Assembly (NCBI GenBank): GCA_947493695.1
Contig: CANLSF010000004.1
Location: forward strand, 186,001 to 250,000
Origin: an uncultured Kiloniellaceae bacterium
Lineage (GTDB): Bacteria > Pseudomonadota > Alphaproteobacteria > Kiloniellales > Kiloniellaceae
DNA: 64,000 bases
Direction: 5' to 3'
Shown here: piece after piece, positions 1-64,000 of the stretch
How positions within the stretch are numbered: the first letter of the stretch is position 1
How the letters are laid out: every line of letters begins with the position of its first letter
The notes under the pieces: model-generated
What the model was told of the DNA's origin: nothing
Databases searched by the model: none
The model's input: only the letters and a program-made list of their open reading frames with translations
Translations under genes and position numbers: made by a program

Positions 1-2
1 GG

Positions 3-2069
3 CACGTTCTTACGAATGTCTATTTGACCGAGCCTGGTTTGTGGCAGAACGCCATCCACTTTGCAGGCTTCGCATTTCTTGCATCCGTCATCCTGAGTCC
101 CTGGGGCAAAAGATCGAACCAGACATGGGCTTTGGCAGTTGATGTCGTCTATGGCCTGGCCGTCGCGAGTGCCGCACTCTGGGTCGCCTACGCTGAGTCC
201 GGTCTTTACGAACGCTCTCTTGCTGTGACTGGACAGGGATGGCAGTTCACTGTGGTGGATTGGGCTGCGGGCCTGTTGCTGATCTTCGCCTGTATCGACT
301 TGTCGCGCCGCGTCGCGGGCTGGGTCATCCCAATCCTGATCCTGTTGTCCCTGAGCTATATCCTTTTCCTGGGCACCATGCTGCCCGGCGTATTCCGTGC
401 GGCGAGCCTGCCGCTCGACGATGTTTTGTTCCGGACGCTTTACAATGACGAAGGCATGTTTGGCATCCTGGCCCAAATCTCGGTGACCAACATCACGTTG
501 TTCATGATTTTTGGCGGGTTTCTTGTGGTGTCGGGTGCCAGCAACTTTGTCATCGAGGTTTCCAAGGTTGTGGCAGGCCGGATCAAAGGGGGAGCTGCTT
601 TTGTCGCGGTGATCTCTTCGGCACTCACCGGTACGATTTCAGGTTCGGCCATTGCAAATACGGCCTCTACCGGGGTGATCACGATTCCCCTCATGAAAGC
701 CAATGGTTTTCGGCCGCAGTTTGCGGGAGGCGTCGAAGCAGCAGCCTCTACCGGCGGGCAGCTGATGCCGCCGATTATGGGGGCAGGGGCCTTCGTGATG
801 GCCAGTTACACCTCGATCCCCTACGGCACAATTGTCGCCGTCTCGATTGTGCCCGCCATCCTCTATTTTTTGTCCGTGGCCTTCATCGTTCGGATCGAAG
901 CGATCAAGCATGATGCCGGCGCCGAGATGGACCTGACTGTGGATCGGGGCAAACTGATCTCGGGCGGCCTTGTCTTCGTGATCCCGCTGACGGTGATGAT
1001 CTGGTTGTTGTTGTCGGGGGTGACGCCAGCCTACGCGGCCTGTTGGGCGATTGCGGCGGTGATCTTGTCGTCCTGGGCTACCAGTGCGTTGGCCCGGTTC
1101 AGCAAAAACAGCAGAATTGAAGCCATCGAGATGGGCCCCTCCAGAATCTCCGAAGCCCTGACCCGTGGTATCCGCTCGGCCGTCATGACCGCGATTTTGC
1201 TGACGGCGATTGGAATCATGAACAATGCTATCGTCACCAGCGGCGTGGGCAATGGCTTTTCCCTGATGATTGCGCAATGGTCGCAAGGCTCAATGGCATT
1301 GGCGATCCTGCTGATTGCGCTGGCGTCCCTGGTGCTCGGCATGGGTCTTCCTGTGACGGCGGCATACATTATCCTCGCCATCCTGACCGCGCCCGCCCTG
1401 GCCGGAATCATGGCCGACGGTTTGATCGTCGAGCAATTGATGACGGGTATCACGGACCCGGCCAAATCGGGCCTGTTCTTCCTGGTCGATCATCCGCTTG
1501 TGGCGCAGGTTGCCACCGGGATGACCAACGCCGAGGCCTGGGAACTGATGCGCAACATTCCCTTTGAGATCGCAGTCACCATCCGGCCCGTGCTGGTTGA
1601 TCCGGTCCTGCAAACGACTTACCTGCTGACCGCACATCTGATTATCTTCTGGCTGAGCCAGGATTCCAACGTGACACCGCCCGTCTGCCTTGCGGCTTTC
1701 GCGGCCGCCGGTATCGCGGGGTCGCGGCCCATGGCAACTGGCTTCGAAAGTTGGAAGATCGCAAAAGGTCTTTATGTCGTGCCTTTGCTCTTTGCCTATA
1801 CGCCCCTGATTTCCGGCGATTTGGCGCAGGTTCTCCAGATAGGCTTTTTCTCGCTGTTTGGCATCTATGCGACCTACGCGGTGATCCAATGGCATGCGGA
1901 GGGGCCGATTGGCGTGTTCACCTTGCCGTTGCTAATTATAGGCGGCATTGGCGCCTATTGGCCTCTGGCCTGGATACCCAACATTGTCGGCGCAGCAGCC
2001 GTTATTGCGGTCATTGTTTTCTCCACCAGAGCCAGAAGCCGTAAGGCCCAAGTGGGGCACACCGCATGA
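3..2069 (+). CDS. TRAP transporter fused permease (4TM + 12TM), 5'-partial
   Basis: Inner-membrane permease of a tripartite ATP-independent periplasmic (TRAP) transporter, importing an organic acid with a separate periplasmic binding protein that is not in the window. The frame is open to the left edge, so the N-terminus is missing; a TTG at 24 is possible but has no ribosome binding site. The N-terminal ~130 residues are hydrophobic and fit the small DctQ-like unit. The rest is the DctM-like unit, with a Gly/Ser/Ala-rich stretch (SALTGTISGSAIANTASTG) and GGQLMPPIMGAGAF, both typical of the large permease. A second half-repeat carries GMGLPVTAAY. The locus downstream (kinase, PdxA2, barrel-cupin) suggests a four-carbon sugar acid as cargo, which is inference. 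Confidence 0.9.
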   Translation, partial: HVLTNVYLTEPGLWQNAIHFAGFAFLASVILSPWGKRSNQTWALAVDVVYGLAVASAALWVAYAESGLYERSLAVTGQGWQFTVVDWAAGLLLIFACIDLSRRVAGWVIPILILLSLSYILFLGTMLPGVFRAASLPLDDVLFRTLYNDEGMFGILAQISVTNITLFMIFGGFLVVSGASNFVIEVSKVVAGRIKGGAAFVAVISSALTGTISGSAIANTASTGVITIPLMKANGFRPQFAGGVEAAASTGGQLMPPIMGAGAFVMASYTSIPYGTIVAVSIVPAILYFLSVAFIVRIEAIKHDAGAEMDLTVDRGKLISGGLVFVIPLTVMIWLLLSGVTPAYAACWAIAAVILSSWATSALARFSKNSRIEAIEMGPSRISEALTRGIRSAVMTAILLTAIGIMNNAIVTSGVGNGFSLMIAQWSQGSMALAILLIALASLVLGMGLPVTAAYIILAILTAPALAGIMADGLIVEQLMTGITDPAKSGLFFLVDHPLVAQVATGMTNAEAWELMRNIPFEIAVTIRPVLVDPVLQTTYLLTAHLIIFWLSQDSNVTPPVCLAAFAAAGIAGSRPMATGFESWKIAKGLYVVPLLFAYTPLISGDLAQVLQIGFFSLFGIYATYAVIQWHAEGPIGVFTLPLLIIGGIGAYWPLAWIPNIVGAAAVIAVIVFSTRARSRKAQVGHTA

Positions 2070-2173
2070 CACGCGCTGTAACCTGAGCGCTTGGACAGGC
2101 GCAGGGCTACTCGTGGTGGAGAGGTTTCGGCTCTGGTCTTAGCTCCGCTGCACCGCGAAGATCGCAATATGCT

Positions 2174-3049
2174 CTAGAGTTCGACGGACATTTCGATCAG
2201 CCAGTCGCAGAGCAGGCGTGCGTTCTTGCCGACATTCACATCTGCGCTTCGCAGTATGCCATATCGGGTTCCGTCAGGGTCGAAGTCATGAGGCGCGACA
2301 AGGCGGCCGCGATCCACATCGTCGATTGCAACAACACGTGGAGAGAGCCCGACCCCCAGGCCGCCGCAGGCAGCCTCGACCATGAGGAAGTGATGATCGA
2401 GCATCCGGGTCTCACGGGGGCGCGGGACCTCCGGATGGGCGGCGAGCCAGTTCGACCAGGCTTCGGGACGGGTCCGTGTTCCCAGCGCAATATAGTCGCC
2501 GCGGTGGAAACCGGCCTCCAGCGCGGGCGCCATGACCGGCCCGACCTGTTCTGACCACAAGGGCTCAACGCTCCAGGTGTCGGGGATGGCAAAATCAAGG
2601 CGGCGCAGGGCCAGAACGTTCTGCCGGGCCGCAGGTTCGATGGGGCCGCCACCGACGGAAAGGTGCACGGCAATGGAGGGATTCGCGTCCTGAAACTGGC
2701 TCAAGCGGGGAATCAGCCACCGCATTGCCACGGAGCGCTCGCAGGACAGCAGGATCACGTCCTCCGGTGTGGTTTGAGCTTCCTGAATGGCCGCGATGGT
2801 GCGGGAAATGTCGTCGAAACTGCGCCTGCAGGCCTCGCGCAGGAGATCGCCCGCCGCCGTTGTCCGCAGACCGCGTCCCTCCCGCTTGAAAAGGGGCGCG
2901 CCCACATAGTCGGCGAGCCGGGCATTGCGCCTGCTGATCGCCGCATGGGTGAGGGCGAGCGCATCTGCCGCGGCGCGGACGGACTCCAGCCGCGCCGTTT
3001 CCTCAAAGGCTCGCAGATCATCGAGATTTGGAATGTCAGATCGTTTCAT
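2174..3049 (-). CDS. LysR-family transcriptional regulator (GcvA-like)
   Basis: DNA-binding regulator of 291 residues, normal for the family. The N-terminal winged helix-turn-helix spans about residues 8-66 (FEETARLESVRAAADALALT, then AISRRNARLADYVGAPLFKR). A periplasmic-binding-protein-like effector domain follows from about residue 90. It is transcribed divergently from the four-carbon acid sugar kinase operon and convergently to the TRAP permease. It probably controls both in response to the substrate or an intermediate. A perfect 9-bp-armed palindrome at 3048-3070 covers its own start codon and the intergenic promoter, suggesting autoregulation. The effector is unknown. Confidence 0.9.
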   Translation of the reverse strand: MKRSDIPNLDDLRAFEETARLESVRAAADALALTHAAISRRNARLADYVGAPLFKREGRGLRTTAAGDLLREACRRSFDDISRTIAAIQEAQTTPEDVILLSCERSVAMRWLIPRLSQFQDANPSIAVHLSVGGGPIEPAARQNVLALRRLDFAIPDTWSVEPLWSEQVGPVMAPALEAGFHRGDYIALGTRTRPEAWSNWLAAHPEVPRPRETRMLDHHFLMVEAACGGLGVGLSPRVVAIDDVDRGRLVAPHDFDPDGTRYGILRSADVNVGKNARLLCDWLIEMSVEL

Positions 3050-3070
3050 TGGTGATCATATATCACCAAT
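3048..3070. promoter_or_regulatory. Palindromic operator in the LysR/kinase divergent region
   Basis: Arms ATTGGTGAT and ATCACCAAT flank a 5-nt centre. The left arm overlaps the LysR start codon (minus-strand ATG at 3049-3047) and the right arm faces the kinase gene. Size and position fit a LysR-type recognition site, although the usual T-N11-A spacing is only approximate. Binding by the neighbouring LysR protein is inferred. Confidence 0.6.
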
Positions 3071-3124
3071 AAAGGTGCGAAACCATCGCTTGTGTCGAAT
3101 TCGCTTTGGCCTCACCGTAAAGCC

Positions 3125-4177
3125 ATGTCACAGGAGCTTACCCATAGAGTTGCTATTCTCGCGGATGACCTGACCAGTGCTGCGGACGGCGCCGGTCCCT
3201 TTGTCGCGCGCGGGCTCTCGGCCCATATCGGGCGTCAGTCCGTGCCGGACGCCGATTGGGATGTTTGCGCGATCGATGTTGCTTCCCGTTCGGTCTCTGA
3301 GATGGAAGCCGGCGTGCGCATGGAGCATTTTGCGGGGAAGCTGCGTGGCGCGCAGGTCTTGTTGAAGACGGTCGATTCCACCCTTCGGGGCCATATACGT
3401 GTCGAGATCGAAACGGCGCTCCGGGCTTCAGGGCGTCGTAGGCTCGTTTTTGCGCCCGCATTTCCCGAGGCCGGGCGCACGACCCTCGAGGGGGTGCAGT
3501 TGGTGAAGGGCGTGCCGGTTCACCTCTCGTCCTATGGCAAGGACCCCGTACACCCCGCCCGGACCTCGAAGCTGCGCGAGCTCGTACCGCCGGGCACAGA
3601 GGAACTGCTTATCTTCAACGCTGAGACACAGGGCGAACTCAATCGGCAGGTGACGGAGGTTGAGCGACCAGAGAGCGTTCTCTGGGTCGGTTCGCCCGGC
3701 CTTGCGCAGGCTCTGGCGGCGCGGATCGGCACCGAGGTCGCGACCAAACCGCCCGTATTCCCGAGCGCGCAGGCCGTGCTTGTGGTTGTCGGCAGTGCGA
3801 ATGCGGTCAGTCACCGGCAGGCCGTCGCGCTCAAAAACGAAGGGGTAGAGCTCCTTATCGTGCCCAGAGATCGCAAGGCGGAGCCCTCGACGGTCCTCAA
3901 TGCGCTGGCGGATGAAGCGGCGAAGAAATTGGCCACGGGAGTCTTCGGGGCCCTGATCGCGACCGGCGGCGACACGATGGAAGCCATTCTGGCGCGCGCC
4001 GGGATAGAGAGCTTTTCCCTTTTGGGGGAGATCGAACCCGGCTTTCCGGTTGGTGCCGCAGAGACGGCGGGACAGGGAATCCTGCTCGCGATGAAAGCGG
4101 GCGGTTTCGGCGATGATGAAACCCTACAACGGGCCGTCCGGCGACTTACATTACAGACAAAGGAACTCACAGCGTGA
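3125..4177 (+). CDS. Four-carbon acid sugar kinase family protein (DUF1537, DtnK/OtnK-like)
   Basis: Predicted ATP-dependent kinase for a four-carbon sugar acid such as threonate or erythronate. The N-terminal sugar-binding domain opens with VAILADDLTSAADGA, the family hallmark. The C-terminal nucleotide-binding domain has the GALIATGGDTMEAIL glycine motif and an EIEPGFPVG end motif. At about 350 residues it is shorter than the usual ~400-430. I chose ATG 3125; an in-frame GTG at 3092 would add 11 residues, and neither has a strong ribosome binding site. It overlaps the next gene by 4 nt (GTGA), so the two are co-translated. In the known D-threonate/D-erythronate route this kinase supplies the 4-phosphate used by PdxA2. 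The exact substrate cannot be read from sequence. Confidence 0.9.
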   Translation: MSQELTHRVAILADDLTSAADGAGPFVARGLSAHIGRQSVPDADWDVCAIDVASRSVSEMEAGVRMEHFAGKLRGAQVLLKTVDSTLRGHIRVEIETALRASGRRRLVFAPAFPEAGRTTLEGVQLVKGVPVHLSSYGKDPVHPARTSKLRELVPPGTEELLIFNAETQGELNRQVTEVERPESVLWVGSPGLAQALAARIGTEVATKPPVFPSAQAVLVVVGSANAVSHRQAVALKNEGVELLIVPRDRKAEPSTVLNALADEAAKKLATGVFGALIATGGDTMEAILARAGIESFSLLGEIEPGFPVGAAETAGQGILLAMKAGGFGDDETLQRAVRRLTLQTKELTA

Positions 4178-5175
4178 CCGAAAGACCTCCTCTTGTCATT
4201 TCCATGGGCGATCCCGCAGGCATCGGTCCGGAGATTGTCGTCAAGGCGCTGGCGGAAAAGAGCCAGGAGCGCTGCGTCGTTCTGGGGGCTGCGCAGGCGG
4301 TGGGTGCCGCCGTCGCGCAGTTCCTGCCCGGAAAGACCGTGCGCGTGCTGAAGGGTATCGAAGACGCAACGGGGGCCCCGGATTGCATCGAACTGCTGGA
4401 AACAGGTGGAGACGGACCTTTCCCGGTGGGTGAGGTGAGTGCGCAAAGCGGACGCGCCGCATTCGCCGCAATACGCAAGGGGATCGAGCTCTCGAAGGCC
4501 GGTCTTGCGCGGGGGCTGATCACGGCGCCCATCCACAAGGAGGCACTTGCCGCCGCTGGTCTGGCCTATCCGGGTCATACGGAAATGCTGGCCGAATTTG
4601 GCGGCGCGGACCAGGTGGCGATGATGCTCGCCAACGACGAAGTGCGCACAGTTCTCGTCACGATCCACTGTTCACTCCGCGACGCGATTGACCGCGCCGA
4701 CTATAGGGCACAGATGTCGGCCATCCGGCTCGCCGACGAAGGCTGCCGTGCCCTGGGGATCGAACGGCCACGTGTCGCGGTCGCCGGGCTCAACCCGCAT
4801 GCCGGGGAGGGCGGGTTGTTCGGCCGGGAAGAGATCGAGATCATCTCGCCCGCGATTGAAGCTGCGCGCGCCGAGGGCATTGATGCCTCCGGGCCCTGGC
4901 CGGGCGATACGGTCTTCATGCAGGCCCGAAAGGGACGCTTTGACGTGGTGGTTGCCCAGTATCACGACCAGGGACTGATCCCGGTCAAATACCTCGGTGT
5001 CGAGAAGGGGGTGAACATCACACTCGGTTTGCCCTTCGTGCGCACCTCACCGGATCACGGGACAGCGTTCGACATTGCAGGTCAGGGCATCGCCAACCCT
5101 GAAAGCCTGTCTACCGCCATCGACTATGCCCGCCGCCTTGCTGCGACGCGCGAGAAAACAGAGGAGACCGCCTGA
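4174..5175 (+). CDS. pdxA2: PdxA2-type 4-phospho-sugar-acid dehydrogenase (4-hydroxythreonine-4-phosphate dehydrogenase family)
   Basis: NAD-dependent dehydrogenase of 333 residues. The family oxidises and decarboxylates 4-phospho-D-threonate or -erythronate to DHAP and CO2 (PdxA2), or acts in vitamin B6 synthesis (PdxA). Metal- and substrate-binding motifs are present: GDPAGIGPE near the N-terminus, GHTEML, LNPHAGEGGLFG, YHDQGLIPVKYLG and FVRTSPDHGTAFDIAG. The operon position after a DUF1537 kinase favours the catabolic PdxA2 role over B6 synthesis. Start GTG 4174 lies inside the kinase stop, and its TGA shares a base with the next ATG (TGATG at 5173-5177). Confidence 0.92.
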   Translation: MTERPPLVISMGDPAGIGPEIVVKALAEKSQERCVVLGAAQAVGAAVAQFLPGKTVRVLKGIEDATGAPDCIELLETGGDGPFPVGEVSAQSGRAAFAAIRKGIELSKAGLARGLITAPIHKEALAAAGLAYPGHTEMLAEFGGADQVAMMLANDEVRTVLVTIHCSLRDAIDRADYRAQMSAIRLADEGCRALGIERPRVAVAGLNPHAGEGGLFGREEIEIISPAIEAARAEGIDASGPWPGDTVFMQARKGRFDVVVAQYHDQGLIPVKYLGVEKGVNITLGLPFVRTSPDHGTAFDIAGQGIANPESLSTAIDYARRLAATREKTEETA

Positions 5176-6233
5176 TGGGACTGCGTTTTATCTTCATGCT
5201 GACCCGCAACGACAAAACGGTCAGCGATGCCATGACGCAACTGCAAGCGGCTTTATCGCTCGGGGTGCGCCATATTGGTTTTAAGGATGTCGGCTTACCG
5301 GTCGAGGATCTGAAAAGCCTGAACCAGGCGATCCAGAACAAGGGCGCCACTTCCTACCTCGAAGTGGTCTCCCTGGATCGTGACAGCGAGATCGCGTCAG
5401 CCCGGGCGGCGGTCGAGATCGGCGTGGATATTCTGCTCGGCGGCACGCGGGTCGATGATACGCTCCCGGTCCTGGCGGGAAGCGGGCTTGAATACTATCC
5501 CTTCCCCGGCAGGATCACCGGGCGTCCGAGCGTGCTGGAAGGCACGATAGAAGAGATTGCGGCAAGCGCGCGCGACCTGGTCTCCCGCGAGGGCGTTCAT
5601 GGTCTCGATCTCCTTGCTTACCGGTCACCGGATCAGGACGTGCCCCAACTGATCAAGGCGGTCTGCGAAGCGGCGGGCAAGCCGGTCATCGTTGCAGGAT
5701 CTATTGCCGACAAGGACCGCATCGAGGCTGTGCATCTCGCGGGCGCGGCGGGCTTCACCATCGGTACGGCAGCACTCGATGGGGAATACCCGGCGGCGGG
5801 TGAGGGGCTGGAGGCCCAGCTGACGGCGATCCTCAGGGACGTCGCCGATCTCAACGGGCATTTGTCCCCCTTCGGGAAAAAAGGGCTCGATGCTGCCTTC
5901 GGGACCTTCAGCGAAACCTGGTCGCCGCGTGTCGCGGGACAGGTCAACGACATGCAGATCAAGCTCGCGAAGTTCCAGGGGGCGTTCACCTGGCACTTTC
6001 ATGAACGCGAGGATGAGATGTTCATGGTTCACCGGGGGCGGCTGCTGATGCGCTTCAGAGACCGGGAAGAAGTGATCGACGCAGGCGAATTCATCGTCGT
6101 CCCCCATGGTGTCGAGCATTGCCCCGTTGCCCTGACCGATATCTGCGAAGTGGTACTGCTGGAGCCCGCAACGACCGTGAATACCGGCACCGCCTCCGAC
6201 GAGCGCCGGATGGAGGAACTGGAAAGCGTCTGA
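5175..6233 (+). CDS. TIM-barrel/cupin fusion protein of unknown function
   Basis: Two-domain protein of 352 residues. Residues 1-225 look like a (beta/alpha)8 barrel of the HisA/TrpF/phosphate-binding type, with alternating strands (RFIFMLTR, HIGFKDVG, VDILLGGTRVDD, GLDLLAYR, PVIVAGSIADKD, GFTIGTAAL). Residues 260-335 form a cupin: motif 1 has H274, H276, E281 and G288, and motif 2 has G304, P310, G312 and H315, so a complete metal site is present. It is co-translated with pdxA2, so it likely acts in the same pathway, perhaps as an isomerase, epimerase or aldolase step, or by cupin-based sensing or isomerisation of the product. I do not recognise an established family. The function is inference. 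Confidence 0.85.
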   Translation: MGLRFIFMLTRNDKTVSDAMTQLQAALSLGVRHIGFKDVGLPVEDLKSLNQAIQNKGATSYLEVVSLDRDSEIASARAAVEIGVDILLGGTRVDDTLPVLAGSGLEYYPFPGRITGRPSVLEGTIEEIAASARDLVSREGVHGLDLLAYRSPDQDVPQLIKAVCEAAGKPVIVAGSIADKDRIEAVHLAGAAGFTIGTAALDGEYPAAGEGLEAQLTAILRDVADLNGHLSPFGKKGLDAAFGTFSETWSPRVAGQVNDMQIKLAKFQGAFTWHFHEREDEMFMVHRGRLLMRFRDREEVIDAGEFIVVPHGVEHCPVALTDICEVVLLEPATTVNTGTASDERRMEELESV

Positions 6234-6247
6234 AGTTCCTGAAGCCG

Positions 6248-6787
6248 TCAGGAGTTTTTATCGGAACCGAGTTCGTGGGTGCCGACAACTTCCACAGGCG
6301 GGAAAGCGATCCAGTCAGCCCTATCGAAGACGACCTCAAAGGGAAGCTTTACGCGCGCGGCAAAAGCCAATGCGTCATCTCGGAACGGATCCTGTATTCC
6401 GGTTCCGAGCGTACAGTGGGGCACCCAGGAAGCGGGCCGGTAATGCTCATGACATCCGGCCGGGTCGATAAGACTGTGGATCTCGTTATGGAGTTCAAGC
6501 AGTCGAGAGGCATCACCTGGAGATGCCCAGAGAACCATTGGCGACACATCGAAATGGCCGATACTTTCAAAAGAGACGCTGAGAGGTTCCTGCTTCTCGA
6601 AAACCCTGCGCACTGTTTGCGCCAGCAGCTCCATTTCAATTTTTTCATATATGGCAAAAGTGAAATGCGGCGGGTAGCAGAGTTTTTCCATTGATGGCCC
6701 ATCTTCAAAGGAACTGACTTCGTTCCAAAGACGGCGAATCTGCTGGCTTGTGGTGTTGTTTGCGCTGACTGTTATTGCTCCGCCCAT
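6248..6787 (-). CDS. 2'-5' RNA ligase / 2H phosphoesterase family protein
   Basis: Small 179-residue protein with the two histidine signatures of the 2H phosphoesterase superfamily: H41-F-T43 (YPPHFTFAIYE) and H124-C-T126 (WVPHCTLGTG), about 80 residues apart as expected. Members open or close 2',3'-cyclic or 2',5'-phosphodiester bonds; the substrate here is unknown. It converges on the barrel-cupin gene with a 14-bp gap, so it is not part of that operon. Confidence 0.8.
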   Translation of the reverse strand: MGGAITVSANNTTSQQIRRLWNEVSSFEDGPSMEKLCYPPHFTFAIYEKIEMELLAQTVRRVFEKQEPLSVSFESIGHFDVSPMVLWASPGDASRLLELHNEIHSLIDPAGCHEHYRPASWVPHCTLGTGIQDPFRDDALAFAARVKLPFEVVFDRADWIAFPPVEVVGTHELGSDKNS

Positions 6788-7221
6788 GCGAAAAACCTGC
6801 TCCGTTTTTCTGGCATTTGCAAGTTAACGAGACGAATCATTACGCGTAAGCGATTGAGATTTGGCGATATCGTGCTCCTCTACCAACGCGACGTTTGATG
6901 AGCTGACACAGGCCTGTAGTTGACCCGCAGAACATGCATTGCGGGCGCTTCTGCAAGCTGCTCTGTCATGTGCCAGTCAGGTCGTTTGCGATATCCGTAA
7001 GCGACCTTACTGTCCCACAACACTCTGCGTTGGCCAAGACCCGGTTGCCGAGACCATGTCTCTCGATGCGTTTCATGCCTTTTGCGATTCTGTATCGTTG
7101 CAAATCGGACAATAGAGTAACGCGACAGAAGCGGAGGGCCGATTAACACTTGGTCAGACTCTCAAGGACTCCCTCGAATTCCGTGGGATCGACGCTGGTC
7201 TCTGGGGCCTCGTAGCGTCCT
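6788..7221. other. Gene-poor stretch
   Basis: About 430 bp without a convincing gene. Short overlapping frames on both strands (near 6880-7149) have no ribosome binding site, domain or plausible composition. No RNA gene, terminator or repeat was seen. Confidence 0.5.
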
Positions 7222-7416
7222 TCAGATCCGCTTGTGCCCAAAGGCCTGCATCGCCTTGTCGCGCTGCTGAAACTCATCTTTCTCCGACCGAACAGCCTCG
7301 ACCATACGCAGCTTACCGGTCCGGTCGCGCACGCGCCTGAAACGTTTCAGTTCTTTTGCGTGAGCCTTCATTTCGCCGCGCTCACGCCCCGTCAGTCTCT
7401 GAAGATCCTTGGTCAT
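7222..7416 (-). CDS. Small highly charged hypothetical protein
   Basis: 64 residues, rich in Lys, Arg and Glu with no hydrophobic segment (MTKDLQRLTGRERGEMKAHA...), probably helical. A GGGAG-like Shine-Dalgarno lies about 11 nt before the ATG. It sits downstream of the first motif array (7541-7715), which would lie in its promoter region. Not recognised. A chance frame cannot be excluded. Confidence 0.45.
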   Translation of the reverse strand: MTKDLQRLTGRERGEMKAHAKELKRFRRVRDRTGKLRMVEAVRSEKDEFQQRDKAMQAFGHKRI

Positions 7417-7540
7417 TGCTCATGCTCCCATGCTGGTTGCTTCAACTCCCTGAAATACAGTCTACAGTAAGTTGACTGACTTGCCTTGAGACAAATCAAT
7501 GCCAGGCGTCAGAAACGCCGGCGACAGCAGAGGAAGATTC

Positions 7541-7715
7541 ACAACGTTACAAGGCGCGTGAATTAAAACCTTACGGCAGAGTATAATTGTAACGTTGCGA
7601 TCAGTCTGATCCCGCGCAGTTGTTGGAATGGTAACGTTGTGGTGGAGACGAAATCGTATCGTTTCAGATGCGCTCTTACGTAACGATACAGATCGATAAA
7701 ACGGTGACGTTACAG
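7541..7715. repeat. Motif array 1 (GTAACG-core 12-mers)
   Basis: Six related 11-12-bp elements in 175 bp: ACAACGTTACA (7541), TTGTAACGTTGC (7587-7598), GGTAACGTTGT (7630), GTATCGTTTCAG (7656), ACGTAACGATAC (7678) and GTGACGTTACAG (7704). All share the core GTAACG or its complement. The last three are regularly spaced at 22-26 nt. The array fills the gap between two minus-strand genes and matches array 2 before the PPK2 gene. A multi-site operator or small dispersed repeat is inferred. Confidence 0.7.
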
Positions 7716-7776
7716 ATTGGGGGCGTAGATCTCTTCATAGAGCGGTTTTACACGGAGATAGTGCGTGGCGGCTGCA

Positions 7777-8298
7777 TTATTGCAGTGTGTTGGCGTGGGT
7801 GATGTAGGCGCCGAAGGAAGTGCGGAAGAAGGCGAGGCATTGGGTCAGTTGGTATCCCTCAGCGTAGTTGCCGGAGAGATACGGGTCGAGTTCAAGGGCG
7901 ACCTGGACCTGCGGCAGTTCATTGTGCCTCAAACGCTCGATCTGATCGAAGAGGGCCTTCTTGGCTTTGATCTTTTCCGCGCTGCCGCTGACCGATGGAT
8001 TTGTCCAGGGCATGCGGACGATCACTCTGCTGCAGTTTTGCGCCATTTCACCGAAGGTGGATGGCGTCAGGTATATCTCGAACAATCCCCCATCGCTGAA
8101 GCGGTATCCGATATCGGGGTCGGTGATGTCTTCTTGGTCCAGCAGGGCCGACGGCTCCAGATGCAGAGTTGTGTGATGGTAGATCCGGTTCTTGTAGCTG
8201 TTCTCGCGGATGACCAGCGCTTCTTCGCCTGCGGCGGTGAAGCCGGGGAGAAGGAAATGCAGGGAAAGTACTGAAAAAATGAATGTTTTCAATTTCAT
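7777..8298 (-). CDS. Hypothetical secreted protein
   Basis: 173 residues with a clear signal peptide (MKLKTFIFSVLSLHFLLPGF, cleavage near residue 23), so a periplasmic or exported protein. The mature part is mixed alpha/beta with two cysteines (in AQNCSRV and TQCLAF). No family recognised. Upstream to 8572 on the other strand there is about 270 bp in which I see no gene. Confidence 0.7.
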   Translation of the reverse strand: MKLKTFIFSVLSLHFLLPGFTAAGEEALVIRENSYKNRIYHHTTLHLEPSALLDQEDITDPDIGYRFSDGGLFEIYLTPSTFGEMAQNCSRVIVRMPWTNPSVSGSAEKIKAKKALFDQIERLRHNELPQVQVALELDPYLSGNYAEGYQLTQCLAFFRTSFGAYITHANTLQ

Positions 8299-8572
8299 AT
8301 CAGGTCACTTCTTGCTTTTTCATCAAGCGATGCGCCGAAAATTCCTGAGTGGTGTCGGGAGGCTGGAAACCGCTTTGTGGTAAGCCATCCCTAGAATTGT
8401 TGCGGTTTTCCGATTTTAACAAGCCGCATTTCCGCCGGATGAAATTGCAGGTTTGCCAATTCCCCGACCTCCACCGGACCTGCTATAGCTTGCCTTCCCG
8501 ACAAAACCGCCCGGTTATTTTGACAATGTCCTCAATTTCAAACGCGTCATTGATTGCGCAAGTGTTAGCGCT

Positions 8573-10120
8573 GTGAAACGGCGCCCACTCGTCTTTGCTG
8601 GCCTGGTGTTAAGCGCCGGCGCAGCCGCGTACTTTTATCTGAATTCTGGAACGCCCTCGACGCCGGGGTTTTACGAGCGAAGCTGCTGGTTCAAAACAGA
8701 CGTTGTCGGCGAAGCGCGCTGCGGGGATTTCGTCGTGTCGGAAAACCGGCAGAAACCTGACGGCAGGACCATCAACCTGCCCGTGGTCATTCTGGCGGCC
8801 CAGGGCGAAAAACCGCATGGCGAGCCGATCGTTTTTCTGAACGGTGGCCCAGGTGACCGCACACCCATGTTCAATCAACGGGAAATGGACTCCTGGTCCA
8901 TATGGCGTGAGGATTATCCGCCGGATCAGGATCTTATCCTCGTCGGTTTACGGGGAACCGGCCTTGAAACAGCGGATTTCGATTGCACCGAACTCAAAGG
9001 GCCCGAAATCAGCCTTGGCGCCCATGCGCCGGGTGCCGAAGCGCCTGATGTGCGCGCCCTGACGCTTCAGGGTGTGATCGACTGCAGTCAGCGTCTCTTG
9101 GCCGAGGGCGTGGATCTGACGGCTTACAACAGCCGGGAGAGCGCCGCCGACATCGCCGAACTGCGGCAGGCGCTGGCGATTGAAAGCTGGTCGCTTTACG
9201 GCATCTCCTACGGAACCCGTCTGGCGCTGAGTGTGCTCCGATATCATCCCGAAGGCATACGTGCGGTCGTTCTGGACGGTGTGGTCCCCCCGGAAGCCGC
9301 CGAAGGCCTTGAGGTGGCGAACTACTATCGAGGGTCCCTCGAAAAGCTCTTCAGAAACTGTGCGCTGGACCCGGGCTGCAAAAGTCAGTTCGGAGATCTG
9401 AGCGCGCGGTATCAAGAGCTTTTTCAAAGGCTCAAGACGCGCCCCCTGAAACTGAGGCTGGCGGGCTATCTCGATTCTGAAGAGCGGGCGAGTATGGGGA
9501 TCAGCGAGGGGCAGGAGATCACATTCGATCATCGCTGGTTCGATACCTTGGTGTTCGACGCCATTCTGGACAGGCGCGTGCCGTTGCTGGTGCCCATTCT
9601 GATCGATGATATCGAAGAGAAGCGTTACGCCATCCTGAAAGAGCGTCTGCGTGAATCGCTGCTCATAGCGAGGGACGCCAATAGCTATAACTCCTGGGCC
9701 GTGTATCTCTCCCATGTATGCCGGGATGAGGCAGCCTTTGAAACAGCCTCGGATATTGCCGCGGCGGTGAAAGCGGCGGGTGACCTGGCCTACTATGTTG
9801 AGGACTACGCCAGCAACTATCTCTGCGCGCAGTGGCCGTCGGGCGAAGCGGATCCTATTGAAAACACGCCGGTAAAAAGCGATGTGCCAACGCTGATGCT
9901 CTCGGGCGATCTCGACCCCTTAACGCCGCCGGAGTTGGCCCGTCAGGCGGCAGAAAACCTTTCCAACAGTCATGTCTTGACGCTGGCCGCTGCGAGCCAC
10001 GGGGCGTTGTACGAAAATAACTGCGCCCGGCACCTGGTGCGCAGCTTCCTCAAAACCCTCAAGCGACCGACCCAAACCCACTGCAAACCACAGGATCTGG
10101 TCGTACGTCTGCAGCAATGA
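8573..10120 (+). CDS. Alpha/beta hydrolase, peptidase S33 (tripeptidyl aminopeptidase-like)
   Basis: 515-residue hydrolase, exported or membrane-anchored by an N-terminal hydrophobic segment (residues 5-24). The GGPG oxyanion motif of proline-iminopeptidase-type S33 enzymes is at 91-94. The nucleophile elbow is GISYG with S212. The acid lies in SGDLDPLTPPE and the histidine in AASHGAL, inside a C-terminal TAP-like domain. Several cysteines suggest periplasmic disulphides. It likely releases N-terminal residues from peptides or cleaves small esters. Start GTG 8573; a GNAT gene follows 70 bp downstream. Confidence 0.88.
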   Translation: MKRRPLVFAGLVLSAGAAAYFYLNSGTPSTPGFYERSCWFKTDVVGEARCGDFVVSENRQKPDGRTINLPVVILAAQGEKPHGEPIVFLNGGPGDRTPMFNQREMDSWSIWREDYPPDQDLILVGLRGTGLETADFDCTELKGPEISLGAHAPGAEAPDVRALTLQGVIDCSQRLLAEGVDLTAYNSRESAADIAELRQALAIESWSLYGISYGTRLALSVLRYHPEGIRAVVLDGVVPPEAAEGLEVANYYRGSLEKLFRNCALDPGCKSQFGDLSARYQELFQRLKTRPLKLRLAGYLDSEERASMGISEGQEITFDHRWFDTLVFDAILDRRVPLLVPILIDDIEEKRYAILKERLRESLLIARDANSYNSWAVYLSHVCRDEAAFETASDIAAAVKAAGDLAYYVEDYASNYLCAQWPSGEADPIENTPVKSDVPTLMLSGDLDPLTPPELARQAAENLSNSHVLTLAAASHGALYENNCARHLVRSFLKTLKRPTQTHCKPQDLVVRLQQ

Positions 10121-10190
10121 AACGACATCTAGAGGCCGGGGATGCTCAGGCGGTCCGCCTCTGGGGAGAGAGAAACCGGCGTGAGGGAGC

Positions 10191-10946
10191 GTGCTTTTGG
10201 ACATCAGGTTGATGGATACCCGGGAATGCACCCTGCTTCTCGGGTGGTTGGAACATGAAGCGGAGACATCGGGCAGCGGGTTTTACAGTCGGAAGCTGGA
10301 GATCCAGCGCGCGCAGGACAACGGGGCGCTCTGGGGGTTGTTCGAAAAGGGACACCCGGTCGCTTTTTTGGCAAATGGCTTGAGGAAAGACGGGTTTCTG
10401 GAAGTGCGGCCCGATCGCAGAGGGCAGGGCTATGGCCGGAAGCTGGTCCAGCACCGGATCGATGCGGTTATTGCGAATGACAGTTGCTGCCTGCTTGATA
10501 TTGAATGCGTTCCGCCGGACTCCATTCCCTTTTGGCAAAGGCTGGGCTTCGAACTTTATAATGGGAGCTTCGCATTTAAACGCGTGCCTCGACGCTTTTC
10601 CCTGCCTGGCGTCGCCGAGGTCGTCCAGGTTCGGGTCAGAAGCTTCCCCGATTTCGTTCTGCAGACCGGTGAACTGGTCGAGCCACTCGATGATTTCCGC
10701 CCGGATGCGGTTGTCCTGCCGGACGGCGACATACAGCTTGCCGAGCGGATCGTCTTTTTCGCTGGGCAGCTGAACCGGCGCTATGACCTGATTGTAAAGC
10801 TTGAAGCCGATGGGAAAGAGCGCGTTTTTGCCAGGCTGACAAGCGATGCAGCCTATGCGGCAGGTGTCCGCGATGATGCGCACGGGAACCACTATCTGGA
10901 TCGCATCAGCGTTCCGCCTCTCTCGGACGTTCCCTCAAGGCGTTGA
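10191..10946 (+). CDS. GNAT-family N-acetyltransferase
   Basis: 251 residues. The N-terminal ~130 form a GNAT fold with the acetyl-CoA motif RPDRRGQGYGRKLV and the motif-B-like FWQRLGFELYNG. The C-terminal ~110 residues have no recognised family. Start GTG 10191 follows a GAGGGAG ribosome binding site. The substrate is unknown. It is probably transcribed with the S33 hydrolase upstream. Confidence 0.8.
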   Translation: MLLDIRLMDTRECTLLLGWLEHEAETSGSGFYSRKLEIQRAQDNGALWGLFEKGHPVAFLANGLRKDGFLEVRPDRRGQGYGRKLVQHRIDAVIANDSCCLLDIECVPPDSIPFWQRLGFELYNGSFAFKRVPRRFSLPGVAEVVQVRVRSFPDFVLQTGELVEPLDDFRPDAVVLPDGDIQLAERIVFFAGQLNRRYDLIVKLEADGKERVFARLTSDAAYAAGVRDDAHGNHYLDRISVPPLSDVPSRR

Positions 10947-10978
10947 TGCTGCCTGGCGGCACACTCACTGATTTCGTT

Positions 10979-11338
10979 GTGACCTTACCGGGTTCGCAGT
11001 TTGTGACGTTACAGCTCACTGACATCGTAACGATGCGAGACATCCGATTGGTGACGTTACAAAACCCAGTTTCTGTTGAGTTTTTTGGATTCTGTAACGA
11101 TACCGATAGCCCTACGAGTATCGTTACAGTTACTAGGAACGGAAACGATGCAGCACTGCGGATTTACATCGTTACAGAGGGCAGGGCTGTAATTTGGCAG
11201 TCTGATGACGTCGCATGCATTCGGTTTTGACGGCTGATCAGTGGGTGGCCAGGTATGGCGGCAATAAACTGATGTATCGTTACAGGTACGCGCTTCCTGC
11301 TTGAAAGCTTCAGCCGTCACGATAGGCTGTAACGATAC
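10979..11338. repeat. Motif array 2 (CTGTAACGATAC / GTGACGTTACAG), upstream of PPK2
   Basis: Perfect copies of CTGTAACGATAC or its complement occur at 11092, 11118 (complement), 11274 (complement) and 11327. The related GTGACGTTACAG occurs at 11003 and with one change at 11051. Weaker copies are at 10979, 11025, 11141 and 11166. The 11092 and 11118 copies form a 12-bp inverted repeat with a 14-nt spacer. The sequence TTACAGATTGGG at 11359-11370 also follows the last element of array 1 (7710-7721). About 430 bp (10947-11376) hold no real gene. The array could be a multi-site operator for PPK2 or a dispersed repeat. Confidence 0.75.
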
Positions 11339-11376
11339 AAGGCGGCGTAGTCGTTGATTTACAGATTGGGTCATTG

Positions 11377-12180
11377 ATGTCGAAAAACGCAAAACATCCC
11401 AAGACGCCGCGGCTTGCGAAGGTCGAAATGGATCATGAGATGGGGCGCGAGAGCTATGAGAGCCGACTGGAGAAGCTCCAAACCAAGCTCAGGCGTATCC
11501 AGCAGGCCTATCTGCACAGTGGCGACAGCGCCGTTATCGCCTTTGAAGGCTGGGACGCCGCCGGGAAAGGCGGGACGATCCGGCGCATGTCGGCGGTTCT
11601 CGATCCGCGTGGATTCAAGGTCTGGCCGATTGCCGCCCCCAAACCGCATGATCTGGAGCGGCATTACTTGAGCCGTTTTTGGGAACGCCTGCCGGCGCGC
11701 GGCGGTCTCGCCGTATTTGACCGGACCTGGTACGGGCGTGTTTTGGTGGAGCGGGTTGAAGGCTTTGCGGCGAACAAGGAATGGAAGCGGGCCTACGATG
11801 AGATCAACGACTTCGAACGTGTGATGGTCGATAACGGCACACGGCTGGTGAAGCTCTTCCTGCACATCACGCCGGAGGTCCAGTTGCAACGTTTCGAGGC
11901 CCGCCTGCAGGACCCGATGAAGCGCTGGAAACTGAGTTATGAGGATTTTCGCAATCGCGAGAGCCGCCCGGACTATGAAAAGGCCATAGATCAGATGTTC
12001 GAACGCACCTCGACCAGCCTGGCGCCCTGGCATGTGATTGCGGCGAACGATAAGAAGTATGCCCGGATCACGGCAATGGAGACCATTGCAGATCACCTGG
12101 CCAAAGGGGTCGATCTGAAACCGAAACCTCTGGATGACAAAGTCAGGGAAGAAGCGGAGAAAATCTTCGGGCTCTATTGA
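11377..12180 (+). CDS. ppk2: Polyphosphate kinase 2 family protein
   Basis: Cytoplasmic kinase of 267 residues that transfers phosphate between polyphosphate and nucleotides. Walker A is GWDAAGKGG (58-66), Walker B is FDRTWYGR (114-121), and KLFLHITPEVQLQRFEAR is a lid-region motif. Length and one-domain build fit class I or III PPK2 (NDP or broad NMP/NDP phosphorylation). A TTG at 11374 directly precedes the chosen ATG 11377. Its promoter region carries motif array 2. It ends 35 bp from the convergent oxygenase gene. Confidence 0.93.
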   Translation: MSKNAKHPKTPRLAKVEMDHEMGRESYESRLEKLQTKLRRIQQAYLHSGDSAVIAFEGWDAAGKGGTIRRMSAVLDPRGFKVWPIAAPKPHDLERHYLSRFWERLPARGGLAVFDRTWYGRVLVERVEGFAANKEWKRAYDEINDFERVMVDNGTRLVKLFLHITPEVQLQRFEARLQDPMKRWKLSYEDFRNRESRPDYEKAIDQMFERTSTSLAPWHVIAANDKKYARITAMETIADHLAKGVDLKPKPLDDKVREEAEKIFGLY

Positions 12181-12215
12181 GCTGGCGTTCCGGAAGGCGC
12201 AGAGCTTGTGAGCCG

Positions 12216-13001
12216 CTACTCCTCGCCCGTTCGGCCATAAAACGTCATGCGCGCGTCTTTCGAAAGCGGGATGCCGGGTTGCGAATTGTAGGCCAGGACC
12301 GCGAGCATGCGGGTGCGCGTACCTTCATTGGGTGCGACCCTGTGGATGGCGTTTCTGCCCCGAAAGAGCACGAGCGCACCGGCCTCCATTGACAGGCGCT
12401 GGGTTTCGACACGCCCGTCAAGGACCTCCGCCACGCCCTGATAGTTCATCTCGCCAGCGTCGGCATCACGTACATCGCGCACGTACTCGAAGTGACCACC
12501 ACGTTCCGGAGGCTCGATCATCAGCGTGATTGCGAAGGAGGAATTGTCGAAATGCCAACCAAGTTCCTGCCCTGTTTCCGCATAGTGAATGTTTATGGAG
12601 GATAAGGGGTCGGCATATTCGTAAAGCGCAGTTTCGCCCAATACCTCGCAGAGGAAATCACGGAGAACCGGTGATTCGTATAGGCGCCGCAATGCTGATG
12701 CTGCCGGAATCTGATCGTCCGTGATGCAGCCTTTTGAGGAGACGACAAGCCTGTTGCGGGCATGCGCCGCACCAAACGCCGGGTCCGGAGCGCTCAGGTA
12801 GGCGGTGTGGCTTTGATTGCAAAAGAAGGCTTTGTGCTTATTGGCGGCGCCTTCCGCTTTAATCCCGTCTATAGCAGACTTCGTTACAAACCGAGGCATT
12901 GCGAGGACGCCATTCTGATTGATCGCATGGCGGCAGTCAGCGCGAAAGTCGGCATCTCCAATCGGATAGCTTTCCAGGTCGATGATTTCTTTCAGTTCCA
13001 T
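12216..13001 (-). CDS. 2OG-Fe(II) oxygenase (BesD/HalD-like group, HxD retained)
   Basis: 261-residue non-heme iron, 2-oxoglutarate-dependent oxygenase. The iron facial triad is H150, D152 (GWHFDNSSF) and H220 (AIHRVAP); R229 or R231 would bind 2-oxoglutarate. The segment around residues 149-173, with GGHFEYV, resembles the group containing the free-amino-acid halogenases BesD/HalD. Those have Gly in place of the Asp, whereas here the Asp is kept, so a hydroxylase is expected rather than a halogenase. It is divergent from the LysR gene at 13115, which probably regulates it. The substrate is likely a small polar metabolite (inference). Confidence 0.82.
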   Translation of the reverse strand: MELKEIIDLESYPIGDADFRADCRHAINQNGVLAMPRFVTKSAIDGIKAEGAANKHKAFFCNQSHTAYLSAPDPAFGAAHARNRLVVSSKGCITDDQIPAASALRRLYESPVLRDFLCEVLGETALYEYADPLSSINIHYAETGQELGWHFDNSSFAITLMIEPPERGGHFEYVRDVRDADAGEMNYQGVAEVLDGRVETQRLSMEAGALVLFRGRNAIHRVAPNEGTRTRMLAVLAYNSQPGIPLSKDARMTFYGRTGEE

Positions 13002-13080
13002 CTCGCGCCTCTGCTGTCCTTGCCTGTGACCTGGATATTAGGCGAAACATAAGATCTGAAAAAATTGTTTTAATAGATCT

Positions 13081-13105
13081 ATAAAGAAGGAAATACTTTC
13101 TTTAT
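13081..13105. promoter_or_regulatory. Inverted repeat in the oxygenase/LysR divergent promoter
   Basis: Arms ATAAAGAA (13081-13088) and TTCTTTAT (13098-13105) with a 9-nt spacer lie in an AT-rich 113-bp region between the two start codons. It ends 9 bp before the LysR ATG. A LysR-type operator controlling both genes is inferred. Confidence 0.5.
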
Positions 13106-13114
13106 GTTTTCCTG

Positions 13115-14020
13115 ATGATCAGAATCTCAATTCGACAGTGTGAATATTTCCTGGCCGTGGCACGGACTGGCGGTATCGCCTCGGCGGCCCGGAGTCTGGG
13201 CGTTTCCCAACCTGCTGTTGCACAGGCGGTGACCAAGCTGGAAGAGATGACCGGCCTTACCCTGTTCCGGCGCCTTCACGCGCGTGGGATGGAGTTGACC
13301 AAGCAGGGCGAGGCGTTCCTGAGCTATGCCAGAGACCTCCAGAGCTGCGCGTCAAGGGTCGCTTCCGCTGTCACGGAAATCGGGGAGCACCGGCGGGGCA
13401 CCATCCGGCTTGGCTGTTTTCAGTCGATTGCACCCTTCTGCCTGGCGCGGATCGTACGGGGCTATCGTGAGCTGATGCCAGGCGTTACGCTTGAGGTGTC
13501 TGAGAAGCTGCAGGGGGAGCTGAGCGACGCACTGCGGGAAAACGAACTGGATCTTGCCATCATGTACGATCTGGGCGCGGATTCCGGTCACATGGGGCGC
13601 CAGGAGCTGTCTGCGGCCCCGCCTTATCTGATCGTACCGGAAGATCACCGGCTTGCTGACCGGCGCAGTGTGTCGATCCGCGAGGTCGCGTCGGAGGATT
13701 ACATCCTCTTTGATGCGCCACAGAGTAGGGACTACTTCTTTGATATCTTTGAGCGCTGTGGCATTCAGCCTCGAATCGGCCTGCGCTGTACAACAATCGA
13801 ATCGCTACGCTGCGCTGTTGGGAACGGCCTGGGCGTTTCCATCCTCGCGATGCGACCGGCCTGCGGGGAAACCTATGACGGCACGCGCGTTGTTTCGCTC
13901 GAGCTTCAGGAGGCGCTGCCGCCGACCCGTATCGTCATCGCCCACCCGCTGGACCGCCCACCGGGAGAGATGACGCTACCCTTCGTCAGGTTCTGTCAGG
14001 ACGTCTTTGCGGATCTTTAA
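13115..14020 (+). CDS. LysR-family transcriptional regulator
   Basis: 301 residues. The helix-turn-helix lies at residues 5-65 (CEYFLAVARTGGIASAARSL, then SQPAVAQAVTKLEEMTG), followed by the co-inducer domain from about residue 92 (RGTIRLGCFQSIAPF). It is closer to the OxyR/CynR-like branch than to the GcvA-like regulator at 2174. Divergent from the 2OG oxygenase with a palindrome between them, so that gene is its likely target. Confidence 0.9.
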   Translation: MIRISIRQCEYFLAVARTGGIASAARSLGVSQPAVAQAVTKLEEMTGLTLFRRLHARGMELTKQGEAFLSYARDLQSCASRVASAVTEIGEHRRGTIRLGCFQSIAPFCLARIVRGYRELMPGVTLEVSEKLQGELSDALRENELDLAIMYDLGADSGHMGRQELSAAPPYLIVPEDHRLADRRSVSIREVASEDYILFDAPQSRDYFFDIFERCGIQPRIGLRCTTIESLRCAVGNGLGVSILAMRPACGETYDGTRVVSLELQEALPPTRIVIAHPLDRPPGEMTLPFVRFCQDVFADL

Positions 14021-14044
14021 AGAGTGGGAGCGCGAGTGCGCGGC

Positions 14045-14437
14045 CTAGTCCTCAGTGCGGCGCTCGGTATCACGATCACGTTCAAAGCAGCTTTTGAGTG
14101 GGAAGGGCGGTAACCAGGATTCGCGGCGGATGGTCCAGCTTTCGTAGGTCGGCTTCAATTGATCGGGCGCATCCAGCGAGCCCAGATTCACTTCGATTTC
14201 GTCGTCGCTGCGGGCAAAAACCGACGAGCCGCAGGTGGGGCAGAAGAACCGGCCGGCGTAGTCCTGTGTCTCACCTTCGATAGTCACCGCGTCTTGCGGG
14301 AAAATCGCTGACGCGTAAAAGAGGGCACCGTGGTGTTTGCGACAGTCGAGACAATGACAGAGGCCGACGCGGTACGGCAGGCCGGACGCGACAATTCGTA
14401 CCTTGCCGCATTGGCAACCGCCGGTGAATCGCTCCAT
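14045..14437 (-). CDS. GFA family protein (Gfa-like zinc protein)
   Basis: 130 residues of the GFA (glutathione-dependent formaldehyde-activating enzyme-like) fold. Zinc-binding cysteines are visible in GGCQCGKVR, LCHCLDCRK and FFCPTCGSS. Most members have unproven enzymatic activity. It converges on the LysR gene with a 24-bp gap. Confidence 0.85.
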   Translation of the reverse strand: MERFTGGCQCGKVRIVASGLPYRVGLCHCLDCRKHHGALFYASAIFPQDAVTIEGETQDYAGRFFCPTCGSSVFARSDDEIEVNLGSLDAPDQLKPTYESWTIRRESWLPPFPLKSCFERDRDTERRTED

Positions 14438-14456
14438 GCTGGGTCTCCTTCCGCAA

Positions 14457-14520
14457 TAGAGCAGATCCTGTTTAGATGGAATCGCCTATGGCGATCTATC
14501 GTTCAGGTGAATCTGCTCTA
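14457..14520. repeat. Long intergenic inverted repeat (TAGAGCA family, copy 1)
   Basis: Perfect 10-bp outer arms TAGAGCAGAT and ATCTGCTCTA, with an imperfect inner stem ending in a CGCC-tatg-GCG tip. The same TAGAGCA...TGCTCTA ends occur at 19137-19188. It lies between the GFA start and the trpE end, so it is not a simple terminator for either. Confidence 0.65.
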
Positions 14521-14532
14521 ACTATTTGATCC

Positions 14533-14594
14533 AGAGCGGATTCACATATCCTGACGAAACCACAAAGTGGTTCCGACAAAGTATGATCCGGTCT
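14533..14594. repeat. Second intergenic hairpin element
   Basis: Outer arms AGAGCGGAT and ATCCGGTCT (one mismatch) enclose an inner hairpin GAAACCAC-AAA-GTGGTTCC. The layout resembles small palindromic intergenic elements common in alphaproteobacteria (from memory). It could also end trpE transcription on the minus strand, but no T run follows. Confidence 0.5.
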
Positions 14595-14614
14595 AGGCGG
14601 CAATTTGTCCGCTG

Positions 14615-16141
14615 TCAGATGTTGGACTTCTGAGAGGCGAACCTGACCGCTTCTTCTGCCGCGCGCACCAGAGCCCGGGCTTTGTTGCGGCATTCCTGGT
14701 ACTCGCCTTCGGGTACGCTGTCCGCGACCACGCCGCCACCCGCCTGAATGTAGATCTTGTCGTCCTTCAACACTGCCGTGCGCAGGGCGATACAGGTATC
14801 CATTGTGCCGGTGGCACCGAAGTATCCCACAGCACCCGCGTAGATCCCGCGCCGGTCCGGCTCCAGCTCGTCGATGATCTCCATCGCGCGGACCTTCGGG
14901 GCACCGGAAACGGTGCCTGCCGGAAAGCCGGCGTAAAGCGCCTGCATGACGTCGTATTTCTCGTCCAGCTCGCCGTCCACGTTGGAGACAATGTGCATAA
15001 CGTGGCTGTAGAGCTCGACCAGCATCTTTTCGGTCACCTTGACCGAGCCAACTTTGGCCACACGACCGACGTCATTACGGCCCAGATCGAGCAGCATCAG
15101 GTGTTCGGCCAGCTCCTTGGGGTCGGACAGCAGGTCCTCGGCCAGTTCCTTGTCTTCCTGGGGCGTGGCGCCGCGTTTGCGGGTGCCCGCAATGGGGCGG
15201 ATCGTCACCTGTCCGTCGCGCAGACGCACCAGAATCTCCGGACTGGAGCCGACAATCGAGAATTCACCGAGATTCAGATAGAAGAGGAAGGGCGAGGGAT
15301 TGATCCGGCGCAGAGCCCGGTAAAACGCAAAAGGCGGCAGCTCGAAGGGGATCGAGAAGCGCTGAGACAGCACGACCTGGAAGATATCACCGGCCAGGAT
15401 GTATTCCTTGGCCTTGTCGACCATGGCGTGGAACTCAGCCTGGGTGAGGTTTGAATCCGGCTCGGGCAGGAGCGTATCGCCCATATAGACGTCGTGCGCA
15501 CGTGGTACCGGTTGCTCAAAGTCACTGACCACGGCTGCCAGGCGGGCGTAGGCCGCCTCGTAAGCATCACGAGTGGCGACCTTGGCGTCAGGCCAGACCG
15601 GGGTGACGACGGTGACCTGATCTTCCACCCGGTCGAAGATGGCGATCACGGTCGGGCGGATGAACATACCATCCGGAACGCCCAGAAAATCCGGGTTCTG
15701 ATCGGGCAGATGTTCCATCAGCCGGACTGTTTCGTAGCCCAGATAGCCTATGACGGCCGAAGCCATGGGGGGCAGGCCCTGGGGCAGGTCGATATGGCTC
15801 TCCGCGATCAGGCCGCGCAGGCTATCGAGCGCATCGCCCTCGAGGGGCGAAAACGTCTCCAGGTCTTGAAGGGCATTCCGATTGATCTCCGCCTGATTGC
15901 CCCGGCAGCGCCAGATCACATCGGGCTTGAAACCAAGAAAGGAATAGCGGCCGATATTGGTGCCACCCTCGACAGACTCAAAGAGCACCGAGTTGGGTTG
16001 GCCTTCGGCGAGCTTCAAAAACGCCGAAACCGGTGTTTCCAGATCGGCAATCAGCGTTGTCCAGACAACCTGTGCCGCGCCGTCTTCATAGAGTTTGGCG
16101 AAACCCTCGAATTCCAGTCCGGTCGGATCCTGAATACCCAT
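14615..16141 (-). CDS. trpE: Anthranilate synthase component I
   Basis: First enzyme of tryptophan synthesis: converts chorismate, with ammonia from the TrpG partner (not in the window), to anthranilate. 508 residues, full length. The N-terminal regulatory part (residues 20-170) includes LLEs-like SVLFESVEGG. The catalytic chorismate-binding domain carries IAGTRKRG, DLGRNDVGRVA, GTVSGAPKVRAMEIIDELE and AGGGVVADSVPEGE. It starts 14 bp after the PpiD-like gene on the same strand, so the two are probably co-transcribed. No leader-peptide attenuator is evident in the 14-bp gap. Confidence 0.96.
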   Translation of the reverse strand: MGIQDPTGLEFEGFAKLYEDGAAQVVWTTLIADLETPVSAFLKLAEGQPNSVLFESVEGGTNIGRYSFLGFKPDVIWRCRGNQAEINRNALQDLETFSPLEGDALDSLRGLIAESHIDLPQGLPPMASAVIGYLGYETVRLMEHLPDQNPDFLGVPDGMFIRPTVIAIFDRVEDQVTVVTPVWPDAKVATRDAYEAAYARLAAVVSDFEQPVPRAHDVYMGDTLLPEPDSNLTQAEFHAMVDKAKEYILAGDIFQVVLSQRFSIPFELPPFAFYRALRRINPSPFLFYLNLGEFSIVGSSPEILVRLRDGQVTIRPIAGTRKRGATPQEDKELAEDLLSDPKELAEHLMLLDLGRNDVGRVAKVGSVKVTEKMLVELYSHVMHIVSNVDGELDEKYDVMQALYAGFPAGTVSGAPKVRAMEIIDELEPDRRGIYAGAVGYFGATGTMDTCIALRTAVLKDDKIYIQAGGGVVADSVPEGEYQECRNKARALVRAAEEAVRFASQKSNI

Positions 16142-16155
16142 GTCGACAGGCCCTA

Positions 16156-18051
16156 CTAGAACTGAGACAGAACGGTGTCGAGGTTGCGGTTGTTGATTTC
16201 GACGCTGTAGGTGCTGTTCAGAGTGGTCGTGAACTGGGTGACCAGGTCCCCCTGAATACGGTTGGCGAGGTTCGTCTGCAGCGTTTCAATTGCGTTGTCG
16301 GCTTCCGCTTCCGGCGCGGCAGTGATCTCCGAGAGACGCGCGACCATCACACCTTCAGTGTCCTCGACGATGTCGGCTTTACCTTCTTCAAGCTCAAAGA
16401 GCTTGGTGGGGAGGTCGAGCGGAATGCCGGGAGTCGGGTTCGTGTTGAAGCGACGCAAAGCCGGGGTGTTGGTGAGCGTCAGGCCGGCTTCTTCGGCCAG
16501 AGCCGCAAAATCCCCGCCAAGGTTGATGGCATCGACCATGGCCTGCGCTTTTTCGCTGAGCAGGCGCGTGCGCTCGGCAGCTGTCCAGCCGGCAATCACG
16601 TCGTCGCGGACCTCATCCAGAGGTCTGGCGGCCGCTGGCGCGCTGGAAAGGACCTGAACCACGAAGTATCCGCCCTCTGCGGTTTCCGTGAGCAGGCTTT
16701 CCTGTCCGACATCGGTTGAAAAGGCGGTGTTGATGAAGGTTCGATCGTCCGGCAGGGCCTCGATCCGTTCGCCGTTCTCGTCGTTCCCGCTTCGGTCGAC
16801 CCGTGGGAAACGCTCCAGTTTCAGGCCCAGGGTCGAGGCGGCTTCCTCAAGTGTCTGACCACCTGCCATGGTGTCGTCGAGGGCATTGGCCAGCTCGATG
16901 GCCGTATCGGTAGCAAGGCTCAACTGCAATGTTGCGCGAAGATCGTCGACGACCTCTTCAAAGGGCGAAACACTGCCGGCCTGAACTTCGGTGACCTGCG
17001 CCAGATGCCATCCCAACGGGCTCTGCACCGGCTCCGATACACCGCCTTCTTCTGCAGCGAAAGCGCCGTCGGCAAGGGCCGGAAGCTGTGCAGCGAGTTC
17101 AGCGCGAGAGATCAGACCGAGGGCGACTGGCGTTCCGGCACTGGTTTCGCTCACGACCGCTTCGAAGCTTTTGCCTTCGCGGATCATCGCCAGCGCGTCT
17201 TTGGCCTCCTGCTCGGTAGGATAGAGAACCTGTGAGACGTTGCGGCGCTCAGGAACAGAATAGGCATCGATGCGCAGTTCATACTCCTGCTGCAGCCGCT
17301 CGTCGGAAACGGCGACTTCGTCAGTCAAGGCCGAGGGGCTGATCTGGAGAACATTCAGGCTGCGGTAAGCAGGGGCCAGGAAGTCTCCGGAATGTTCATC
17401 ATAGTATTTCTTGATCTGACCTTCGTCGGGATCCGACAGCTCGGCAATGCTGTCGTTGCGGAAGGTAACGGTGTCGGCTGAACGGGTCTCGGCACTGTAG
17501 CGATAGAGTGTTTCCGCCATTGCACGGGGCATGGAGGCGGCGCCGGAAATCGCGTTGACCACCTGCTGGCGCTGAATATCGCCAGACAGCGCCAGGAGAA
17601 AGGCCTGTTCCGTCAGGCCGCTGTTGCGCAAGGCGCCTTCGTAAGCAAAACGATCGAAGTTACCGGCCTGGTTCTGAAAGGCCGGCAGAGAGGCGATCTG
17701 CTCGCGAAGCTGATCGTCCGTCACGATAAGCCCCAGATCATCGGCGTGCTGTTCATAGAGTGCGCGGGTGGTCAAACGGTCCATGACCTGCTGTACGACA
17801 CCAAAGGCCTGCGCCTGTTCGATATCCAGGCGACCGCCAAACTGCGGCGCCAGTCGTGCCAGTTCCTGGCGCAGATTCCGGCTGAATTCCTGCTGGCCGA
17901 TCGAAACCTTGCCGACCTGAGCCACTGAATAGGCGTGGGTCGGACCCTGGAAGATATCTCCGATGCCCCAGACACCGAAGCTCGCTATGAGCAGGGCAAA
18001 GAGGCAGAAGGTGACGAACTTTTTGATCGGGTTGGTTTTTTTCTCGGCCAT
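16156..18051 (-). CDS. PpiD-like periplasmic peptidyl-prolyl cis-trans isomerase
   Basis: Membrane-anchored folding factor of 631 residues. After a short basic tail (KKTNPIKKF) a single transmembrane helix (residues 12-31) anchors it, and the rest is periplasmic. A SurA_N-like chaperone domain (about 35-185) carries GKVSIGQQEF and ALYEQHADDLG. A parvulin PPIC domain (about 265-360) has VLYPTEQEAKDAL, GLISRAELAAQLPALADGAF and GWHLAQV. A long C-terminal chaperone-like part follows. Function: helps outer-membrane and periplasmic proteins leave the Sec translocon. Linked to trpE; divergent from tpiA. Confidence 0.9.
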   Translation of the reverse strand: MAEKKTNPIKKFVTFCLFALLIASFGVWGIGDIFQGPTHAYSVAQVGKVSIGQQEFSRNLRQELARLAPQFGGRLDIEQAQAFGVVQQVMDRLTTRALYEQHADDLGLIVTDDQLREQIASLPAFQNQAGNFDRFAYEGALRNSGLTEQAFLLALSGDIQRQQVVNAISGAASMPRAMAETLYRYSAETRSADTVTFRNDSIAELSDPDEGQIKKYYDEHSGDFLAPAYRSLNVLQISPSALTDEVAVSDERLQQEYELRIDAYSVPERRNVSQVLYPTEQEAKDALAMIREGKSFEAVVSETSAGTPVALGLISRAELAAQLPALADGAFAAEEGGVSEPVQSPLGWHLAQVTEVQAGSVSPFEEVVDDLRATLQLSLATDTAIELANALDDTMAGGQTLEEAASTLGLKLERFPRVDRSGNDENGERIEALPDDRTFINTAFSTDVGQESLLTETAEGGYFVVQVLSSAPAAARPLDEVRDDVIAGWTAAERTRLLSEKAQAMVDAINLGGDFAALAEEAGLTLTNTPALRRFNTNPTPGIPLDLPTKLFELEEGKADIVEDTEGVMVARLSEITAAPEAEADNAIETLQTNLANRIQGDLVTQFTTTLNSTYSVEINNRNLDTVLSQF

Positions 18052-18336
18052 GGTGATGGCAAATCCCTGTTAACAGCAACGTTGGTCCGGCGTTTGGTCG
18101 GCGGCTAATCCTGCGAACAGCCTAACACCTTAAAAGTGCGCGGCATATTAGGTAGCCCCAGGGGTGCGGGCAATACGCAAATGCGATCACGGGCATCTCA
18201 ATAAGCTTGAGTACTTTTTACCCCATAGGGACTTCCCGGAGTTGGATTAAGAAGTCCATCATGCTAGGTAGTCGCGAAACACGCCTGAAACCGGCTTTTT
18301 TTCGTTAAATCTTCCCCAGATATGGAGACTCTTGTC

Positions 18337-19086
18337 ATGCGGCGCAAGTTGATTGCTGGTAACTGGAAAATGAACGGCTTGCGCGCCGGGGGCACCGCCC
18401 TTGCGGGTGGCCTCGCGGAAAAGGCCAACGCGGAGACGCCAATCTGTGATTTTCTGGTCTGCCCACCTGCGCATCTCTTGATTCCCGTGGCTGACGCCAT
18501 TTCGGGTAGCCCGGTCGCACTTGGCGGACAGGATTGCCATGTCAATGCTTCAGGTGCACATACCGGCGACTTGAGCGCCGAGATGCTGGCGGATACGGGC
18601 TGCAGCTTTGTCGTTCTCGGTCATAGCGAGCGCCGGGCGGATCATGGGGAGAGTAATGCTCTCGTCCGTACCAAGTCCGCTGCGGCAGAACGTGCCGGTC
18701 TTACGGCCATTATCTGCGTGGGCGAGACTGCCGAGGAGCGCAAGGCGGGCAGGGCGCTGGAAGTCATCGAGAAGCAGATCCGCGAATCGCTGCCTGAAAG
18801 CGCCGAGGCCTCGCTGGTCGTGGCCTACGAACCTGTCTGGGCAATCGGAACTGGATTGACCGCGACTCCGGGAGATGTTGCGGAGGTGCATGCGCAGATC
18901 CGAAAACTGCTGATTGAGCTCTTTGGTAACGATACAGGGAATGCGATTCGCATCCTTTACGGCGGTTCGGTGAAACCGGCCAATGCCGCGGAACTTATGG
19001 CTGTCGAGAACGTTGACGGGGCGCTGGTCGGCGGTGCCAGTCTGAAGTTGGATGATTTTTGGGCGATCGGGCGCAGTTGCCCCTAG
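18337..19086 (+). CDS. tpiA: Triosephosphate isomerase
   Basis: Glycolytic interconversion of DHAP and glyceraldehyde-3-phosphate; cytoplasmic dimer. From ATG 18337 it is 249 residues, with K11 in GNWKMNG, H96 in VVLGHSERR, catalytic E165 in AYEPVWAIG, and the phosphate loop YGGSVKP. I prefer 18337 over ATG 18322 because GGAG at 18324-18327 gives a 9-nt Shine-Dalgarno spacing and the protein then begins at the conserved RKLIAGNW. The 285 bp upstream hold no gene. Two hairpins follow the stop. Confidence 0.95.
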
Positions 19087-19126
19087 AGTGTCCTGCGCCA
19101 GATATGGCGCAGAAAAGACACTCTAG
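19083..19126. repeat. Hairpin overlapping the tpiA stop
   Basis: Arms CTAGAGTGTC (19083-19092) and GACACTCTAG (19117-19126), with a GCGCCA-gata-TGGCGC inner stem. It begins within the tpiA stop codon. No T run follows, so it may stabilise or end the transcript, or be a repeat element. Confidence 0.6.
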
Positions 19127-19136
19127 CTTGTTGAAA

Positions 19137-19188
19137 TAGAGCAAATTACTTTCACTTAATCGATTCAGATTAAGCGAAGTTTGCTCTA
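19137..19188. repeat. Long inverted repeat (TAGAGCA family, copy 2)
   Basis: TAGAGCAAA ... TTTGCTCTA outer arms with an inner CTTAATC-gattca-GATTAAG stem. It shares its ends with the repeat at 14457-14520. Together with the preceding hairpin it occupies the 320-bp tpiA-secG gap, in which I see no gene. Confidence 0.65.
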
Positions 19189-19406
19189 GCCATCGGGCTC
19201 TCAAAGAGCTAAATACCCAGCGTTCCAAACAGGCTAGGGGTCGTATGCGTGCGTTCCGCCGACCCGACCTGTGCAGATCCGCCGAAGATGCCGTTGGGTT
19301 AGGTCCATGCCTTAACTGGTGCCATATGGGCTGATTCGTGCGATTTTTTCGTTGGTGACTGCGGAGATATGGCTCTAGGTGAGCCAACTACTGAAAGACT
19401 GATTCG

Positions 19407-19751
19407 ATGCAAAACGTATTTTTGGTGATCCACTTGCTTTTGGCGCTCGCGATGATTGGGGTCGTGCTGCTGCAAAAAAGTGAAGGTGGCGGTCTTGGAA
19501 TCGGCGGCGGCGGCGGTGGCGGCGGCTCCGGAGGGATGGGCGGCTTTTTGAGCGGACGCGGATCAGCAAACCTTCTGACCCGCGCGACAGCGGTTCTTGC
19601 CGGTCTTTTCATGATCAGCAGCCTCGGCCTTACCATTCTGGCCAACCAGGGGATCGAAAATCGCTCGATCGTGGATGATCTTCGTTCACAGCCGATTGCG
19701 CCCATTCAGGCCCCGGTTGAACCACTGGCGCCACCGGTACCGCAGAACTGA
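19407..19751 (+). CDS. secG: Preprotein translocase subunit SecG
   Basis: Small inner-membrane part of SecYEG, 114 residues. Two hydrophobic helices (residues 3-22 and about 55-77) are joined by the typical Gly-rich cytoplasmic loop (LGIGGGGGGGGSGGMGG) after LLQKSEGG. The C-terminal tail is Pro/Ala-rich. The tpiA-secG-pyrG order is common in proteobacteria. Confidence 0.93.
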   Translation: MQNVFLVIHLLLALAMIGVVLLQKSEGGGLGIGGGGGGGGSGGMGGFLSGRGSANLLTRATAVLAGLFMISSLGLTILANQGIENRSIVDDLRSQPIAPIQAPVEPLAPPVPQN

Positions 19752-19909
19752 TCATGGTTCAGGCATCGCGGAATGCCGGTCAGGCGAAATTTGTGACCAA
19801 ACGGCTTTTTCAGAGCCGTGCGTGAAGACAAGAGAGGGCCGGAGATGTAATTTGTTCCGGTCGACAGGTATTTTTCTCAAAGCCGTCGGGGTTCTCCCGA
19901 ACGGACTAG

Positions 19910-21556
<1,647 letters not shown>

Positions 21557-21657
21557 GCGGCACGGGACGAACAGCAGTTTGAAGCCAAGTCGGGTGGCCC
21601 ATTCGGTGTCCGCCCATCCTGCAGCGCAGGACCTGAAATCAGAGGAATGAGCCCGGT

Positions 21658-22506
21658 ATGTCGCAGGCGAAACATGTAAGCGTTGGACCCGTCACCCTCG
21701 GCAATGACCTGCCCTTCGCTTTGATTGCGGGGCCCTGTGCCATGGAAAGCCGGGCCCATGCCCTGGAAATGAGCCATGCGCTGACAGAAATGGCGGCGGA
21801 ACTGGGTATTGGCCTGATCTACAAATCCTCCTTCGATAAAGCCAACCGCACCAGCCTGACGGCTGAGCGCGGCATCGGTCTGGACGAAGCCCTGTCGGTC
21901 TTCGCAGAGGTGAAGGAGACCTATGGCTGTCCGGTTCTAACCGACGTCCATACGGCGGAACAATGTGCTGTTGTCGGTGAAGTGGTCGATGTGCTGCAGA
22001 TCCCGGCTTACCTTTGCCGTCAGACAGATTTGCTGGTCGCCGCGGCGAAGACAGGTAAGGTGGTCAACGTCAAGAAGGGCCAATTCCTGGCCCCCTGGGA
22101 CATGAAGAACGTTGCGGCCAAGGTTACCGAAAGCGGCAACCCCAACGCCCTGGTTTGCGAGCGCGGGGCGTCTTTCGGTTACAACACCCTGGTTTCGGAC
22201 ATGCGGTCGCTGGCAATCATGGCGGCGGATACCGGCTGTCCTGTGGTCTATGATGCGACGCACTCAGTCCAGCAGCCGGGTGGGCGAGGCGGCTCGTCGG
22301 GCGGGCAGCGTGAGTTCGTGCCGGTTCTGGCCCGTGCCGCCATCGCGGTCGGTGTTGCCGCGGTCTTTATGGAAACCCATCAGGATCCTGACCGCGCGCC
22401 TTCGGACGGCCCCAATATGGTGCCGTTGCACCAGTTGAAAGATCTGATCGCGACACTGATGGCCTTCGATGCGATCGCAAAGGCCAATCCTGTCACAATA
22501 ACCTGA
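21658..22506 (+). CDS. kdsA: 2-dehydro-3-deoxyphosphooctonate aldolase (KDO-8-phosphate synthase)
   Basis: Condenses arabinose-5-phosphate and phosphoenolpyruvate to KDO-8-P for lipopolysaccharide. 282 residues. Motifs: [56 protein letters not shown]. Its PEP substrate is produced by the enolase encoded next, a common kdsA-eno pairing. It implies a Gram-negative outer membrane with KDO. Confidence 0.96.
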
Positions 22507-22551
22507 TTTAATTCGAGATCGGCGCACCCATCGGATCGCGCCGGAACCTGA

Positions 22552-23856
<1,305 letters not shown>

Positions 23857-23956
23857 CCTCTTTTATCTCCGGAGACTTGATGAGTTCTGAAGCCTTGCGC
23901 CGGCGCTCCCAAGTCCCCAGGTGATAGATTGTTCTCAGTATGTTAGACTTCGTCTT

Positions 23957-24172
23957 ATGCCGGATGAAAACATGAAGCCAAAATCAAGTTCCAAGGCAGC
24001 CATTGCCGAGGACGACCGCGCGCTGAAACTCGCCATGATCGGGTTTGCGGGCCTAATGGTCTTTGCCGCCACTGCTGTCGTGGCTTTCCCTTCGATGGGC
24101 GCCGTTTTCCTGGAATCCTATAAGCAGCAGTATGAGGCCAAGGTCACTGAATCGGTCATCTGCCGTTTCTGA
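23957..24172 (+). CDS. Small single-pass membrane protein, hypothetical
   Basis: 71 residues from ATG 23957 (an in-frame GTG at 23921 or ATG 23972 are alternatives). A charged N-terminus (KPKSSSKAAIAEDDRALK) is followed by one transmembrane helix (AMIGFAGLMVFAATAVVAF) and a short tail. It lies 100 bp after eno on the same strand. No function assigned. Confidence 0.55.
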   Translation: MPDENMKPKSSSKAAIAEDDRALKLAMIGFAGLMVFAATAVVAFPSMGAVFLESYKQQYEAKVTESVICRF

Positions 24173-24216
24173 GAACAGCTGCCATCACCACCCGACAACT
24201 GTTTGGCGACCAAGCA

Positions 24217-24696
24217 CTAGTCCTGGCGTGGATTAGGCTGTGTGTCAGGCGAGTGCGAGAATAGTAGGTCGGTTGGGTAGGGGAGTGCCAACGAGGGCAT
24301 ATCTTCTTCGCTGAAATACCTGAGTGATTGGGTCTCTTCGTCAAGTTCTTGATCTAGGGACCGAACGATGGAGCAGAGATAAAGAACAACTGTGTATTCA
24401 ACAGTGTCTCCGTTCGGATATGTATATCTAAAAGCACGTCCACCGAATGCGCCGAGCATCTGCGTTGGTCGAACCTCCAGACCGGTTTCTTCGCGAACTT
24501 CCCTTAACAGAGCCTCCACCGGTGTTTCGCCAGGTTCAATCGCACCAGCAGGGAGACTCCATCCTTCCTTGGAAGATTTCTCCTGCAGAAGAATTTTACC
24601 GAATTGATCGGGAATGACGGCCGCAACAGCGGGGCAGAGCAGAAGGTCTGTGCCGATTCTGCAACGCAGGCTTTCTATGTATCCCGAGCCCGTCAT
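24217..24696 (-). CDS. NUDIX hydrolase
   Basis: 159 residues with a complete Nudix box at residues 51-75 (GAIEPGETPVEALLREVREE then TGLEV), binding Mg and cleaving nucleoside diphosphate-linked compounds. The upstream GWSLPAG is typical. Its substrate cannot be told. First of three minus-strand genes that interrupt the eno-ftsB neighbourhood. Confidence 0.9.
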   Translation of the reverse strand: MTGSGYIESLRCRIGTDLLLCPAVAAVIPDQFGKILLQEKSSKEGWSLPAGAIEPGETPVEALLREVREETGLEVRPTQMLGAFGGRAFRYTYPNGDTVEYTVVLYLCSIVRSLDQELDEETQSLRYFSEEDMPSLALPYPTDLLFSHSPDTQPNPRQD

Positions 24697-24741
24697 TTAT
24701 GTATCCGTGAAGGGGTTTTAGCCTGCGCGGAAGCGCTGCGG

Positions 24742-25560
24742 CTATATCAGCATCAGTTTATCGTTCAGCGCCAGCCAACCTGATGGTTCGCTCATAATCT
24801 TCGCGGTGTCGTACTTGCCGAAGATCCGGGTGACGCCGCGTTTGGTGAAGACTTCGTACATGATGGCGCTGGCGGGGCCCTGCGGTTTCCCGACTGCGCC
24901 GCCAAAACGGCTCGCAAGTTGGGTTTCCACATGAGCGCGCCAGTGTACCTCCATGGCCGTGCGGGCGACCAGCTTCCCGAGCGTCAGCTTGATGCCCAGT
25001 TTGGCGATGGCGGCTGCGGCGTCGGTCGCAAGGCCCAGACCGGCGACCGGGATCACCGCGCCGGCGAGATTTGCGCTCCGCACCCCAAGCTTTGCCGCCT
25101 TGGCTTTTTGGATTGCTGAAATCCAGCCCGTGACCGTCTCGCTCTTGCGGAAACCTTTTCCGACCGCCGTGACACCCACAATGTGCGCCGTCGTCGTTCC
25201 AATCGCGCTGCCATGCTGAATGGCGCTGAGCACATCGACCTGGGTTACCGAACTGCCGACCCCGCCGGCGATACCGATCGCGGCGCCGCCCAGGCTCTTG
25301 AAGCCACGATTGCGGAGGTAGCGTGCTGTTTTCGGGGACTGGCCCTCATGGCCGTTGGTCACGAAATAGGGATTGGGGACCAGTTTGTCGGAATAGTCCT
25401 CATCGAACATACCCGTTCCACCGGCGGACTTCAGAAAATTGATCACCTTGATCACCCCGCCTGCACCGGCGCCTGCCTCGGCGATCAGCTCGACCACGCT
25501 CCAGAGAAATTCCTCGCCGTCGTCTTTCCCAAGGTCGTTGATCGATGAAGGGTCGGACAT
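24742..25560 (-). CDS. Gly/Ala-rich hypothetical protein
   Basis: 272 residues, not recognised. The N-terminus is acidic and polar (MSDPSSINDLGKDDGEEF). The middle holds several small-residue, weakly hydrophobic stretches (GGAAIGIAGGVGSS, ANLAGAVIPVAGLGLATDAAAAI), and the end is soluble-looking. No signal peptide. Such Gly/Ala stretches occur in membrane-inserting effectors and in phage or toxin-like proteins, but nothing specific supports either. Confidence 0.7.
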   Translation of the reverse strand: MSDPSSINDLGKDDGEEFLWSVVELIAEAGAGAGGVIKVINFLKSAGGTGMFDEDYSDKLVPNPYFVTNGHEGQSPKTARYLRNRGFKSLGGAAIGIAGGVGSSVTQVDVLSAIQHGSAIGTTTAHIVGVTAVGKGFRKSETVTGWISAIQKAKAAKLGVRSANLAGAVIPVAGLGLATDAAAAIAKLGIKLTLGKLVARTAMEVHWRAHVETQLASRFGGAVGKPQGPASAIMYEVFTKRGVTRIFGKYDTAKIMSEPSGWLALNDKLMLI

Positions 25561-25760
25561 ATTACTCGTCTCCTGAATATATTATTCGAATCTCAGCATG
25601 ACCATAAAGAGGGCGGATCATTTCACAGCGAATCGGTTGTGGGGGACCGAAGCCTTACACACCCTATCGTAAGCCTGTACGCGTGTTCTAGTGAATACAG
25701 TACGTCTACATCGTATTTTGCTGTTCTCAGGAACCTTACCGATGTTCGACGCCACTACGA

Positions 25761-26375
25761 CTAAAGCCGTTCTTTAATTGCCGCCGCCATTGCATCGGGA
25801 GGGGTGCCGTGCCGGAACACCAGCATCAGATTCCAGTCTTCGTCCATCAGGTAGGTATAGGAGCTGTGGTCGACCGGGTAATCCACCGGGTCGATATCGG
25901 TCCGGATCGAGTGGTAGACCCTGAAATCACGCGCCACCGCATCGGTCCGTTCCTTGGGGCCGGTCAGGCCCACCATCCGTTCGTGAAAGAGCGCCACGTA
26001 GTCCGCCAGGTGCGCCTGGGTGTCACGATCCGGGTCTACGGTGATGAAGAGGGGGCGGAGCTTCTCTCCCTCGGGACCAAGGGCGTCCAGGGCCGCGGAC
26101 ATATCCTGCAGCGACGTCGGGCAGATATCGGGGCAGAAGGTGTAGCCGAAATAAAGCAGGACCTTCTCGCCCTTGAAATCGGCCTCCGTGGTTCTGCGCC
26201 CGGTATGGTCGAAGAGATCGAAGGGGCCGCGCATATCGGCGGGTACGGAGACGATGTTTTCACCGGCCGCCGTCTTCTCCTGTGTCAGACGAGAACCGAG
26301 GATCCAGGCTGTGGTTCCGAGCGCGGCAACGGCGATTGTCACGCCTAGGATGAGAACAGTGCGATAGGAGAGCAT
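25761..26375 (-). CDS. SCO1/SenC family copper chaperone
   Basis: Periplasmic, membrane-anchored copper-binding thioredoxin-like protein used in assembly of the CuA site of cytochrome c oxidase. From ATG 26375 it has 204 residues: one N-terminal helix (residues 7-27), the CPDICP motif (C81, C85) and the third ligand H170 in VDHSSYTYL. A longer frame to 26459 adds 28 residues without hydrophobic character, so I reject it. Implies an aerobic respiratory chain; no oxidase genes are in the window. Confidence 0.9.
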   Translation of the reverse strand: MLSYRTVLILGVTIAVAALGTTAWILGSRLTQEKTAAGENIVSVPADMRGPFDLFDHTGRRTTEADFKGEKVLLYFGYTFCPDICPTSLQDMSAALDALGPEGEKLRPLFITVDPDRDTQAHLADYVALFHERMVGLTGPKERTDAVARDFRVYHSIRTDIDPVDYPVDHSSYTYLMDEDWNLMLVFRHGTPPDAMAAAIKERL

Positions 26376-26788
26376 AGGGGTCCGGGATTGGCCGAGTGCG
26401 CGGTGCGCGGCTGATTTATCGTGAGAGCAAGATAAAACGCAAAGCCGCCTCACGGCCAACTCTTTTGAGGCAAAGGCAGTGATTTTTCAGTCCAATGGTG
26501 AGGCATTATTTTGGGATGCCGGGTGGAGGAGATGGCGCCGGGAAAATGCGTTGAGCGTTCCAGGCACTCGCTGGAGTTTGACGCGCTAGGAACATATTCC
26601 GCAACTCGAAATCGCTTTGAAACAAATGTTTCAGACGGTCGAGTGAGGTCACGTCACCTGAGGGGAGTGAGTCCAAAAGGAGTCCAAAAGGGGAATGTAT
26701 GGGAATCAATTCGGAAGAATTGAATCTTATTGGAATCATTGCGTTTTTTCAGTTGACCCGAGGAATCGATCTGTGATTCGTTCTTCTC
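26376..26788. other. SCO-ftsB intergenic region with a small tandem repeat and palindrome
   Basis: About 410 bp without a convincing gene. GAGTCCAAAAG is repeated in tandem at 26669-26679 and 26680-26690. A palindrome CAATTC-GGAA-GAATTG lies at 26707-26722, about 65 bp before the ftsB start. Promoter or operator function is possible but unproven. Confidence 0.45.
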
Positions 26789-27124
26789 ATGTCTATTGCT
26801 TGGGAAATACGCAGCCGCGCACGCTTCATCCTTCCGAGGGTGTTGGCGGTCTGTACCGTGGTTTACTTCGCCTACCACACGGTGGAGGGGGATCGCGGCT
26901 TTTTGACGTGGTTGTCGCTGAAGCAGGATCTGGCGCAGGTGCGTATCCAGCAGACAGAGCTGCGGGCACAGCGTGAGGAGCTTCAGGATCGGGTGTCCTT
27001 GCTGCGGCCCGATAACCTCGATCCTGATCTTCTGGAAGAGCGCGCGCGTGAGGTTCTCAACTATGGCCATGAAAACGAGCTTATTCTGATTACACCTAAG
27101 CGCGAAAACACCCCTGAAAAGTGA
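26789..27124 (+). CDS. ftsB: Septum formation initiator family protein (FtsB/DivIC)
   Basis: Bitopic cell-division protein of 111 residues. A short cytoplasmic tail, a membrane helix (about 13-30), then a periplasmic coiled coil (LKQDLAQVRIQQTELRAQRE) and the family end motif PDNLDPDLLEERAREVLNYG. It links FtsQ and FtsL at the divisome. Its position before pdhA matches many alphaproteobacteria. Confidence 0.9.
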   Translation: MSIAWEIRSRARFILPRVLAVCTVVYFAYHTVEGDRGFLTWLSLKQDLAQVRIQQTELRAQREELQDRVSLLRPDNLDPDLLEERAREVLNYGHENELILITPKRENTPEK

Positions 27125-27292
27125 CGGGAACACTGCAAATTTCGCAACATTAATCAAAATCAAGTTAATAATTATTATTTCATTATAAATCAATAATTTA
27201 ACCCTTATTGCAATTCTAACCTTTTCCCCGTATTCTGGCCCGGTCGATGGGGCTCGCCCCTCTGTGTTCACGCGTAGTCAAGGGGGGAGCCA

Positions 27293-28336
27293 ATGGCGAC
27301 CAGAAAAGCCCCGGCAAAAAAGCCTGCGGCAAAACGTAAGCCTGCCGCCGCCAAGTCTTCGGCAGTAAAAGTTTCCAAGGACGAGCTGCTCAATCACTAC
27401 CGGGAAATGCTGGCGATCCGGCGTTTCGAGGAAAAGGCCGGCCAAATGTACGGCATGGGCCTGATCGGTGGTTTCTGCCATCTCTACATCGGCCAGGAAG
27501 CCGTTGTTGTCGGGATGCGCGCCGCGACCACTGAAAAGGATACAGTCGTCACCTCCTACCGCGATCACGGCCACATGCTGGCCTGCGGAATGGACCCTGA
27601 CGGTGTGATGGCGGAGCTTACAGGCCGCCGCGGCGGATATTCCAAGGGCAAGGGTGGCTCCATGCATATGTTCAGCCACGAAAAGAAGTTCTACGGCGGA
27701 CACGGCATCGTGGGTGCCCAGGTGCCGATTGGAACCGGGATCGCCTTTGCGCACAAATACCTGGAAGAGCCTGCCGTCTGCCTGACCTATCTGGGCGACG
27801 GCGCGTTGAACCAGGGGCAGGTTTACGAGTCCTTCAACATGGCTGCGCTCTGGAAGCTCCCGGTGATCTATATCATCGAGAACAACAAATACGGCATGGG
27901 AACCTCGATTGAGCGTTCTTCCGCTAAGAGCACCGAACTCTTCAACCGGGGTCAGGCTTACGGCATTCCGGGAATGCAGGTCGACGGTATGGACGTTCTT
28001 GCGGTGAAGGAAGCGGGCGCCAAGGCGGCGGAACACGCCCGGAACGGGAAGGGGCCTTACATCCTCGAGATGATGACCTACCGTTACCGTGGTCACTCCA
28101 TGTCGGACCCGGCGAAGTATCGCTCCAAGGAAGAGGTGCAGAAGATGCGCCAGGAACGCGATCCGATTGAACGCCTGCGCGGCTTGATGCTGGAGCAGGG
28201 CCAGGCGGAAGAGGCCGAGCTCAAAGAGATCGACCGCGCTGTGAAGGCCCGGGTGTCGGCGGCTGCCGAGTTCGCACAGAACAGTCCCGAGCCCGATCCT
28301 TCGGAACTCTTCACCGACATTTACGTGGAGGCCTGA
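27293..28336 (+). CDS. pdhA: Pyruvate dehydrogenase E1 component, alpha subunit
   Basis: Thiamine-diphosphate-dependent decarboxylase subunit, 347 residues. A Lys/Ala/Pro-rich N-terminal extension (residues 1-27) precedes the catalytic fold, with SYRDHGHMLA, GGSMHMFS, the ThDP motif GDGALNQG (168-175) ending at N197-N198, and the phosphorylation-loop region YRYRGHSMSDPAKYR. The 168 bp upstream are strikingly AT-rich (27125-27230) and are the likely promoter of the pdhABC-lpd-lipA cluster. Extension function (flexible tail) is inferred. Confidence 0.96.
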   Translation: MATRKAPAKKPAAKRKPAAAKSSAVKVSKDELLNHYREMLAIRRFEEKAGQMYGMGLIGGFCHLYIGQEAVVVGMRAATTEKDTVVTSYRDHGHMLACGMDPDGVMAELTGRRGGYSKGKGGSMHMFSHEKKFYGGHGIVGAQVPIGTGIAFAHKYLEEPAVCLTYLGDGALNQGQVYESFNMAALWKLPVIYIIENNKYGMGTSIERSSAKSTELFNRGQAYGIPGMQVDGMDVLAVKEAGAKAAEHARNGKGPYILEMMTYRYRGHSMSDPAKYRSKEEVQKMRQERDPIERLRGLMLEQGQAEEAELKEIDRAVKARVSAAAEFAQNSPEPDPSELFTDIYVEA

Positions 28337-28453
28337 GCGCGTCCGAGAGGCCATAACTTCTCAGACGCGAAACTGGCCAGACCCGAAACCTCGCGCCCGC
28401 ATTGAACCAGAAGAGCGGGCCTGCTGCAGATTTCTATCCCGGAGAGGGACCAC

Positions 28454-29824
28454 ATGCCGATTGAAATTTTAATGCCCGCACTCTCGCCCACCATGACCGA
28501 GGGTAAGTTGGCCAAATGGCTGAAAAACGAAGGCGATGCCGTCGCCGCCGGTGACGTCATTGCCGAAATCGAAACCGACAAGGCGACCATGGAGGTCGAA
28601 GCCGTGGACGAGGGTGTCCTGGGCAAGATCCTAATTGCCGAAGACACCGACGGTGTTGCGGTCAACACCCCAATCGCCGTGCTGCTGGAAGAGGGGGAAG
28701 ACGCTTCCGCGCTCTCCGCTGCAGCCGCCGCGCCTGCGCCCGCAGCTGCTGCACCGGCGCCCGCTGCGGCTCCGGCAGCCGCCGCACCGGCCAATGTTTC
28801 GGTTTCCGCCCCGGCCGCCGAACCGGACTGGACCGGTGCAACCGTGACCTTGACTGTACGCGAAGCCCTACGCGATGCCATGGCCGAGGAAATGCGGGCC
28901 AACCCCAAGGTCTTCCTGATGGGCGAAGAGGTGGCCGAGTACCAGGGTGCCTATAAGGTGAGCCAGGGTTTGCTCGATGAGTTCGGCGCCAAACGCGTGA
29001 TCGATACGCCGATTACCGAACATGGTTTCGCCGGTCTGGGTGTCGGCGCGGCTTTCTATGGCCTGAACCCGATTGTCGAGTTCATGACCTTCAACTTCGC
29101 CATGCAGGCCATCGACCACATCATCAACTCGGCCTCCAAGACCCGCTACATGTCCGGCGGTCAGGTCAGCAGCCCGATCGTATTCCGCGGCGCCAATGGC
29201 GCGGCGTCTCGTGTCGGGGCGCAGCACTCTCAGTGCTATGCCAGCTGGTATGCGCACTGCCCGGGCCTCAAGGTCGTGGCACCCTATTCCGCCGCCGATG
29301 CCAAGGGCCTGCTGAAATCGGCGATCCGGGATCCGAACCCGGTGATCTTCCTGGAGAACGAGATTCTCTACGGACAGAGCTTCGATGTGCCCGACAGCGA
29401 CGACTGGACCGTGCCGATCGGCAAGGCCAAGGTGGTCCGGCCTGGTACCGATGTCACCATCTGCGCTTTCTCGATCATGGTGGGCAAGGCGATGGAAGCC
29501 GCGGAGGCCCTGGCCGCCGAAGGCATCTCCGCCGAGGTTATCGATCTGCGCAGTCTGCGCCCGCTGGATACGGAAACCATCGTGGCTTCGGTGCAGAAGA
29601 CCAACCGCCTGGTTTCGGTCGAGGAGGGCTGGGGCTTTGCGGGGATCGGCGCGGAACTGGCCATGCAGATGATGGACAGCGCCTTCGATTGGCTCGATGC
29701 GCCGGTCAAGCGGGTCTGCGGTCCGGATGTGCCTATGCCTTACGCCGCCAATCTCGAAGTCCTGGCTCTGCCGCAGACTTCGCACATCGTAACTGCGGCC
29801 AAAGAAGCCTGTTATCGCGCGTAA
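28454..29824 (+). CDS. pdhB: Pyruvate dehydrogenase E1 component, beta subunit with N-terminal lipoyl domain
   Basis: 456 residues. A lipoyl domain (1-78) has the lipoylated K43 in [12 protein letters not shown]. An Ala/Pro linker (about 90-130) leads to the E1-beta fold ([53 protein letters not shown]). A lipoyl domain on E1-beta is typical of alphaproteobacteria. Its first ~57 residues nearly match those of the E2 protein encoded next. Confidence 0.96.
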
Positions 29825-29839
29825 GCGGGGAGAAAAACC

Positions 29840-31156
29840 ATGCCAGTAAATATTTTGATGCCCGCTCTGTCGCCGACGATGACGGAGGGAACGCTTGCCA
29901 AGTGGCTCATGAAGGAAGGCGATCAGGTTTCCTCCGGCGATGTGATCGCCGAGATCGAAACCGACAAAGCCACCATGGAAGTCGAGGCGGTCGACGAAGG
30001 CACTTTGGCTAAGATCCTGGTGGCCGACGGCACCGAGGGAGTCGCGGTCAACGCTGTGATCGCGGTGCTCCTGGAAGAGGGCGAAGACGCTTCGGCTATC
30101 GATGCGGCGCCCGTCGCTGCCCCGGCGCCTGCAGCTGCTCCTGCAGCGGAAGCCGCACCTGCAACCGCCGCGTCTGCACCTGCAGCTCCTGCAGCGGCAG
30201 CGCCAACTGCCCCTGTAGCGGCGAGTGGTGGACGGATCTTTGCCAGTCCGCTGGCGCGAAGGATGGCCGAACAGGCCGGTCTGGACCTCTCAGCGATTGC
30301 CGGTAGCGGCCCCAAGGGCCGGATCGTCAAAGCCGACATCGAAGCGGCTGTCGCCGGTGGGACTGGTAAAGCAGCTGCGCCTGTTGCTGCCGCTGCTCCA
30401 AGCGCTGGGCCTGCCGTCGCTGCGCCGGCTGCTGCCGGACCTTCTGCCAAGCAGACAGCGGACCTGTTGGGTATGGAATACGAGCAGGAGCCCCTGTCGG
30501 GCATGCGCCGCACCATTGCCAAGCGCCTGACGGAATCCAAGCAGACTGTGCCGCATTTCTATCTGACCGTGGATTGTCAGGTCGACGAACTGCTCAAGGT
30601 CCGCAAGGAACTCAACAGCCGCTCCGACGCCTACAAGGTTTCGGTCAACGACTTCGTCATTCGCGCAGCGGCCATTGCTCTGAAGAAGGTTCCGGCGGCC
30701 AACGCCTCCTTCGATCCGGAGGGCATGATGTACTACAAACATGCCGATATCTCGGTCGCTGTGGCTACCCCGAGCGGTCTGATCACGCCTATTATCAAGG
30801 CGGCGGAAGGCAAGGGACTGGCCACCATCTCGAACGAGATGAAGGATCTGGCGGTCCGGGCCCGCGACGGCAAGCTGAAGCCCGAGGAATATCAGGGCGG
30901 AACCTTCTCGGTCTCCAACCTGGGCATGTTCGGGGTCAAGGAATTCTCTGCGATCATCAATCCGCCGCAGGGCTGCATCCTGGCTGTCGGTGCCGGTGAG
31001 CAGCGTCCCGTGGTCAAGGACGGCGCGCTGGCGGTGGCGACCGTGATGAGCTGCACTCTGTCGGTCGATCACCGGGTGGTCGACGGCGCGGTCGGGGCCG
31101 AGTTCCTGGCGGCCTTCAAAAAGCTGATCCAAGATCCGATCACGATGTTGTTGTAG
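29840..31156 (+). CDS. pdhC: Dihydrolipoamide acetyltransferase (PDH E2)
   Basis: Core of the pyruvate dehydrogenase complex, 438 residues. One lipoyl domain (K43), an Ala/Pro-rich linker (100-130), a peripheral subunit-binding domain (about 132-170; [34 protein letters not shown]), a second linker, and the catalytic domain with D410-H411 and D415 in [10 protein letters not shown]. It starts 15 bp after pdhB. Confidence 0.97.
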
Positions 31157-31170
31157 GAAAGGGCTGAAAA

Positions 31171-32574
31171 ATGGCTGATACCAACTTCGACGTCGTAGTG
31201 GTCGGCGGCGGCCCCGCAGGTTACGTCACCGCAATCCGGGCCGCGCAGCTCAAGCTGAAGGTTGCCGTGGTCGAAAAGCAGCACCTGGGCGGCATCTGCC
31301 TGAACTGGGGCTGTATTCCGACCAAGGCGCTGCTGCGCTCCGCCGAGATCTATCACTACATGAACCACGCGGACGCCTTCGGGCTCTCGGCGACGGGTGT
31401 GGGCTTTGACCTGGAAAAGGTCGTCAAGCGCTCCAGGGCCGTCTCCAAGCAGCTTAACGGCGGTGTCGGGCACCTGCTCAAGAAGAACAAGGTTCCGGTC
31501 ATTGACGGCGAAGCCAAGCTGAACGGCCCGGGCAAGTTGAAGGTCACCAAGGACGGCAAGCCTGTCGCGGATCTGACCGCCAAGCACATCATCCTGGCGA
31601 CCGGTGCGCGCGCGCGCTCCCTGCCGGGCCTGGAGCCGGACGGCAAGCTGGTCTGGACCTATATGGAAGCCCTGGTGCCCGATATCATGCCCAAATCCAT
31701 GCTGGTCATCGGCTCGGGCGCCATCGGCATCGAGTTCGCCAGCTTCTTCAAGACCATGGGCGCGGATGTCACCGTGGTCGAGGTCATGCCGCAGATCCTG
31801 CCGGTTGAAGACGAGGAAATCGCCGCCCATGCCCGCAAGCGCTTTGAAAAGCAGGGCATGAAGATCATCAGCGGCGCCAAGGTCACTGGCCTGAAGAAGG
31901 CCGCCGACTCGGTGACGGTTTCGGTCGAGGATGCCAAAGGCAAAACCAGCGAAATCACCGTCGACCGTGTGATCTCGGCGGTTGGCGTCGTCGGCAACAT
32001 CGAAAACCTCGGTCTGGAGACCACAAAGATCAAGACCGACCGGGGCTGTATCGTTGCAGATGAGTTCTCCCGCACGGACGAACCCGGCGTCTATGCCATC
32101 GGCGATGTGGCCGGACCGCCCATGCTGGCGCACAAGGCCGAGCATGAGGGCGTGATCTGCATCGAGAAGATCGCAGGTCTGCCACATGTCCATCCCATGG
32201 ATAAATCCAAGATTCCCGGCTGCACCTACTGCCATCCGCAGGTCGCTTCGGTCGGCATGACCGAGAAAAAGGCCAAGGAGGCCGGGCACTCGGTCAAGGT
32301 TGGGCGCTTCCCCTTCATGGGCAACGGCAAGGCGATTGCCCTGGGTGAGCCCGAAGGTCTGGTCAAGACCGTCTTTGACGCCAAAACGGGTGAACTGCTG
32401 GGCGCGCATATGGTCGGGGCCGAGGTAACCGAAATGATTCAGGGCTTTGTGGTAGCTATGGGCTTGGAAACCACGGAAGAAGACCTGATGCATACGGTCT
32501 TCCCGCACCCGACCCTGTCTGAAATGATGCATGAGTCGGTGCTTGACGCCTATGGCCGCGTCATCCACATGTAA
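31171..32574 (+). CDS. lpdA: Dihydrolipoyl dehydrogenase (E3)
   Basis: FAD enzyme that reoxidises lipoyl groups with NAD, 467 residues. FAD motif VVVGGGPAGYVTAIRAAQ, redox disulphide C43/C48 in GGICLNWGCIPTKALL, NAD site VIGSGAIGIEFASFF, and the His-Glu pair H446/E451 in FPHPTLSEMMHE. Last enzyme gene of the pdh cluster. Confidence 0.97.
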   Translation: MADTNFDVVVVGGGPAGYVTAIRAAQLKLKVAVVEKQHLGGICLNWGCIPTKALLRSAEIYHYMNHADAFGLSATGVGFDLEKVVKRSRAVSKQLNGGVGHLLKKNKVPVIDGEAKLNGPGKLKVTKDGKPVADLTAKHIILATGARARSLPGLEPDGKLVWTYMEALVPDIMPKSMLVIGSGAIGIEFASFFKTMGADVTVVEVMPQILPVEDEEIAAHARKRFEKQGMKIISGAKVTGLKKAADSVTVSVEDAKGKTSEITVDRVISAVGVVGNIENLGLETTKIKTDRGCIVADEFSRTDEPGVYAIGDVAGPPMLAHKAEHEGVICIEKIAGLPHVHPMDKSKIPGCTYCHPQVASVGMTEKKAKEAGHSVKVGRFPFMGNGKAIALGEPEGLVKTVFDAKTGELLGAHMVGAEVTEMIQGFVVAMGLETTEEDLMHTVFPHPTLSEMMHESVLDAYGRVIHM

Positions 32575-32630
32575 TCTGGTATCTGCGCGGTGCGGCTTGA
32601 GCGCACGGCAGGCGAAGGAGCAGGTAGAGC

Positions 32631-33602
32631 ATGAGCAGCGAGAGCACAACAGCGGTCAAACCGGCTGAAAAGCGCGTCCGGCATCCGGAAAAGGCCCACA
32701 AGCCCGACAATCCGATTCAGCGTAAGCCGGCCTGGATCCGGGTCAAGGCGCCGACCTCCGAGACCTATCATGAGACCCGCAAGATCATGCGGGACAACAA
32801 TCTCTCGACGGTCTGCGAGGAAGCGGCTTGTCCGAACATCGGCGAGTGCTGGTCCAAACGCCACGCCACCATGATGATCATGGGCGAAATCTGTACCCGT
32901 GCCTGCGCCTTTTGTAACGTTGCAACCGGCAAGCCCAATGCCTTGGACCCCTTCGAACCCACCAATGTGGCGGCGGCGGTGGCCAAGCTGGGCCTTAAGC
33001 ACGTCGTGATCACCTCGGTCGACCGGGACGACCTGGACGACGGCGGCGCGGCCCACTTCGCCGAGGTGATCCGGGCGACCCGGGAAGTCTCGCCGGAAAC
33101 CACCATCGAGATCCTGACCCCCGACTTCCTGCGCAAAGAGGGCGCGCTGGAAGTTGTCGTCGCGGCCCGGCCCGACGTCTTCAACCACAACCTGGAGACT
33201 GTGCCCCGGCTTTACGGCGAAGTGCGCCCCGGCGCGCGCTATTTCCACAGCCTGCGTCTGCTGGATGAGGTCAAACGTCTCGACCCGACCATCTTCACCA
33301 AATCCGGCATCATGGTCGGCCTGGGCGAGGGCAAGGAAGAGGTTCTGCAGGTCATGGACGACCTTCGCTCCGCCGATGTGGACTTCATGACCATCGGCCA
33401 GTATCTGCAGCCGACACCCAAGCATCACGCGATCGACCGCTTCGTCACGCCCGACGAGTTCGGCCACTACAAGAAAATGGCGCTCTCCAAGGGCTTCCTG
33501 GTGGTGGCTTCCACGCCATTGACCCGCTCGTCCTATCACGCGGACGAGGACTTCGCGCAACTGCGTGTGGCCCGTGAGGAGAAACTGGCGGCGAACGGAT
33601 AA
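32631..33602 (+). CDS. lipA: Lipoyl synthase
   Basis: Radical SAM enzyme that inserts sulphur into octanoyl groups to make the lipoyl cofactor of PdhB and PdhC. 323 residues. Auxiliary cluster C62, C67, C73 ([12 protein letters not shown]), radical SAM cluster C88, C92, C95 (CTRACAFC), and the C-terminal RSSYHAD (299-305), whose serine ligates the auxiliary cluster. The last 128 nt (33475-33602) recur at 35587-35714 and the last 93 nt at 34428-34520, so this gene's 3' end appears to have been replaced by recombination. Confidence 0.97.
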
Positions 33603-33714
33603 AAACGGGTTCGCTTTGGGGGCTCAGAAGGACTTCCGCGGTCAGCGCAATTGGATCGAGTCCTATCGAGGTATTTTCCAGCCAAAGGCTGAAAATTTAG
33701 GGGGCGGCTTCAAA

Positions 33715-34416
33715 ATGCAAGACTGGATCGAAACGCCGCCTAGTCTCCAATATAACATCGATCGGTTTTTTGGATATCAGGACGCGTCGGAAGTACGGCG
33801 AACAGAACTCTCGCTAGATCGTCTGGTGAATTTTTTTGACGGATATATCTCGTTACACGGCATTTACAGCACGCAAGCCAGAACGCCTGATTGGAGGTCT
33901 GATGGTCTTAGATTCGGCACAAGATCATCAGATCTGGAAGAAAAATGGTGGCGTTCCTTTCCCGAAAACAAGAAGGCTTCGAGCCGGTGTCGTCTTTTTT
34001 TTGGAACGCCCTATCACGGTTTCCGTTGTGTTTCGCAACTTGGCGTTTTCCATGAAAGAAATCAAAAATGGTACGACCGCGACATTGATGGTCGTCATTT
34101 TTCCGCTTCCTGTTATTTCTCGAGGAAAATGTATGAGGCGATTAAGGGTTATTTTGAGCTGAGCGCGCATCCTTACATCGAAAACTTCGAAAACATTATC
34201 GTTCTTCCGATGCCGCACGCCTGCGAACCCGACGACACGCCTCTGAGCTCTACAAAACCACTCAATCCGGAGCTTCACATTCCACTGGATTCACTGGTCA
34301 TTGGCCACTTCAATTTCGAAAAGCAATGCATTGATTCCGCTTCTCTTTTTCAAGAGGAAACCGGCAAAAGAAAAAATCTCCCAGTAGTAAAAAGTAGTTC
34401 TACTGCCGTTTTATAG
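33715..34416 (+). CDS. Unrecognised protein, first cassette after lipA
   Basis: 234 residues from ATG 33715, with a G-rich Shine-Dalgarno-like stretch (GGGGGCGG) about 10 nt upstream. The frame is open back to 33565 inside lipA, so a TTG near 33616 is an alternative start. Aromatic-rich soluble protein (YNIDRFFGYQD, LFFGTPYHGFRCVSQLG, FSRKMYEAIKGYF) with several cysteines, no signal peptide or membrane helix. The sequence is richer in A+T than lipA, suggesting transfer. It sits exactly between the true lipA end and its second copy. No family recognised. Confidence 0.65.
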   Translation: MQDWIETPPSLQYNIDRFFGYQDASEVRRTELSLDRLVNFFDGYISLHGIYSTQARTPDWRSDGLRFGTRSSDLEEKWWRSFPENKKASSRCRLFFGTPYHGFRCVSQLGVFHERNQKWYDRDIDGRHFSASCYFSRKMYEAIKGYFELSAHPYIENFENIIVLPMPHACEPDDTPLSSTKPLNPELHIPLDSLVIGHFNFEKQCIDSASLFQEETGKRKNLPVVKSSSTAVL

Positions 34417-34427
34417 CCAGATTGCTC

Positions 34428-34520
34428 TCAACGCTGCTGACCCGCTCGTCCTATCACGCGGACGAGGGCTTCGCGCAGCTGCGTGTGGCCCGGGAGCAGA
34501 AGCTGGCGGCGAACGGGTAG
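34428..34520 (+). pseudogene. lipA: lipA 3'-end fragment, copy 2
   Basis: 93 nt encoding [20 protein letters not shown] and the rest of a LipA C-terminus, ending in TAG. In frame it differs from lipA at three residues over 30 and about 11-12 nt in total. The RSSYHAD motif is kept. There is no start or upstream LipA sequence. Interpreted as a displaced former lipA end. Confidence 0.85.
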
Positions 34521-34742
34521 GGCTGCGGGGCAGGCCGGGCCGTACAAATTAAGGTCGAATCCGTTAGAGAGCAGGATCCTGCGTTAAGGAAACCGTACGT
34601 TCGTTGACTCGGTGGCTAATGACCGGTTGGAGCCCAGACCTGCCACGCGTTAGTGGCCCAAATAATGGCAGAAATCTGATAGCTCCCATCTTTGAGAAAT
34701 GGTAACACTCGGCCATTGCCTTTCGTCTCCAATAGGTTGTGT

Positions 34743-35534
34743 ATGTCGCTGCAGGAAATTCTCTCGAAAGCTTCAAATTCGGAGCTCACTTTCTGTGTGG
34801 GCATTGATCCCACAGCAAACACGTTGTCGGCTTGGGGTTTGGACGACACTGCTCAGGGAGCAAAGAAGTTTGCGTTAACGATGCTTGAGGCTGCCAAAGA
34901 TACCGTTTTGTTGGTTAAGCCGCAGGTCGCCTACTTTGAGCGGTTTGGCGCAGAGGGTTACTCCGTTTTGACCGATGTCATCAAGGAAGCAAGGCAAATG
35001 GGATTGCTTGTGCTTGCCGATGCCAAACGTGGGGACATAGGGTCAACGATTGATGCCTACGCGGAGGCCTGGCTCGGGCAAAATGCGCCGATGCAAGTGG
35101 ATGCGATAACCGTCACGCCATACCTCGGGTTTGGCTCACTGACACCTCTGTTCGATAGAGCACATGACGCAGGGGCGTATGTCTTTGTGGTAACGCGTTC
35201 TTCAAATCCGGAAGGCACTTCATTGCAGGAACACGGAACACCCAAGGTCTGGCAAAGCATCCTCGAAAATATTGCTGACTGGGAAGAGTCCCGTGGCAAT
35301 AGGACAATAGGAGCCGTCGTCGGAGCCACAGTGCCGTCAGATTTGAAGTATGCGCTTGACCGCTTGCCGGAAGCCTATTTTCTTGCTCCTGGAATTGGCC
35401 AGCAGGGCGCGACTCTCGAGGATGTTTTCAACCTAACAACAGACCGCAAGAGGATCATCGTGAGCTCAAGCCGTGCCATTGCCGCTCATGGTCCAGATGT
35501 GTCTCGTATTCGTGCAGCGATACTTCAGAGATAG
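34743..35534 (+). CDS. pyrF: Orotidine 5'-phosphate decarboxylase, type 2
   Basis: Makes UMP from OMP. 263 residues from ATG 34743; a longer frame to 34692 lacks support. The catalytic D93-K95-D98 lies in LADAKRGDIGS, with FCVGIDPT at the start and LAPGIGQQGATLEDVF near the end. Length and motifs fit the longer type 2 enzymes common in actinobacteria, cyanobacteria and some proteobacteria rather than the short type 1. It stands alone, away from other pyrimidine genes, between two lipA 3'-end copies, so it looks acquired as a cassette. Confidence 0.88.
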   Translation: MSLQEILSKASNSELTFCVGIDPTANTLSAWGLDDTAQGAKKFALTMLEAAKDTVLLVKPQVAYFERFGAEGYSVLTDVIKEARQMGLLVLADAKRGDIGSTIDAYAEAWLGQNAPMQVDAITVTPYLGFGSLTPLFDRAHDAGAYVFVVTRSSNPEGTSLQEHGTPKVWQSILENIADWEESRGNRTIGAVVGATVPSDLKYALDRLPEAYFLAPGIGQQGATLEDVFNLTTDRKRIIVSSSRAIAAHGPDVSRIRAAILQR

Positions 35535-35998
35535 AATAACGAACGACGGTTTCGTCTGCAGAGAGTGACTCCGTGCTCTGCGGCGCAAATGGCGGTCTCC
35601 AAAGGCTTCCTGGTGGTGGCCTCGACGCCGTTGACCCGTTCCTCCTATCACACTGATGAGGACTTGGCGCAGCTGCGTGTGGCCCGGGAAGAGAAACTGG
35701 CGGCGAAGGGGTAAGCCGGATCATCTGTGTTACCGCAAGGGAGCGATTTCGCCTAAGTGCAGAAGGGCACTTCAAGGTGTGGTCCCATACGCCTGTCGTA
35801 TTTGTTCAGCGTAACGAATGCCCGGTTTGAGTCCAAAGAGATAGATGTGGCGTCTCGAACGAAGCGCCGCTTACGTCCAAATCATGTGCGTCAGTTTTGT
35901 GATCTGATTGTCGCGGTCAGCCTCTCTTTCGCGCAGCAACTCATGCCGGAGTTATCGAGACCGCCAGACGGGGCTGCGGCATGCGCCGCAAAAATTCT
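35535..35998. other. Intergenic region with lipA copy 3
   Basis: About 460 bp. It holds the 128-nt lipA remnant at 35587-35714. The remainder (35715-35998) has no supported gene or RNA. Confidence 0.5.
35587..35714 (+). pseudogene. lipA: lipA 3'-end fragment, copy 3
   Basis: 128 nt that align without gaps to lipA 33475-33602, starting at AAATGG and ending in TAA. It encodes [20 protein letters not shown] and the remaining C-terminus, with four or five amino-acid changes in 42. Most nucleotide changes are at third codon positions, which indicates it diverged while still a working lipA end. Homology begins abruptly at the left boundary. Confidence 0.9.
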
Positions 35999-37528
35999 TC
36001 ACCCCGGCCATGCGGTGTCTTCGTCCATCGGATAGTTCGGGCGCGGCAGATGCGTGAACGGCCAGCGGTCATGGACCGGCGACGTCAGGCCGCCCGTGTC
36101 GACTTCAAAGACCTCGTTCGCAGAGAACCAGTTGGAAAAGCCGGCCCGGAAGTGACCTCGGGATTTGACGACGACTGTCCGGGCAGACGTGATGTCCAGT
36201 CCCAGCATGTGGAAGAACACCGGGTCGGCGGTTTGCGTGCGATCGGAAATCACGACCACGGTGATGCCGCCGATGCGAAGCGCCGCGGACGGTCCGAGAG
36301 CCAGTCGTCGCCCAGCCGTCATGCCCCGTTCACCGACCACATCCCCGTCGTGAAGCGCCAGGACCTCTGCGTCGGCTTCGAAGGGCAGATCCCATTTCGC
36401 CCAGGAAACCCTCGTATCGCAGGACCGGTTAAAGCGCGCCTTGAACCGGTCGCCGACACCTACGCGGTGCGCTTCGCTCGCAAGCTCGGGGTCGCAGAAT
36501 GACCCAAAAAGACAGTTTGAGACGCCCGCCGCGTGAAGGGCTGCCAATAGCTCGGTCGTCCGGCCACTTCCTCCGCCGCCGGGATTGTCGCCTGCATCAG
36601 AGAAAATCACGGGTGACCGGTCTTGGCCGGAAGAAATCGCCACGGCTTCCTCGATGGAGGTCAATTGCCGCACAAAATCCTTGCGCAAGGACCAGGCCAT
36701 GTCGGCCAACTCAACCGCCAAAGCGTTGGCGACGCCCTCGTGTTCACGCGCCGTGACAAGAATGCTCAGGCCATTATCGGGTGTGTCCGAGAAAAGGAAA
36801 TTGCCAAAGACAGAGACGTTGAGGATCGCACCGCGATACTCGGCCTGTCTTCGCTGACCGAGGTCGATCAACGTGCCGTATGGGTGCTCGGCGCTTAAGA
36901 GTGTGACCGATGCCGGCACGAGCGGCAGTTTGACATGCGCGATTTTGGGTCGAACGCCCGACGCCAATATCCGTCGAAGCGAAAAGGCGATCTCCTCGCC
37001 GCGTTCAATCTGATCCACGTGAGGATTGGTTCGATAGCCGACAATCAAGTCACAGGCCTCGACCATGCGTTGAGAGATGTTCGCGTGCAGATCAAGCGTC
37101 GCTGTGATTGGCACATCCGGTCCAACAACACCGCGTATGCGTGACATCAACAAACCGTCGGGATCATGGTCGTGTTCGGCCACCATCGCCCCGTGATTGC
37201 AGATGTAGACCGCATCAACCGGACCAGCCGCACGCAGCATGTCTTCCGACGTCGCGATAACCTCTTCGATAACGGCCTTGCGCACCGGACCTGCCGGATG
37301 GCTGGCCGCCAACATGCACGGCACCGGAGTCCAGTCTCCCGTGGCATCCATCGCGCGGACAAACGCGGCGAATTCTGTCGCAAGCCTCGGGGTCGTGGCG
37401 CGTGCCTCGGACAGCAAAGCATCGCCAGCGAGCCAGGTCAGCGACGTGAAGTCGACCAACTCGGCCGGCGGTGCAAAGCGATTTGACTCGAGAATTGCAC
37501 CAAGAAGGGCGATTTTCGGAGGTGTCAT
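35999..37528 (-). CDS. M81 family metallopeptidase (MlrC-like)
   Basis: 509 residues with the MlrC layout: N-terminal domain (about 1-300; ESNRFAPP, CNHGAMVAEHDHDPDG, TLDLHANIS, YRTNPHVDQIERG) and C-terminal domain (SDAGDNPGGGGSGRTTELL, KSRGHFRAGF). Histidine and aspartate residues in these motifs would hold zinc. MlrC hydrolyses linearised microcystin; most relatives have unknown substrates. It opposes the pyrF cassette. GC-rich like the core genes, unlike the small genes that follow. Confidence 0.9.
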   Translation of the reverse strand: MTPPKIALLGAILESNRFAPPAELVDFTSLTWLAGDALLSEARATTPRLATEFAAFVRAMDATGDWTPVPCMLAASHPAGPVRKAVIEEVIATSEDMLRAAGPVDAVYICNHGAMVAEHDHDPDGLLMSRIRGVVGPDVPITATLDLHANISQRMVEACDLIVGYRTNPHVDQIERGEEIAFSLRRILASGVRPKIAHVKLPLVPASVTLLSAEHPYGTLIDLGQRRQAEYRGAILNVSVFGNFLFSDTPDNGLSILVTAREHEGVANALAVELADMAWSLRKDFVRQLTSIEEAVAISSGQDRSPVIFSDAGDNPGGGGSGRTTELLAALHAAGVSNCLFGSFCDPELASEAHRVGVGDRFKARFNRSCDTRVSWAKWDLPFEADAEVLALHDGDVVGERGMTAGRRLALGPSAALRIGGITVVVISDRTQTADPVFFHMLGLDITSARTVVVKSRGHFRAGFSNWFSANEVFEVDTGGLTSPVHDRWPFTHLPRPNYPMDEDTAWPG

Positions 37529-37748
37529 GTGTGAGCCCTTTGGAAGTGGTGCGCAAAGTGAGGAAACACGAGCAGATGTAAAGGGTCAAGAGCTTACGCG
37601 GCCCTTCAAACCTTAGGCGCCAAAGGCTGCTTCGGCCGGCATTCCGGTCATCAGTACAGATTGCAGCGAACGACCGCTTGAAGCCCAAGTTTTGGGAAAA
37701 TGGTATATTGCCTGTTTCTGCCTAAGTTCATTTGGGTTAGCTAACAGT

Positions 37749-38207
37749 ATGCAAATATTTTGGACTGACTTGCTCGACGGGGAACGCTACGCAGTGCTCT
37801 CCGTATGTATTGCTTACGCTCTGCTCATGGGCATGATCAGCATCACAGCATGCCTTCGCATACGCCGGTGGCCGCACACGATAGGAACGCTCACAGACGA
37901 CGGGATTTCAGGTTTTGGAAGTTCCAGCGATAGAATGCACACGGCACGCGTACGGTATGAGTATTCTGTCAACGGCACACCCTATACCGGAAAGCGGCTG
38001 AGCCCGTTCATCGTTTCCGCCACTGGAACCAGAATGGCGGAGTGGCAGAAGAATGGCATCAAAAGGCACGGACCTGACCGCGTTACCGTATTCTACAACC
38101 CAGCCCGGCCCGATAAATCCTACCTGATCATCCCCACACCGACCGGAATTGCAGGAGTGTTCCTACTGATCATGATTGTGGTGATTGTGTTGTGGATGGC
38201 GTTTTAG
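37749..38207 (+). CDS. DUF3592-type membrane protein
   Basis: 152 residues from ATG 37749 (a TTG at 37692 would extend it). A membrane helix at about residues 13-35, an extracytoplasmic beta domain (HTARVRYEYSVNGTPYTG, DRVTVFYNPARPDKSYL), and a second helix at the C-terminus (GIAGVFLLIMIVVIVLWMAF). The YEYxVNGxxYxG and VxVxYNPxxPxxSxL patterns are typical of DUF3592. Function unknown. Confidence 0.7.
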   Translation: MQIFWTDLLDGERYAVLSVCIAYALLMGMISITACLRIRRWPHTIGTLTDDGISGFGSSSDRMHTARVRYEYSVNGTPYTGKRLSPFIVSATGTRMAEWQKNGIKRHGPDRVTVFYNPARPDKSYLIIPTPTGIAGVFLLIMIVVIVLWMAF

Positions 38208-38486
38208 CCTCGACGAACCCGAAATCGTGAGCCGGTGTTACGAGCCACGCACATGTGGTGGCATGAATGAGAGAGGGAGTTCCCAATTCCCCAAGCGGCT
38301 GAAGTTAAAAGAACTATCAGGCGCGTTGACTGCTAGAATGAACAACTTTGACGCTGATAAGGTCATAGTCTGCGTTGGTCGACCTTCCCAAAGCGTGATA
38401 TTCGCCGGTCCGGGGCGAAGATCAAGTTCACACCGCAAAACAGACAGTCATTCAGCACCCGACGTCAGCAATTTTTCCGGAAAACC

Positions 38487-39059
38487 TCAATAAGAACTCT
38501 GAAATATTCTTGATGTATTGATGCTGCCTTTGGTGCGATCCTGCGACCAGAGTTCATAACAGACACCGTGATAAGCAAGCGCCAGAAATACACGGTGGGG
38601 GTTGATGCCAGCGGCTTCGCGATCAAAGGTCAAGACTTGGTCATCGGTCAGGTGAAGCTCGAAACGTTCCTTGTTTCCCGTGTACTCGCCATCGCTGTCT
38701 GTGCCTGTATACCTGATTTCTAGTAAGAGTACTTTTGCAATATCGCCGAGTGCGATGTCCATTGGTAGATTTTTGCAAGGTATGGCCACGTCCCAGATAA
38801 GCCTGCCTGCTCCGATTGTGGCTTTCCAATCGCCCGGTGTGTTGAAAATACGCCAGATTTTTCGTGCTTCGCTCATTGCAAAAGCACCACTCATCACAGC
38901 GCACAGCGCTAAAAGCGCTTTGAAAAATGCCCCGATACGATCGGCCGGGTGAATTGCGAAAATGTAAAGTGTAGGCCACACCAGTCCGAAGCAGACCCAC
39001 ATGATTTGCATGCTGGCCACGCGCAGCTTTGACGATTGGATGACGGTCTGTTCTATCAC
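38487..39059 (-). CDS. Hypothetical membrane protein with soluble C-terminal domain
   Basis: 190 residues with two membrane helices near the N-terminus (about 18-36 and 42-62) and a soluble domain (residues 75-180). No signal or family recognised. The 279-bp gap before it (38208-38486) and the 211 bp after its start contain nothing I can support. Confidence 0.55.
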   Translation of the reverse strand: MIEQTVIQSSKLRVASMQIMWVCFGLVWPTLYIFAIHPADRIGAFFKALLALCAVMSGAFAMSEARKIWRIFNTPGDWKATIGAGRLIWDVAIPCKNLPMDIALGDIAKVLLLEIRYTGTDSDGEYTGNKERFELHLTDDQVLTFDREAAGINPHRVFLALAYHGVCYELWSQDRTKGSINTSRIFQSSY

Positions 39060-39270
39060 AGTTGAAGGCTAGAGCAGAACTCTATCGGAATTATGAAAAT
39101 ACGCGTGTCAGAGTACGGGCCGTTAGTCATCACTGAGATGGATAACGGCCATTGCCGCGGCTGCAGCGAAAGCTCAATTTGCCCGCACAACCAACCTTGG
39201 TTCCTCTCGCGACGAATGTCTGGGAGGGGCCCATTGTGACGTTGGTACCTGCTCCAATATACTTTAGGAA

Positions 39271-39714
39271 ATGGCAGATTATGAGCCGAGGGTTCTCGTG
39301 AAAAAAGCAACGATCCTTATTGAGGGCCTAGATCCCGAAGAACTAATCTCTTTGGAGGACTTAGAAGCCTATGCTTTGGCGGGGCGGCCGATCGTCATCT
39401 CGGTAGGGGCGGCGGAAGTTCTAGCGGAATTCTCTATAAGCGAAAAAGTGCTCAATGTTGAAATCGCTGTCGTGGAACAAGGTGGTGAAGGTGTTCTCCC
39501 GGTGTTGATCGACACCATTGAAAGAGCTGCTTTGCTGAGAAAATTTGTTGCGATTGAGTGGTCAGTTTTCGCTCGTAACTGTGCGACGCCAAATCCCAAG
39601 TTAATGGGGGTTCTCGAACGGATTGGATTTGAAGTGCGTCAAATTGAGAGTGGGACTGAGTATTATTGGCAGCGCCGATCCACGAATGACTCGCTTCTTC
39701 GGCGTAGAAGGTGA
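39271..39714 (+). CDS. Hypothetical protein, possible GNAT-like fold
   Basis: 147 residues. The C-terminal half (LRKFVAIEWSVFARNCATPN then PKLMGVLERIGFEVR) resembles the end of a GNAT acetyltransferase, but no acetyl-CoA P-loop is present, so any relation is weak. GTG 39298 with a CGAGGG ribosome binding site 5 nt upstream is a good alternative start, giving KKATILIEGLDPEEL. Confidence 0.55.
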   Translation: MADYEPRVLVKKATILIEGLDPEELISLEDLEAYALAGRPIVISVGAAEVLAEFSISEKVLNVEIAVVEQGGEGVLPVLIDTIERAALLRKFVAIEWSVFARNCATPNPKLMGVLERIGFEVRQIESGTEYYWQRRSTNDSLLRRRR

Positions 39715-39798
39715 TTGAAAATTGGCTTGCCGCGAACGGTAGCTTAGTCCGCATTGCGGTAATCGGTGCACTGCGCAGCGAATGGCCATTTGGCGCTC

Positions 39799-40080
39799 TT
39801 ACGCACCCCTTTCCCGTCGTCTCGCCTCGTCAGCGAGCATGCCGAGCGGCAATAGCAGAACCACGAATGCGATGAAGGTGATAACACCCAAGAAAGGTAA
39901 ATAGAAAAAGAGAAACGCTGAGCAAACCATCATGATCATCGCTGTGGTGAAAACACCTAAGATGCTGACAATTAGCCGAAAAGTGGATTTGGTTGCATAT
40001 TTCCAGATCCTGGACGCTTCTTTAGCGGAACGTATCTGAAGTACTCGGCGCTGGATAAGAATCATAAGCTTTGTTGCCAT
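39799..40080 (-). CDS. Small two-helix membrane protein, hypothetical
   Basis: 93 residues with a basic N-terminus (KLMILIQRRVLQIRSAKEAS) and two adjacent membrane helices (about 35-58 and 61-80), ending in a charged tail (DEARRRERGA). Function unknown. Like its neighbours it is A+T-richer than the core genes. Confidence 0.5.
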   Translation of the reverse strand: MATKLMILIQRRVLQIRSAKEASRIWKYATKSTFRLIVSILGVFTTAMIMMVCSAFLFFYLPFLGVITFIAFVVLLLPLGMLADEARRRERGA

Positions 40081-40501
40081 ACGAGTACCGGTTTCTCAAT
40101 TTTTGCAAAAATGAGTTTGATTGCAATCCGGGGCGCTTTGTCCGCGCCGCGTCAGTTCATCGACTTTGCGCGATGGGCTGCTTGGTAAAGATTCCATTTG
40201 CTACATGTCCTGATCAGCCAGAATTTGTTGAGCAAAAGCGGTTTCATAACTCATGTCACAATTAGTTTTACAAAGGTTTAGTCGTATTTCGAAACCGGCA
40301 CAGCGTTTGGTTTGTTTCTATCCTCAGACTGAATCGAGCTCCAGGTTTTGCACGCCTGCAGTGTTAGGCAACCCCGGTACAGATTCTGCCTGCTTGTTTT
40401 CGGGGTGATGAAAAACAAAGAAAGCCTGTAGAATTCGGTGTGCTGCGGCGCAGAAGCTGTGGTAACACCGGCGGTCATGTCATTTAGAAATCTTCAAGCC
40501 T
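40081..40501. other. A+T-richer non-coding end of the lipA-coq10 accessory region
   Basis: About 420 bp before coq10 with only short unsupported frames. No further lipA copy, tRNA, integrase or attachment site was seen. Confidence 0.45.
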
Positions 40502-40954
40502 ATGCCCACGCACGCTGAACGGCGCGTTCTGCCCTACACGCCGGAGCAACTCTATACCCTGGTCGCGGAAGTCGAACACTATCCGGAATTCCTGCCCTGG
40601 TGCGTGGCCGCGCGTATCCGCGAGCGCAAAGAGGATTTGATCACGGCGGACCTGGTGATTGGGTTTCGCATGATCCGCGAGCGCTTCACCAGCAAAGTCG
40701 GATTGGACCCAGTGGGCAAAAAGATCCACGTGACCTATGCCGAAGGGCCGTTCAAGTATCTGAACAACCACTGGCGCTTCGAGGATCATGCCGAGGGCTG
40801 CGTGATCGATTTCTACGTCGACTTCGAGTTCAAATCCAAACTGCTGCAGAAGATGATCGAAGCCCTGTTCCACGAGGCGGTCCGGCGCATGGTCGCGGCC
40901 TTTGAAACCCGCGCCGATGATCTCTATGGCCCCAAGCCACGGGTCGGCGGGTAG
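40502..40954 (+). CDS. Coq10/RatA family START-domain protein
   Basis: 150-residue ubiquinone-binding/RatA-like START-fold protein. Typical features: RRVLPYTPEQLYTLVAEVEH YPEFLPWC-type opening, EGPFKYLNNHWRF and the C-terminal FHEAVRRMVAAFETRA. In alphaproteobacteria it commonly follows lipA directly; here it is 6.9 kb away, which marks the insert. It likely helps quinone delivery in respiration rather than acting as a toxin. Confidence 0.92.
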   Translation: MPTHAERRVLPYTPEQLYTLVAEVEHYPEFLPWCVAARIRERKEDLITADLVIGFRMIRERFTSKVGLDPVGKKIHVTYAEGPFKYLNNHWRFEDHAEGCVIDFYVDFEFKSKLLQKMIEALFHEAVRRMVAAFETRADDLYGPKPRVGG

Positions 40955-40990
40955 GGACTGGCGACGCAGGCGAACTTGACGAGCGAACAA

Positions 40991-41032
40991 AGGCAGGAGG
41001 GGTTAAATTAATCCCATCCTGCCTTTACTTTT
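40991..41032. terminator. Rho-independent terminator, probably bidirectional
   Basis: Stem AGGCAGGAGGGGTTAA / TTAATCCCATCCTGCCT with one bulge, followed by TTTACTTTT on the plus strand. It lies between the convergent coq10 and molybdoenzyme genes. Confidence 0.8.
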
Positions 41033-41082
41033 CGTATCGCAGTGAGAGCCGCGATCTGACTATCCCGCCAGCTTAGCCTGCG

Positions 41083-43731
41083 TCAGCTTGCGTCCCGGGC
41101 GTTCTGGTAGAGGAAGTCCAGAATGAGCTTCTGGTCCTCGCCTTCGACTCCGGCATTGGGGAACATGCTCTCGGTGATGCCTTTCCATTGGGCCTTGGTG
41201 TGGCTCTTTGGATCCTGCGGGATGTGGCACAGGGTGCACTTCTCGTAGAAGAGGCGTTCGCCGGGCTCCATGGCGCTCATGAAGCTATCCGCCACGTTTG
41301 CGGCCCGGTCGATCCCAAGCGTTTCCGGATCCAGGCTCGCGACCTGATCGGAAATGAGATCCGGTTCGGAGTAGGCGCGGTTTGGACCCTCGACGTCTTC
41401 CGCCTTTTTCAGCGTGGCGATGCAGGTGTTTGCTGCCGTCGCCTGACTGAGCTGGCTCGAGGCCCGGCTGGAGGTCAGCACATTGATCGAGCCCGAGTTA
41501 CAGCGCCCCTTGCTGTCGAAGGAGAGCCAGGCACCCTCGTAGAGGGACACAACGCCGGGCATGATCTGGTCCGTGACCCTGGCACCTGCGATGGTCGTGC
41601 CACGCTCGTTCGAGAGTTCGACGAGATCTCCATCCTTGATGCCTCTGGCGGCCGCATCCTCGCTATTGATCCGCACGAATTCACGGTCTTCTACGTTCAG
41701 TTCGTGCCGCAAATCCGACTGTGCGAACTGAGAGTGGATACGGTTGTAGGGGTGCGGACTGACCACATGCACCTGTCCGGCCTCGGCATTGCCCAGATAC
41801 TCCGCCGGCTCCAGCCACTGTGCCATGGGCGGGCAGTCGGGGACGTTCATCTCGGCGATAGCCTCGCAGTAAAGCTCGATCTTGCCCGAACGCGTATGCA
41901 GGGAATTGGCGTCCGGATCTTCGCGGAACTTGCCGTGACGCACCCATTCCAACTCCTCTGTTGGGATCGGAACCCGTGCGACGCCGCGCTCCCAGAACTC
42001 CTCGAATTCCATCGTCTCAGAGGCGGAGGACTTCTCGTAGGCCGCTTGAATGATGTCAATCCGATCCAGCCCGTCAGTGAACTGGGGCTCCACATTGAAG
42101 ATTTCAGCAAGCCTGCGGAAGATCTCGAAGTCATCGAGCGATTCACCCACCGGTTCGATCACCTGGCGCATGGCGTAGACCTTATCCTTCGAATAGGTGC
42201 CGCCGGAGCTGATCTCGTCGCGTTCCACCGTGGTCGTTGCCGGTAATACGATGTCGGCGAAGCGGGCGGATGCGACCCACCAGGGGTCGATGCAGACCAC
42301 GGAGTGGCACTTCTGCATGGCCTGGATCAGTTCGTTGGTGTTCTGGTGGTGGGAGAGGAAGTTGTTCCCCGAGTTGAAGATCATCTGCGCGTCGGGATAG
42401 CTGTATTCGCCACCGTTACGTTTGAACTTGGCACCCGGGTTCTTGAGCATCTCCGTGATGCGCGAGGCAGGACAGAATCCGACCACTTGATTGCGGCCCT
42501 GTGGCAGCCCGCCCGGGGCACGGGCCTGTGCAAAGAGTGCGCCGCCCTGACCCCAGTGCCAGCTGAAGCCAACACCGCCGCCGGGAAGCCCGATCTGGCC
42601 GGTCATTGCCGCGAAGGAGGTGATGGCCCAATAGGGCATCTCGCCGTGATGGGCGCGCTGGATCGCCCAGGACCCGGCAAACTGCGTGCGTTTGACGGCA
42701 CATTCTTCAGCCAGCGCGATGATATCGGCCTCGGAGATACCGGTGATCTTGGAAGCCCAGGCAGGCGTCTTGACCATTCCATCGTCTTTGCCGTTCAGAT
42801 AGGCAATGAACTTGTCGGCGCCCACGGTGTAGCGGTCCAGGAAGTCCTGATCATGCATACCCTTGGCATGCACGTGCTGGCACATGGCCAGGAAGAGGGC
42901 GGTATCGGTGTTGGGGATGATCTTCATCCATTCCGCCTTCAACCACTCGTCCGTGGTGGTGTATTGCGGATTGATCGAGATGAATTTCACGCCGCTGTCC
43001 CGGATGACCTCCCAGCGCGGATACATGGAGTGGTCTGTGGTGCGGCCCTCTGCGCGGCCGTTCTTGTGCGGATCCGTACCAATGAGGACGAAGAGCTCGC
43101 TGTTCTGGAGGATCTGCCACCAGGAGGTCTGACGCGAATAAACCTCCATGTCGCCGATGACGTGCGGCATGATGACCTGTCCGGCACCCCCGGAATAGTC
43201 ACTGACCGTCACGCTCATTCCGCCGATCAGATTGAAGAAGCGGCCTTGCAGGACATTCGGTGTCAGCACCCCGCCATGCGCCCATGCGCCGTACGAGGAC
43301 GAGAAGATACCGTCGTTGCCGTGGCTGTCGATGGTGTCGAGAATAGCCTTGGAGGTCAGGTTCAGGGCCGTTTCCCAATCGACGCGGACGAAAGACTCTT
43401 TGCCGCGCAGTTCCGGCTTGCGATCACCATCCAGGTTTTCCAGATAGGATTTGCGGACATAAGGGTATTTCACCCGGGTTTCATGGTAGGTGCGGCTGAC
43501 TAAGCCTTCCGTGATCATTTTTGTCGGTCTCGGGTCGAACTCCGTACGGGGAATTGCCTTGATGAATTCTCCGTCCTGCTTCACGGCCCAGAAAACACCG
43601 GCCTGACCGGCATGGGGAACAAAGGTTACGTTCCGGCCTGCGCCGCCGGAAGCAGCGAAGACATTGGGAGCCGCCAGGAACATGGCTGTGGCAGAAGCCG
43701 ATGCCAGAAATTCACGACGTGTTGAAGCCAC
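41083..43731 (-). CDS. TMAO/DMSO reductase-type molybdoenzyme with C-terminal cytochrome c module
   Basis: Periplasmic S- or N-oxide reductase of 882 residues in the TorA/DorA/BisC group. A Tat signal (TRREFLA, then a hydrophobic stretch ending VFA). The molybdenum ligand is S180 in DYSGGAGQVIMPH. The bis-MGD-binding fold includes IGTDPHKNG and ISINPQYTTTDEW. The last ~70 residues form a small cytochrome c: C832-x-x-C835-H836 and M856, a covalent heme c. The fused heme may replace part of a TorC/DorC electron donor. No maturation chaperone or TorC gene is adjacent. An FNR-type box lies about 200 bp upstream. Substrate is inferred. Confidence 0.92.
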   Translation of the reverse strand: MASTRREFLASASATAMFLAAPNVFAASGGAGRNVTFVPHAGQAGVFWAVKQDGEFIKAIPRTEFDPRPTKMITEGLVSRTYHETRVKYPYVRKSYLENLDGDRKPELRGKESFVRVDWETALNLTSKAILDTIDSHGNDGIFSSSYGAWAHGGVLTPNVLQGRFFNLIGGMSVTVSDYSGGAGQVIMPHVIGDMEVYSRQTSWWQILQNSELFVLIGTDPHKNGRAEGRTTDHSMYPRWEVIRDSGVKFISINPQYTTTDEWLKAEWMKIIPNTDTALFLAMCQHVHAKGMHDQDFLDRYTVGADKFIAYLNGKDDGMVKTPAWASKITGISEADIIALAEECAVKRTQFAGSWAIQRAHHGEMPYWAITSFAAMTGQIGLPGGGVGFSWHWGQGGALFAQARAPGGLPQGRNQVVGFCPASRITEMLKNPGAKFKRNGGEYSYPDAQMIFNSGNNFLSHHQNTNELIQAMQKCHSVVCIDPWWVASARFADIVLPATTTVERDEISSGGTYSKDKVYAMRQVIEPVGESLDDFEIFRRLAEIFNVEPQFTDGLDRIDIIQAAYEKSSASETMEFEEFWERGVARVPIPTEELEWVRHGKFREDPDANSLHTRSGKIELYCEAIAEMNVPDCPPMAQWLEPAEYLGNAEAGQVHVVSPHPYNRIHSQFAQSDLRHELNVEDREFVRINSEDAAARGIKDGDLVELSNERGTTIAGARVTDQIMPGVVSLYEGAWLSFDSKGRCNSGSINVLTSSRASSQLSQATAANTCIATLKKAEDVEGPNRAYSEPDLISDQVASLDPETLGIDRAANVADSFMSAMEPGERLFYEKCTLCHIPQDPKSHTKAQWKGITESMFPNAGVEGEDQKLILDFLYQNARDAS

Positions 43732-44211
43732 GATTTCATCCTTCCAGTTATTGCTTTAGCCGGGGAGGTCCGGTCCAAAGCTAGGGACACTTGCGCTCTC
43801 GTGAGGAGGGGCAATTACAGGTTGGTTGCAGTTAGTTTTTATGCCGGATGAGTGTTCCGGCGAGGCGCATCGGCGCGGGCTCTAACTTACGAAGTCAGAG
43901 TAATCCCCTTATCCGTCGGGAGAATTGATTGCGATCAATTTTGAGGAGGAATTTTCGGGTTTAAGTATTGTAAAATATGAATGTTTTTTGACTGTGTAAG
44001 AGAATAATCTCAGGAGATTTGCAGGATTGAACGGCAGTCACAGGTGAAATTTGCGGCCGTCAGCCTGTGTGGCAAAGGTGGCCTAAATACCGGATCTTGT
44101 TCCGAGGCCTTCACAGAGATTGAGTTGCGCAGAAGTATACCTCTAGGGGGTGGAGCCGGGACCATGGATCGTCCGGATTAATCAACCCGAGTCGTCATCT
44201 CCGAGATTTGT
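43732..44211. other. Regulatory intergenic region of the molybdoenzyme gene
   Basis: 480 bp, partly A+T-rich (43920-44020), without genes. It contains the FNR-like site and must hold the molybdoenzyme promoter on the minus strand. No other structure seen. Confidence 0.5.
43925..43938. promoter_or_regulatory. FNR/Anr-type binding site
   Basis: TTGAT-TGCG-ATCAA, a perfect match to the FNR/Anr/FnrL consensus TTGAT-N4-ATCAA. It is about 195 bp upstream of the molybdoenzyme start and the nearest gene on that side, so oxygen-limited induction is expected. Confidence 0.75.
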
Positions 44212-45006
44212 TTACTCAGCCCCCTGTGGCAACCACCCGGAATAGAGTGCCGAATAGAGCATGGCGATCCCGATGGCGTTGAACACGCCGTGGGTAACAA
44301 CGGCTGTGAGGACTGAACCGCTTCGTTCGGTGATCAGGGCCAGAAATGCACCAATCAGGGCGAAAATCGGGAAGAGGAAGGGAATACCGTGAAGAAACGC
44401 GAAGACAAGCGAAGAGATTACGATCGACGCGGCCATGGGCAAACGGGCACGAAGCCAGCCATAAAACACCCCTCTGAAGGCGATTTCTTCGACAAGAGGC
44501 ACAATCAGCCCAGTCACTAGAAGGCTGGAAATGACGAGACCCGGTGAGAAACCGCCACTGACGAAGAGGTCTTGCTGCGGGTTATGGAAGGGCTCCTGTG
44601 TGAAGGCCCTGAGAACCTGGGCAACGATACCTGCGGCTGGAACAATGAGGACGCCGAAAAGGACCGCGCGTGTAATCCAGCTTGCCGAGATCAGGGTAAT
44701 GCGCAGATCAGCGAGCCGCAGGCCGTATTTTCTGATGATGGTCAGGTAAATGGCGCCAAGCATGATCATTGCGTGCAGGGCGATGAGCAAAAGGCCAGGG
44801 ATGATAAGCGACGGGGCGTCGTCGCTCTGGCTTCCGGGTTCGGGCGCGTTCAGAAAGAGGAAAGACAGGAGGCGCTGCGTCCCGAGCCAGACGATCAGGA
44901 GCAGCAGCAGATCAAGCGCCGAAACCGATTGAAGGGGGCCGGGTCTGATACCGCCGGGGTTCTGTTGAGTCTGATTGGGTCCACCCGATCCGCTGGGAAA
45001 AGCCAT
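44212..45006 (-). CDS. CPBP family intramembrane metalloprotease
   Basis: 264-residue polytopic membrane protein with about seven hydrophobic segments. The CAAX-protease/Abi motifs are present: EEIAFRGVFYGWLRAR, FAFLHGIPF and THGVFNAIGI, giving the Glu-Glu and His residues of the active site. Substrate unknown. The neighbouring cinA-like gene starts on the same strand 2 bp away, suggesting an operon with cinA-pgpA-ispDF. Confidence 0.88.
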   Translation of the reverse strand: MAFPSGSGGPNQTQQNPGGIRPGPLQSVSALDLLLLLIVWLGTQRLLSFLFLNAPEPGSQSDDAPSLIIPGLLLIALHAMIMLGAIYLTIIRKYGLRLADLRITLISASWITRAVLFGVLIVPAAGIVAQVLRAFTQEPFHNPQQDLFVSGGFSPGLVISSLLVTGLIVPLVEEIAFRGVFYGWLRARLPMAASIVISSLVFAFLHGIPFLFPIFALIGAFLALITERSGSVLTAVVTHGVFNAIGIAMLYSALYSGWLPQGAE

Positions 45007-45008
45007 CT

Positions 45009-45491
45009 TTAGGTTGCTCTCTTCCCGGCACAGGCCATGTCCCTGAGCCCGGCGAGTGCCGCTTCCACCGTTGCGCCGCGAACTGCGCTGCGGTCACCGG
45101 GAAAGTTCAGTTTGCGGTGGCTTGGGGCTTCATCGCGCCGGCAGAGGCCCATGAAGACCAGGCCGACCGGTTTGGCCTCGCTGCCCCCGCCGGGACCGGC
45201 AACACCGGTCACGGAAACCGCGATGTCCGCACGGGAATGTGCCAGGGCGCCCTGCACCATCGCTTCAGCGACTTCTGGGCTTACGGCTCCTTTGTCGGCG
45301 AGAACAGCCTCCGGTACGCCCAGAAGCTCCATTTTGGCCTCGTTTGAGTAGGTGACGAAACCGCGCTCGACCACGTCCGAGGAGCCGGCAATCTCCGTGA
45401 GGCAGCCGGCGATCAGCCCACCGGTGCAGGATTCCGCCGTAGCGACCATCACACCCGCGGTGCGGCAGTCTTCCAGGAGCTGCGTTGTCAT
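45009..45491 (-). CDS. CinA family protein (nicotinamide-nucleotide amidohydrolase)
   Basis: Single-domain CinA C-terminal type (PncC-like), 160 residues from ATG 45491. It deamidates NMN to NaMN. Motifs: ATAESCTGGLIAGCLTEIAGSS, GFVTYSNEAK, AVSPEVAEAM and VTGVAGPGGGS. The longer frame to 45563 overlaps pgpA and lacks family similarity. Next to pgpA, a frequent alphaproteobacterial order. Confidence 0.92.
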   Translation of the reverse strand: MTTQLLEDCRTAGVMVATAESCTGGLIAGCLTEIAGSSDVVERGFVTYSNEAKMELLGVPEAVLADKGAVSPEVAEAMVQGALAHSRADIAVSVTGVAGPGGGSEAKPVGLVFMGLCRRDEAPSHRKLNFPGDRSAVRGATVEAALAGLRDMACAGKRAT

Positions 45492-45504
45492 CGCCTGTAG
45501 ATTC

Positions 45505-46017
45505 TCAGAAAACACCAGATGACTCCCAAAACCAGACGGCTGCCATGAGAAGGGCAATAGCATAAACGGCCGCGAGGATATCGTCCGCCATGATCCCGAA
45601 GCCGCCCTTCAGTTTTCGGTCTGCCAGACTGACCGGCCAGGGCTTTAAGATGTCGAAGATGCGGAACAACAGAAAGGCCAGGGGATAGTATTCCAGTTGC
45701 AATGCAACGGGGACAAGGGTCATCCATTGGCCCGCGACCTCGTCGACCACGACGGAGCCCGGATCTTCAAGACCGTGCCGTCGCGCATATAGGTCACTGG
45801 CCCAGATCCCGACCAGGAACACCAGAACTGCAGCACCGGCCAGCAGCCAGGGGCCACCGAGCCAGGCGAGTGCGGCGGCGAACGGCAGGGCGGCCAGAGA
45901 CCCCCAGGTTCCGGGTATTTTCGGCAGTAGCCCGCTGCCCAACCATGTCGCGATCAGGGCTGCCGGATGAAAGGGCGAGAGCGGTGCTTCCGGATTGGGG
46001 GAGGAGGGCTCGGCCAT
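45505..46017 (-). CDS. pgpA: Phosphatidylglycerophosphatase A
   Basis: Inner-membrane phosphatase that forms phosphatidylglycerol, 170 residues. Family motifs: GSGLLPKIPGTWGSLAALP, VVDEVAGQW and FRIFDILKPWP ... KGGFGIMADDILA. About four hydrophobic segments. Lies between the cinA-like gene and ispDF with tiny gaps. Confidence 0.94.
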   Translation of the reverse strand: MAEPSSPNPEAPLSPFHPAALIATWLGSGLLPKIPGTWGSLAALPFAAALAWLGGPWLLAGAAVLVFLVGIWASDLYARRHGLEDPGSVVVDEVAGQWMTLVPVALQLEYYPLAFLLFRIFDILKPWPVSLADRKLKGGFGIMADDILAAVYAIALLMAAVWFWESSGVF

Positions 46018-46023
46018 ATGCGC

Positions 46024-47217
46024 TCAGCCGCCTTCTTGCGCAGAGGGTCCGGACGGCAGTTGAATGCTGGCGGTGGCCTGGGCGGCAATGCCTTCGCCGC
46101 GTCCGGTAAAACCGAGACGTTCCGTGGTGGTTGCCTTCACGTTGACCCGGTCCAGGCTGCACCCAAGGATTTCAGCCACCCGAGCTGCCATCTGCGTGCG
46201 ATGCGGTCCGACTTTGGGCGCTTCGCAGATCAAGGTGATGTCGCAATGAACGAAACGGCCGCCGCGCGCGGTCACCATCTCCATCGCATGGCGCAGGAAC
46301 AAGGCGGAATCGGCGCCTTTCCATTTCGGGTCGGAGGGCGGAAAGTGTTGACCGATATCCCCGGCGGAGAGCGCGCCCAGAATGGCGTCGGTCAACGCGT
46401 GGAGTCCAACATCAGCATCCGAATGGCCTTGCAGACCGGCTGAATGCGGGATTTCGATACCACAGAGTGTCACGAAATCCCCTGGTCCGAAGCGATGAAC
46501 GTCGAAGCCACTGCCGGTCCGTGTTTCCAATGCTGCGCTGCTCAACCAGCGCTCCGCGCGTTCCAGATCCTCTGCCGTCGTCACTTTGAATATCTCCGTC
46601 GCGCCTTCAATCAATGTTACGCTGTGGCCCGCGGCTTGTGCCACGGCCGCGTCGTCGGTGAGACCGGTTGAGCCATCGACACGCTCGGCAGCCTCACGAT
46701 GGGCGGCCAGGATTTCCCGGAAGCGGAAGCCCTGAGGCGTTTGCGCCCGCCAAAGCCCCTCACGTTCTACAGCTTCGGATATGATCGAGTCCCGGCTCCG
46801 CTTCAGGCTGTCGACGACGGGCAGGGCAGCTATGGCACCGACGTCCCGGTCCAGCGCCTGAATGACAGTGCTGATAACGTCGTGAGGAACAAAAGGGCGT
46901 GCGGCGTCGTGGATCAGTACCTTCGACGGGTTTTGCGCGACCAAGGTTTCGAGACCACGCCGAACAGAATCCTGCCGTGTCGCGCCGCCAAGAGTTGGTT
47001 CCGGTAGATCAAGACCGGCGGAAGTGCGATCGTAAAGTGCCCGGTCATCCGGGTGGATGACGACGATGACGTTCTGGATTTCGGGGTGGCCAAGAAAGTT
47101 CTCGATGGTATGACGCAGGACCGGACGACCGGCCAGCGGGGCGTATTGCTTGGGCAGCTCACCACCGAAGCGATGGCCCCGTCCCGCAGCAACGATCAGG
47201 GCGCTGGCAGCGGTCAT
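46024..47217 (-). CDS. ispDF: Bifunctional IspD/IspF (2-C-methyl-D-erythritol 4-phosphate cytidylyltransferase / MECDP synthase)
   Basis: Two non-consecutive steps of the MEP isoprenoid pathway fused in 397 residues. IspD (about 1-230): [38 protein letters not shown]. IspF (about 238-395): [16 protein letters not shown] with the metal D-x-[41 protein letters not shown] chose ATG 47217, which has a GAGGAAC ribosome binding site, over the frame start at 47283. The fusion is common in alphaproteobacteria. Confidence 0.95.
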
Positions 47218-47399
47218 AGAAAGCTGTTCCTCTCGGTTTGCTTGACCTGGCCAAGGCAGGCCTTCCGATTCCAGGATGCTCAAGTGGCCATCCGGTTATG
47301 TTCTATGCACCCCTTTATGCGACCGGGCGCATCAGATCAATAGCAACCGCTGTTTTAAGTCGACGCGTGGTCTGTGTTTTCCCTGACAAGATGCTGATT

Positions 47400-48017
47400 T
47401 CATGGTCCATAATTGCCACCGTTCACCTGCTCCCATTGCCAGACAGCCCCCCGATGATTGACCGCCGCGTGTATGCCTGTCGGCACGAGTTGCATCGTGC
47501 AGGCCCCTGTTATTGCCGAGTAATTTGCGACGTGATGCCAAGTGGTGTGAGGTACAGTTACATCGTTGACGATTGGGGACGCCAGATTGGCTGCTGCCGC
47601 ATCCGTACCGCGTGCGCCGGTCATTTGAATAGTTACCTGCGTGAGACGGAAATGGTCAAAGCAGGCAAAATGGTTGGCATTGTCATAGGGAACGTTAAAG
47701 ATTCCACCCGCGGTGACGGCCAATCTGACGTCTTGATATCCCGCACAAAGCCCTGCGCCAAATCTGTCAGGCCGTTTCCTGAAGCGCTTTTTTCCAGGCG
47801 GAAACATATTGTGCGCAGACAAACCTTTCTTGCCCAAGAGGTCGTCTTTTCTTTTTGTGGCGCGGCGTGTGTTTTTGGCGGGCGCACCGGGATAAAATTT
47901 GCTTTGGCCGGTCAACTTTCCAAAGGCCGTTATCGGGATGTCGCAGGCGCGCAACGGCGGGTCGCCGTCCTTGTGTCCTGAGATGAAGAGGGGGCGGTTT
48001 GGTTTGGATATGCTCAT
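47400..48017 (-). CDS. Hypothetical protein, doubtful
   Basis: 205 residues with an AGGGATGA ribosome binding site just before the ATG. The first ~85 residues are basic (RRATKRKDDLLGKKG, PGKKRFRKRPDRFG) and the rest is unremarkable. No family recognised. A competing plus-strand frame spans 47238-47981, so coding is uncertain. It lies between ispDF and the CcsA-like gene, where the 251 bp after its start (48018-48268) show nothing. Confidence 0.35.
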   Translation of the reverse strand: MSISKPNRPLFISGHKDGDPPLRACDIPITAFGKLTGQSKFYPGAPAKNTRRATKRKDDLLGKKGLSAHNMFPPGKKRFRKRPDRFGAGLCAGYQDVRLAVTAGGIFNVPYDNANHFACFDHFRLTQVTIQMTGARGTDAAAANLASPIVNDVTVPHTTWHHVANYSAITGACTMQLVPTGIHAAVNHRGAVWQWEQVNGGNYGP

Positions 48018-48268
48018 GAACTCATCCCTTGTATTAAAGAATTTAAGTTGGGCACTGCCGGCGCATAGCTTAGCTATAAAAGTTGGCAGCCGGACCGAAA
48101 GTGGACGCCGAACCGTCGACCGGAGGTTGAGCTTGCCTGGCTCTGAAAAAATATTCTTGTGGAAGGCGTCCAGATCAAGTCGCCTCAGCTTTTCGCAGCG
48201 ATGCGGGCTGGTGAAGGTCAGGTAAAGAGTCTCCTTTTGTCGGGGCCAAGAGGTGATATATAGAGTCC

Positions 48269-49075
48269 ATGATCAGCTCTCCGCTTCTCAATCTTTCTGC
48301 TGTTGCCGCGCTGGTGCCGGTCGCGGTTGCTGCCTACCGGACTCCTTCGGAGCGTCCGGGGCTGGTATTCTGGGCGACAATGCTGGTTGCGGTCGCAGGG
48401 CCGACGGTTCTGGTCGTGCCTGAAATTATGAAGGCATCCTGGGATAGCGGGTTCAGTCTGGCCCTCTGGGTGACGATTGCCGTGAGCCTCTGGATTTTCG
48501 GCGCGGTGGCGCTGTTCACGCGCGAAGGATGGCGCCTGACGCCCTTGCTGCTGCCCTACCTGATCCTGCTTTCGCTCCTGGCTTTGGCCTGGAGTGGTGC
48601 ATCAAGCGCCACGGTCCTTGCCGCGGAAGCGGATTTCTGGCTGCGTTTCCACATCGTGTCTTCGGTTGGAACCTACGGACTTTGCACCATTGCCGCCACG
48701 GCAGGTGTCGCGGTTTATCTCAAAGAACGGGAGCTGAAGCGCAAGCAGACTTCGCGGCTCGGCCGCTTGCTGCCCTCTGTCGTGGATGCGGAGCGCCTGC
48801 AGCTCCGGTTACTCGCCTTTGCCGAGTTCGTTCTGTTTCTGGGGATTGTCAGTGGTATGGCGCGCGGATACCTGGTCGATGGTCATCTTTTGTCGCTGGA
48901 CCACAAAACACTCCTTGCCGTGCTCGCGTTCGCTCTGATCGGTGTTTTGCTGCTGGTCCAATGGCGAAGTGGCCTCTACGCCCGTCAGGCGGCCCGCGCC
49001 GTCCTGATTGCCTATCTGCTGCTGACACTTGCCTATCCAGGTGTGAAATTTATCTTGGATGTGGTCATCGCCTGA
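48269..49075 (+). CDS. CcsA/YpjD-like cytochrome c assembly family membrane protein
   Basis: 268 residues with eight or so hydrophobic segments. The central FHIVSSVGTYGLCTIAATAG, then VYLKERELKRK, fits the inner-membrane protein YpjD/HemX branch of the cytochrome c assembly (CcsA) family, which handles or regulates heme. Conserved His in RFHI and in VDGHLLSLDHKT may be ligands. No other cytochrome maturation genes nearby. Upstream of dusB by 188 bp. Confidence 0.85.
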   Translation: MISSPLLNLSAVAALVPVAVAAYRTPSERPGLVFWATMLVAVAGPTVLVVPEIMKASWDSGFSLALWVTIAVSLWIFGAVALFTREGWRLTPLLLPYLILLSLLALAWSGASSATVLAAEADFWLRFHIVSSVGTYGLCTIAATAGVAVYLKERELKRKQTSRLGRLLPSVVDAERLQLRLLAFAEFVLFLGIVSGMARGYLVDGHLLSLDHKTLLAVLAFALIGVLLLVQWRSGLYARQAARAVLIAYLLLTLAYPGVKFILDVVIA

Positions 49076-49263
49076 GGCCGGGTTGCCAGAACAGGCGATC
49101 ACTGCAGGCCTTTTTGCCTCCAAAAACTTCAGTCGAAAAGACTTTCCAGGCGTTACAGCTTCTGGGCGTTTTTGGAGTCTTTCTAATTTTTTTGGTTGCT
49201 TATTTCACGGAGGCAGGTAAAAAATGGCCTAGTGATTAGGCAAGATATGAAAGTGCCTAAATA

Positions 49264-50250
49264 ATGAGCATTATGCTGGATGATGTTGCTATTGAAGACC
49301 CGGTAATCCTCGCGCCGATGTCCGGCGTGACGGATATGCCCTTTCGGCGCCTCGTCAAACGTATGGGCGCGGGCCTTGTGGTTTCGGAGATGATCGCCAG
49401 TCAGGCCATGATCCGCGAGACCCGGGACTCCATGAAGATGTCGAGCAATTGCGCCGAGGAGTTCCCAATGGCGGTGCAGCTTGCCGGCTGTGACCCGGAA
49501 GTCATGGCGGAGGCCGCACGCCTGAACGAAGACCGTGGCGCGGCCATCATCGATATCAATTTCGGCTGCCCCGTTAAGAAGATCGTCAACAAGTTCGCCG
49601 GATCGGCCCTGATGCGCGAAGAGCGTCTGGCTGGTCAAATATTGGAAGCCGTGGTCAAAGCCGTATCGATCCCGGTCACGATGAAAATGCGCACCGGCTG
49701 GGATGATGACAACCGTAACGCCCCGACCTTTGCCCGGATCGCTGAAGAAAGCGGTATCCGCATGCTTACGGTTCACGGGCGCACCCGCTGCCAGATGTAT
49801 GCCGGCAAGGCGGATTGGGCTTTCGTGCGTCAGGTCAAGGAGGCGACGCGCCTGCCGGTGATCGTCAACGGCGATATCGAGTGCCTGGAAGATGTCACCG
49901 CTGCGCTGGAACAGTCCGGCGCGGATGGCGTGATGATCGGACGGGGTGCCTACGGACGGCCCTGGTTCCCTAACCAGGTGATCCAGTTCCTGCGAAGCGG
50001 TGAACGTCTGGCGGATCCGGATGTGGCAACGCGCCGGGATATCTTGCTCGAACACTATGAAATGCTGCTCGAACACTATGGAACGCGTACCGCGGTGCCT
50101 TTGGCGCGCAAGCATATCGCCTGGTACAGCAAGGGGCTGCACGGCAGTAATGAATTCAAGGTTGCCGTGAACCGCGAGAGCGATCCCGAGCAGGTGAAAG
50201 AACTGGTGCACAGCTTCTTCACCGCGCAGAGCGAGCGGGCGGCGGCGTAA
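49264..50250 (+). CDS. dusB: tRNA dihydrouridine synthase DusB
   Basis: FMN enzyme that reduces uridines in tRNA, 328 residues. Motifs: [29 protein letters not shown] with the catalytic Cys, [26 protein letters not shown] and [13 protein letters not shown]. Its TAA shares a base with the ntrB ATG (50250), so it is translated with ntrBC, as in many proteobacteria where dus precedes ntr or fis. Confidence 0.96.
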
Positions 50251-51383
50251 TGGCAGGACTGCCAACGGAAAAATCACCCGGGGATGCGCGTAAGGCCTTC
50301 GTGAGCCCTGATCTTGATGCTGGTACGATCCTGAACGCGCTGGCGGAACCGATCTTCGTTGTCGATGAAGCGGGCTGCGTCTGCTACGCCAATCTGGCCG
50401 CTGAACAGTTCCTGGCCATGAGCGCGACAGCGCTGCTGGGACGGCGGCTCTCGGAGATTCTGCCGTCGGATAGCCCGATATTCTCATTGATCGATCATGT
50501 GCGTTTTGGCGGGCAATCGGTCTCGGAGTACGGCGTGACCATCGAGACTCCGAAAATCGGCTCTCATTTCGTCTCTCTTGAGGTCTCCGGGGTGACCGAT
50601 AGCCCCGGTGCTGTTGCGATTTCGATCCAGGAACGCTCCATCGCCCGCAAAATCGATCATCAACTGGTTCATCGCAACGCGGCGCGTTCGGTCACCGCAA
50701 TGGCGGCCATGCTGGCCCATGAAGTCAAAAACCCACTCTCCGGCATCCGCGGCGCAGCCCAACTGGTTGAACAGAATGCCGGTCCTGAAGACCAGGAGCT
50801 CACGCGACTGATCTGTGATGAAACCGATCGCATCGTCGCGCTGGTGCAAAAGATGGAGATGTTCTCCGACGAGCGTCCGCTCGAACGCGAAGCGGTAAAC
50901 ATTCACGAAGTCCTCGGGCATGTGCGTTTACTGGCGCAAAGCGGTTTTGCCCGGCATGTCCGTTTTATCGAGACCTACGATCCTTCTCTGCCGCCGGTTT
51001 ACGGGAACCGGGATCTTCTGATTCAGGTCCTGTTGAATCTGGTGAAAAACGCTGCCGAGGCTGTGCCTCAGGAGGGCGGAGAAATCGTTCTCGCGACCCG
51101 ATTCCAGCAGGGTGTGCGTTTGACGGTTCCGGGCAGCCGGGCCCGCGTTGAACTTCCACTGGCTGTGTCGGTTACCGATAACGGCGGCGGAATCCCTGAA
51201 GACCTTAAAGCTCACCTCTTTGATGCTTTTGTCAGTGCCAAGGCCGGTGGCACCGGGCTGGGACTTGCACTGGTTGCCAAGATTATCGGTGACCACGGCG
51301 GTGTGATCGAATTTCAGAGCGAGCCAAGAAAAACGGTGTTTCAAATGATGTTGCCACAGGCGCCTAAGGAGTTCCGGACATGA
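50250..51383 (+). CDS. ntrB: Nitrogen regulation sensor histidine kinase NtrB
   Basis: Cytoplasmic kinase of 377 residues that phosphorylates NtrC in low nitrogen under PII control. A PAS domain (about 25-130; [13 protein letters not shown]), the H-box [20 protein letters not shown], and ATPase boxes [21 protein letters not shown] and [12 protein letters not shown]. No transmembrane segments. It overlaps ntrC by 4 nt (ATGA). Confidence 0.95.
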
Positions 51384-52828
51384 TGCGAACCGGAAACATA
51401 CTCGTCGCGGACGACGATCGCGCAATTCGTACCGTGCTCTCTCAGGCATTGGGACGGCAGGGCCATACGGTACAGACAACCGGCACTGCCTCGACCTTGT
51501 GGCAGTGGGTGAACGACGGTGCCGGCGATCTGGTGATCACCGATGTGGTCATGCCGGATGAGAACGGTTTGGACCTGATCCCGCGCATTAAAAAACTGCG
51601 GCCCAATCTGCGGGTCATTGTGATGTCGGCTCAGAACACCCTTCTGACAGCGGTCAAAGCCACCGAGCGGGGCGCATTCGAATATCTGCCCAAGCCCTTT
51701 GATCTGCGCGAATTGCTGAGCGTAGTTGAGCGGGCGCTGTCCGAACCCAAAGGCGAGGCGGCGGATGCCGGTATGGACCCGCATCTGGAGGAAGAGCGCC
51801 TGCCGCTGATTGGGCGCTCACCGGCTATGCAGGAGATCTACCGGGTTCTGGCTCGCCTGATGGGAACCGACCTCACGGTCATGGTCTACGGCGAGTCCGG
51901 AACCGGCAAGGAACTGGTTTCCCGCGCTTTGCATGACTACGGCAAACGCCGACAGGGACCATTTGTCGCAATCAACATGGCGGCGATCCCGCGGGAGCTG
52001 ATCGAGAGCGAGCTCTTTGGTCATGAAAAAGGCGCCTTTACCGGCGCGGCAAACCGCTTTGTCGGTCGCTTCGAGCAGGCCGGTGGTGGTACGCTGTTTC
52101 TGGACGAAATCGGGGATATGCCGCTAGAGGCGCAAACCCGTCTGCTGCGCGTCTTGCAGGAAGGTGAATACACCACGGTTGGTGGCCGCACACCGATCAA
52201 GGCGGACGTTCGGATCGTAACTGCGACCCACAGGGACCTGCGCCAGATGGTCAGGCAGGGACTTTTCCGGGAGGACCTCTACTACCGTCTCAATGTGGTG
52301 CCGATCCGCTTGCCGCCGCTGCGCGAACGCAGCGAAGATATTCCCGAGCTGGTGCGACATTTCTTTACCCAGACCCAGGAAGAAGGACTGCCGGCCAAAT
52401 CCCTGGAGCAGGATGCACTGGATGACTTGAAGCGCTATCGCTGGCCGGGGAACGTCCGTGAACTGGAAAACGTTGTCCGGCGTCTGGTCGCCCTTTACAG
52501 CCAGGAGACCATTACCCGGGATATCGTTCGGGCGGAATTGAGCGACTCGCCCGCTGAAGAGGCTAATGGGGTGGCCAGCGATGAATCCCTTGGCGATGCC
52601 GTGGAACGCCATCTGCGTGAATACTTCGAGGCCCATGAAGACTCTCTTCCGGCCTCCGGTCTCTATGAACGGATCCTGCACGAAGTGGAGCGACCCCTGA
52701 TAGAATTGTCGCTTGCTGCGACCCGTGGTAACCAGATACGGGCAGCGAAACTTCTGGGGGTAAATCGGAATACCTTACGGAAAAAAATCAGAGATCTGGA
52801 CATTCAGGTGATTCGCGGCGTTAAGTAG
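51380..52828 (+). CDS. ntrC: Nitrogen regulation response regulator NtrC
   Basis: Sigma-54 activator of 482 residues. Receiver domain with D55 (phosphorylated) after DDD, an AAA+ domain with Walker A GESGTGKE (171-178), an intact GAFTGA loop (218-223) and [13 protein letters not shown], and a C-terminal Fis-type HTH ([20 protein letters not shown]). Contrast with NtrX below. Confidence 0.97.
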
Positions 52829-52888
52829 GGCAAGAATTCCAGGGCTTCAAAAACGGGTCCTTTCTGGAGCAATATCGCTCTTGACGGA

Positions 52889-55237
52889 ATGGCGGCAGAG
52901 TTGAGTACAGCAGCATCGCAAGACGACTCCGGAGCCCCGGAGGTGACCTCGGCAGAGGTCGGCGCAGCGTCCCCGGCAAGTGAGGGTGCAGAGACCGCTA
53001 CGGAAGCAGGCAAGACAGGCAGCGAAGCGGCGCATCAGAGTTGGGCGCAGCGTTTTACCCGTTGGGCGCATCGCCACAAACTTGAACGTAAAGTTGCGCT
53101 TTTCCTGCTGGTCGCTGCAATTGCCTCGGGGATAGCGACCTTCGCGGTTATGACCGACAGTCTTCCGGTCGCGCTGGATCCGCTCTCGGTCTTGCTGCTG
53201 CTCAATCTGGATCTAATCCTTCTTCTGGGCCTGAGTGCATTGGTCGCGCGCCGCCTTGTTATCATCTGGGTGGCGCGGCGGCGCGGAACGGCGGGGGCGC
53301 GACTGCATTCCCGGCTGGTGGGACTCTTCAGTCTCGTTGCAGTCACGCCCACTATCATTGTCGCAACCCTGTCTTTCTTTCTGCTCGATTTCGGGCTGCA
53401 GGGCTGGTTTAGCGAGCGGGTGAGCACGGCGGTTAAAGCGTCTTTCGCTGTCGCAAACGCCTATCTTGAAGAACATCGTCAGACGATCGGCGCTGACGTG
53501 ATTGCCATGGCCCAGGACATCAACCGCGAAGGCAGTGCCGTCGCTTATAATCCACAGCGCCTTAATCAGGTTCTGGGCGCGCAGGCCGCTTTGCGGTCCC
53601 TGACCGAAGCGATGATCGTCGATTCCTCCCAGCGTGTGATTGCGCGGGCCGGGTTCAGTCTCCTGCTGGATTTCGATCCGCAAGTGCCAGAGTGGGCTTT
53701 GCAGCGGGCGAGGGACGGGGAGATCGTGATCCTGACGTCGCCGACCGATGACCGGGTACGCGGACTGGTGCGCCTGGATATGATCAGCGATACCTATCTT
53801 TACGTCGGTCGCTTGATCGACCCCCGCGTGCTGGGCCATATCGACAGGACCCAGGGCGCGGTTCGTCTTTACGAAGAGCTCGAAGGCAAGAGATCCGGTC
53901 TGCAGCTCACCTTTACCGCGATCTTCGTCGTGATTGCGCTCATGTTACTGCTGGCGTCAATCTGGGTCGGTCTGGCCTTTGCCAATCAACTGACCATTCC
54001 GATCGGACGACTGATCGATGCTGCAGGACGGGTGAGTGAAGGCGACCTGACGGCGCGGGTTCCGGATCAGGATAATCGGGATGAAATCGGAACCCTGGGG
54101 CGTGCCTTCAACCGCATGACGGGGGAGATCCAGCGTCAGCAGGATGCTTTACTCGATGCGAACACCCAGCTTGATGAGCGCAGCCGTTTTATCGAGGCCG
54201 TGCTCGGCGGTGTTTCGGCCGGTGTACTGGGCCTCGACCGGGAGGGCGTTGTCACACTGGTCAACAGGGTTGCCAGCGAGTTGCTTGAGCAAAGTGTGGC
54301 CTCGATCCGCGGAACCCGTGTCGGTGAGCTTCTTCCGGATGTTCAGGATCTGGTTGATGCCGCCCGTAAACGGCCCCGGCGGCGCAGTGAGCGCCAGATC
54401 ACCCTGAGCCAGTCCGGCGGACGGATCTGCACCATGATGGTGCGTGTGGTTGCCGAGATGGATGAAGAGGGCGTCAATGGCTTCGTTGTTACCCTGGATG
54501 ATATCAGCGAGTTGATGTCGGCACAGCGCAAGGCCGCCTGGTCGGACGTCGCGCGCCGGATCGCTCATGAAATCAAGAATCCGCTGACTCCGATCCAGCT
54601 CTCTGCAGAGCGCCTCAAGCGTAAGTACCTGCGGGAGATCACCAGCGATCCGGATACCTTTGAAATCTGCACCGATACCATCGTGCGGCAGGTCGGCGAT
54701 ATCGGACGGATGGTCGATGAGTTCTCTTCCTTTGCCCGCATGCCGGCGCCGGTGGTCGAGAACGTCGATATCAAATACCTGACGGAGCAGGCGGTATTCC
54801 TGCAAAAAACCGCGCACCCCGAAATCAAGTATGAGATTGAGGCTGAAAGCGATGAAATGACAACCGGTTGCGACCGGCAGCAGATCAACCGGGTCCTCAC
54901 CAACCTGCTGCTGAACGCGGAGGAAGCGATCGAAGGACGTCAGGAGGAGGACGGCGACTTCGCCGCACGGATCAAGCTGCGTCTCCAGGATATGCCAGAG
55001 GGTCTGGTCATCGAGATTGAAGACAACGGCAAAGGTCTTCCCGAGGTCTCAAGAGACCGTCTGACCGAGCCTTATGTGACGACGCGCAAAAAAGGCACAG
55101 GTCTTGGGCTGGCGATTGTGAAGAAAATTATGGAAGATCATGGTGGCACGTTCGGTCTGCAGGATGCGACAGAGCAGGGCGCGGTTGCCCGGCTGGTTTT
55201 CCCGCGGATCGATGAAGCCACAACGATTGTGGGTTAA
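52889..55237 (+). CDS. ntrY: Nitrogen regulation sensor histidine kinase NtrY
   Basis: Membrane kinase of 782 residues. A Ser/Ala/Glu-rich N-terminal tail, helices at about 65-85, 95-115, 135-155 around a periplasmic loop, a further helix near 345-370, HAMP (about 372-425; RVSEGDLTARVPDQDN), PAS (about 440-540), H-box ARRIAHEIKNPLTPIQLSAE and ATPase motifs LTNLLLNAEEA and GTGLGLAIVKK. Pairs with NtrX 110 bp downstream in nitrogen and redox/envelope control. Confidence 0.95.
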   Translation: MAAELSTAASQDDSGAPEVTSAEVGAASPASEGAETATEAGKTGSEAAHQSWAQRFTRWAHRHKLERKVALFLLVAAIASGIATFAVMTDSLPVALDPLSVLLLLNLDLILLLGLSALVARRLVIIWVARRRGTAGARLHSRLVGLFSLVAVTPTIIVATLSFFLLDFGLQGWFSERVSTAVKASFAVANAYLEEHRQTIGADVIAMAQDINREGSAVAYNPQRLNQVLGAQAALRSLTEAMIVDSSQRVIARAGFSLLLDFDPQVPEWALQRARDGEIVILTSPTDDRVRGLVRLDMISDTYLYVGRLIDPRVLGHIDRTQGAVRLYEELEGKRSGLQLTFTAIFVVIALMLLLASIWVGLAFANQLTIPIGRLIDAAGRVSEGDLTARVPDQDNRDEIGTLGRAFNRMTGEIQRQQDALLDANTQLDERSRFIEAVLGGVSAGVLGLDREGVVTLVNRVASELLEQSVASIRGTRVGELLPDVQDLVDAARKRPRRRSERQITLSQSGGRICTMMVRVVAEMDEEGVNGFVVTLDDISELMSAQRKAAWSDVARRIAHEIKNPLTPIQLSAERLKRKYLREITSDPDTFEICTDTIVRQVGDIGRMVDEFSSFARMPAPVVENVDIKYLTEQAVFLQKTAHPEIKYEIEAESDEMTTGCDRQQINRVLTNLLLNAEEAIEGRQEEDGDFAARIKLRLQDMPEGLVIEIEDNGKGLPEVSRDRLTEPYVTTRKKGTGLGLAIVKKIMEDHGGTFGLQDATEQGAVARLVFPRIDEATTIVG

Positions 55238-55347
55238 GCTCGCAGATGTGGTTGTGCAGGGACTGCTGAACTAAATTCTTTTGACCCTGGGGGGCGATGC
55301 TCCTCATTCCTATGTAGTAGAGTCTGATAGCTGGGACATAACGACGA

Positions 55348-56736
55348 ATGGCGCGCGATATCTTGATTGTCGATGACGAAGCAGACATTCGTTTGCTTAT
55401 CACCGGCATTCTGTCAGATGAAGGGTACGAGACCCGCGACGCGAGCAACAGTGATGAGGCTCTGGAGGCCTTGCGGGCGCGGCGGCCTAATCTTGTGATC
55501 CTGGACATCTGGCTGGACAACAGCAAACTGGATGGCCTGCAGCTGCTTGAGGTAATCAAGAGCGAGCACCCGGGCGTCCCGGTCGTGATGATTTCCGGTC
55601 ATGGCACCATCGAGACCGCGGTCAAGGCGATCACCCGCGGCGCCTATGACTTTATCGAGAAACCCTTCAAGTCCGATCGCCTTCTGCTGATCATTGAGCG
55701 GGCCATCGAGGCTGCGCAGCTGCGCAGTGAGAATGAAGAGCTGAAACTGCGCGCCGGTGCGCAGTCCGAGCTCATAGGCGAGTCGACAGCCATAAACCAG
55801 CTGCGGCACGCAGTGACCAAGGTCGCCCCGACCGGCAGCCGGGTTCTTGTCACCGGACCTGCAGGTGCCGGTAAGGAGGTTGTCGCCCGCCTGATCCACG
55901 ATCTCTCCCGGCGCAACAATGCACCCTTTGTGGCACTGAACTGCGCGGCCATGCATCCGGACCGGCTTGAGACAGAGCTGTTCGGCAATGAAGCCGATGC
56001 GGAGGCCTCCGCCAGTCTGAAGGTCGGCACCTTCGAGCAGGCACACGGCGGCACTCTGATGCTGGACGAGGTTGCCGACATGCCCCTGGAAACCCAGGGC
56101 AAGATTGTCCGTGTCCTGCAGGAGCAGTCTTTCGAGCGCGTTGGCGGCAACCGGACCGTCGAAGTCGATGTCCGGGTCGTGGCCGCAACAAACCGGGATC
56201 TGCCGCAACTGATTTCCGAGGGCCGCTTTCGGGAAGACCTCTATTATCGTCTGAATGTGGTGCCGCTGGAAGTTCCGGCGTTACGTGACCGGCGTGAGGA
56301 TATCCCGGCGCTGGTGAAACACTTTATGGAGCGCGCCGCAAAATCGACGGGACTGCCCAGCCGGGAAGTTTCGGATGATGCGCTCGCAGCTCTCCAGGCC
56401 CATGAATGGCCCGGAAATGTGCGGCAACTGCGTAATGTGATCGACTGGATCCTGATCATGGCGGTCGGCGATCCACGCGAAGTCGTGCGGGCGGATATGC
56501 TGCCGACGGATATCAGTAAAGTTACGCCCAACAGCTTCGCCGAGGACAGCGAGTCGGAAATCATGGCTTTGCCGTTGCGCGACGCGCGTGAGATCTTTGA
56601 GCGAAAGTACCTTGAGGCTCAGGTGACGCGCTTTGGCGGAAATATATCGCGCACTGCATCTTTTGTTGGTATGGAACGCTCCGCATTGCATCGCAAGCTG
56701 CGTTCGCTGGGGATCACCTCCTCGGAGCGGCAGTAG
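55348..56736 (+). CDS. ntrX: Response regulator NtrX
   Basis: 462 residues: receiver domain with D53, AAA+ domain with Walker A GPAGAGKE (170-177) and GGTLMLDEVADMP, and a Fis-type HTH (NISRTASFVGMERSALHRKL). The GAFTGA loop is replaced by EADAEA near 216-221, so contact with sigma-54 is unlikely. Loss of this loop is known in some alphaproteobacterial NtrX proteins, which act without sigma-54. Confidence 0.95.
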   Translation: MARDILIVDDEADIRLLITGILSDEGYETRDASNSDEALEALRARRPNLVILDIWLDNSKLDGLQLLEVIKSEHPGVPVVMISGHGTIETAVKAITRGAYDFIEKPFKSDRLLLIIERAIEAAQLRSENEELKLRAGAQSELIGESTAINQLRHAVTKVAPTGSRVLVTGPAGAGKEVVARLIHDLSRRNNAPFVALNCAAMHPDRLETELFGNEADAEASASLKVGTFEQAHGGTLMLDEVADMPLETQGKIVRVLQEQSFERVGGNRTVEVDVRVVAATNRDLPQLISEGRFREDLYYRLNVVPLEVPALRDRREDIPALVKHFMERAAKSTGLPSREVSDDALAALQAHEWPGNVRQLRNVIDWILIMAVGDPREVVRADMLPTDISKVTPNSFAEDSESEIMALPLRDAREIFERKYLEAQVTRFGGNISRTASFVGMERSALHRKLRSLGITSSERQ

Positions 56737-56825
56737 CGGGTGCAGGGCTAAACCGGTGTATAGTGACCGGTGCGGAGTTCATACCAGGGAACATTCCTAC
56801 GCCTCCCTGGCGTAAAGGCGGGTAG

Positions 56826-58202
56826 ATGAAAGTTTTGATCTGTGGCGCGGGCCAGGTGGGCTTTAATATTGCGCGATACCTCTCGGGCGAAAATGCCGAT
56901 ATCACGGTGATTGACCAATCGCCGGAACTGATCCGCAAGATCTCCGACTCCCTTGATGTGAAGGGGCTCGTCGGTTTCGCGTCGCATCCTGACGTGCTCG
57001 AGCGCGCAGGGGCGCCGGATGCGGATATGGTGATCGCGGTGACCTACGCCGATGAGGTGAACATGGTCGCCTGTCAGATCTGCCACTCGATCTTCGAGGT
57101 TCCGACCAAAATCGCCCGGGTCCGGCATCAGAGCTATCTGGAACCCATGTGGTCGCATCTTTTCAGCCGCGACAACATGCCGATCGACGTGATCATTTCA
57201 CCGGAGATCGAGGTGGCCAGCGCCATTGAGCGGCGGCTTCAGGTGCCCGGCGCCTTTGACGTGCACCCACTCGCCGACGGCAAGGTCAGTATGATCGGGG
57301 TGCGCTGTACTTCAGAAACACCGATCCTCAACACGCCGCTGCGCCAGCTCACGGCCTTGTTTCCGGATCTGCACATCGTGATCGTGGGGATCTGGCGGGA
57401 CGGCAAGGGCTTCGTACCGACGCCGGATGACGATCTGCGGGATGGCGATGACGTTTATTTCGTTCTGGAACATTCCCATCTGTTGCGCTCTATGGCGGCT
57501 TTCGGCCATGAGGAGAAGGAGGCCCGCCGGGTTGTCATCATCGGCGGTGGCAACATCGGACTGAATCTGGCGCGGGCGGTTGAGACGAACCATCCCCAGG
57601 TTTCCATGAAGCTGATCGAGGTCGACAAGCGCCGCGCGGAGAAGGTGGCGCAGGAGCTCGAGCGGACCGTGGTCATTCACGGCAGTGCGCTGGATACGGA
57701 AATTCTGGAAGAGGCCAACATCATGGCCGCAGAGACTGTGGTTGCGGTCTCGAACGACGATGAGGTGAACATTCTGGCCTCGCTGCTGGCCAAACGCCAC
57801 GGCTGCCAGCGCGCGGTGACGCTGATCAATACCAATTCCTATACGCCGCTGATCGGCAGCCTGGGTATTGATACGGTGGTCAGCCCGCGCGCCATTACGG
57901 TTTCAACCATTCTACAGCATGTCCGCCGGGGCCGGATCCGATCCGTCCATTCCATCTCGGAAGGCTTTGGCGAAATCATCGAGGCCGAGGCGCTGGAGAC
58001 CTCAAGTCTGGTCGGGGTGCCGATCCGCGACGCCAATCTGCCCGATGGTGTGATTGTGGGCGCGATCGTGCGCGATGAGGAGGTCATCATTCCGCGCGGT
58101 GACACCATTGTGCGGGCCAATGATCTGGTGATCATCTTCGCCATGACCGAAGCCGTGAAAAAGATCGAAAAGCTTTTTGCGGTAAAGTTGGAATTTTTCT
58201 AA
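56826..58202 (+). CDS. trkA: Trk system potassium transporter TrkA
   Basis: Cytoplasmic NAD-binding regulator of K+ uptake through TrkH/TrkG, 458 residues. Two RCK units: N-terminal KVLICGAGQVGFNIARYLSG and second VVIIGGGNIGLNLARAVE, each with a following TrkA_C domain. The ntrX-trkA order is typical of alphaproteobacteria. trkH is not in the window. Confidence 0.96.
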   Translation: MKVLICGAGQVGFNIARYLSGENADITVIDQSPELIRKISDSLDVKGLVGFASHPDVLERAGAPDADMVIAVTYADEVNMVACQICHSIFEVPTKIARVRHQSYLEPMWSHLFSRDNMPIDVIISPEIEVASAIERRLQVPGAFDVHPLADGKVSMIGVRCTSETPILNTPLRQLTALFPDLHIVIVGIWRDGKGFVPTPDDDLRDGDDVYFVLEHSHLLRSMAAFGHEEKEARRVVIIGGGNIGLNLARAVETNHPQVSMKLIEVDKRRAEKVAQELERTVVIHGSALDTEILEEANIMAAETVVAVSNDDEVNILASLLAKRHGCQRAVTLINTNSYTPLIGSLGIDTVVSPRAITVSTILQHVRRGRIRSVHSISEGFGEIIEAEALETSSLVGVPIRDANLPDGVIVGAIVRDEEVIIPRGDTIVRANDLVIIFAMTEAVKKIEKLFAVKLEFF

Positions 58203-58288
58203 AAGAAACGCTGTCTCAAGCTGGATCTGTCGGGAAAGACGATCAGTTTAAGAGGCTTCTATGTGGTTTGAGCAAGGGAAAGAAATCG

Positions 58289-59152
58289 ATGCCGCGGCAA
58301 GCTTACGTTAATGGTCGTTATACCCCCCACAATGATGCCGCGGTGCATATCGAGGACCGGGGCTATCAGTTCGCCGACGGCGTCTATGAAGTCGTGCCGG
58401 TCTACAACGGCATTCTGGTAGATGAAGAACCCCATCTGGACCGGCTGGAACGTTCGCTTCGGGAACTGCAGATCGAGATGCCCATGTCACGGGCCGCAAT
58501 GAAGCTGGTTTCCCGGGAGCTGATGCGGCGTAACGGACTGTCGCGCGGCTTCGTCTATATGCAGATCACCCGCGGTGTGGCCCCGCGTGACCATAAGTTC
58601 CCGGCCAGTGCCAGCCCGGCGCTGGTCATGACGACGCGCCAGATGAAGCCCCACAGCCCTGATATGATCGAAAAGGGCGTGAAGGTGATAACCCTGCGCG
58701 ATATTCGCTGGGAACGCTGCGATATCAAGTCTGTATCGCTGCTTCCGAATATTCTGGGCAAACAGGCCGCTGCCGAGGCCGGGGCCTATGAGGCCTGGCA
58801 GATCGATGACGACGGCAATATCACCGAGGGAACCTCGGCCAACGCCTGGATCGTTACAGACAGCGACACAGTGGTCACCCGCCACGCCAATTCTGAGATC
58901 CTCAACGGAATCACCAGAGTTGCTTTGTTGGATCTGATCGAAAAGGAAGGCTTCAAACTGGAAGAGCGCGCGTTCAGTCTTGAAGAGGCGCGGACGGCCC
59001 GTGAGGCTTTCGTGACCTCAAGCTCTTCCTTTGTCATGCCGGTTACCCAGATCGACGATAATCCCGTCGGCAACGGTCATCCCGGAATACTGACCATGAA
59101 GCTGCGCGAGAGCTACATTGCCTACATGAACAGCCTGAAAGAAGCCGGGTGA
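58289..59152 (+). CDS. dat: D-amino acid aminotransferase
   Basis: PLP class IV transaminase, 287 residues from ATG 58289, chosen for the AAGGGAAAG ribosome binding site and the family-like start YVNGRYTPHNDAAVHIEDRG. Motifs: YQFADGVYEV, DIKSVSLLPNILGKQAAAE with the PLP Lys, EGTSANAWIV and the end SSFVMPVTQID. It makes D-alanine/D-glutamate for the wall or degrades D-amino acids. Overlaps the HAD gene by 4 nt. Confidence 0.92.
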   Translation: MPRQAYVNGRYTPHNDAAVHIEDRGYQFADGVYEVVPVYNGILVDEEPHLDRLERSLRELQIEMPMSRAAMKLVSRELMRRNGLSRGFVYMQITRGVAPRDHKFPASASPALVMTTRQMKPHSPDMIEKGVKVITLRDIRWERCDIKSVSLLPNILGKQAAAEAGAYEAWQIDDDGNITEGTSANAWIVTDSDTVVTRHANSEILNGITRVALLDLIEKEGFKLEERAFSLEEARTAREAFVTSSSSFVMPVTQIDDNPVGNGHPGILTMKLRESYIAYMNSLKEAG

Positions 59153-59835
59153 GTTCGGACAGCGGACGTAACGGGGCAGGGGACATACCTCGCCCGCGCG
59201 CGATCCTGTTCGACTGGGACAATACCCTGGTCGACACCTGGGTGGTGATCCATCACGCCTTGAAGACCACCTTTGAAGCCATGGGACAGAAGCCCTGGAC
59301 CCTGGCTGAGGCCAAGGACCGGGTGCGGGAGTCTGCCCGCGAAGCCTTTCCAAAGCTTTTCGGCGCGCGCTCGGAAGAGGCACTCAAGGTTTTCTACGCC
59401 ACCTACGAAGCGGACCATCTGGAGATGTTGACGCCTTTACCCGGCGCAGAGGCCATGTTGAAGGCGCTCGCCGGGGAACCCGACCTGTTCCTGGGCCTTG
59501 TCAGCAACAAAAAGGGAACTCTGCTGCGTCTGGAAGCCGAAGCGCTTGGCTGGGCGCCTTATTTCGGCAGCATGGTGGGCGCCAATGACGCGGTGAAGGA
59601 TAAACCCTCACCTGCGGCAGTGGAGATGGCGCTGGCGTCGAGTGGCCTGATTTCCGGGCCTGAGGTCTGGTTTGTCGGTGATACGGACATCGATATGACC
59701 TGTGCGGTGGCGACAGGTTGCACCGCTATTTTGCTGCATCCGGACCCGCCTGCAATAACGGAGTTTGCAGGTTGCGAACCAAATCACTATATACACGGCT
59801 GTGACGCGCTGATTGAGCTCTTTCAGGCGTCATAA
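59149..59835 (+). CDS. HAD family hydrolase (phosphoglycolate phosphatase-like)
   Basis: 228 residues, start GTG 59149. HAD motifs: FDWDNTLVDTW (nucleophile Asp), SNKKGTLLRLE, KDKPSPAAVE and VGDTDIDMTCA. A helical cap follows motif I. Substrate unknown; the overlap with dat suggests joint translation rather than a shared pathway. Confidence 0.9.
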   Translation: MSSDSGRNGAGDIPRPRAILFDWDNTLVDTWVVIHHALKTTFEAMGQKPWTLAEAKDRVRESAREAFPKLFGARSEEALKVFYATYEADHLEMLTPLPGAEAMLKALAGEPDLFLGLVSNKKGTLLRLEAEALGWAPYFGSMVGANDAVKDKPSPAAVEMALASSGLISGPEVWFVGDTDIDMTCAVATGCTAILLHPDPPAITEFAGCEPNHYIHGCDALIELFQAS

Positions 59836-59953
59836 CGCCTAGAATCCGGTGCTTTGGCAGGTTTGTTGGACCTAAGCTGTTGCGACGGCGCGGCTCAGAC
59901 CCCAAGATAACGGGTAACGATAACGAGATAAGAAAAATAAGAAGGGGACTCTC

Positions 59954-60208
59954 ATGCCGGCTGAAAAATCTCAGAATGTGCAGGACGTCTTTCTCAACCA
60001 CATCCGTAAGAACAAGATCTCGGTGACTGTTTTTCTGGTCAACGGTGTCAAACTTCAGGGTGTGGTGACTTGGTTTGATAATTTCTCCGTACTTCTCCGA
60101 CGGGATGCGCACTCGCAGCTTGTCTATAAACACGCGATTTCCACGGTGATGCCTGCACAGCCGATCCAGCTGTTCGAGCCCGCCAAGGAAGAAGCTGAAG
60201 AAGCCTGA
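59954..60208 (+). CDS. hfq: RNA chaperone Hfq
   Basis: 84 residues. Sm1 ([20 protein letters not shown]) and Sm2 ([10 protein letters not shown]) motifs with the hexamer-forming fold, and an acidic short C-terminal tail. AAGGGG ribosome binding site before ATG 59954. Followed by hflX, the classic order. Confidence 0.97.
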
Positions 60209-60249
60209 TAAGCGACCAGATAATCGAAACGACACGGCACAAATCGTCT

Positions 60250-61575
60250 ATGGGGAAAGAGAAGGACACACTCGACTTTCGAGTCACGCGTAACGAGCAG
60301 ATCCGCGCGCTTGTCCTTCACCCCGAACTCCGGCGAGCAGCGGTCGCGAGTCGAAGCGCGCAGGCCACGCTGGACGAGGCGATAGGCCTGGCGCAGGCGA
60401 TCGAGCTGAAGATCGTCCATGCCGAAGTGGTCGCCGTGCCGCGGCCGAAGCCCGCCACCTTGCTAGGTGAGGGCGTGACCCTGCGCGTTCACGATATGAT
60501 CGAAGCAGAGTCGATTGATCTTGTCGTGGTCGATACGGCGCTGACGCCCGTCCAGCAACGCAATCTCGAGACGAACTGGGGCTGTAAGGTCATCGACCGG
60601 ACCGGTCTGATCCTGGAGATTTTCGGCGCCCGCGCTCGAACCAATGAAGGTAAGCTTCAGGTCGATCTGGCTTCGCTCAGCTATCAGAGATCCCGTCTGG
60701 TGCGGTCCTGGACCCACCTGGAACGCCAACGCGGCGGTGCCGGGTTTATGGGCGGTCCGGGTGAGCGGCAGCTGGAAATCGACCGGCGGCTGATTGACGA
60801 GAAGATTGTCCGTCTGAAGGGTGATCTGGAAAAGGTCAAGCGAACGCGCGAGCTGCATCGTTCCGCCCGCAAGCGCGTGCCTTATCCCATTGTGGCCCTG
60901 GTCGGCTATACCAACGCCGGGAAATCAACACTCTTCAACCGTCTGACTTCTTCCGAGGTCCGGGCGCAGGATCTCCTGTTTGCGACCCTGGATCCGACCA
61001 TGCGCCGGGTCGAGCTGCCCTCGGGCAAGGAGATCATCCTCTCGGATACGGTTGGTTTTATCTCGGACCTGCCGACCGACCTTGTCGCGGCGTTCAGGGC
61101 GACCCTGGAAGAGGTGACCGAAGCCGACGTGATTATCCATGTCCGCGACATTGCGCACGCGGATACTTTGCCGCAGCGAGACGATGTCCTTGCGATCCTG
61201 AAGGATTTGAATCTGGAGGAAACTCTGGAGAAAAGTTCGATTGAAGCCTGGAACAAGGCAGATCTTCTGGACGGGACGGCGAGGGAAGACCTGGAACAGA
61301 CAGGGCCAAGTGCGGGTGACAGGGTCATCTGTTCCGCGACTAACGGAGAAGGCTGTGACGAGCTTCTGGCCGCGATTGACCGGAAACTTGCGGAGCGGCG
61401 GAGCACCATCAGTACCCGTGTCTCCTTGAGCGATGGCGCGTCCCTGGCCTGGCTTTATCGCCACGGTGACGTTCTGGAACGTCACGACGAGGGTGAATTT
61501 GCGATCCTTGAGGTGGGACTTGAGCCTGCCGATGCTGCCCGTTTTGAACGCCGTCAGGCTAAAGCGGGTAGCTGA
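60250..61575 (+). CDS. hflX: GTPase HflX
   Basis: Ribosome-splitting, ribosome-associated GTPase, 441 residues. N-terminal nucleotide-binding-like domain, the coiled-coil region GPGERQLEIDRRLIDEKI, and a GTPase domain with G1 GYTNAGKST, G3 DTVGFISDLP and G4 NKADL. The C-terminal ~80 residues follow the GTPase core. Confidence 0.96.
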   Translation: MGKEKDTLDFRVTRNEQIRALVLHPELRRAAVASRSAQATLDEAIGLAQAIELKIVHAEVVAVPRPKPATLLGEGVTLRVHDMIEAESIDLVVVDTALTPVQQRNLETNWGCKVIDRTGLILEIFGARARTNEGKLQVDLASLSYQRSRLVRSWTHLERQRGGAGFMGGPGERQLEIDRRLIDEKIVRLKGDLEKVKRTRELHRSARKRVPYPIVALVGYTNAGKSTLFNRLTSSEVRAQDLLFATLDPTMRRVELPSGKEIILSDTVGFISDLPTDLVAAFRATLEEVTEADVIIHVRDIAHADTLPQRDDVLAILKDLNLEETLEKSSIEAWNKADLLDGTAREDLEQTGPSAGDRVICSATNGEGCDELLAAIDRKLAERRSTISTRVSLSDGASLAWLYRHGDVLERHDEGEFAILEVGLEPADAARFERRQAKAGS

Positions 61576-61653
61576 AGCAACGACGGCCAAAGAACAAAAG
61601 CGGCACCTGCTCCGCGAATGGCCGATTTCCCAAAAAGTTCTTATTCCCGGCGG

Positions 61654-61682
61654 TTGACACGCGCAGCCCCCGGGGCTATATG
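61654..61682 (+). promoter_or_regulatory. Sigma-70-type promoter of groESL
   Basis: -35 TTGACA (61654-61659) and -10 TATATG (61677-61682) at 17-bp spacing, just before the CIRCE operator. Confidence 0.75.
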
Positions 61683-61689
61683 CCCACTG

Positions 61690-61716
61690 TTAGCACTCAC
61701 ACCAGGTGAGTGCTAA
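61690..61716. promoter_or_regulatory. CIRCE operator (HrcA binding site)
   Basis: TTAGCACTC-N9-GAGTGCTAA, a perfect CIRCE inverted repeat, placed 8 bp after the -10 box. It implies HrcA repression of groESL; hrcA is not in the window. Confidence 0.95.
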
Positions 61717-61785
61717 CAAGCTGATCGTCATGAGGCGACAGCTGAAACTCATCACAATTCATCGATGAAGATGGAGAGACGTTAC

Positions 61786-62073
61786 ATGAAATTCAAACCT
61801 CTGCACGACCGCGTCGTGGTCGAGCCGCTTGAGCAGGAAGAAAAGTCCAGCGGCGGCATCATCATTCCCGACACGGCAAAAGAGAAGCCGATGCAGGGTA
61901 AAGTTATCGCAGTCGGCTCCGGTAGCCGCGGCGATGATGGCAAAGTCGTAGCTCTTGACGTCAAGAAGAACGACAAGGTGCTCTACGGCAAATGGTCCGG
62001 CACCGAAGTAAAGATCGACGGCAAAACGCTTCTGATCATGCGTGAGTCCGACATCATGGGTATTCTCCAGTAG
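61786..62073 (+). CDS. groES: Co-chaperonin GroES
   Basis: 95 residues from ATG 61786 (GGAGAG ribosome binding site); the frame starts upstream at 61765 but the family begins [19 protein letters not shown]. The mobile loop is [18 protein letters not shown]. Caps GroEL. Confidence 0.96.
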
Positions 62074-62081
62074 GGAGCTGA

Positions 62082-63743
<1,662 letters not shown>

Positions 63744-63795
63744 GAAGTCCGAACATCTCTGCGGGGGCTTTCGCACCCTGCAACGCACAGAAATC

Positions 63796-63824
63796 GGGGA
63801 CTGCCTTAGGGCGGTCCCCTTTTT
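63796..63824 (+). terminator. Rho-independent terminator of groESL
   Basis: GGGGACTGCC-TTAG-GGCGGTCCCC stem (one T-G pair) followed by five T residues. Confidence 0.85.
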
Positions 63825-63911
63825 CATGCCTTTAATCCGGTTTCCCTATAAACTGGCGCGAATCTATTGCCTAACCGCTAAAACCCCACTTCCGAAAGGT
63901 TCTGTTTCCAT

Positions 63912-64000
63912 ATGATCGATGCTGCCACCGTCACGAAAATCATCGAGGAAACGGCCCAGGAGGAGGTTTTACCGCGCTTTCAGAAGCTGAAGGAGGGCGA
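63912..64000 (+). CDS. Inositol monophosphatase family protein, 3'-partial
   Basis: 29 codons before the window edge: IDAATVTKIIEETAQEEVLP then RFQKLKEG, like the start of IMPase-family phosphatases (for example histidinol-phosphate or inositol-1-phosphatase types). No catalytic motif is inside the window, so the subfamily is undetermined. Confidence 0.6.
   Translation, partial: MIDAATVTKIIEETAQEEVLPRFQKLKEG

Follow-up and report, generated by a model that had tools for sequence, protein, structure and literature searches.

Displaced lipA 3' ends in a Kiloniellaceae genome as a possible record of serial single-gene acquisitions

How does a housekeeping gene come to be followed by two further copies of its own 3' end, with a single gene in each of the gaps? 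This question is raised by a stretch of 64,000 nucleotides, in the following termed the window, from an uncultured Kiloniellaceae bacterium (genome G000; assembly GCA_947493695.1, contig CANLSF010000004.1, positions 186,001 to 250,000). A first-pass annotation had explained the layout by serial single-crossover integration of circular DNAs, each giving lipA a fresh end and displacing the old one.

Three lipA 3' ends and the genes between them

The array is anchored by the complete lipoyl synthase gene lipA (ORF at 32631 to 33602, + strand; NCBIfam NF004019/TIGR00510), encoding a protein of 323 aa. Its own 3' end (33475 to 33602, +), here called copy 1, served as reference. Copy 2 (34428 to 34520, +) is identical to it at 82 of 93 positions and copy 3 (35587 to 35714, +) at 112 of 128, so that the coordinates, the common direction and the gap-free alignment reported before were all correct. 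Both displaced ends have the strand and frame of lipA and are closed by a stop codon (TAG and TAA, respectively). The motif RSSYHAD, which had been claimed for both, is present in copy 2; copy 3 reads RSSYHTD. Since, over 450 kb of this contig, no match to the lipA end other than the copies was better than 58/128 (mean 33, s.d. 5.2), chance is excluded as the source of the copies. An assembly artefact is unlikely, because the copies have diverged and a congener carries its own case. How far copy 2 extends upstream depends on the reference: it starts 83 nt from the stop in comparison with lipA and 94 nt in comparison with copy 3 or the congener G002.

The differences between the ends fall mostly at third codon positions, as the first-pass annotation had stated. 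This applies to 5 of 7 differences between lipA and copy 2 (82 nt compared), 14 of 16 between lipA and copy 3 (123 nt) and 9 of 12 between copies 2 and 3 (82 nt), indicating that the ends diverged largely while functional, again in agreement with the earlier view. Copy 2 is closest to the lipA of its own genome, with 75/82 identical positions, and no other end exceeds 70/82. Over its last 34 nt it tends towards G002, but not significantly (p 0.089). Copy 3 has the same distance to its own lipA and to the lipA of the congener G003 (107/123 each). It is followed by a non-coding flank (35716 to 35834) that is 92% identical (110/119) to the flank of the complete lipA in G003. This value is only modestly above that of the adjacent lpd-lipA block (88.6%), though well above the mean of the colinear blocks (80.2%). 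As copy 3 keeps the flank found behind a complete lipA, the insertion of the upstream pyrF deleted nothing there; this is the one insertion for which loss of recipient DNA at the site was checked. The displaced ends themselves are most likely inert scars.

Each gap contains one gene, an unrecognised one and then a type 2 pyrF, just as had been annotated. The first is an orphan ORF of 234 aa (33712 to 34416, +), the stop codon of which lies 10-21 nt before copy 2. It gave no match in Pfam, PHROGs, NCBIfam or PADLOC and has no relative in 384 other genomes of the class, plasmids, phages or viral contigs, and structure prediction yielded no usable fold (mean pLDDT 29.5). The pyrF gene (34743 to 35534, +; TIGR02127, E 7e-78) ends 52 nt before copy 3. 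It is an extra gene, the other pyrF of this genome being located at C1:1129645, and its pyrF_sub2 relatives (74-77%) were found in 3 other genomes out of 59 (G006, G011, G015), there on contigs other than that of lipA. The right-hand core neighbour of the interval is a coq10/RatA-family gene (40502 to 40954, +), with a profile match below the curated cut-off and orthologues in G001-G003. No integrase domain was found among the seven interval proteins scanned with Pfam, which bears out the annotation on this point.

The lipA locus in related genomes

The comparison of the lipA-coq10 interval across strains, which the first-pass annotation had proposed, revealed varying layouts: four congeners have four different versions. 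Displaced lipA ends occur in two of the four genus genomes, and the interval of G002 comprises 209 bp with neither insert nor displaced end.

In G003, lpd and the body of lipA group with G002 (tree, bootstrap 100). Over the last 53 nt of the gene, identity to G002 is down at 73.6%, and G003 goes with G000 at 8 of the 9 informative sites. The switch to a window-type end is located between -84 and -48, the last ~48-53 nt being window-like (Fisher p about 0.001 at -48, a raw value and the best of three cuts tried). An end replacement is visible in G003, with a G002-like lipA body and a window-like tail. The mosaic tests comprised nine comparisons at three cuts, with raw p values; in these, W1 gave a weaker signal (p 0.006-0.03), and copy 2, copy 3 and the displaced end of G003 were not significant.

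The displaced lipA end of G003 sits behind an inserted TPR gene and begins 123 nt from the stop. It has DFKALR and AREQ in common with the native end of G002, to which its last 48 nt are nearest by a small margin (8 differences vs 9-15). Its upstream part matches none of the sampled ends, the segments being short. A tree of seven lipA tails gave supports of only 50-54. Two further candidate tails were dropped: a second one in G053, which is an identical 141-nt contig overlap, and a short one in G049, which runs up to the contig end.

Displaced 3' ends at other genes

The first-pass annotation had called such gene-end replacement unusual for lipA. However, lipA is not a special target, as the same scar is found in congeners at coq10 and at a cupin-like gene, and in another family at an apparent prfC. 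The displaced ends are 43 nt long at coq10, about 600-720 nt at the cupin-like gene and 84 nt at the apparent prfC, and their sequences are unrelated. At coq10 and at the cupin-like gene of G003, segment copies flank the cargo on both sides, as they do at lipA in the window. The G003 cupin-like case contains the sole joint that could be read, an illegitimate one without overlap or microhomology. In G002, an extra tail of the cupin-like gene almost adjoins the full gene and is preceded by a 48-bp tandem repeat. The congener tails of this gene show visible mosaicism, and tree supports of 42-58 do not single out a native tail.

A scan of 80 loci (1.46 Mb) gave 23 rows, all of which were judged by eye. 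None resembled a displaced end; they were classed as paralogues with lipoyl domains, mirror images on the antisense strand, repeats of low identity or stretches too short to count. Rows of the tail scan in antisense ORFs or lipoyl-domain genes were likewise read as mirror images or paralogues, and one row of G003:C1 and three of four 3'-end rows each of G002:C5 and G025 were left aside, apart from the start of two G025 ORFs. A stricter gene-filter scan missed the lipA and the cupin-like gene of G003, which other scans show.

A model of serial acquisition and its alternatives

We propose, with confidence and doubt about evenly balanced, that the three ends record serial acquisitions, in which fragments of related strains carrying a lipA end and the next gene were circularised and integrated by single crossover. 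The proposal builds on the observations that the copies are in frame and diverged while functional, that one displaced end still has its flank, and that the end of lipA is switched in G003. We infer the circle, the way in which the DNA was taken up, the part of RecA and the sequence of the events. A chromosomal fragment reaching from inside the lipA 3' end through the next gene would be taken up, close into a circle by end ligation and enter by one RecA-type crossover within the lipA 3' end of the recipient. This would leave a hybrid lipA whose fresh end comes from the donor, the cargo behind it and, further downstream, the old end with its flank intact; the end would be duplicated and nothing deleted. 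The retained flank of copy 3 is as such an additive crossover predicts. In the window, older modules would lie downstream of newer ones at one anchor gene: copy 3 would have come first, followed by a copy-2-type end with pyrF and then by the present end with the orphan. Under this model, a displaced end would resemble the donor on the upstream side of the crossover and the recipient on the downstream side.

The earlier explanation, serial single crossover with a fresh end, is supported by the G003 switch and the flank of copy 3; a special role of lipA or a fixed attachment site is not supported. The nearness of copy 2 to its own lipA and the low supports of the lipA tails speak against the model, as does the finding that every lipA cargo is a single intact gene with its stop 10-52 nt ahead of the displaced end, which would not be expected of random fragments. 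No donor genome with a lipA-orphan or lipA-pyrF arrangement was found among the genomes compared, and no circle was found either. Regarding uptake, ComEC domains were detected in all four genus genomes; as the same model matches 10 of 14 control genomes, this is weak evidence for competence. Of possible carriers and end-joining enzymes, GTA_TIM and Ku, respectively, were each found in none of the four genus genomes and in 1 of the 14 controls.

Instead of a circle, linear DNA might have entered by homology-facilitated illegitimate recombination (HFIR), with lipA anchoring one end, the cargo end joined illegitimately within the recipient lipA end and a remnant of the old end left behind. One homologous joint (the G003 switch) and one illegitimate joint (the cupin-like case) are seen, and HFIR is the mechanism proposed for the closest natural parallel, the Vibrio T6SS immunity arrays (PMC5361080). 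HFIR generally deletes recipient DNA and usually uses 3-10 bp of microhomology (PMC3240628), whereas here the end is duplicated, the copy 3 flank is intact and the readable joint has no overlap. In addition, the displaced copy of G003 starts at -123, upstream of the switch, whereas a simple linear exchange on one chromosome should give the opposite order. We consider HFIR unlikely. Slightly less probable still is that the lipA end was duplicated locally in tandem, with cargo inserted between the copies later and differences made by gene conversion or drift. This agrees with the position of copy 2 nearest to its own lipA, which by the criterion of the first-pass annotation favours local duplication, and with the extra cupin-like tail of G002 almost next to the full gene. 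Copy 3 speaks against it, being with its flank as close to G003 as to its own lipA. The third-position bias and the end switch of G003 also argue against duplication, which moreover requires separate insertions exactly between the copies.

Integrative islands and cis-mobilisable elements in the 3' ends of genes or tRNAs carry or borrow an integrase and share a fixed core. Small units of this kind that attach within the 3' end of lipA, with an integrase lost or acting in trans and tandem accretion, would resemble the window in their tandem layout, in the gene-end copies between units and in one intact gene per lipA cargo, and the conserved stretch around RSSYHAD could be the core. Neither an integrase, among the seven proteins scanned, nor a fixed core is seen at lipA: the displaced ends start variably (83-94, 128 and 123 nt from the stop, and 43 nt at coq10), so that a fixed attachment site is not seen, and the other cases have other lengths and unrelated sequences. 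Site-specific integration is accordingly improbable. We give as little credit to gene 3' ends as landing pads of a dedicated cassette system, in which small circles of a gene end and exactly one intact gene would be added without deletion, either through a recombinase not yet recognised or through RecA once a processing step has cut just behind a stop codon. The idea arises from the spacing at the three lipA cargoes (the orphan, pyrF and the TPR gene of G003), each of which has its stop 10-52 nt ahead of the displaced end; random fragments do not account for this.

Very improbable, finally, is that the arrangement is old and fixed, or that a single donor supplied the entire block, with no serial stacking in this lineage. 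The displaced lipA ends in two of the four genus genomes fit this reading, and recombination in flanking genes can swap whole blocks. Against it stand the four different intervals of four congeners, with only 209 bp in G002. For G000, it is conceivable that the block came in stacked, in a single step. Neisseria minimal mobile elements are variable genes between two conserved genes, swapped by ordinary homologous recombination. The lipA-coq10 interval shares this layout; the Neisseria elements are described as replacing one another between the flanks, and not as stacks with displaced ends.

Relation to known systems and significance

In an E. coli experiment (PMC3240628), linear DNA that was homologous at one end mostly closed up again and integrated by single crossing-over. 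Of 60 clones, 56 gave the PCR sign of a gene-end duplication, which measured 109-950 bp in the 14 clones sequenced. As in our model, the homologous gene end was partly duplicated and cargo added without deletion. That case was a laboratory conjugation assay with plasmid DNA and one strain, whereas the present one is natural and stacked, with ends of other lineages. HFIR, as outlined in PMC3240628 and PMC2884548, is alike in combining one homologous and one illegitimate joint with no need for a mobile element, and unlike in that insertion is usually coupled with deletion. Vibrio cholerae T6SS effector-immunity arrays also use homology within an upstream gene for entry and form stacks with older genes displaced downstream; there, the genes kept are immunity genes on which selection acts, a secretion-effector locus serves as anchor, and the mechanism proposed is HFIR (PMC5361080). 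The lipA array differs in its housekeeping anchor, in the retention of the whole old gene end and in its cargo, which consists of pyrF and an orphan not matched by PADLOC, and not of immunity genes of replaced effectors. In the open-licence literature, as far as the few terms used reach, stacking of gene ends at a housekeeping gene was not found to be described.

Gene-end scars look like traces of gene uptake by a route that is ordinary but seldom documented. Displaced gene ends may record the order, anchor and kind of donor of single-gene acquisitions, including those without a mobile element. They would make it testable in public genomes which share of single-gene gain is due to additive single crossover as opposed to double crossover or HFIR.

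Array of lipA ends and its neighbourhood

Downstream of the complete lipA gene (32631-33602), whose own 3' end (copy 1) spans 33475-33602, two further lipA 3' ends are present in frame and with a stop codon: copy 2 at 34428-34520 (82/93 identical) and copy 3 at 35587-35714 (112/128). The best match to the lipA end other than these copies in 450 kb of the same contig was 58/128. This agrees with the first-pass annotation, as does its description of a single gene in each gap: an orphan ORF of 234 aa (33712-34416), for which no relative was detected in any collection searched, and a type-2 pyrF (TIGR02127; 34743-35534). Its claim that both extra copies retain the essential motif RSSYHAD fails for copy 3, which reads RSSYHTD. 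Another pyrF is located on contig C1 of the same genome (G000), and relatives of the window pyrF at 74-77% were detected in only three of 59 genomes searched, all from a different genus within the family. Copy 3 is followed by 119 nt of non-coding DNA with a counterpart in the congener G003, then by an M81-family peptidase gene on the opposite strand, further small genes, and a coq10/RatA-family gene starting at 40502.

The copies differ mainly at third codon positions (lipA/copy 3, 14/16, binomial p 1.2e-5; lipA/copy 2, 5/7, p 0.045; copy 2/copy 3, 9/12, p 0.004). Therefore most of the divergence dates from a time when the ends still worked, as had been proposed from the sequence alone. Local duplication had been expected to leave the copies closest to the genome's own lipA, and this was found for copy 2 (75/82), the last 34 nt of which lean to the congener G002 without significance (p 0.089). 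Copy 2 is a weak case against local duplication, and its affinity to its own genome does not fit the transfer reading.

The lipA-coq10 interval differs in content among all four genomes of the genus, a comparison suggested in the first-pass annotation. It comprises 209 bp in G002, one GNAT gene in the third congener G001, and in G003 a TPR gene, a displaced lipA end (123 nt), a TetR regulator, a small multidrug-resistance-type transporter, a zinc-finger protein and an M28 peptidase. Displaced lipA ends occur in 2/4 genus genomes. No convincing one was found among 57 other genomes of the order, 53 of which contained a lipA tail. A second tail in G053 is a contig overlap, that in G049 sits at a contig end, and two matches in G052 fall in two long frames; none of these was counted. 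In 121 lipA loci scanned, many of which carry only 1.5 kb beside lipA, 118 showed one tail and three showed two (L001 in G000, L002 and L031 in G003). A scan around lipA at 80 loci in named alphaproteobacteria (1.46 Mb) gave 23 rows, none of which was judged by eye to be a convincing displaced end.

Replacement of the lipA end in G003

The lpd and lipA genes of G003 group with G002 (bootstrap 100; 93-99% in windows). However, the last 53 nt of G003 lipA show 73.6% identity to G002 versus 90.6% to the window lipA, and 8/9 informative sites therein unite G003 with G000. The switch at -48, with window lipA or copy 3 as alternative to G002, gave an uncorrected Fisher p of ~0.001 at the most favourable of the three cuts tested. 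Behind the TPR gene, the displaced end has DFKALR and AREQ in common with G002; its last 48 nt are closest to G002 by a small margin (8 differences vs 9-15), and upstream of -84 it is unlike every sampled end. The 119 nt behind copy 3 and behind the complete lipA of G003 are 92.4% identical. Colinear blocks of both genomes average 80.2%, but the excess is locally modest because the adjacent lpd-lipA block reaches 88.6%. The same end with its flank sits on lipA in G003 but is displaced in the window.

Displaced ends at other genes

Each ORF tail was compared with the 8-10 kb that follow it. The scans spanned 450 kb (G000), 800 kb (G003) and 720 kb (G002), and only two of them extended over the final 380 kb of the G002 sequence. 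In G003, coq10 has a displaced end of 43 nt (35/43, next best 27/43; pair at L031 8314-8362 and 9326-9374), with an ArsR and an AHSA1-domain gene in between. G002 contains a shorter remnant at ~L032 5279; where it breaks off (5279-5410), self-complementary stretches perhaps represent a small palindromic repeat element.

Two genes are read here as cupin-like and PEP-CTERM-like. In G003, the full cupin-like gene is followed by the PEP-CTERM-like gene and then by the displaced cupin-like tail; in G002, the tail comes first and the PEP-CTERM-like gene after it. G001 has both genes without extra tail, and no match to the PEP-CTERM-like gene was found in the 12-kb G000 stretch compared. At the G003 junction, the sequence trailing the PEP-CTERM-like gene in G001/G002 meets the middle of the cupin-like gene with zero overlap. 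A 48-bp unit is repeated twice in tandem immediately before the tail in G002 (L223 ~2490-2590). Directly behind the tail in G003 there are tandem 66-nt-spaced repeats (G003:C5:22471-28026, L171 and following), with ORFs presumably Cas1-, Cas2- and Cas9-like.

Repeats flanked gaps at 3/43 sides between G003 and G002 (lipA, the cupin-like gene, and a 51-nt repeat at a presumed cpaA-like gene of G002) and at 4/111 sides between G000 and G003 (lipA of both genomes, the coq10 gene of G003 and one 25-nt match); most insertions are therefore without such a scar. The cpaA-like repeat (80%; G002:C5 ~403500-403800), located at the 3' end of that gene, is perhaps a displaced end without cargo. The scan also returned 5'-end rows, read as paralogues or mirror images, and a bias of the scars to 3' ends is suggested. 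In a 400-kb stretch of G025, belonging to another family of the order, a gene taken to be prfC (G025:C1:2558678-2560300) has a displaced 84-nt end (2561828-2561911; L283-L284; 73/84, third-position differences 8/11) about 1.5 kb behind it, with small ORFs between. With comparable scars at coq10, the cupin-like gene and the apparent prfC, a lipA-specific element is not needed.

Possible mechanism

Three facts need explanation: the old end is retained, so is its rear flank, and the attached end can belong to another lineage. A fragment of gene end and next gene might close into a circle and enter by a single crossover, which would account for all three. Homology-facilitated illegitimate recombination (HFIR) of linear DNA also yields an attached end of another lineage, but generally removes recipient DNA. 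For E. coli receiving linear DNA with one homologous end, PMC3240628 gives PCR signs of duplication in 56/60 clones; duplications of 109-950 bp in 14 sequenced clones were explained there by re-closure followed by single crossing-over, and HFIR apparently accounted for 4 of the 60. The scars described here (lipA 83-128 nt, coq10 43, cupin-like ~600-720, apparent prfC 84) are similar to or below that range. Uptake might occur by transformation or conjugation. ComEC domains were found in 4/4 genus genomes but also in 10/14 controls, which weakens their support; searches of the genus genomes for GTA and Ku markers gave no hits. The closest natural parallel is seen at T6SS loci of Vibrio, where immunity genes are stacked (PMC5361080).

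Each of the three lipA cargoes consists of one intact gene, whose stop precedes the displaced end by 10-21 nt (orphan), 52 nt (pyrF) or 24 nt (the G003 TPR gene). This does not fit random fragments, which should often end mid-gene; selection, later trimming or a true cassette process could be behind it. Neither a donor genome for the lipA-cargo units nor a circular form was found.

The model of serial single crossovers proposed in the first-pass annotation holds in outline, with no need for a lipA-specific element. The array is genuine, and so is the evolutionary record that it preserves. The lpd-lipA identity of 88.6% and the ComEC controls weaken two of the supports; our best reading, held with evenly divided confidence, is that genes were acquired additively and in series, with the 3' ends of genes as anchors.
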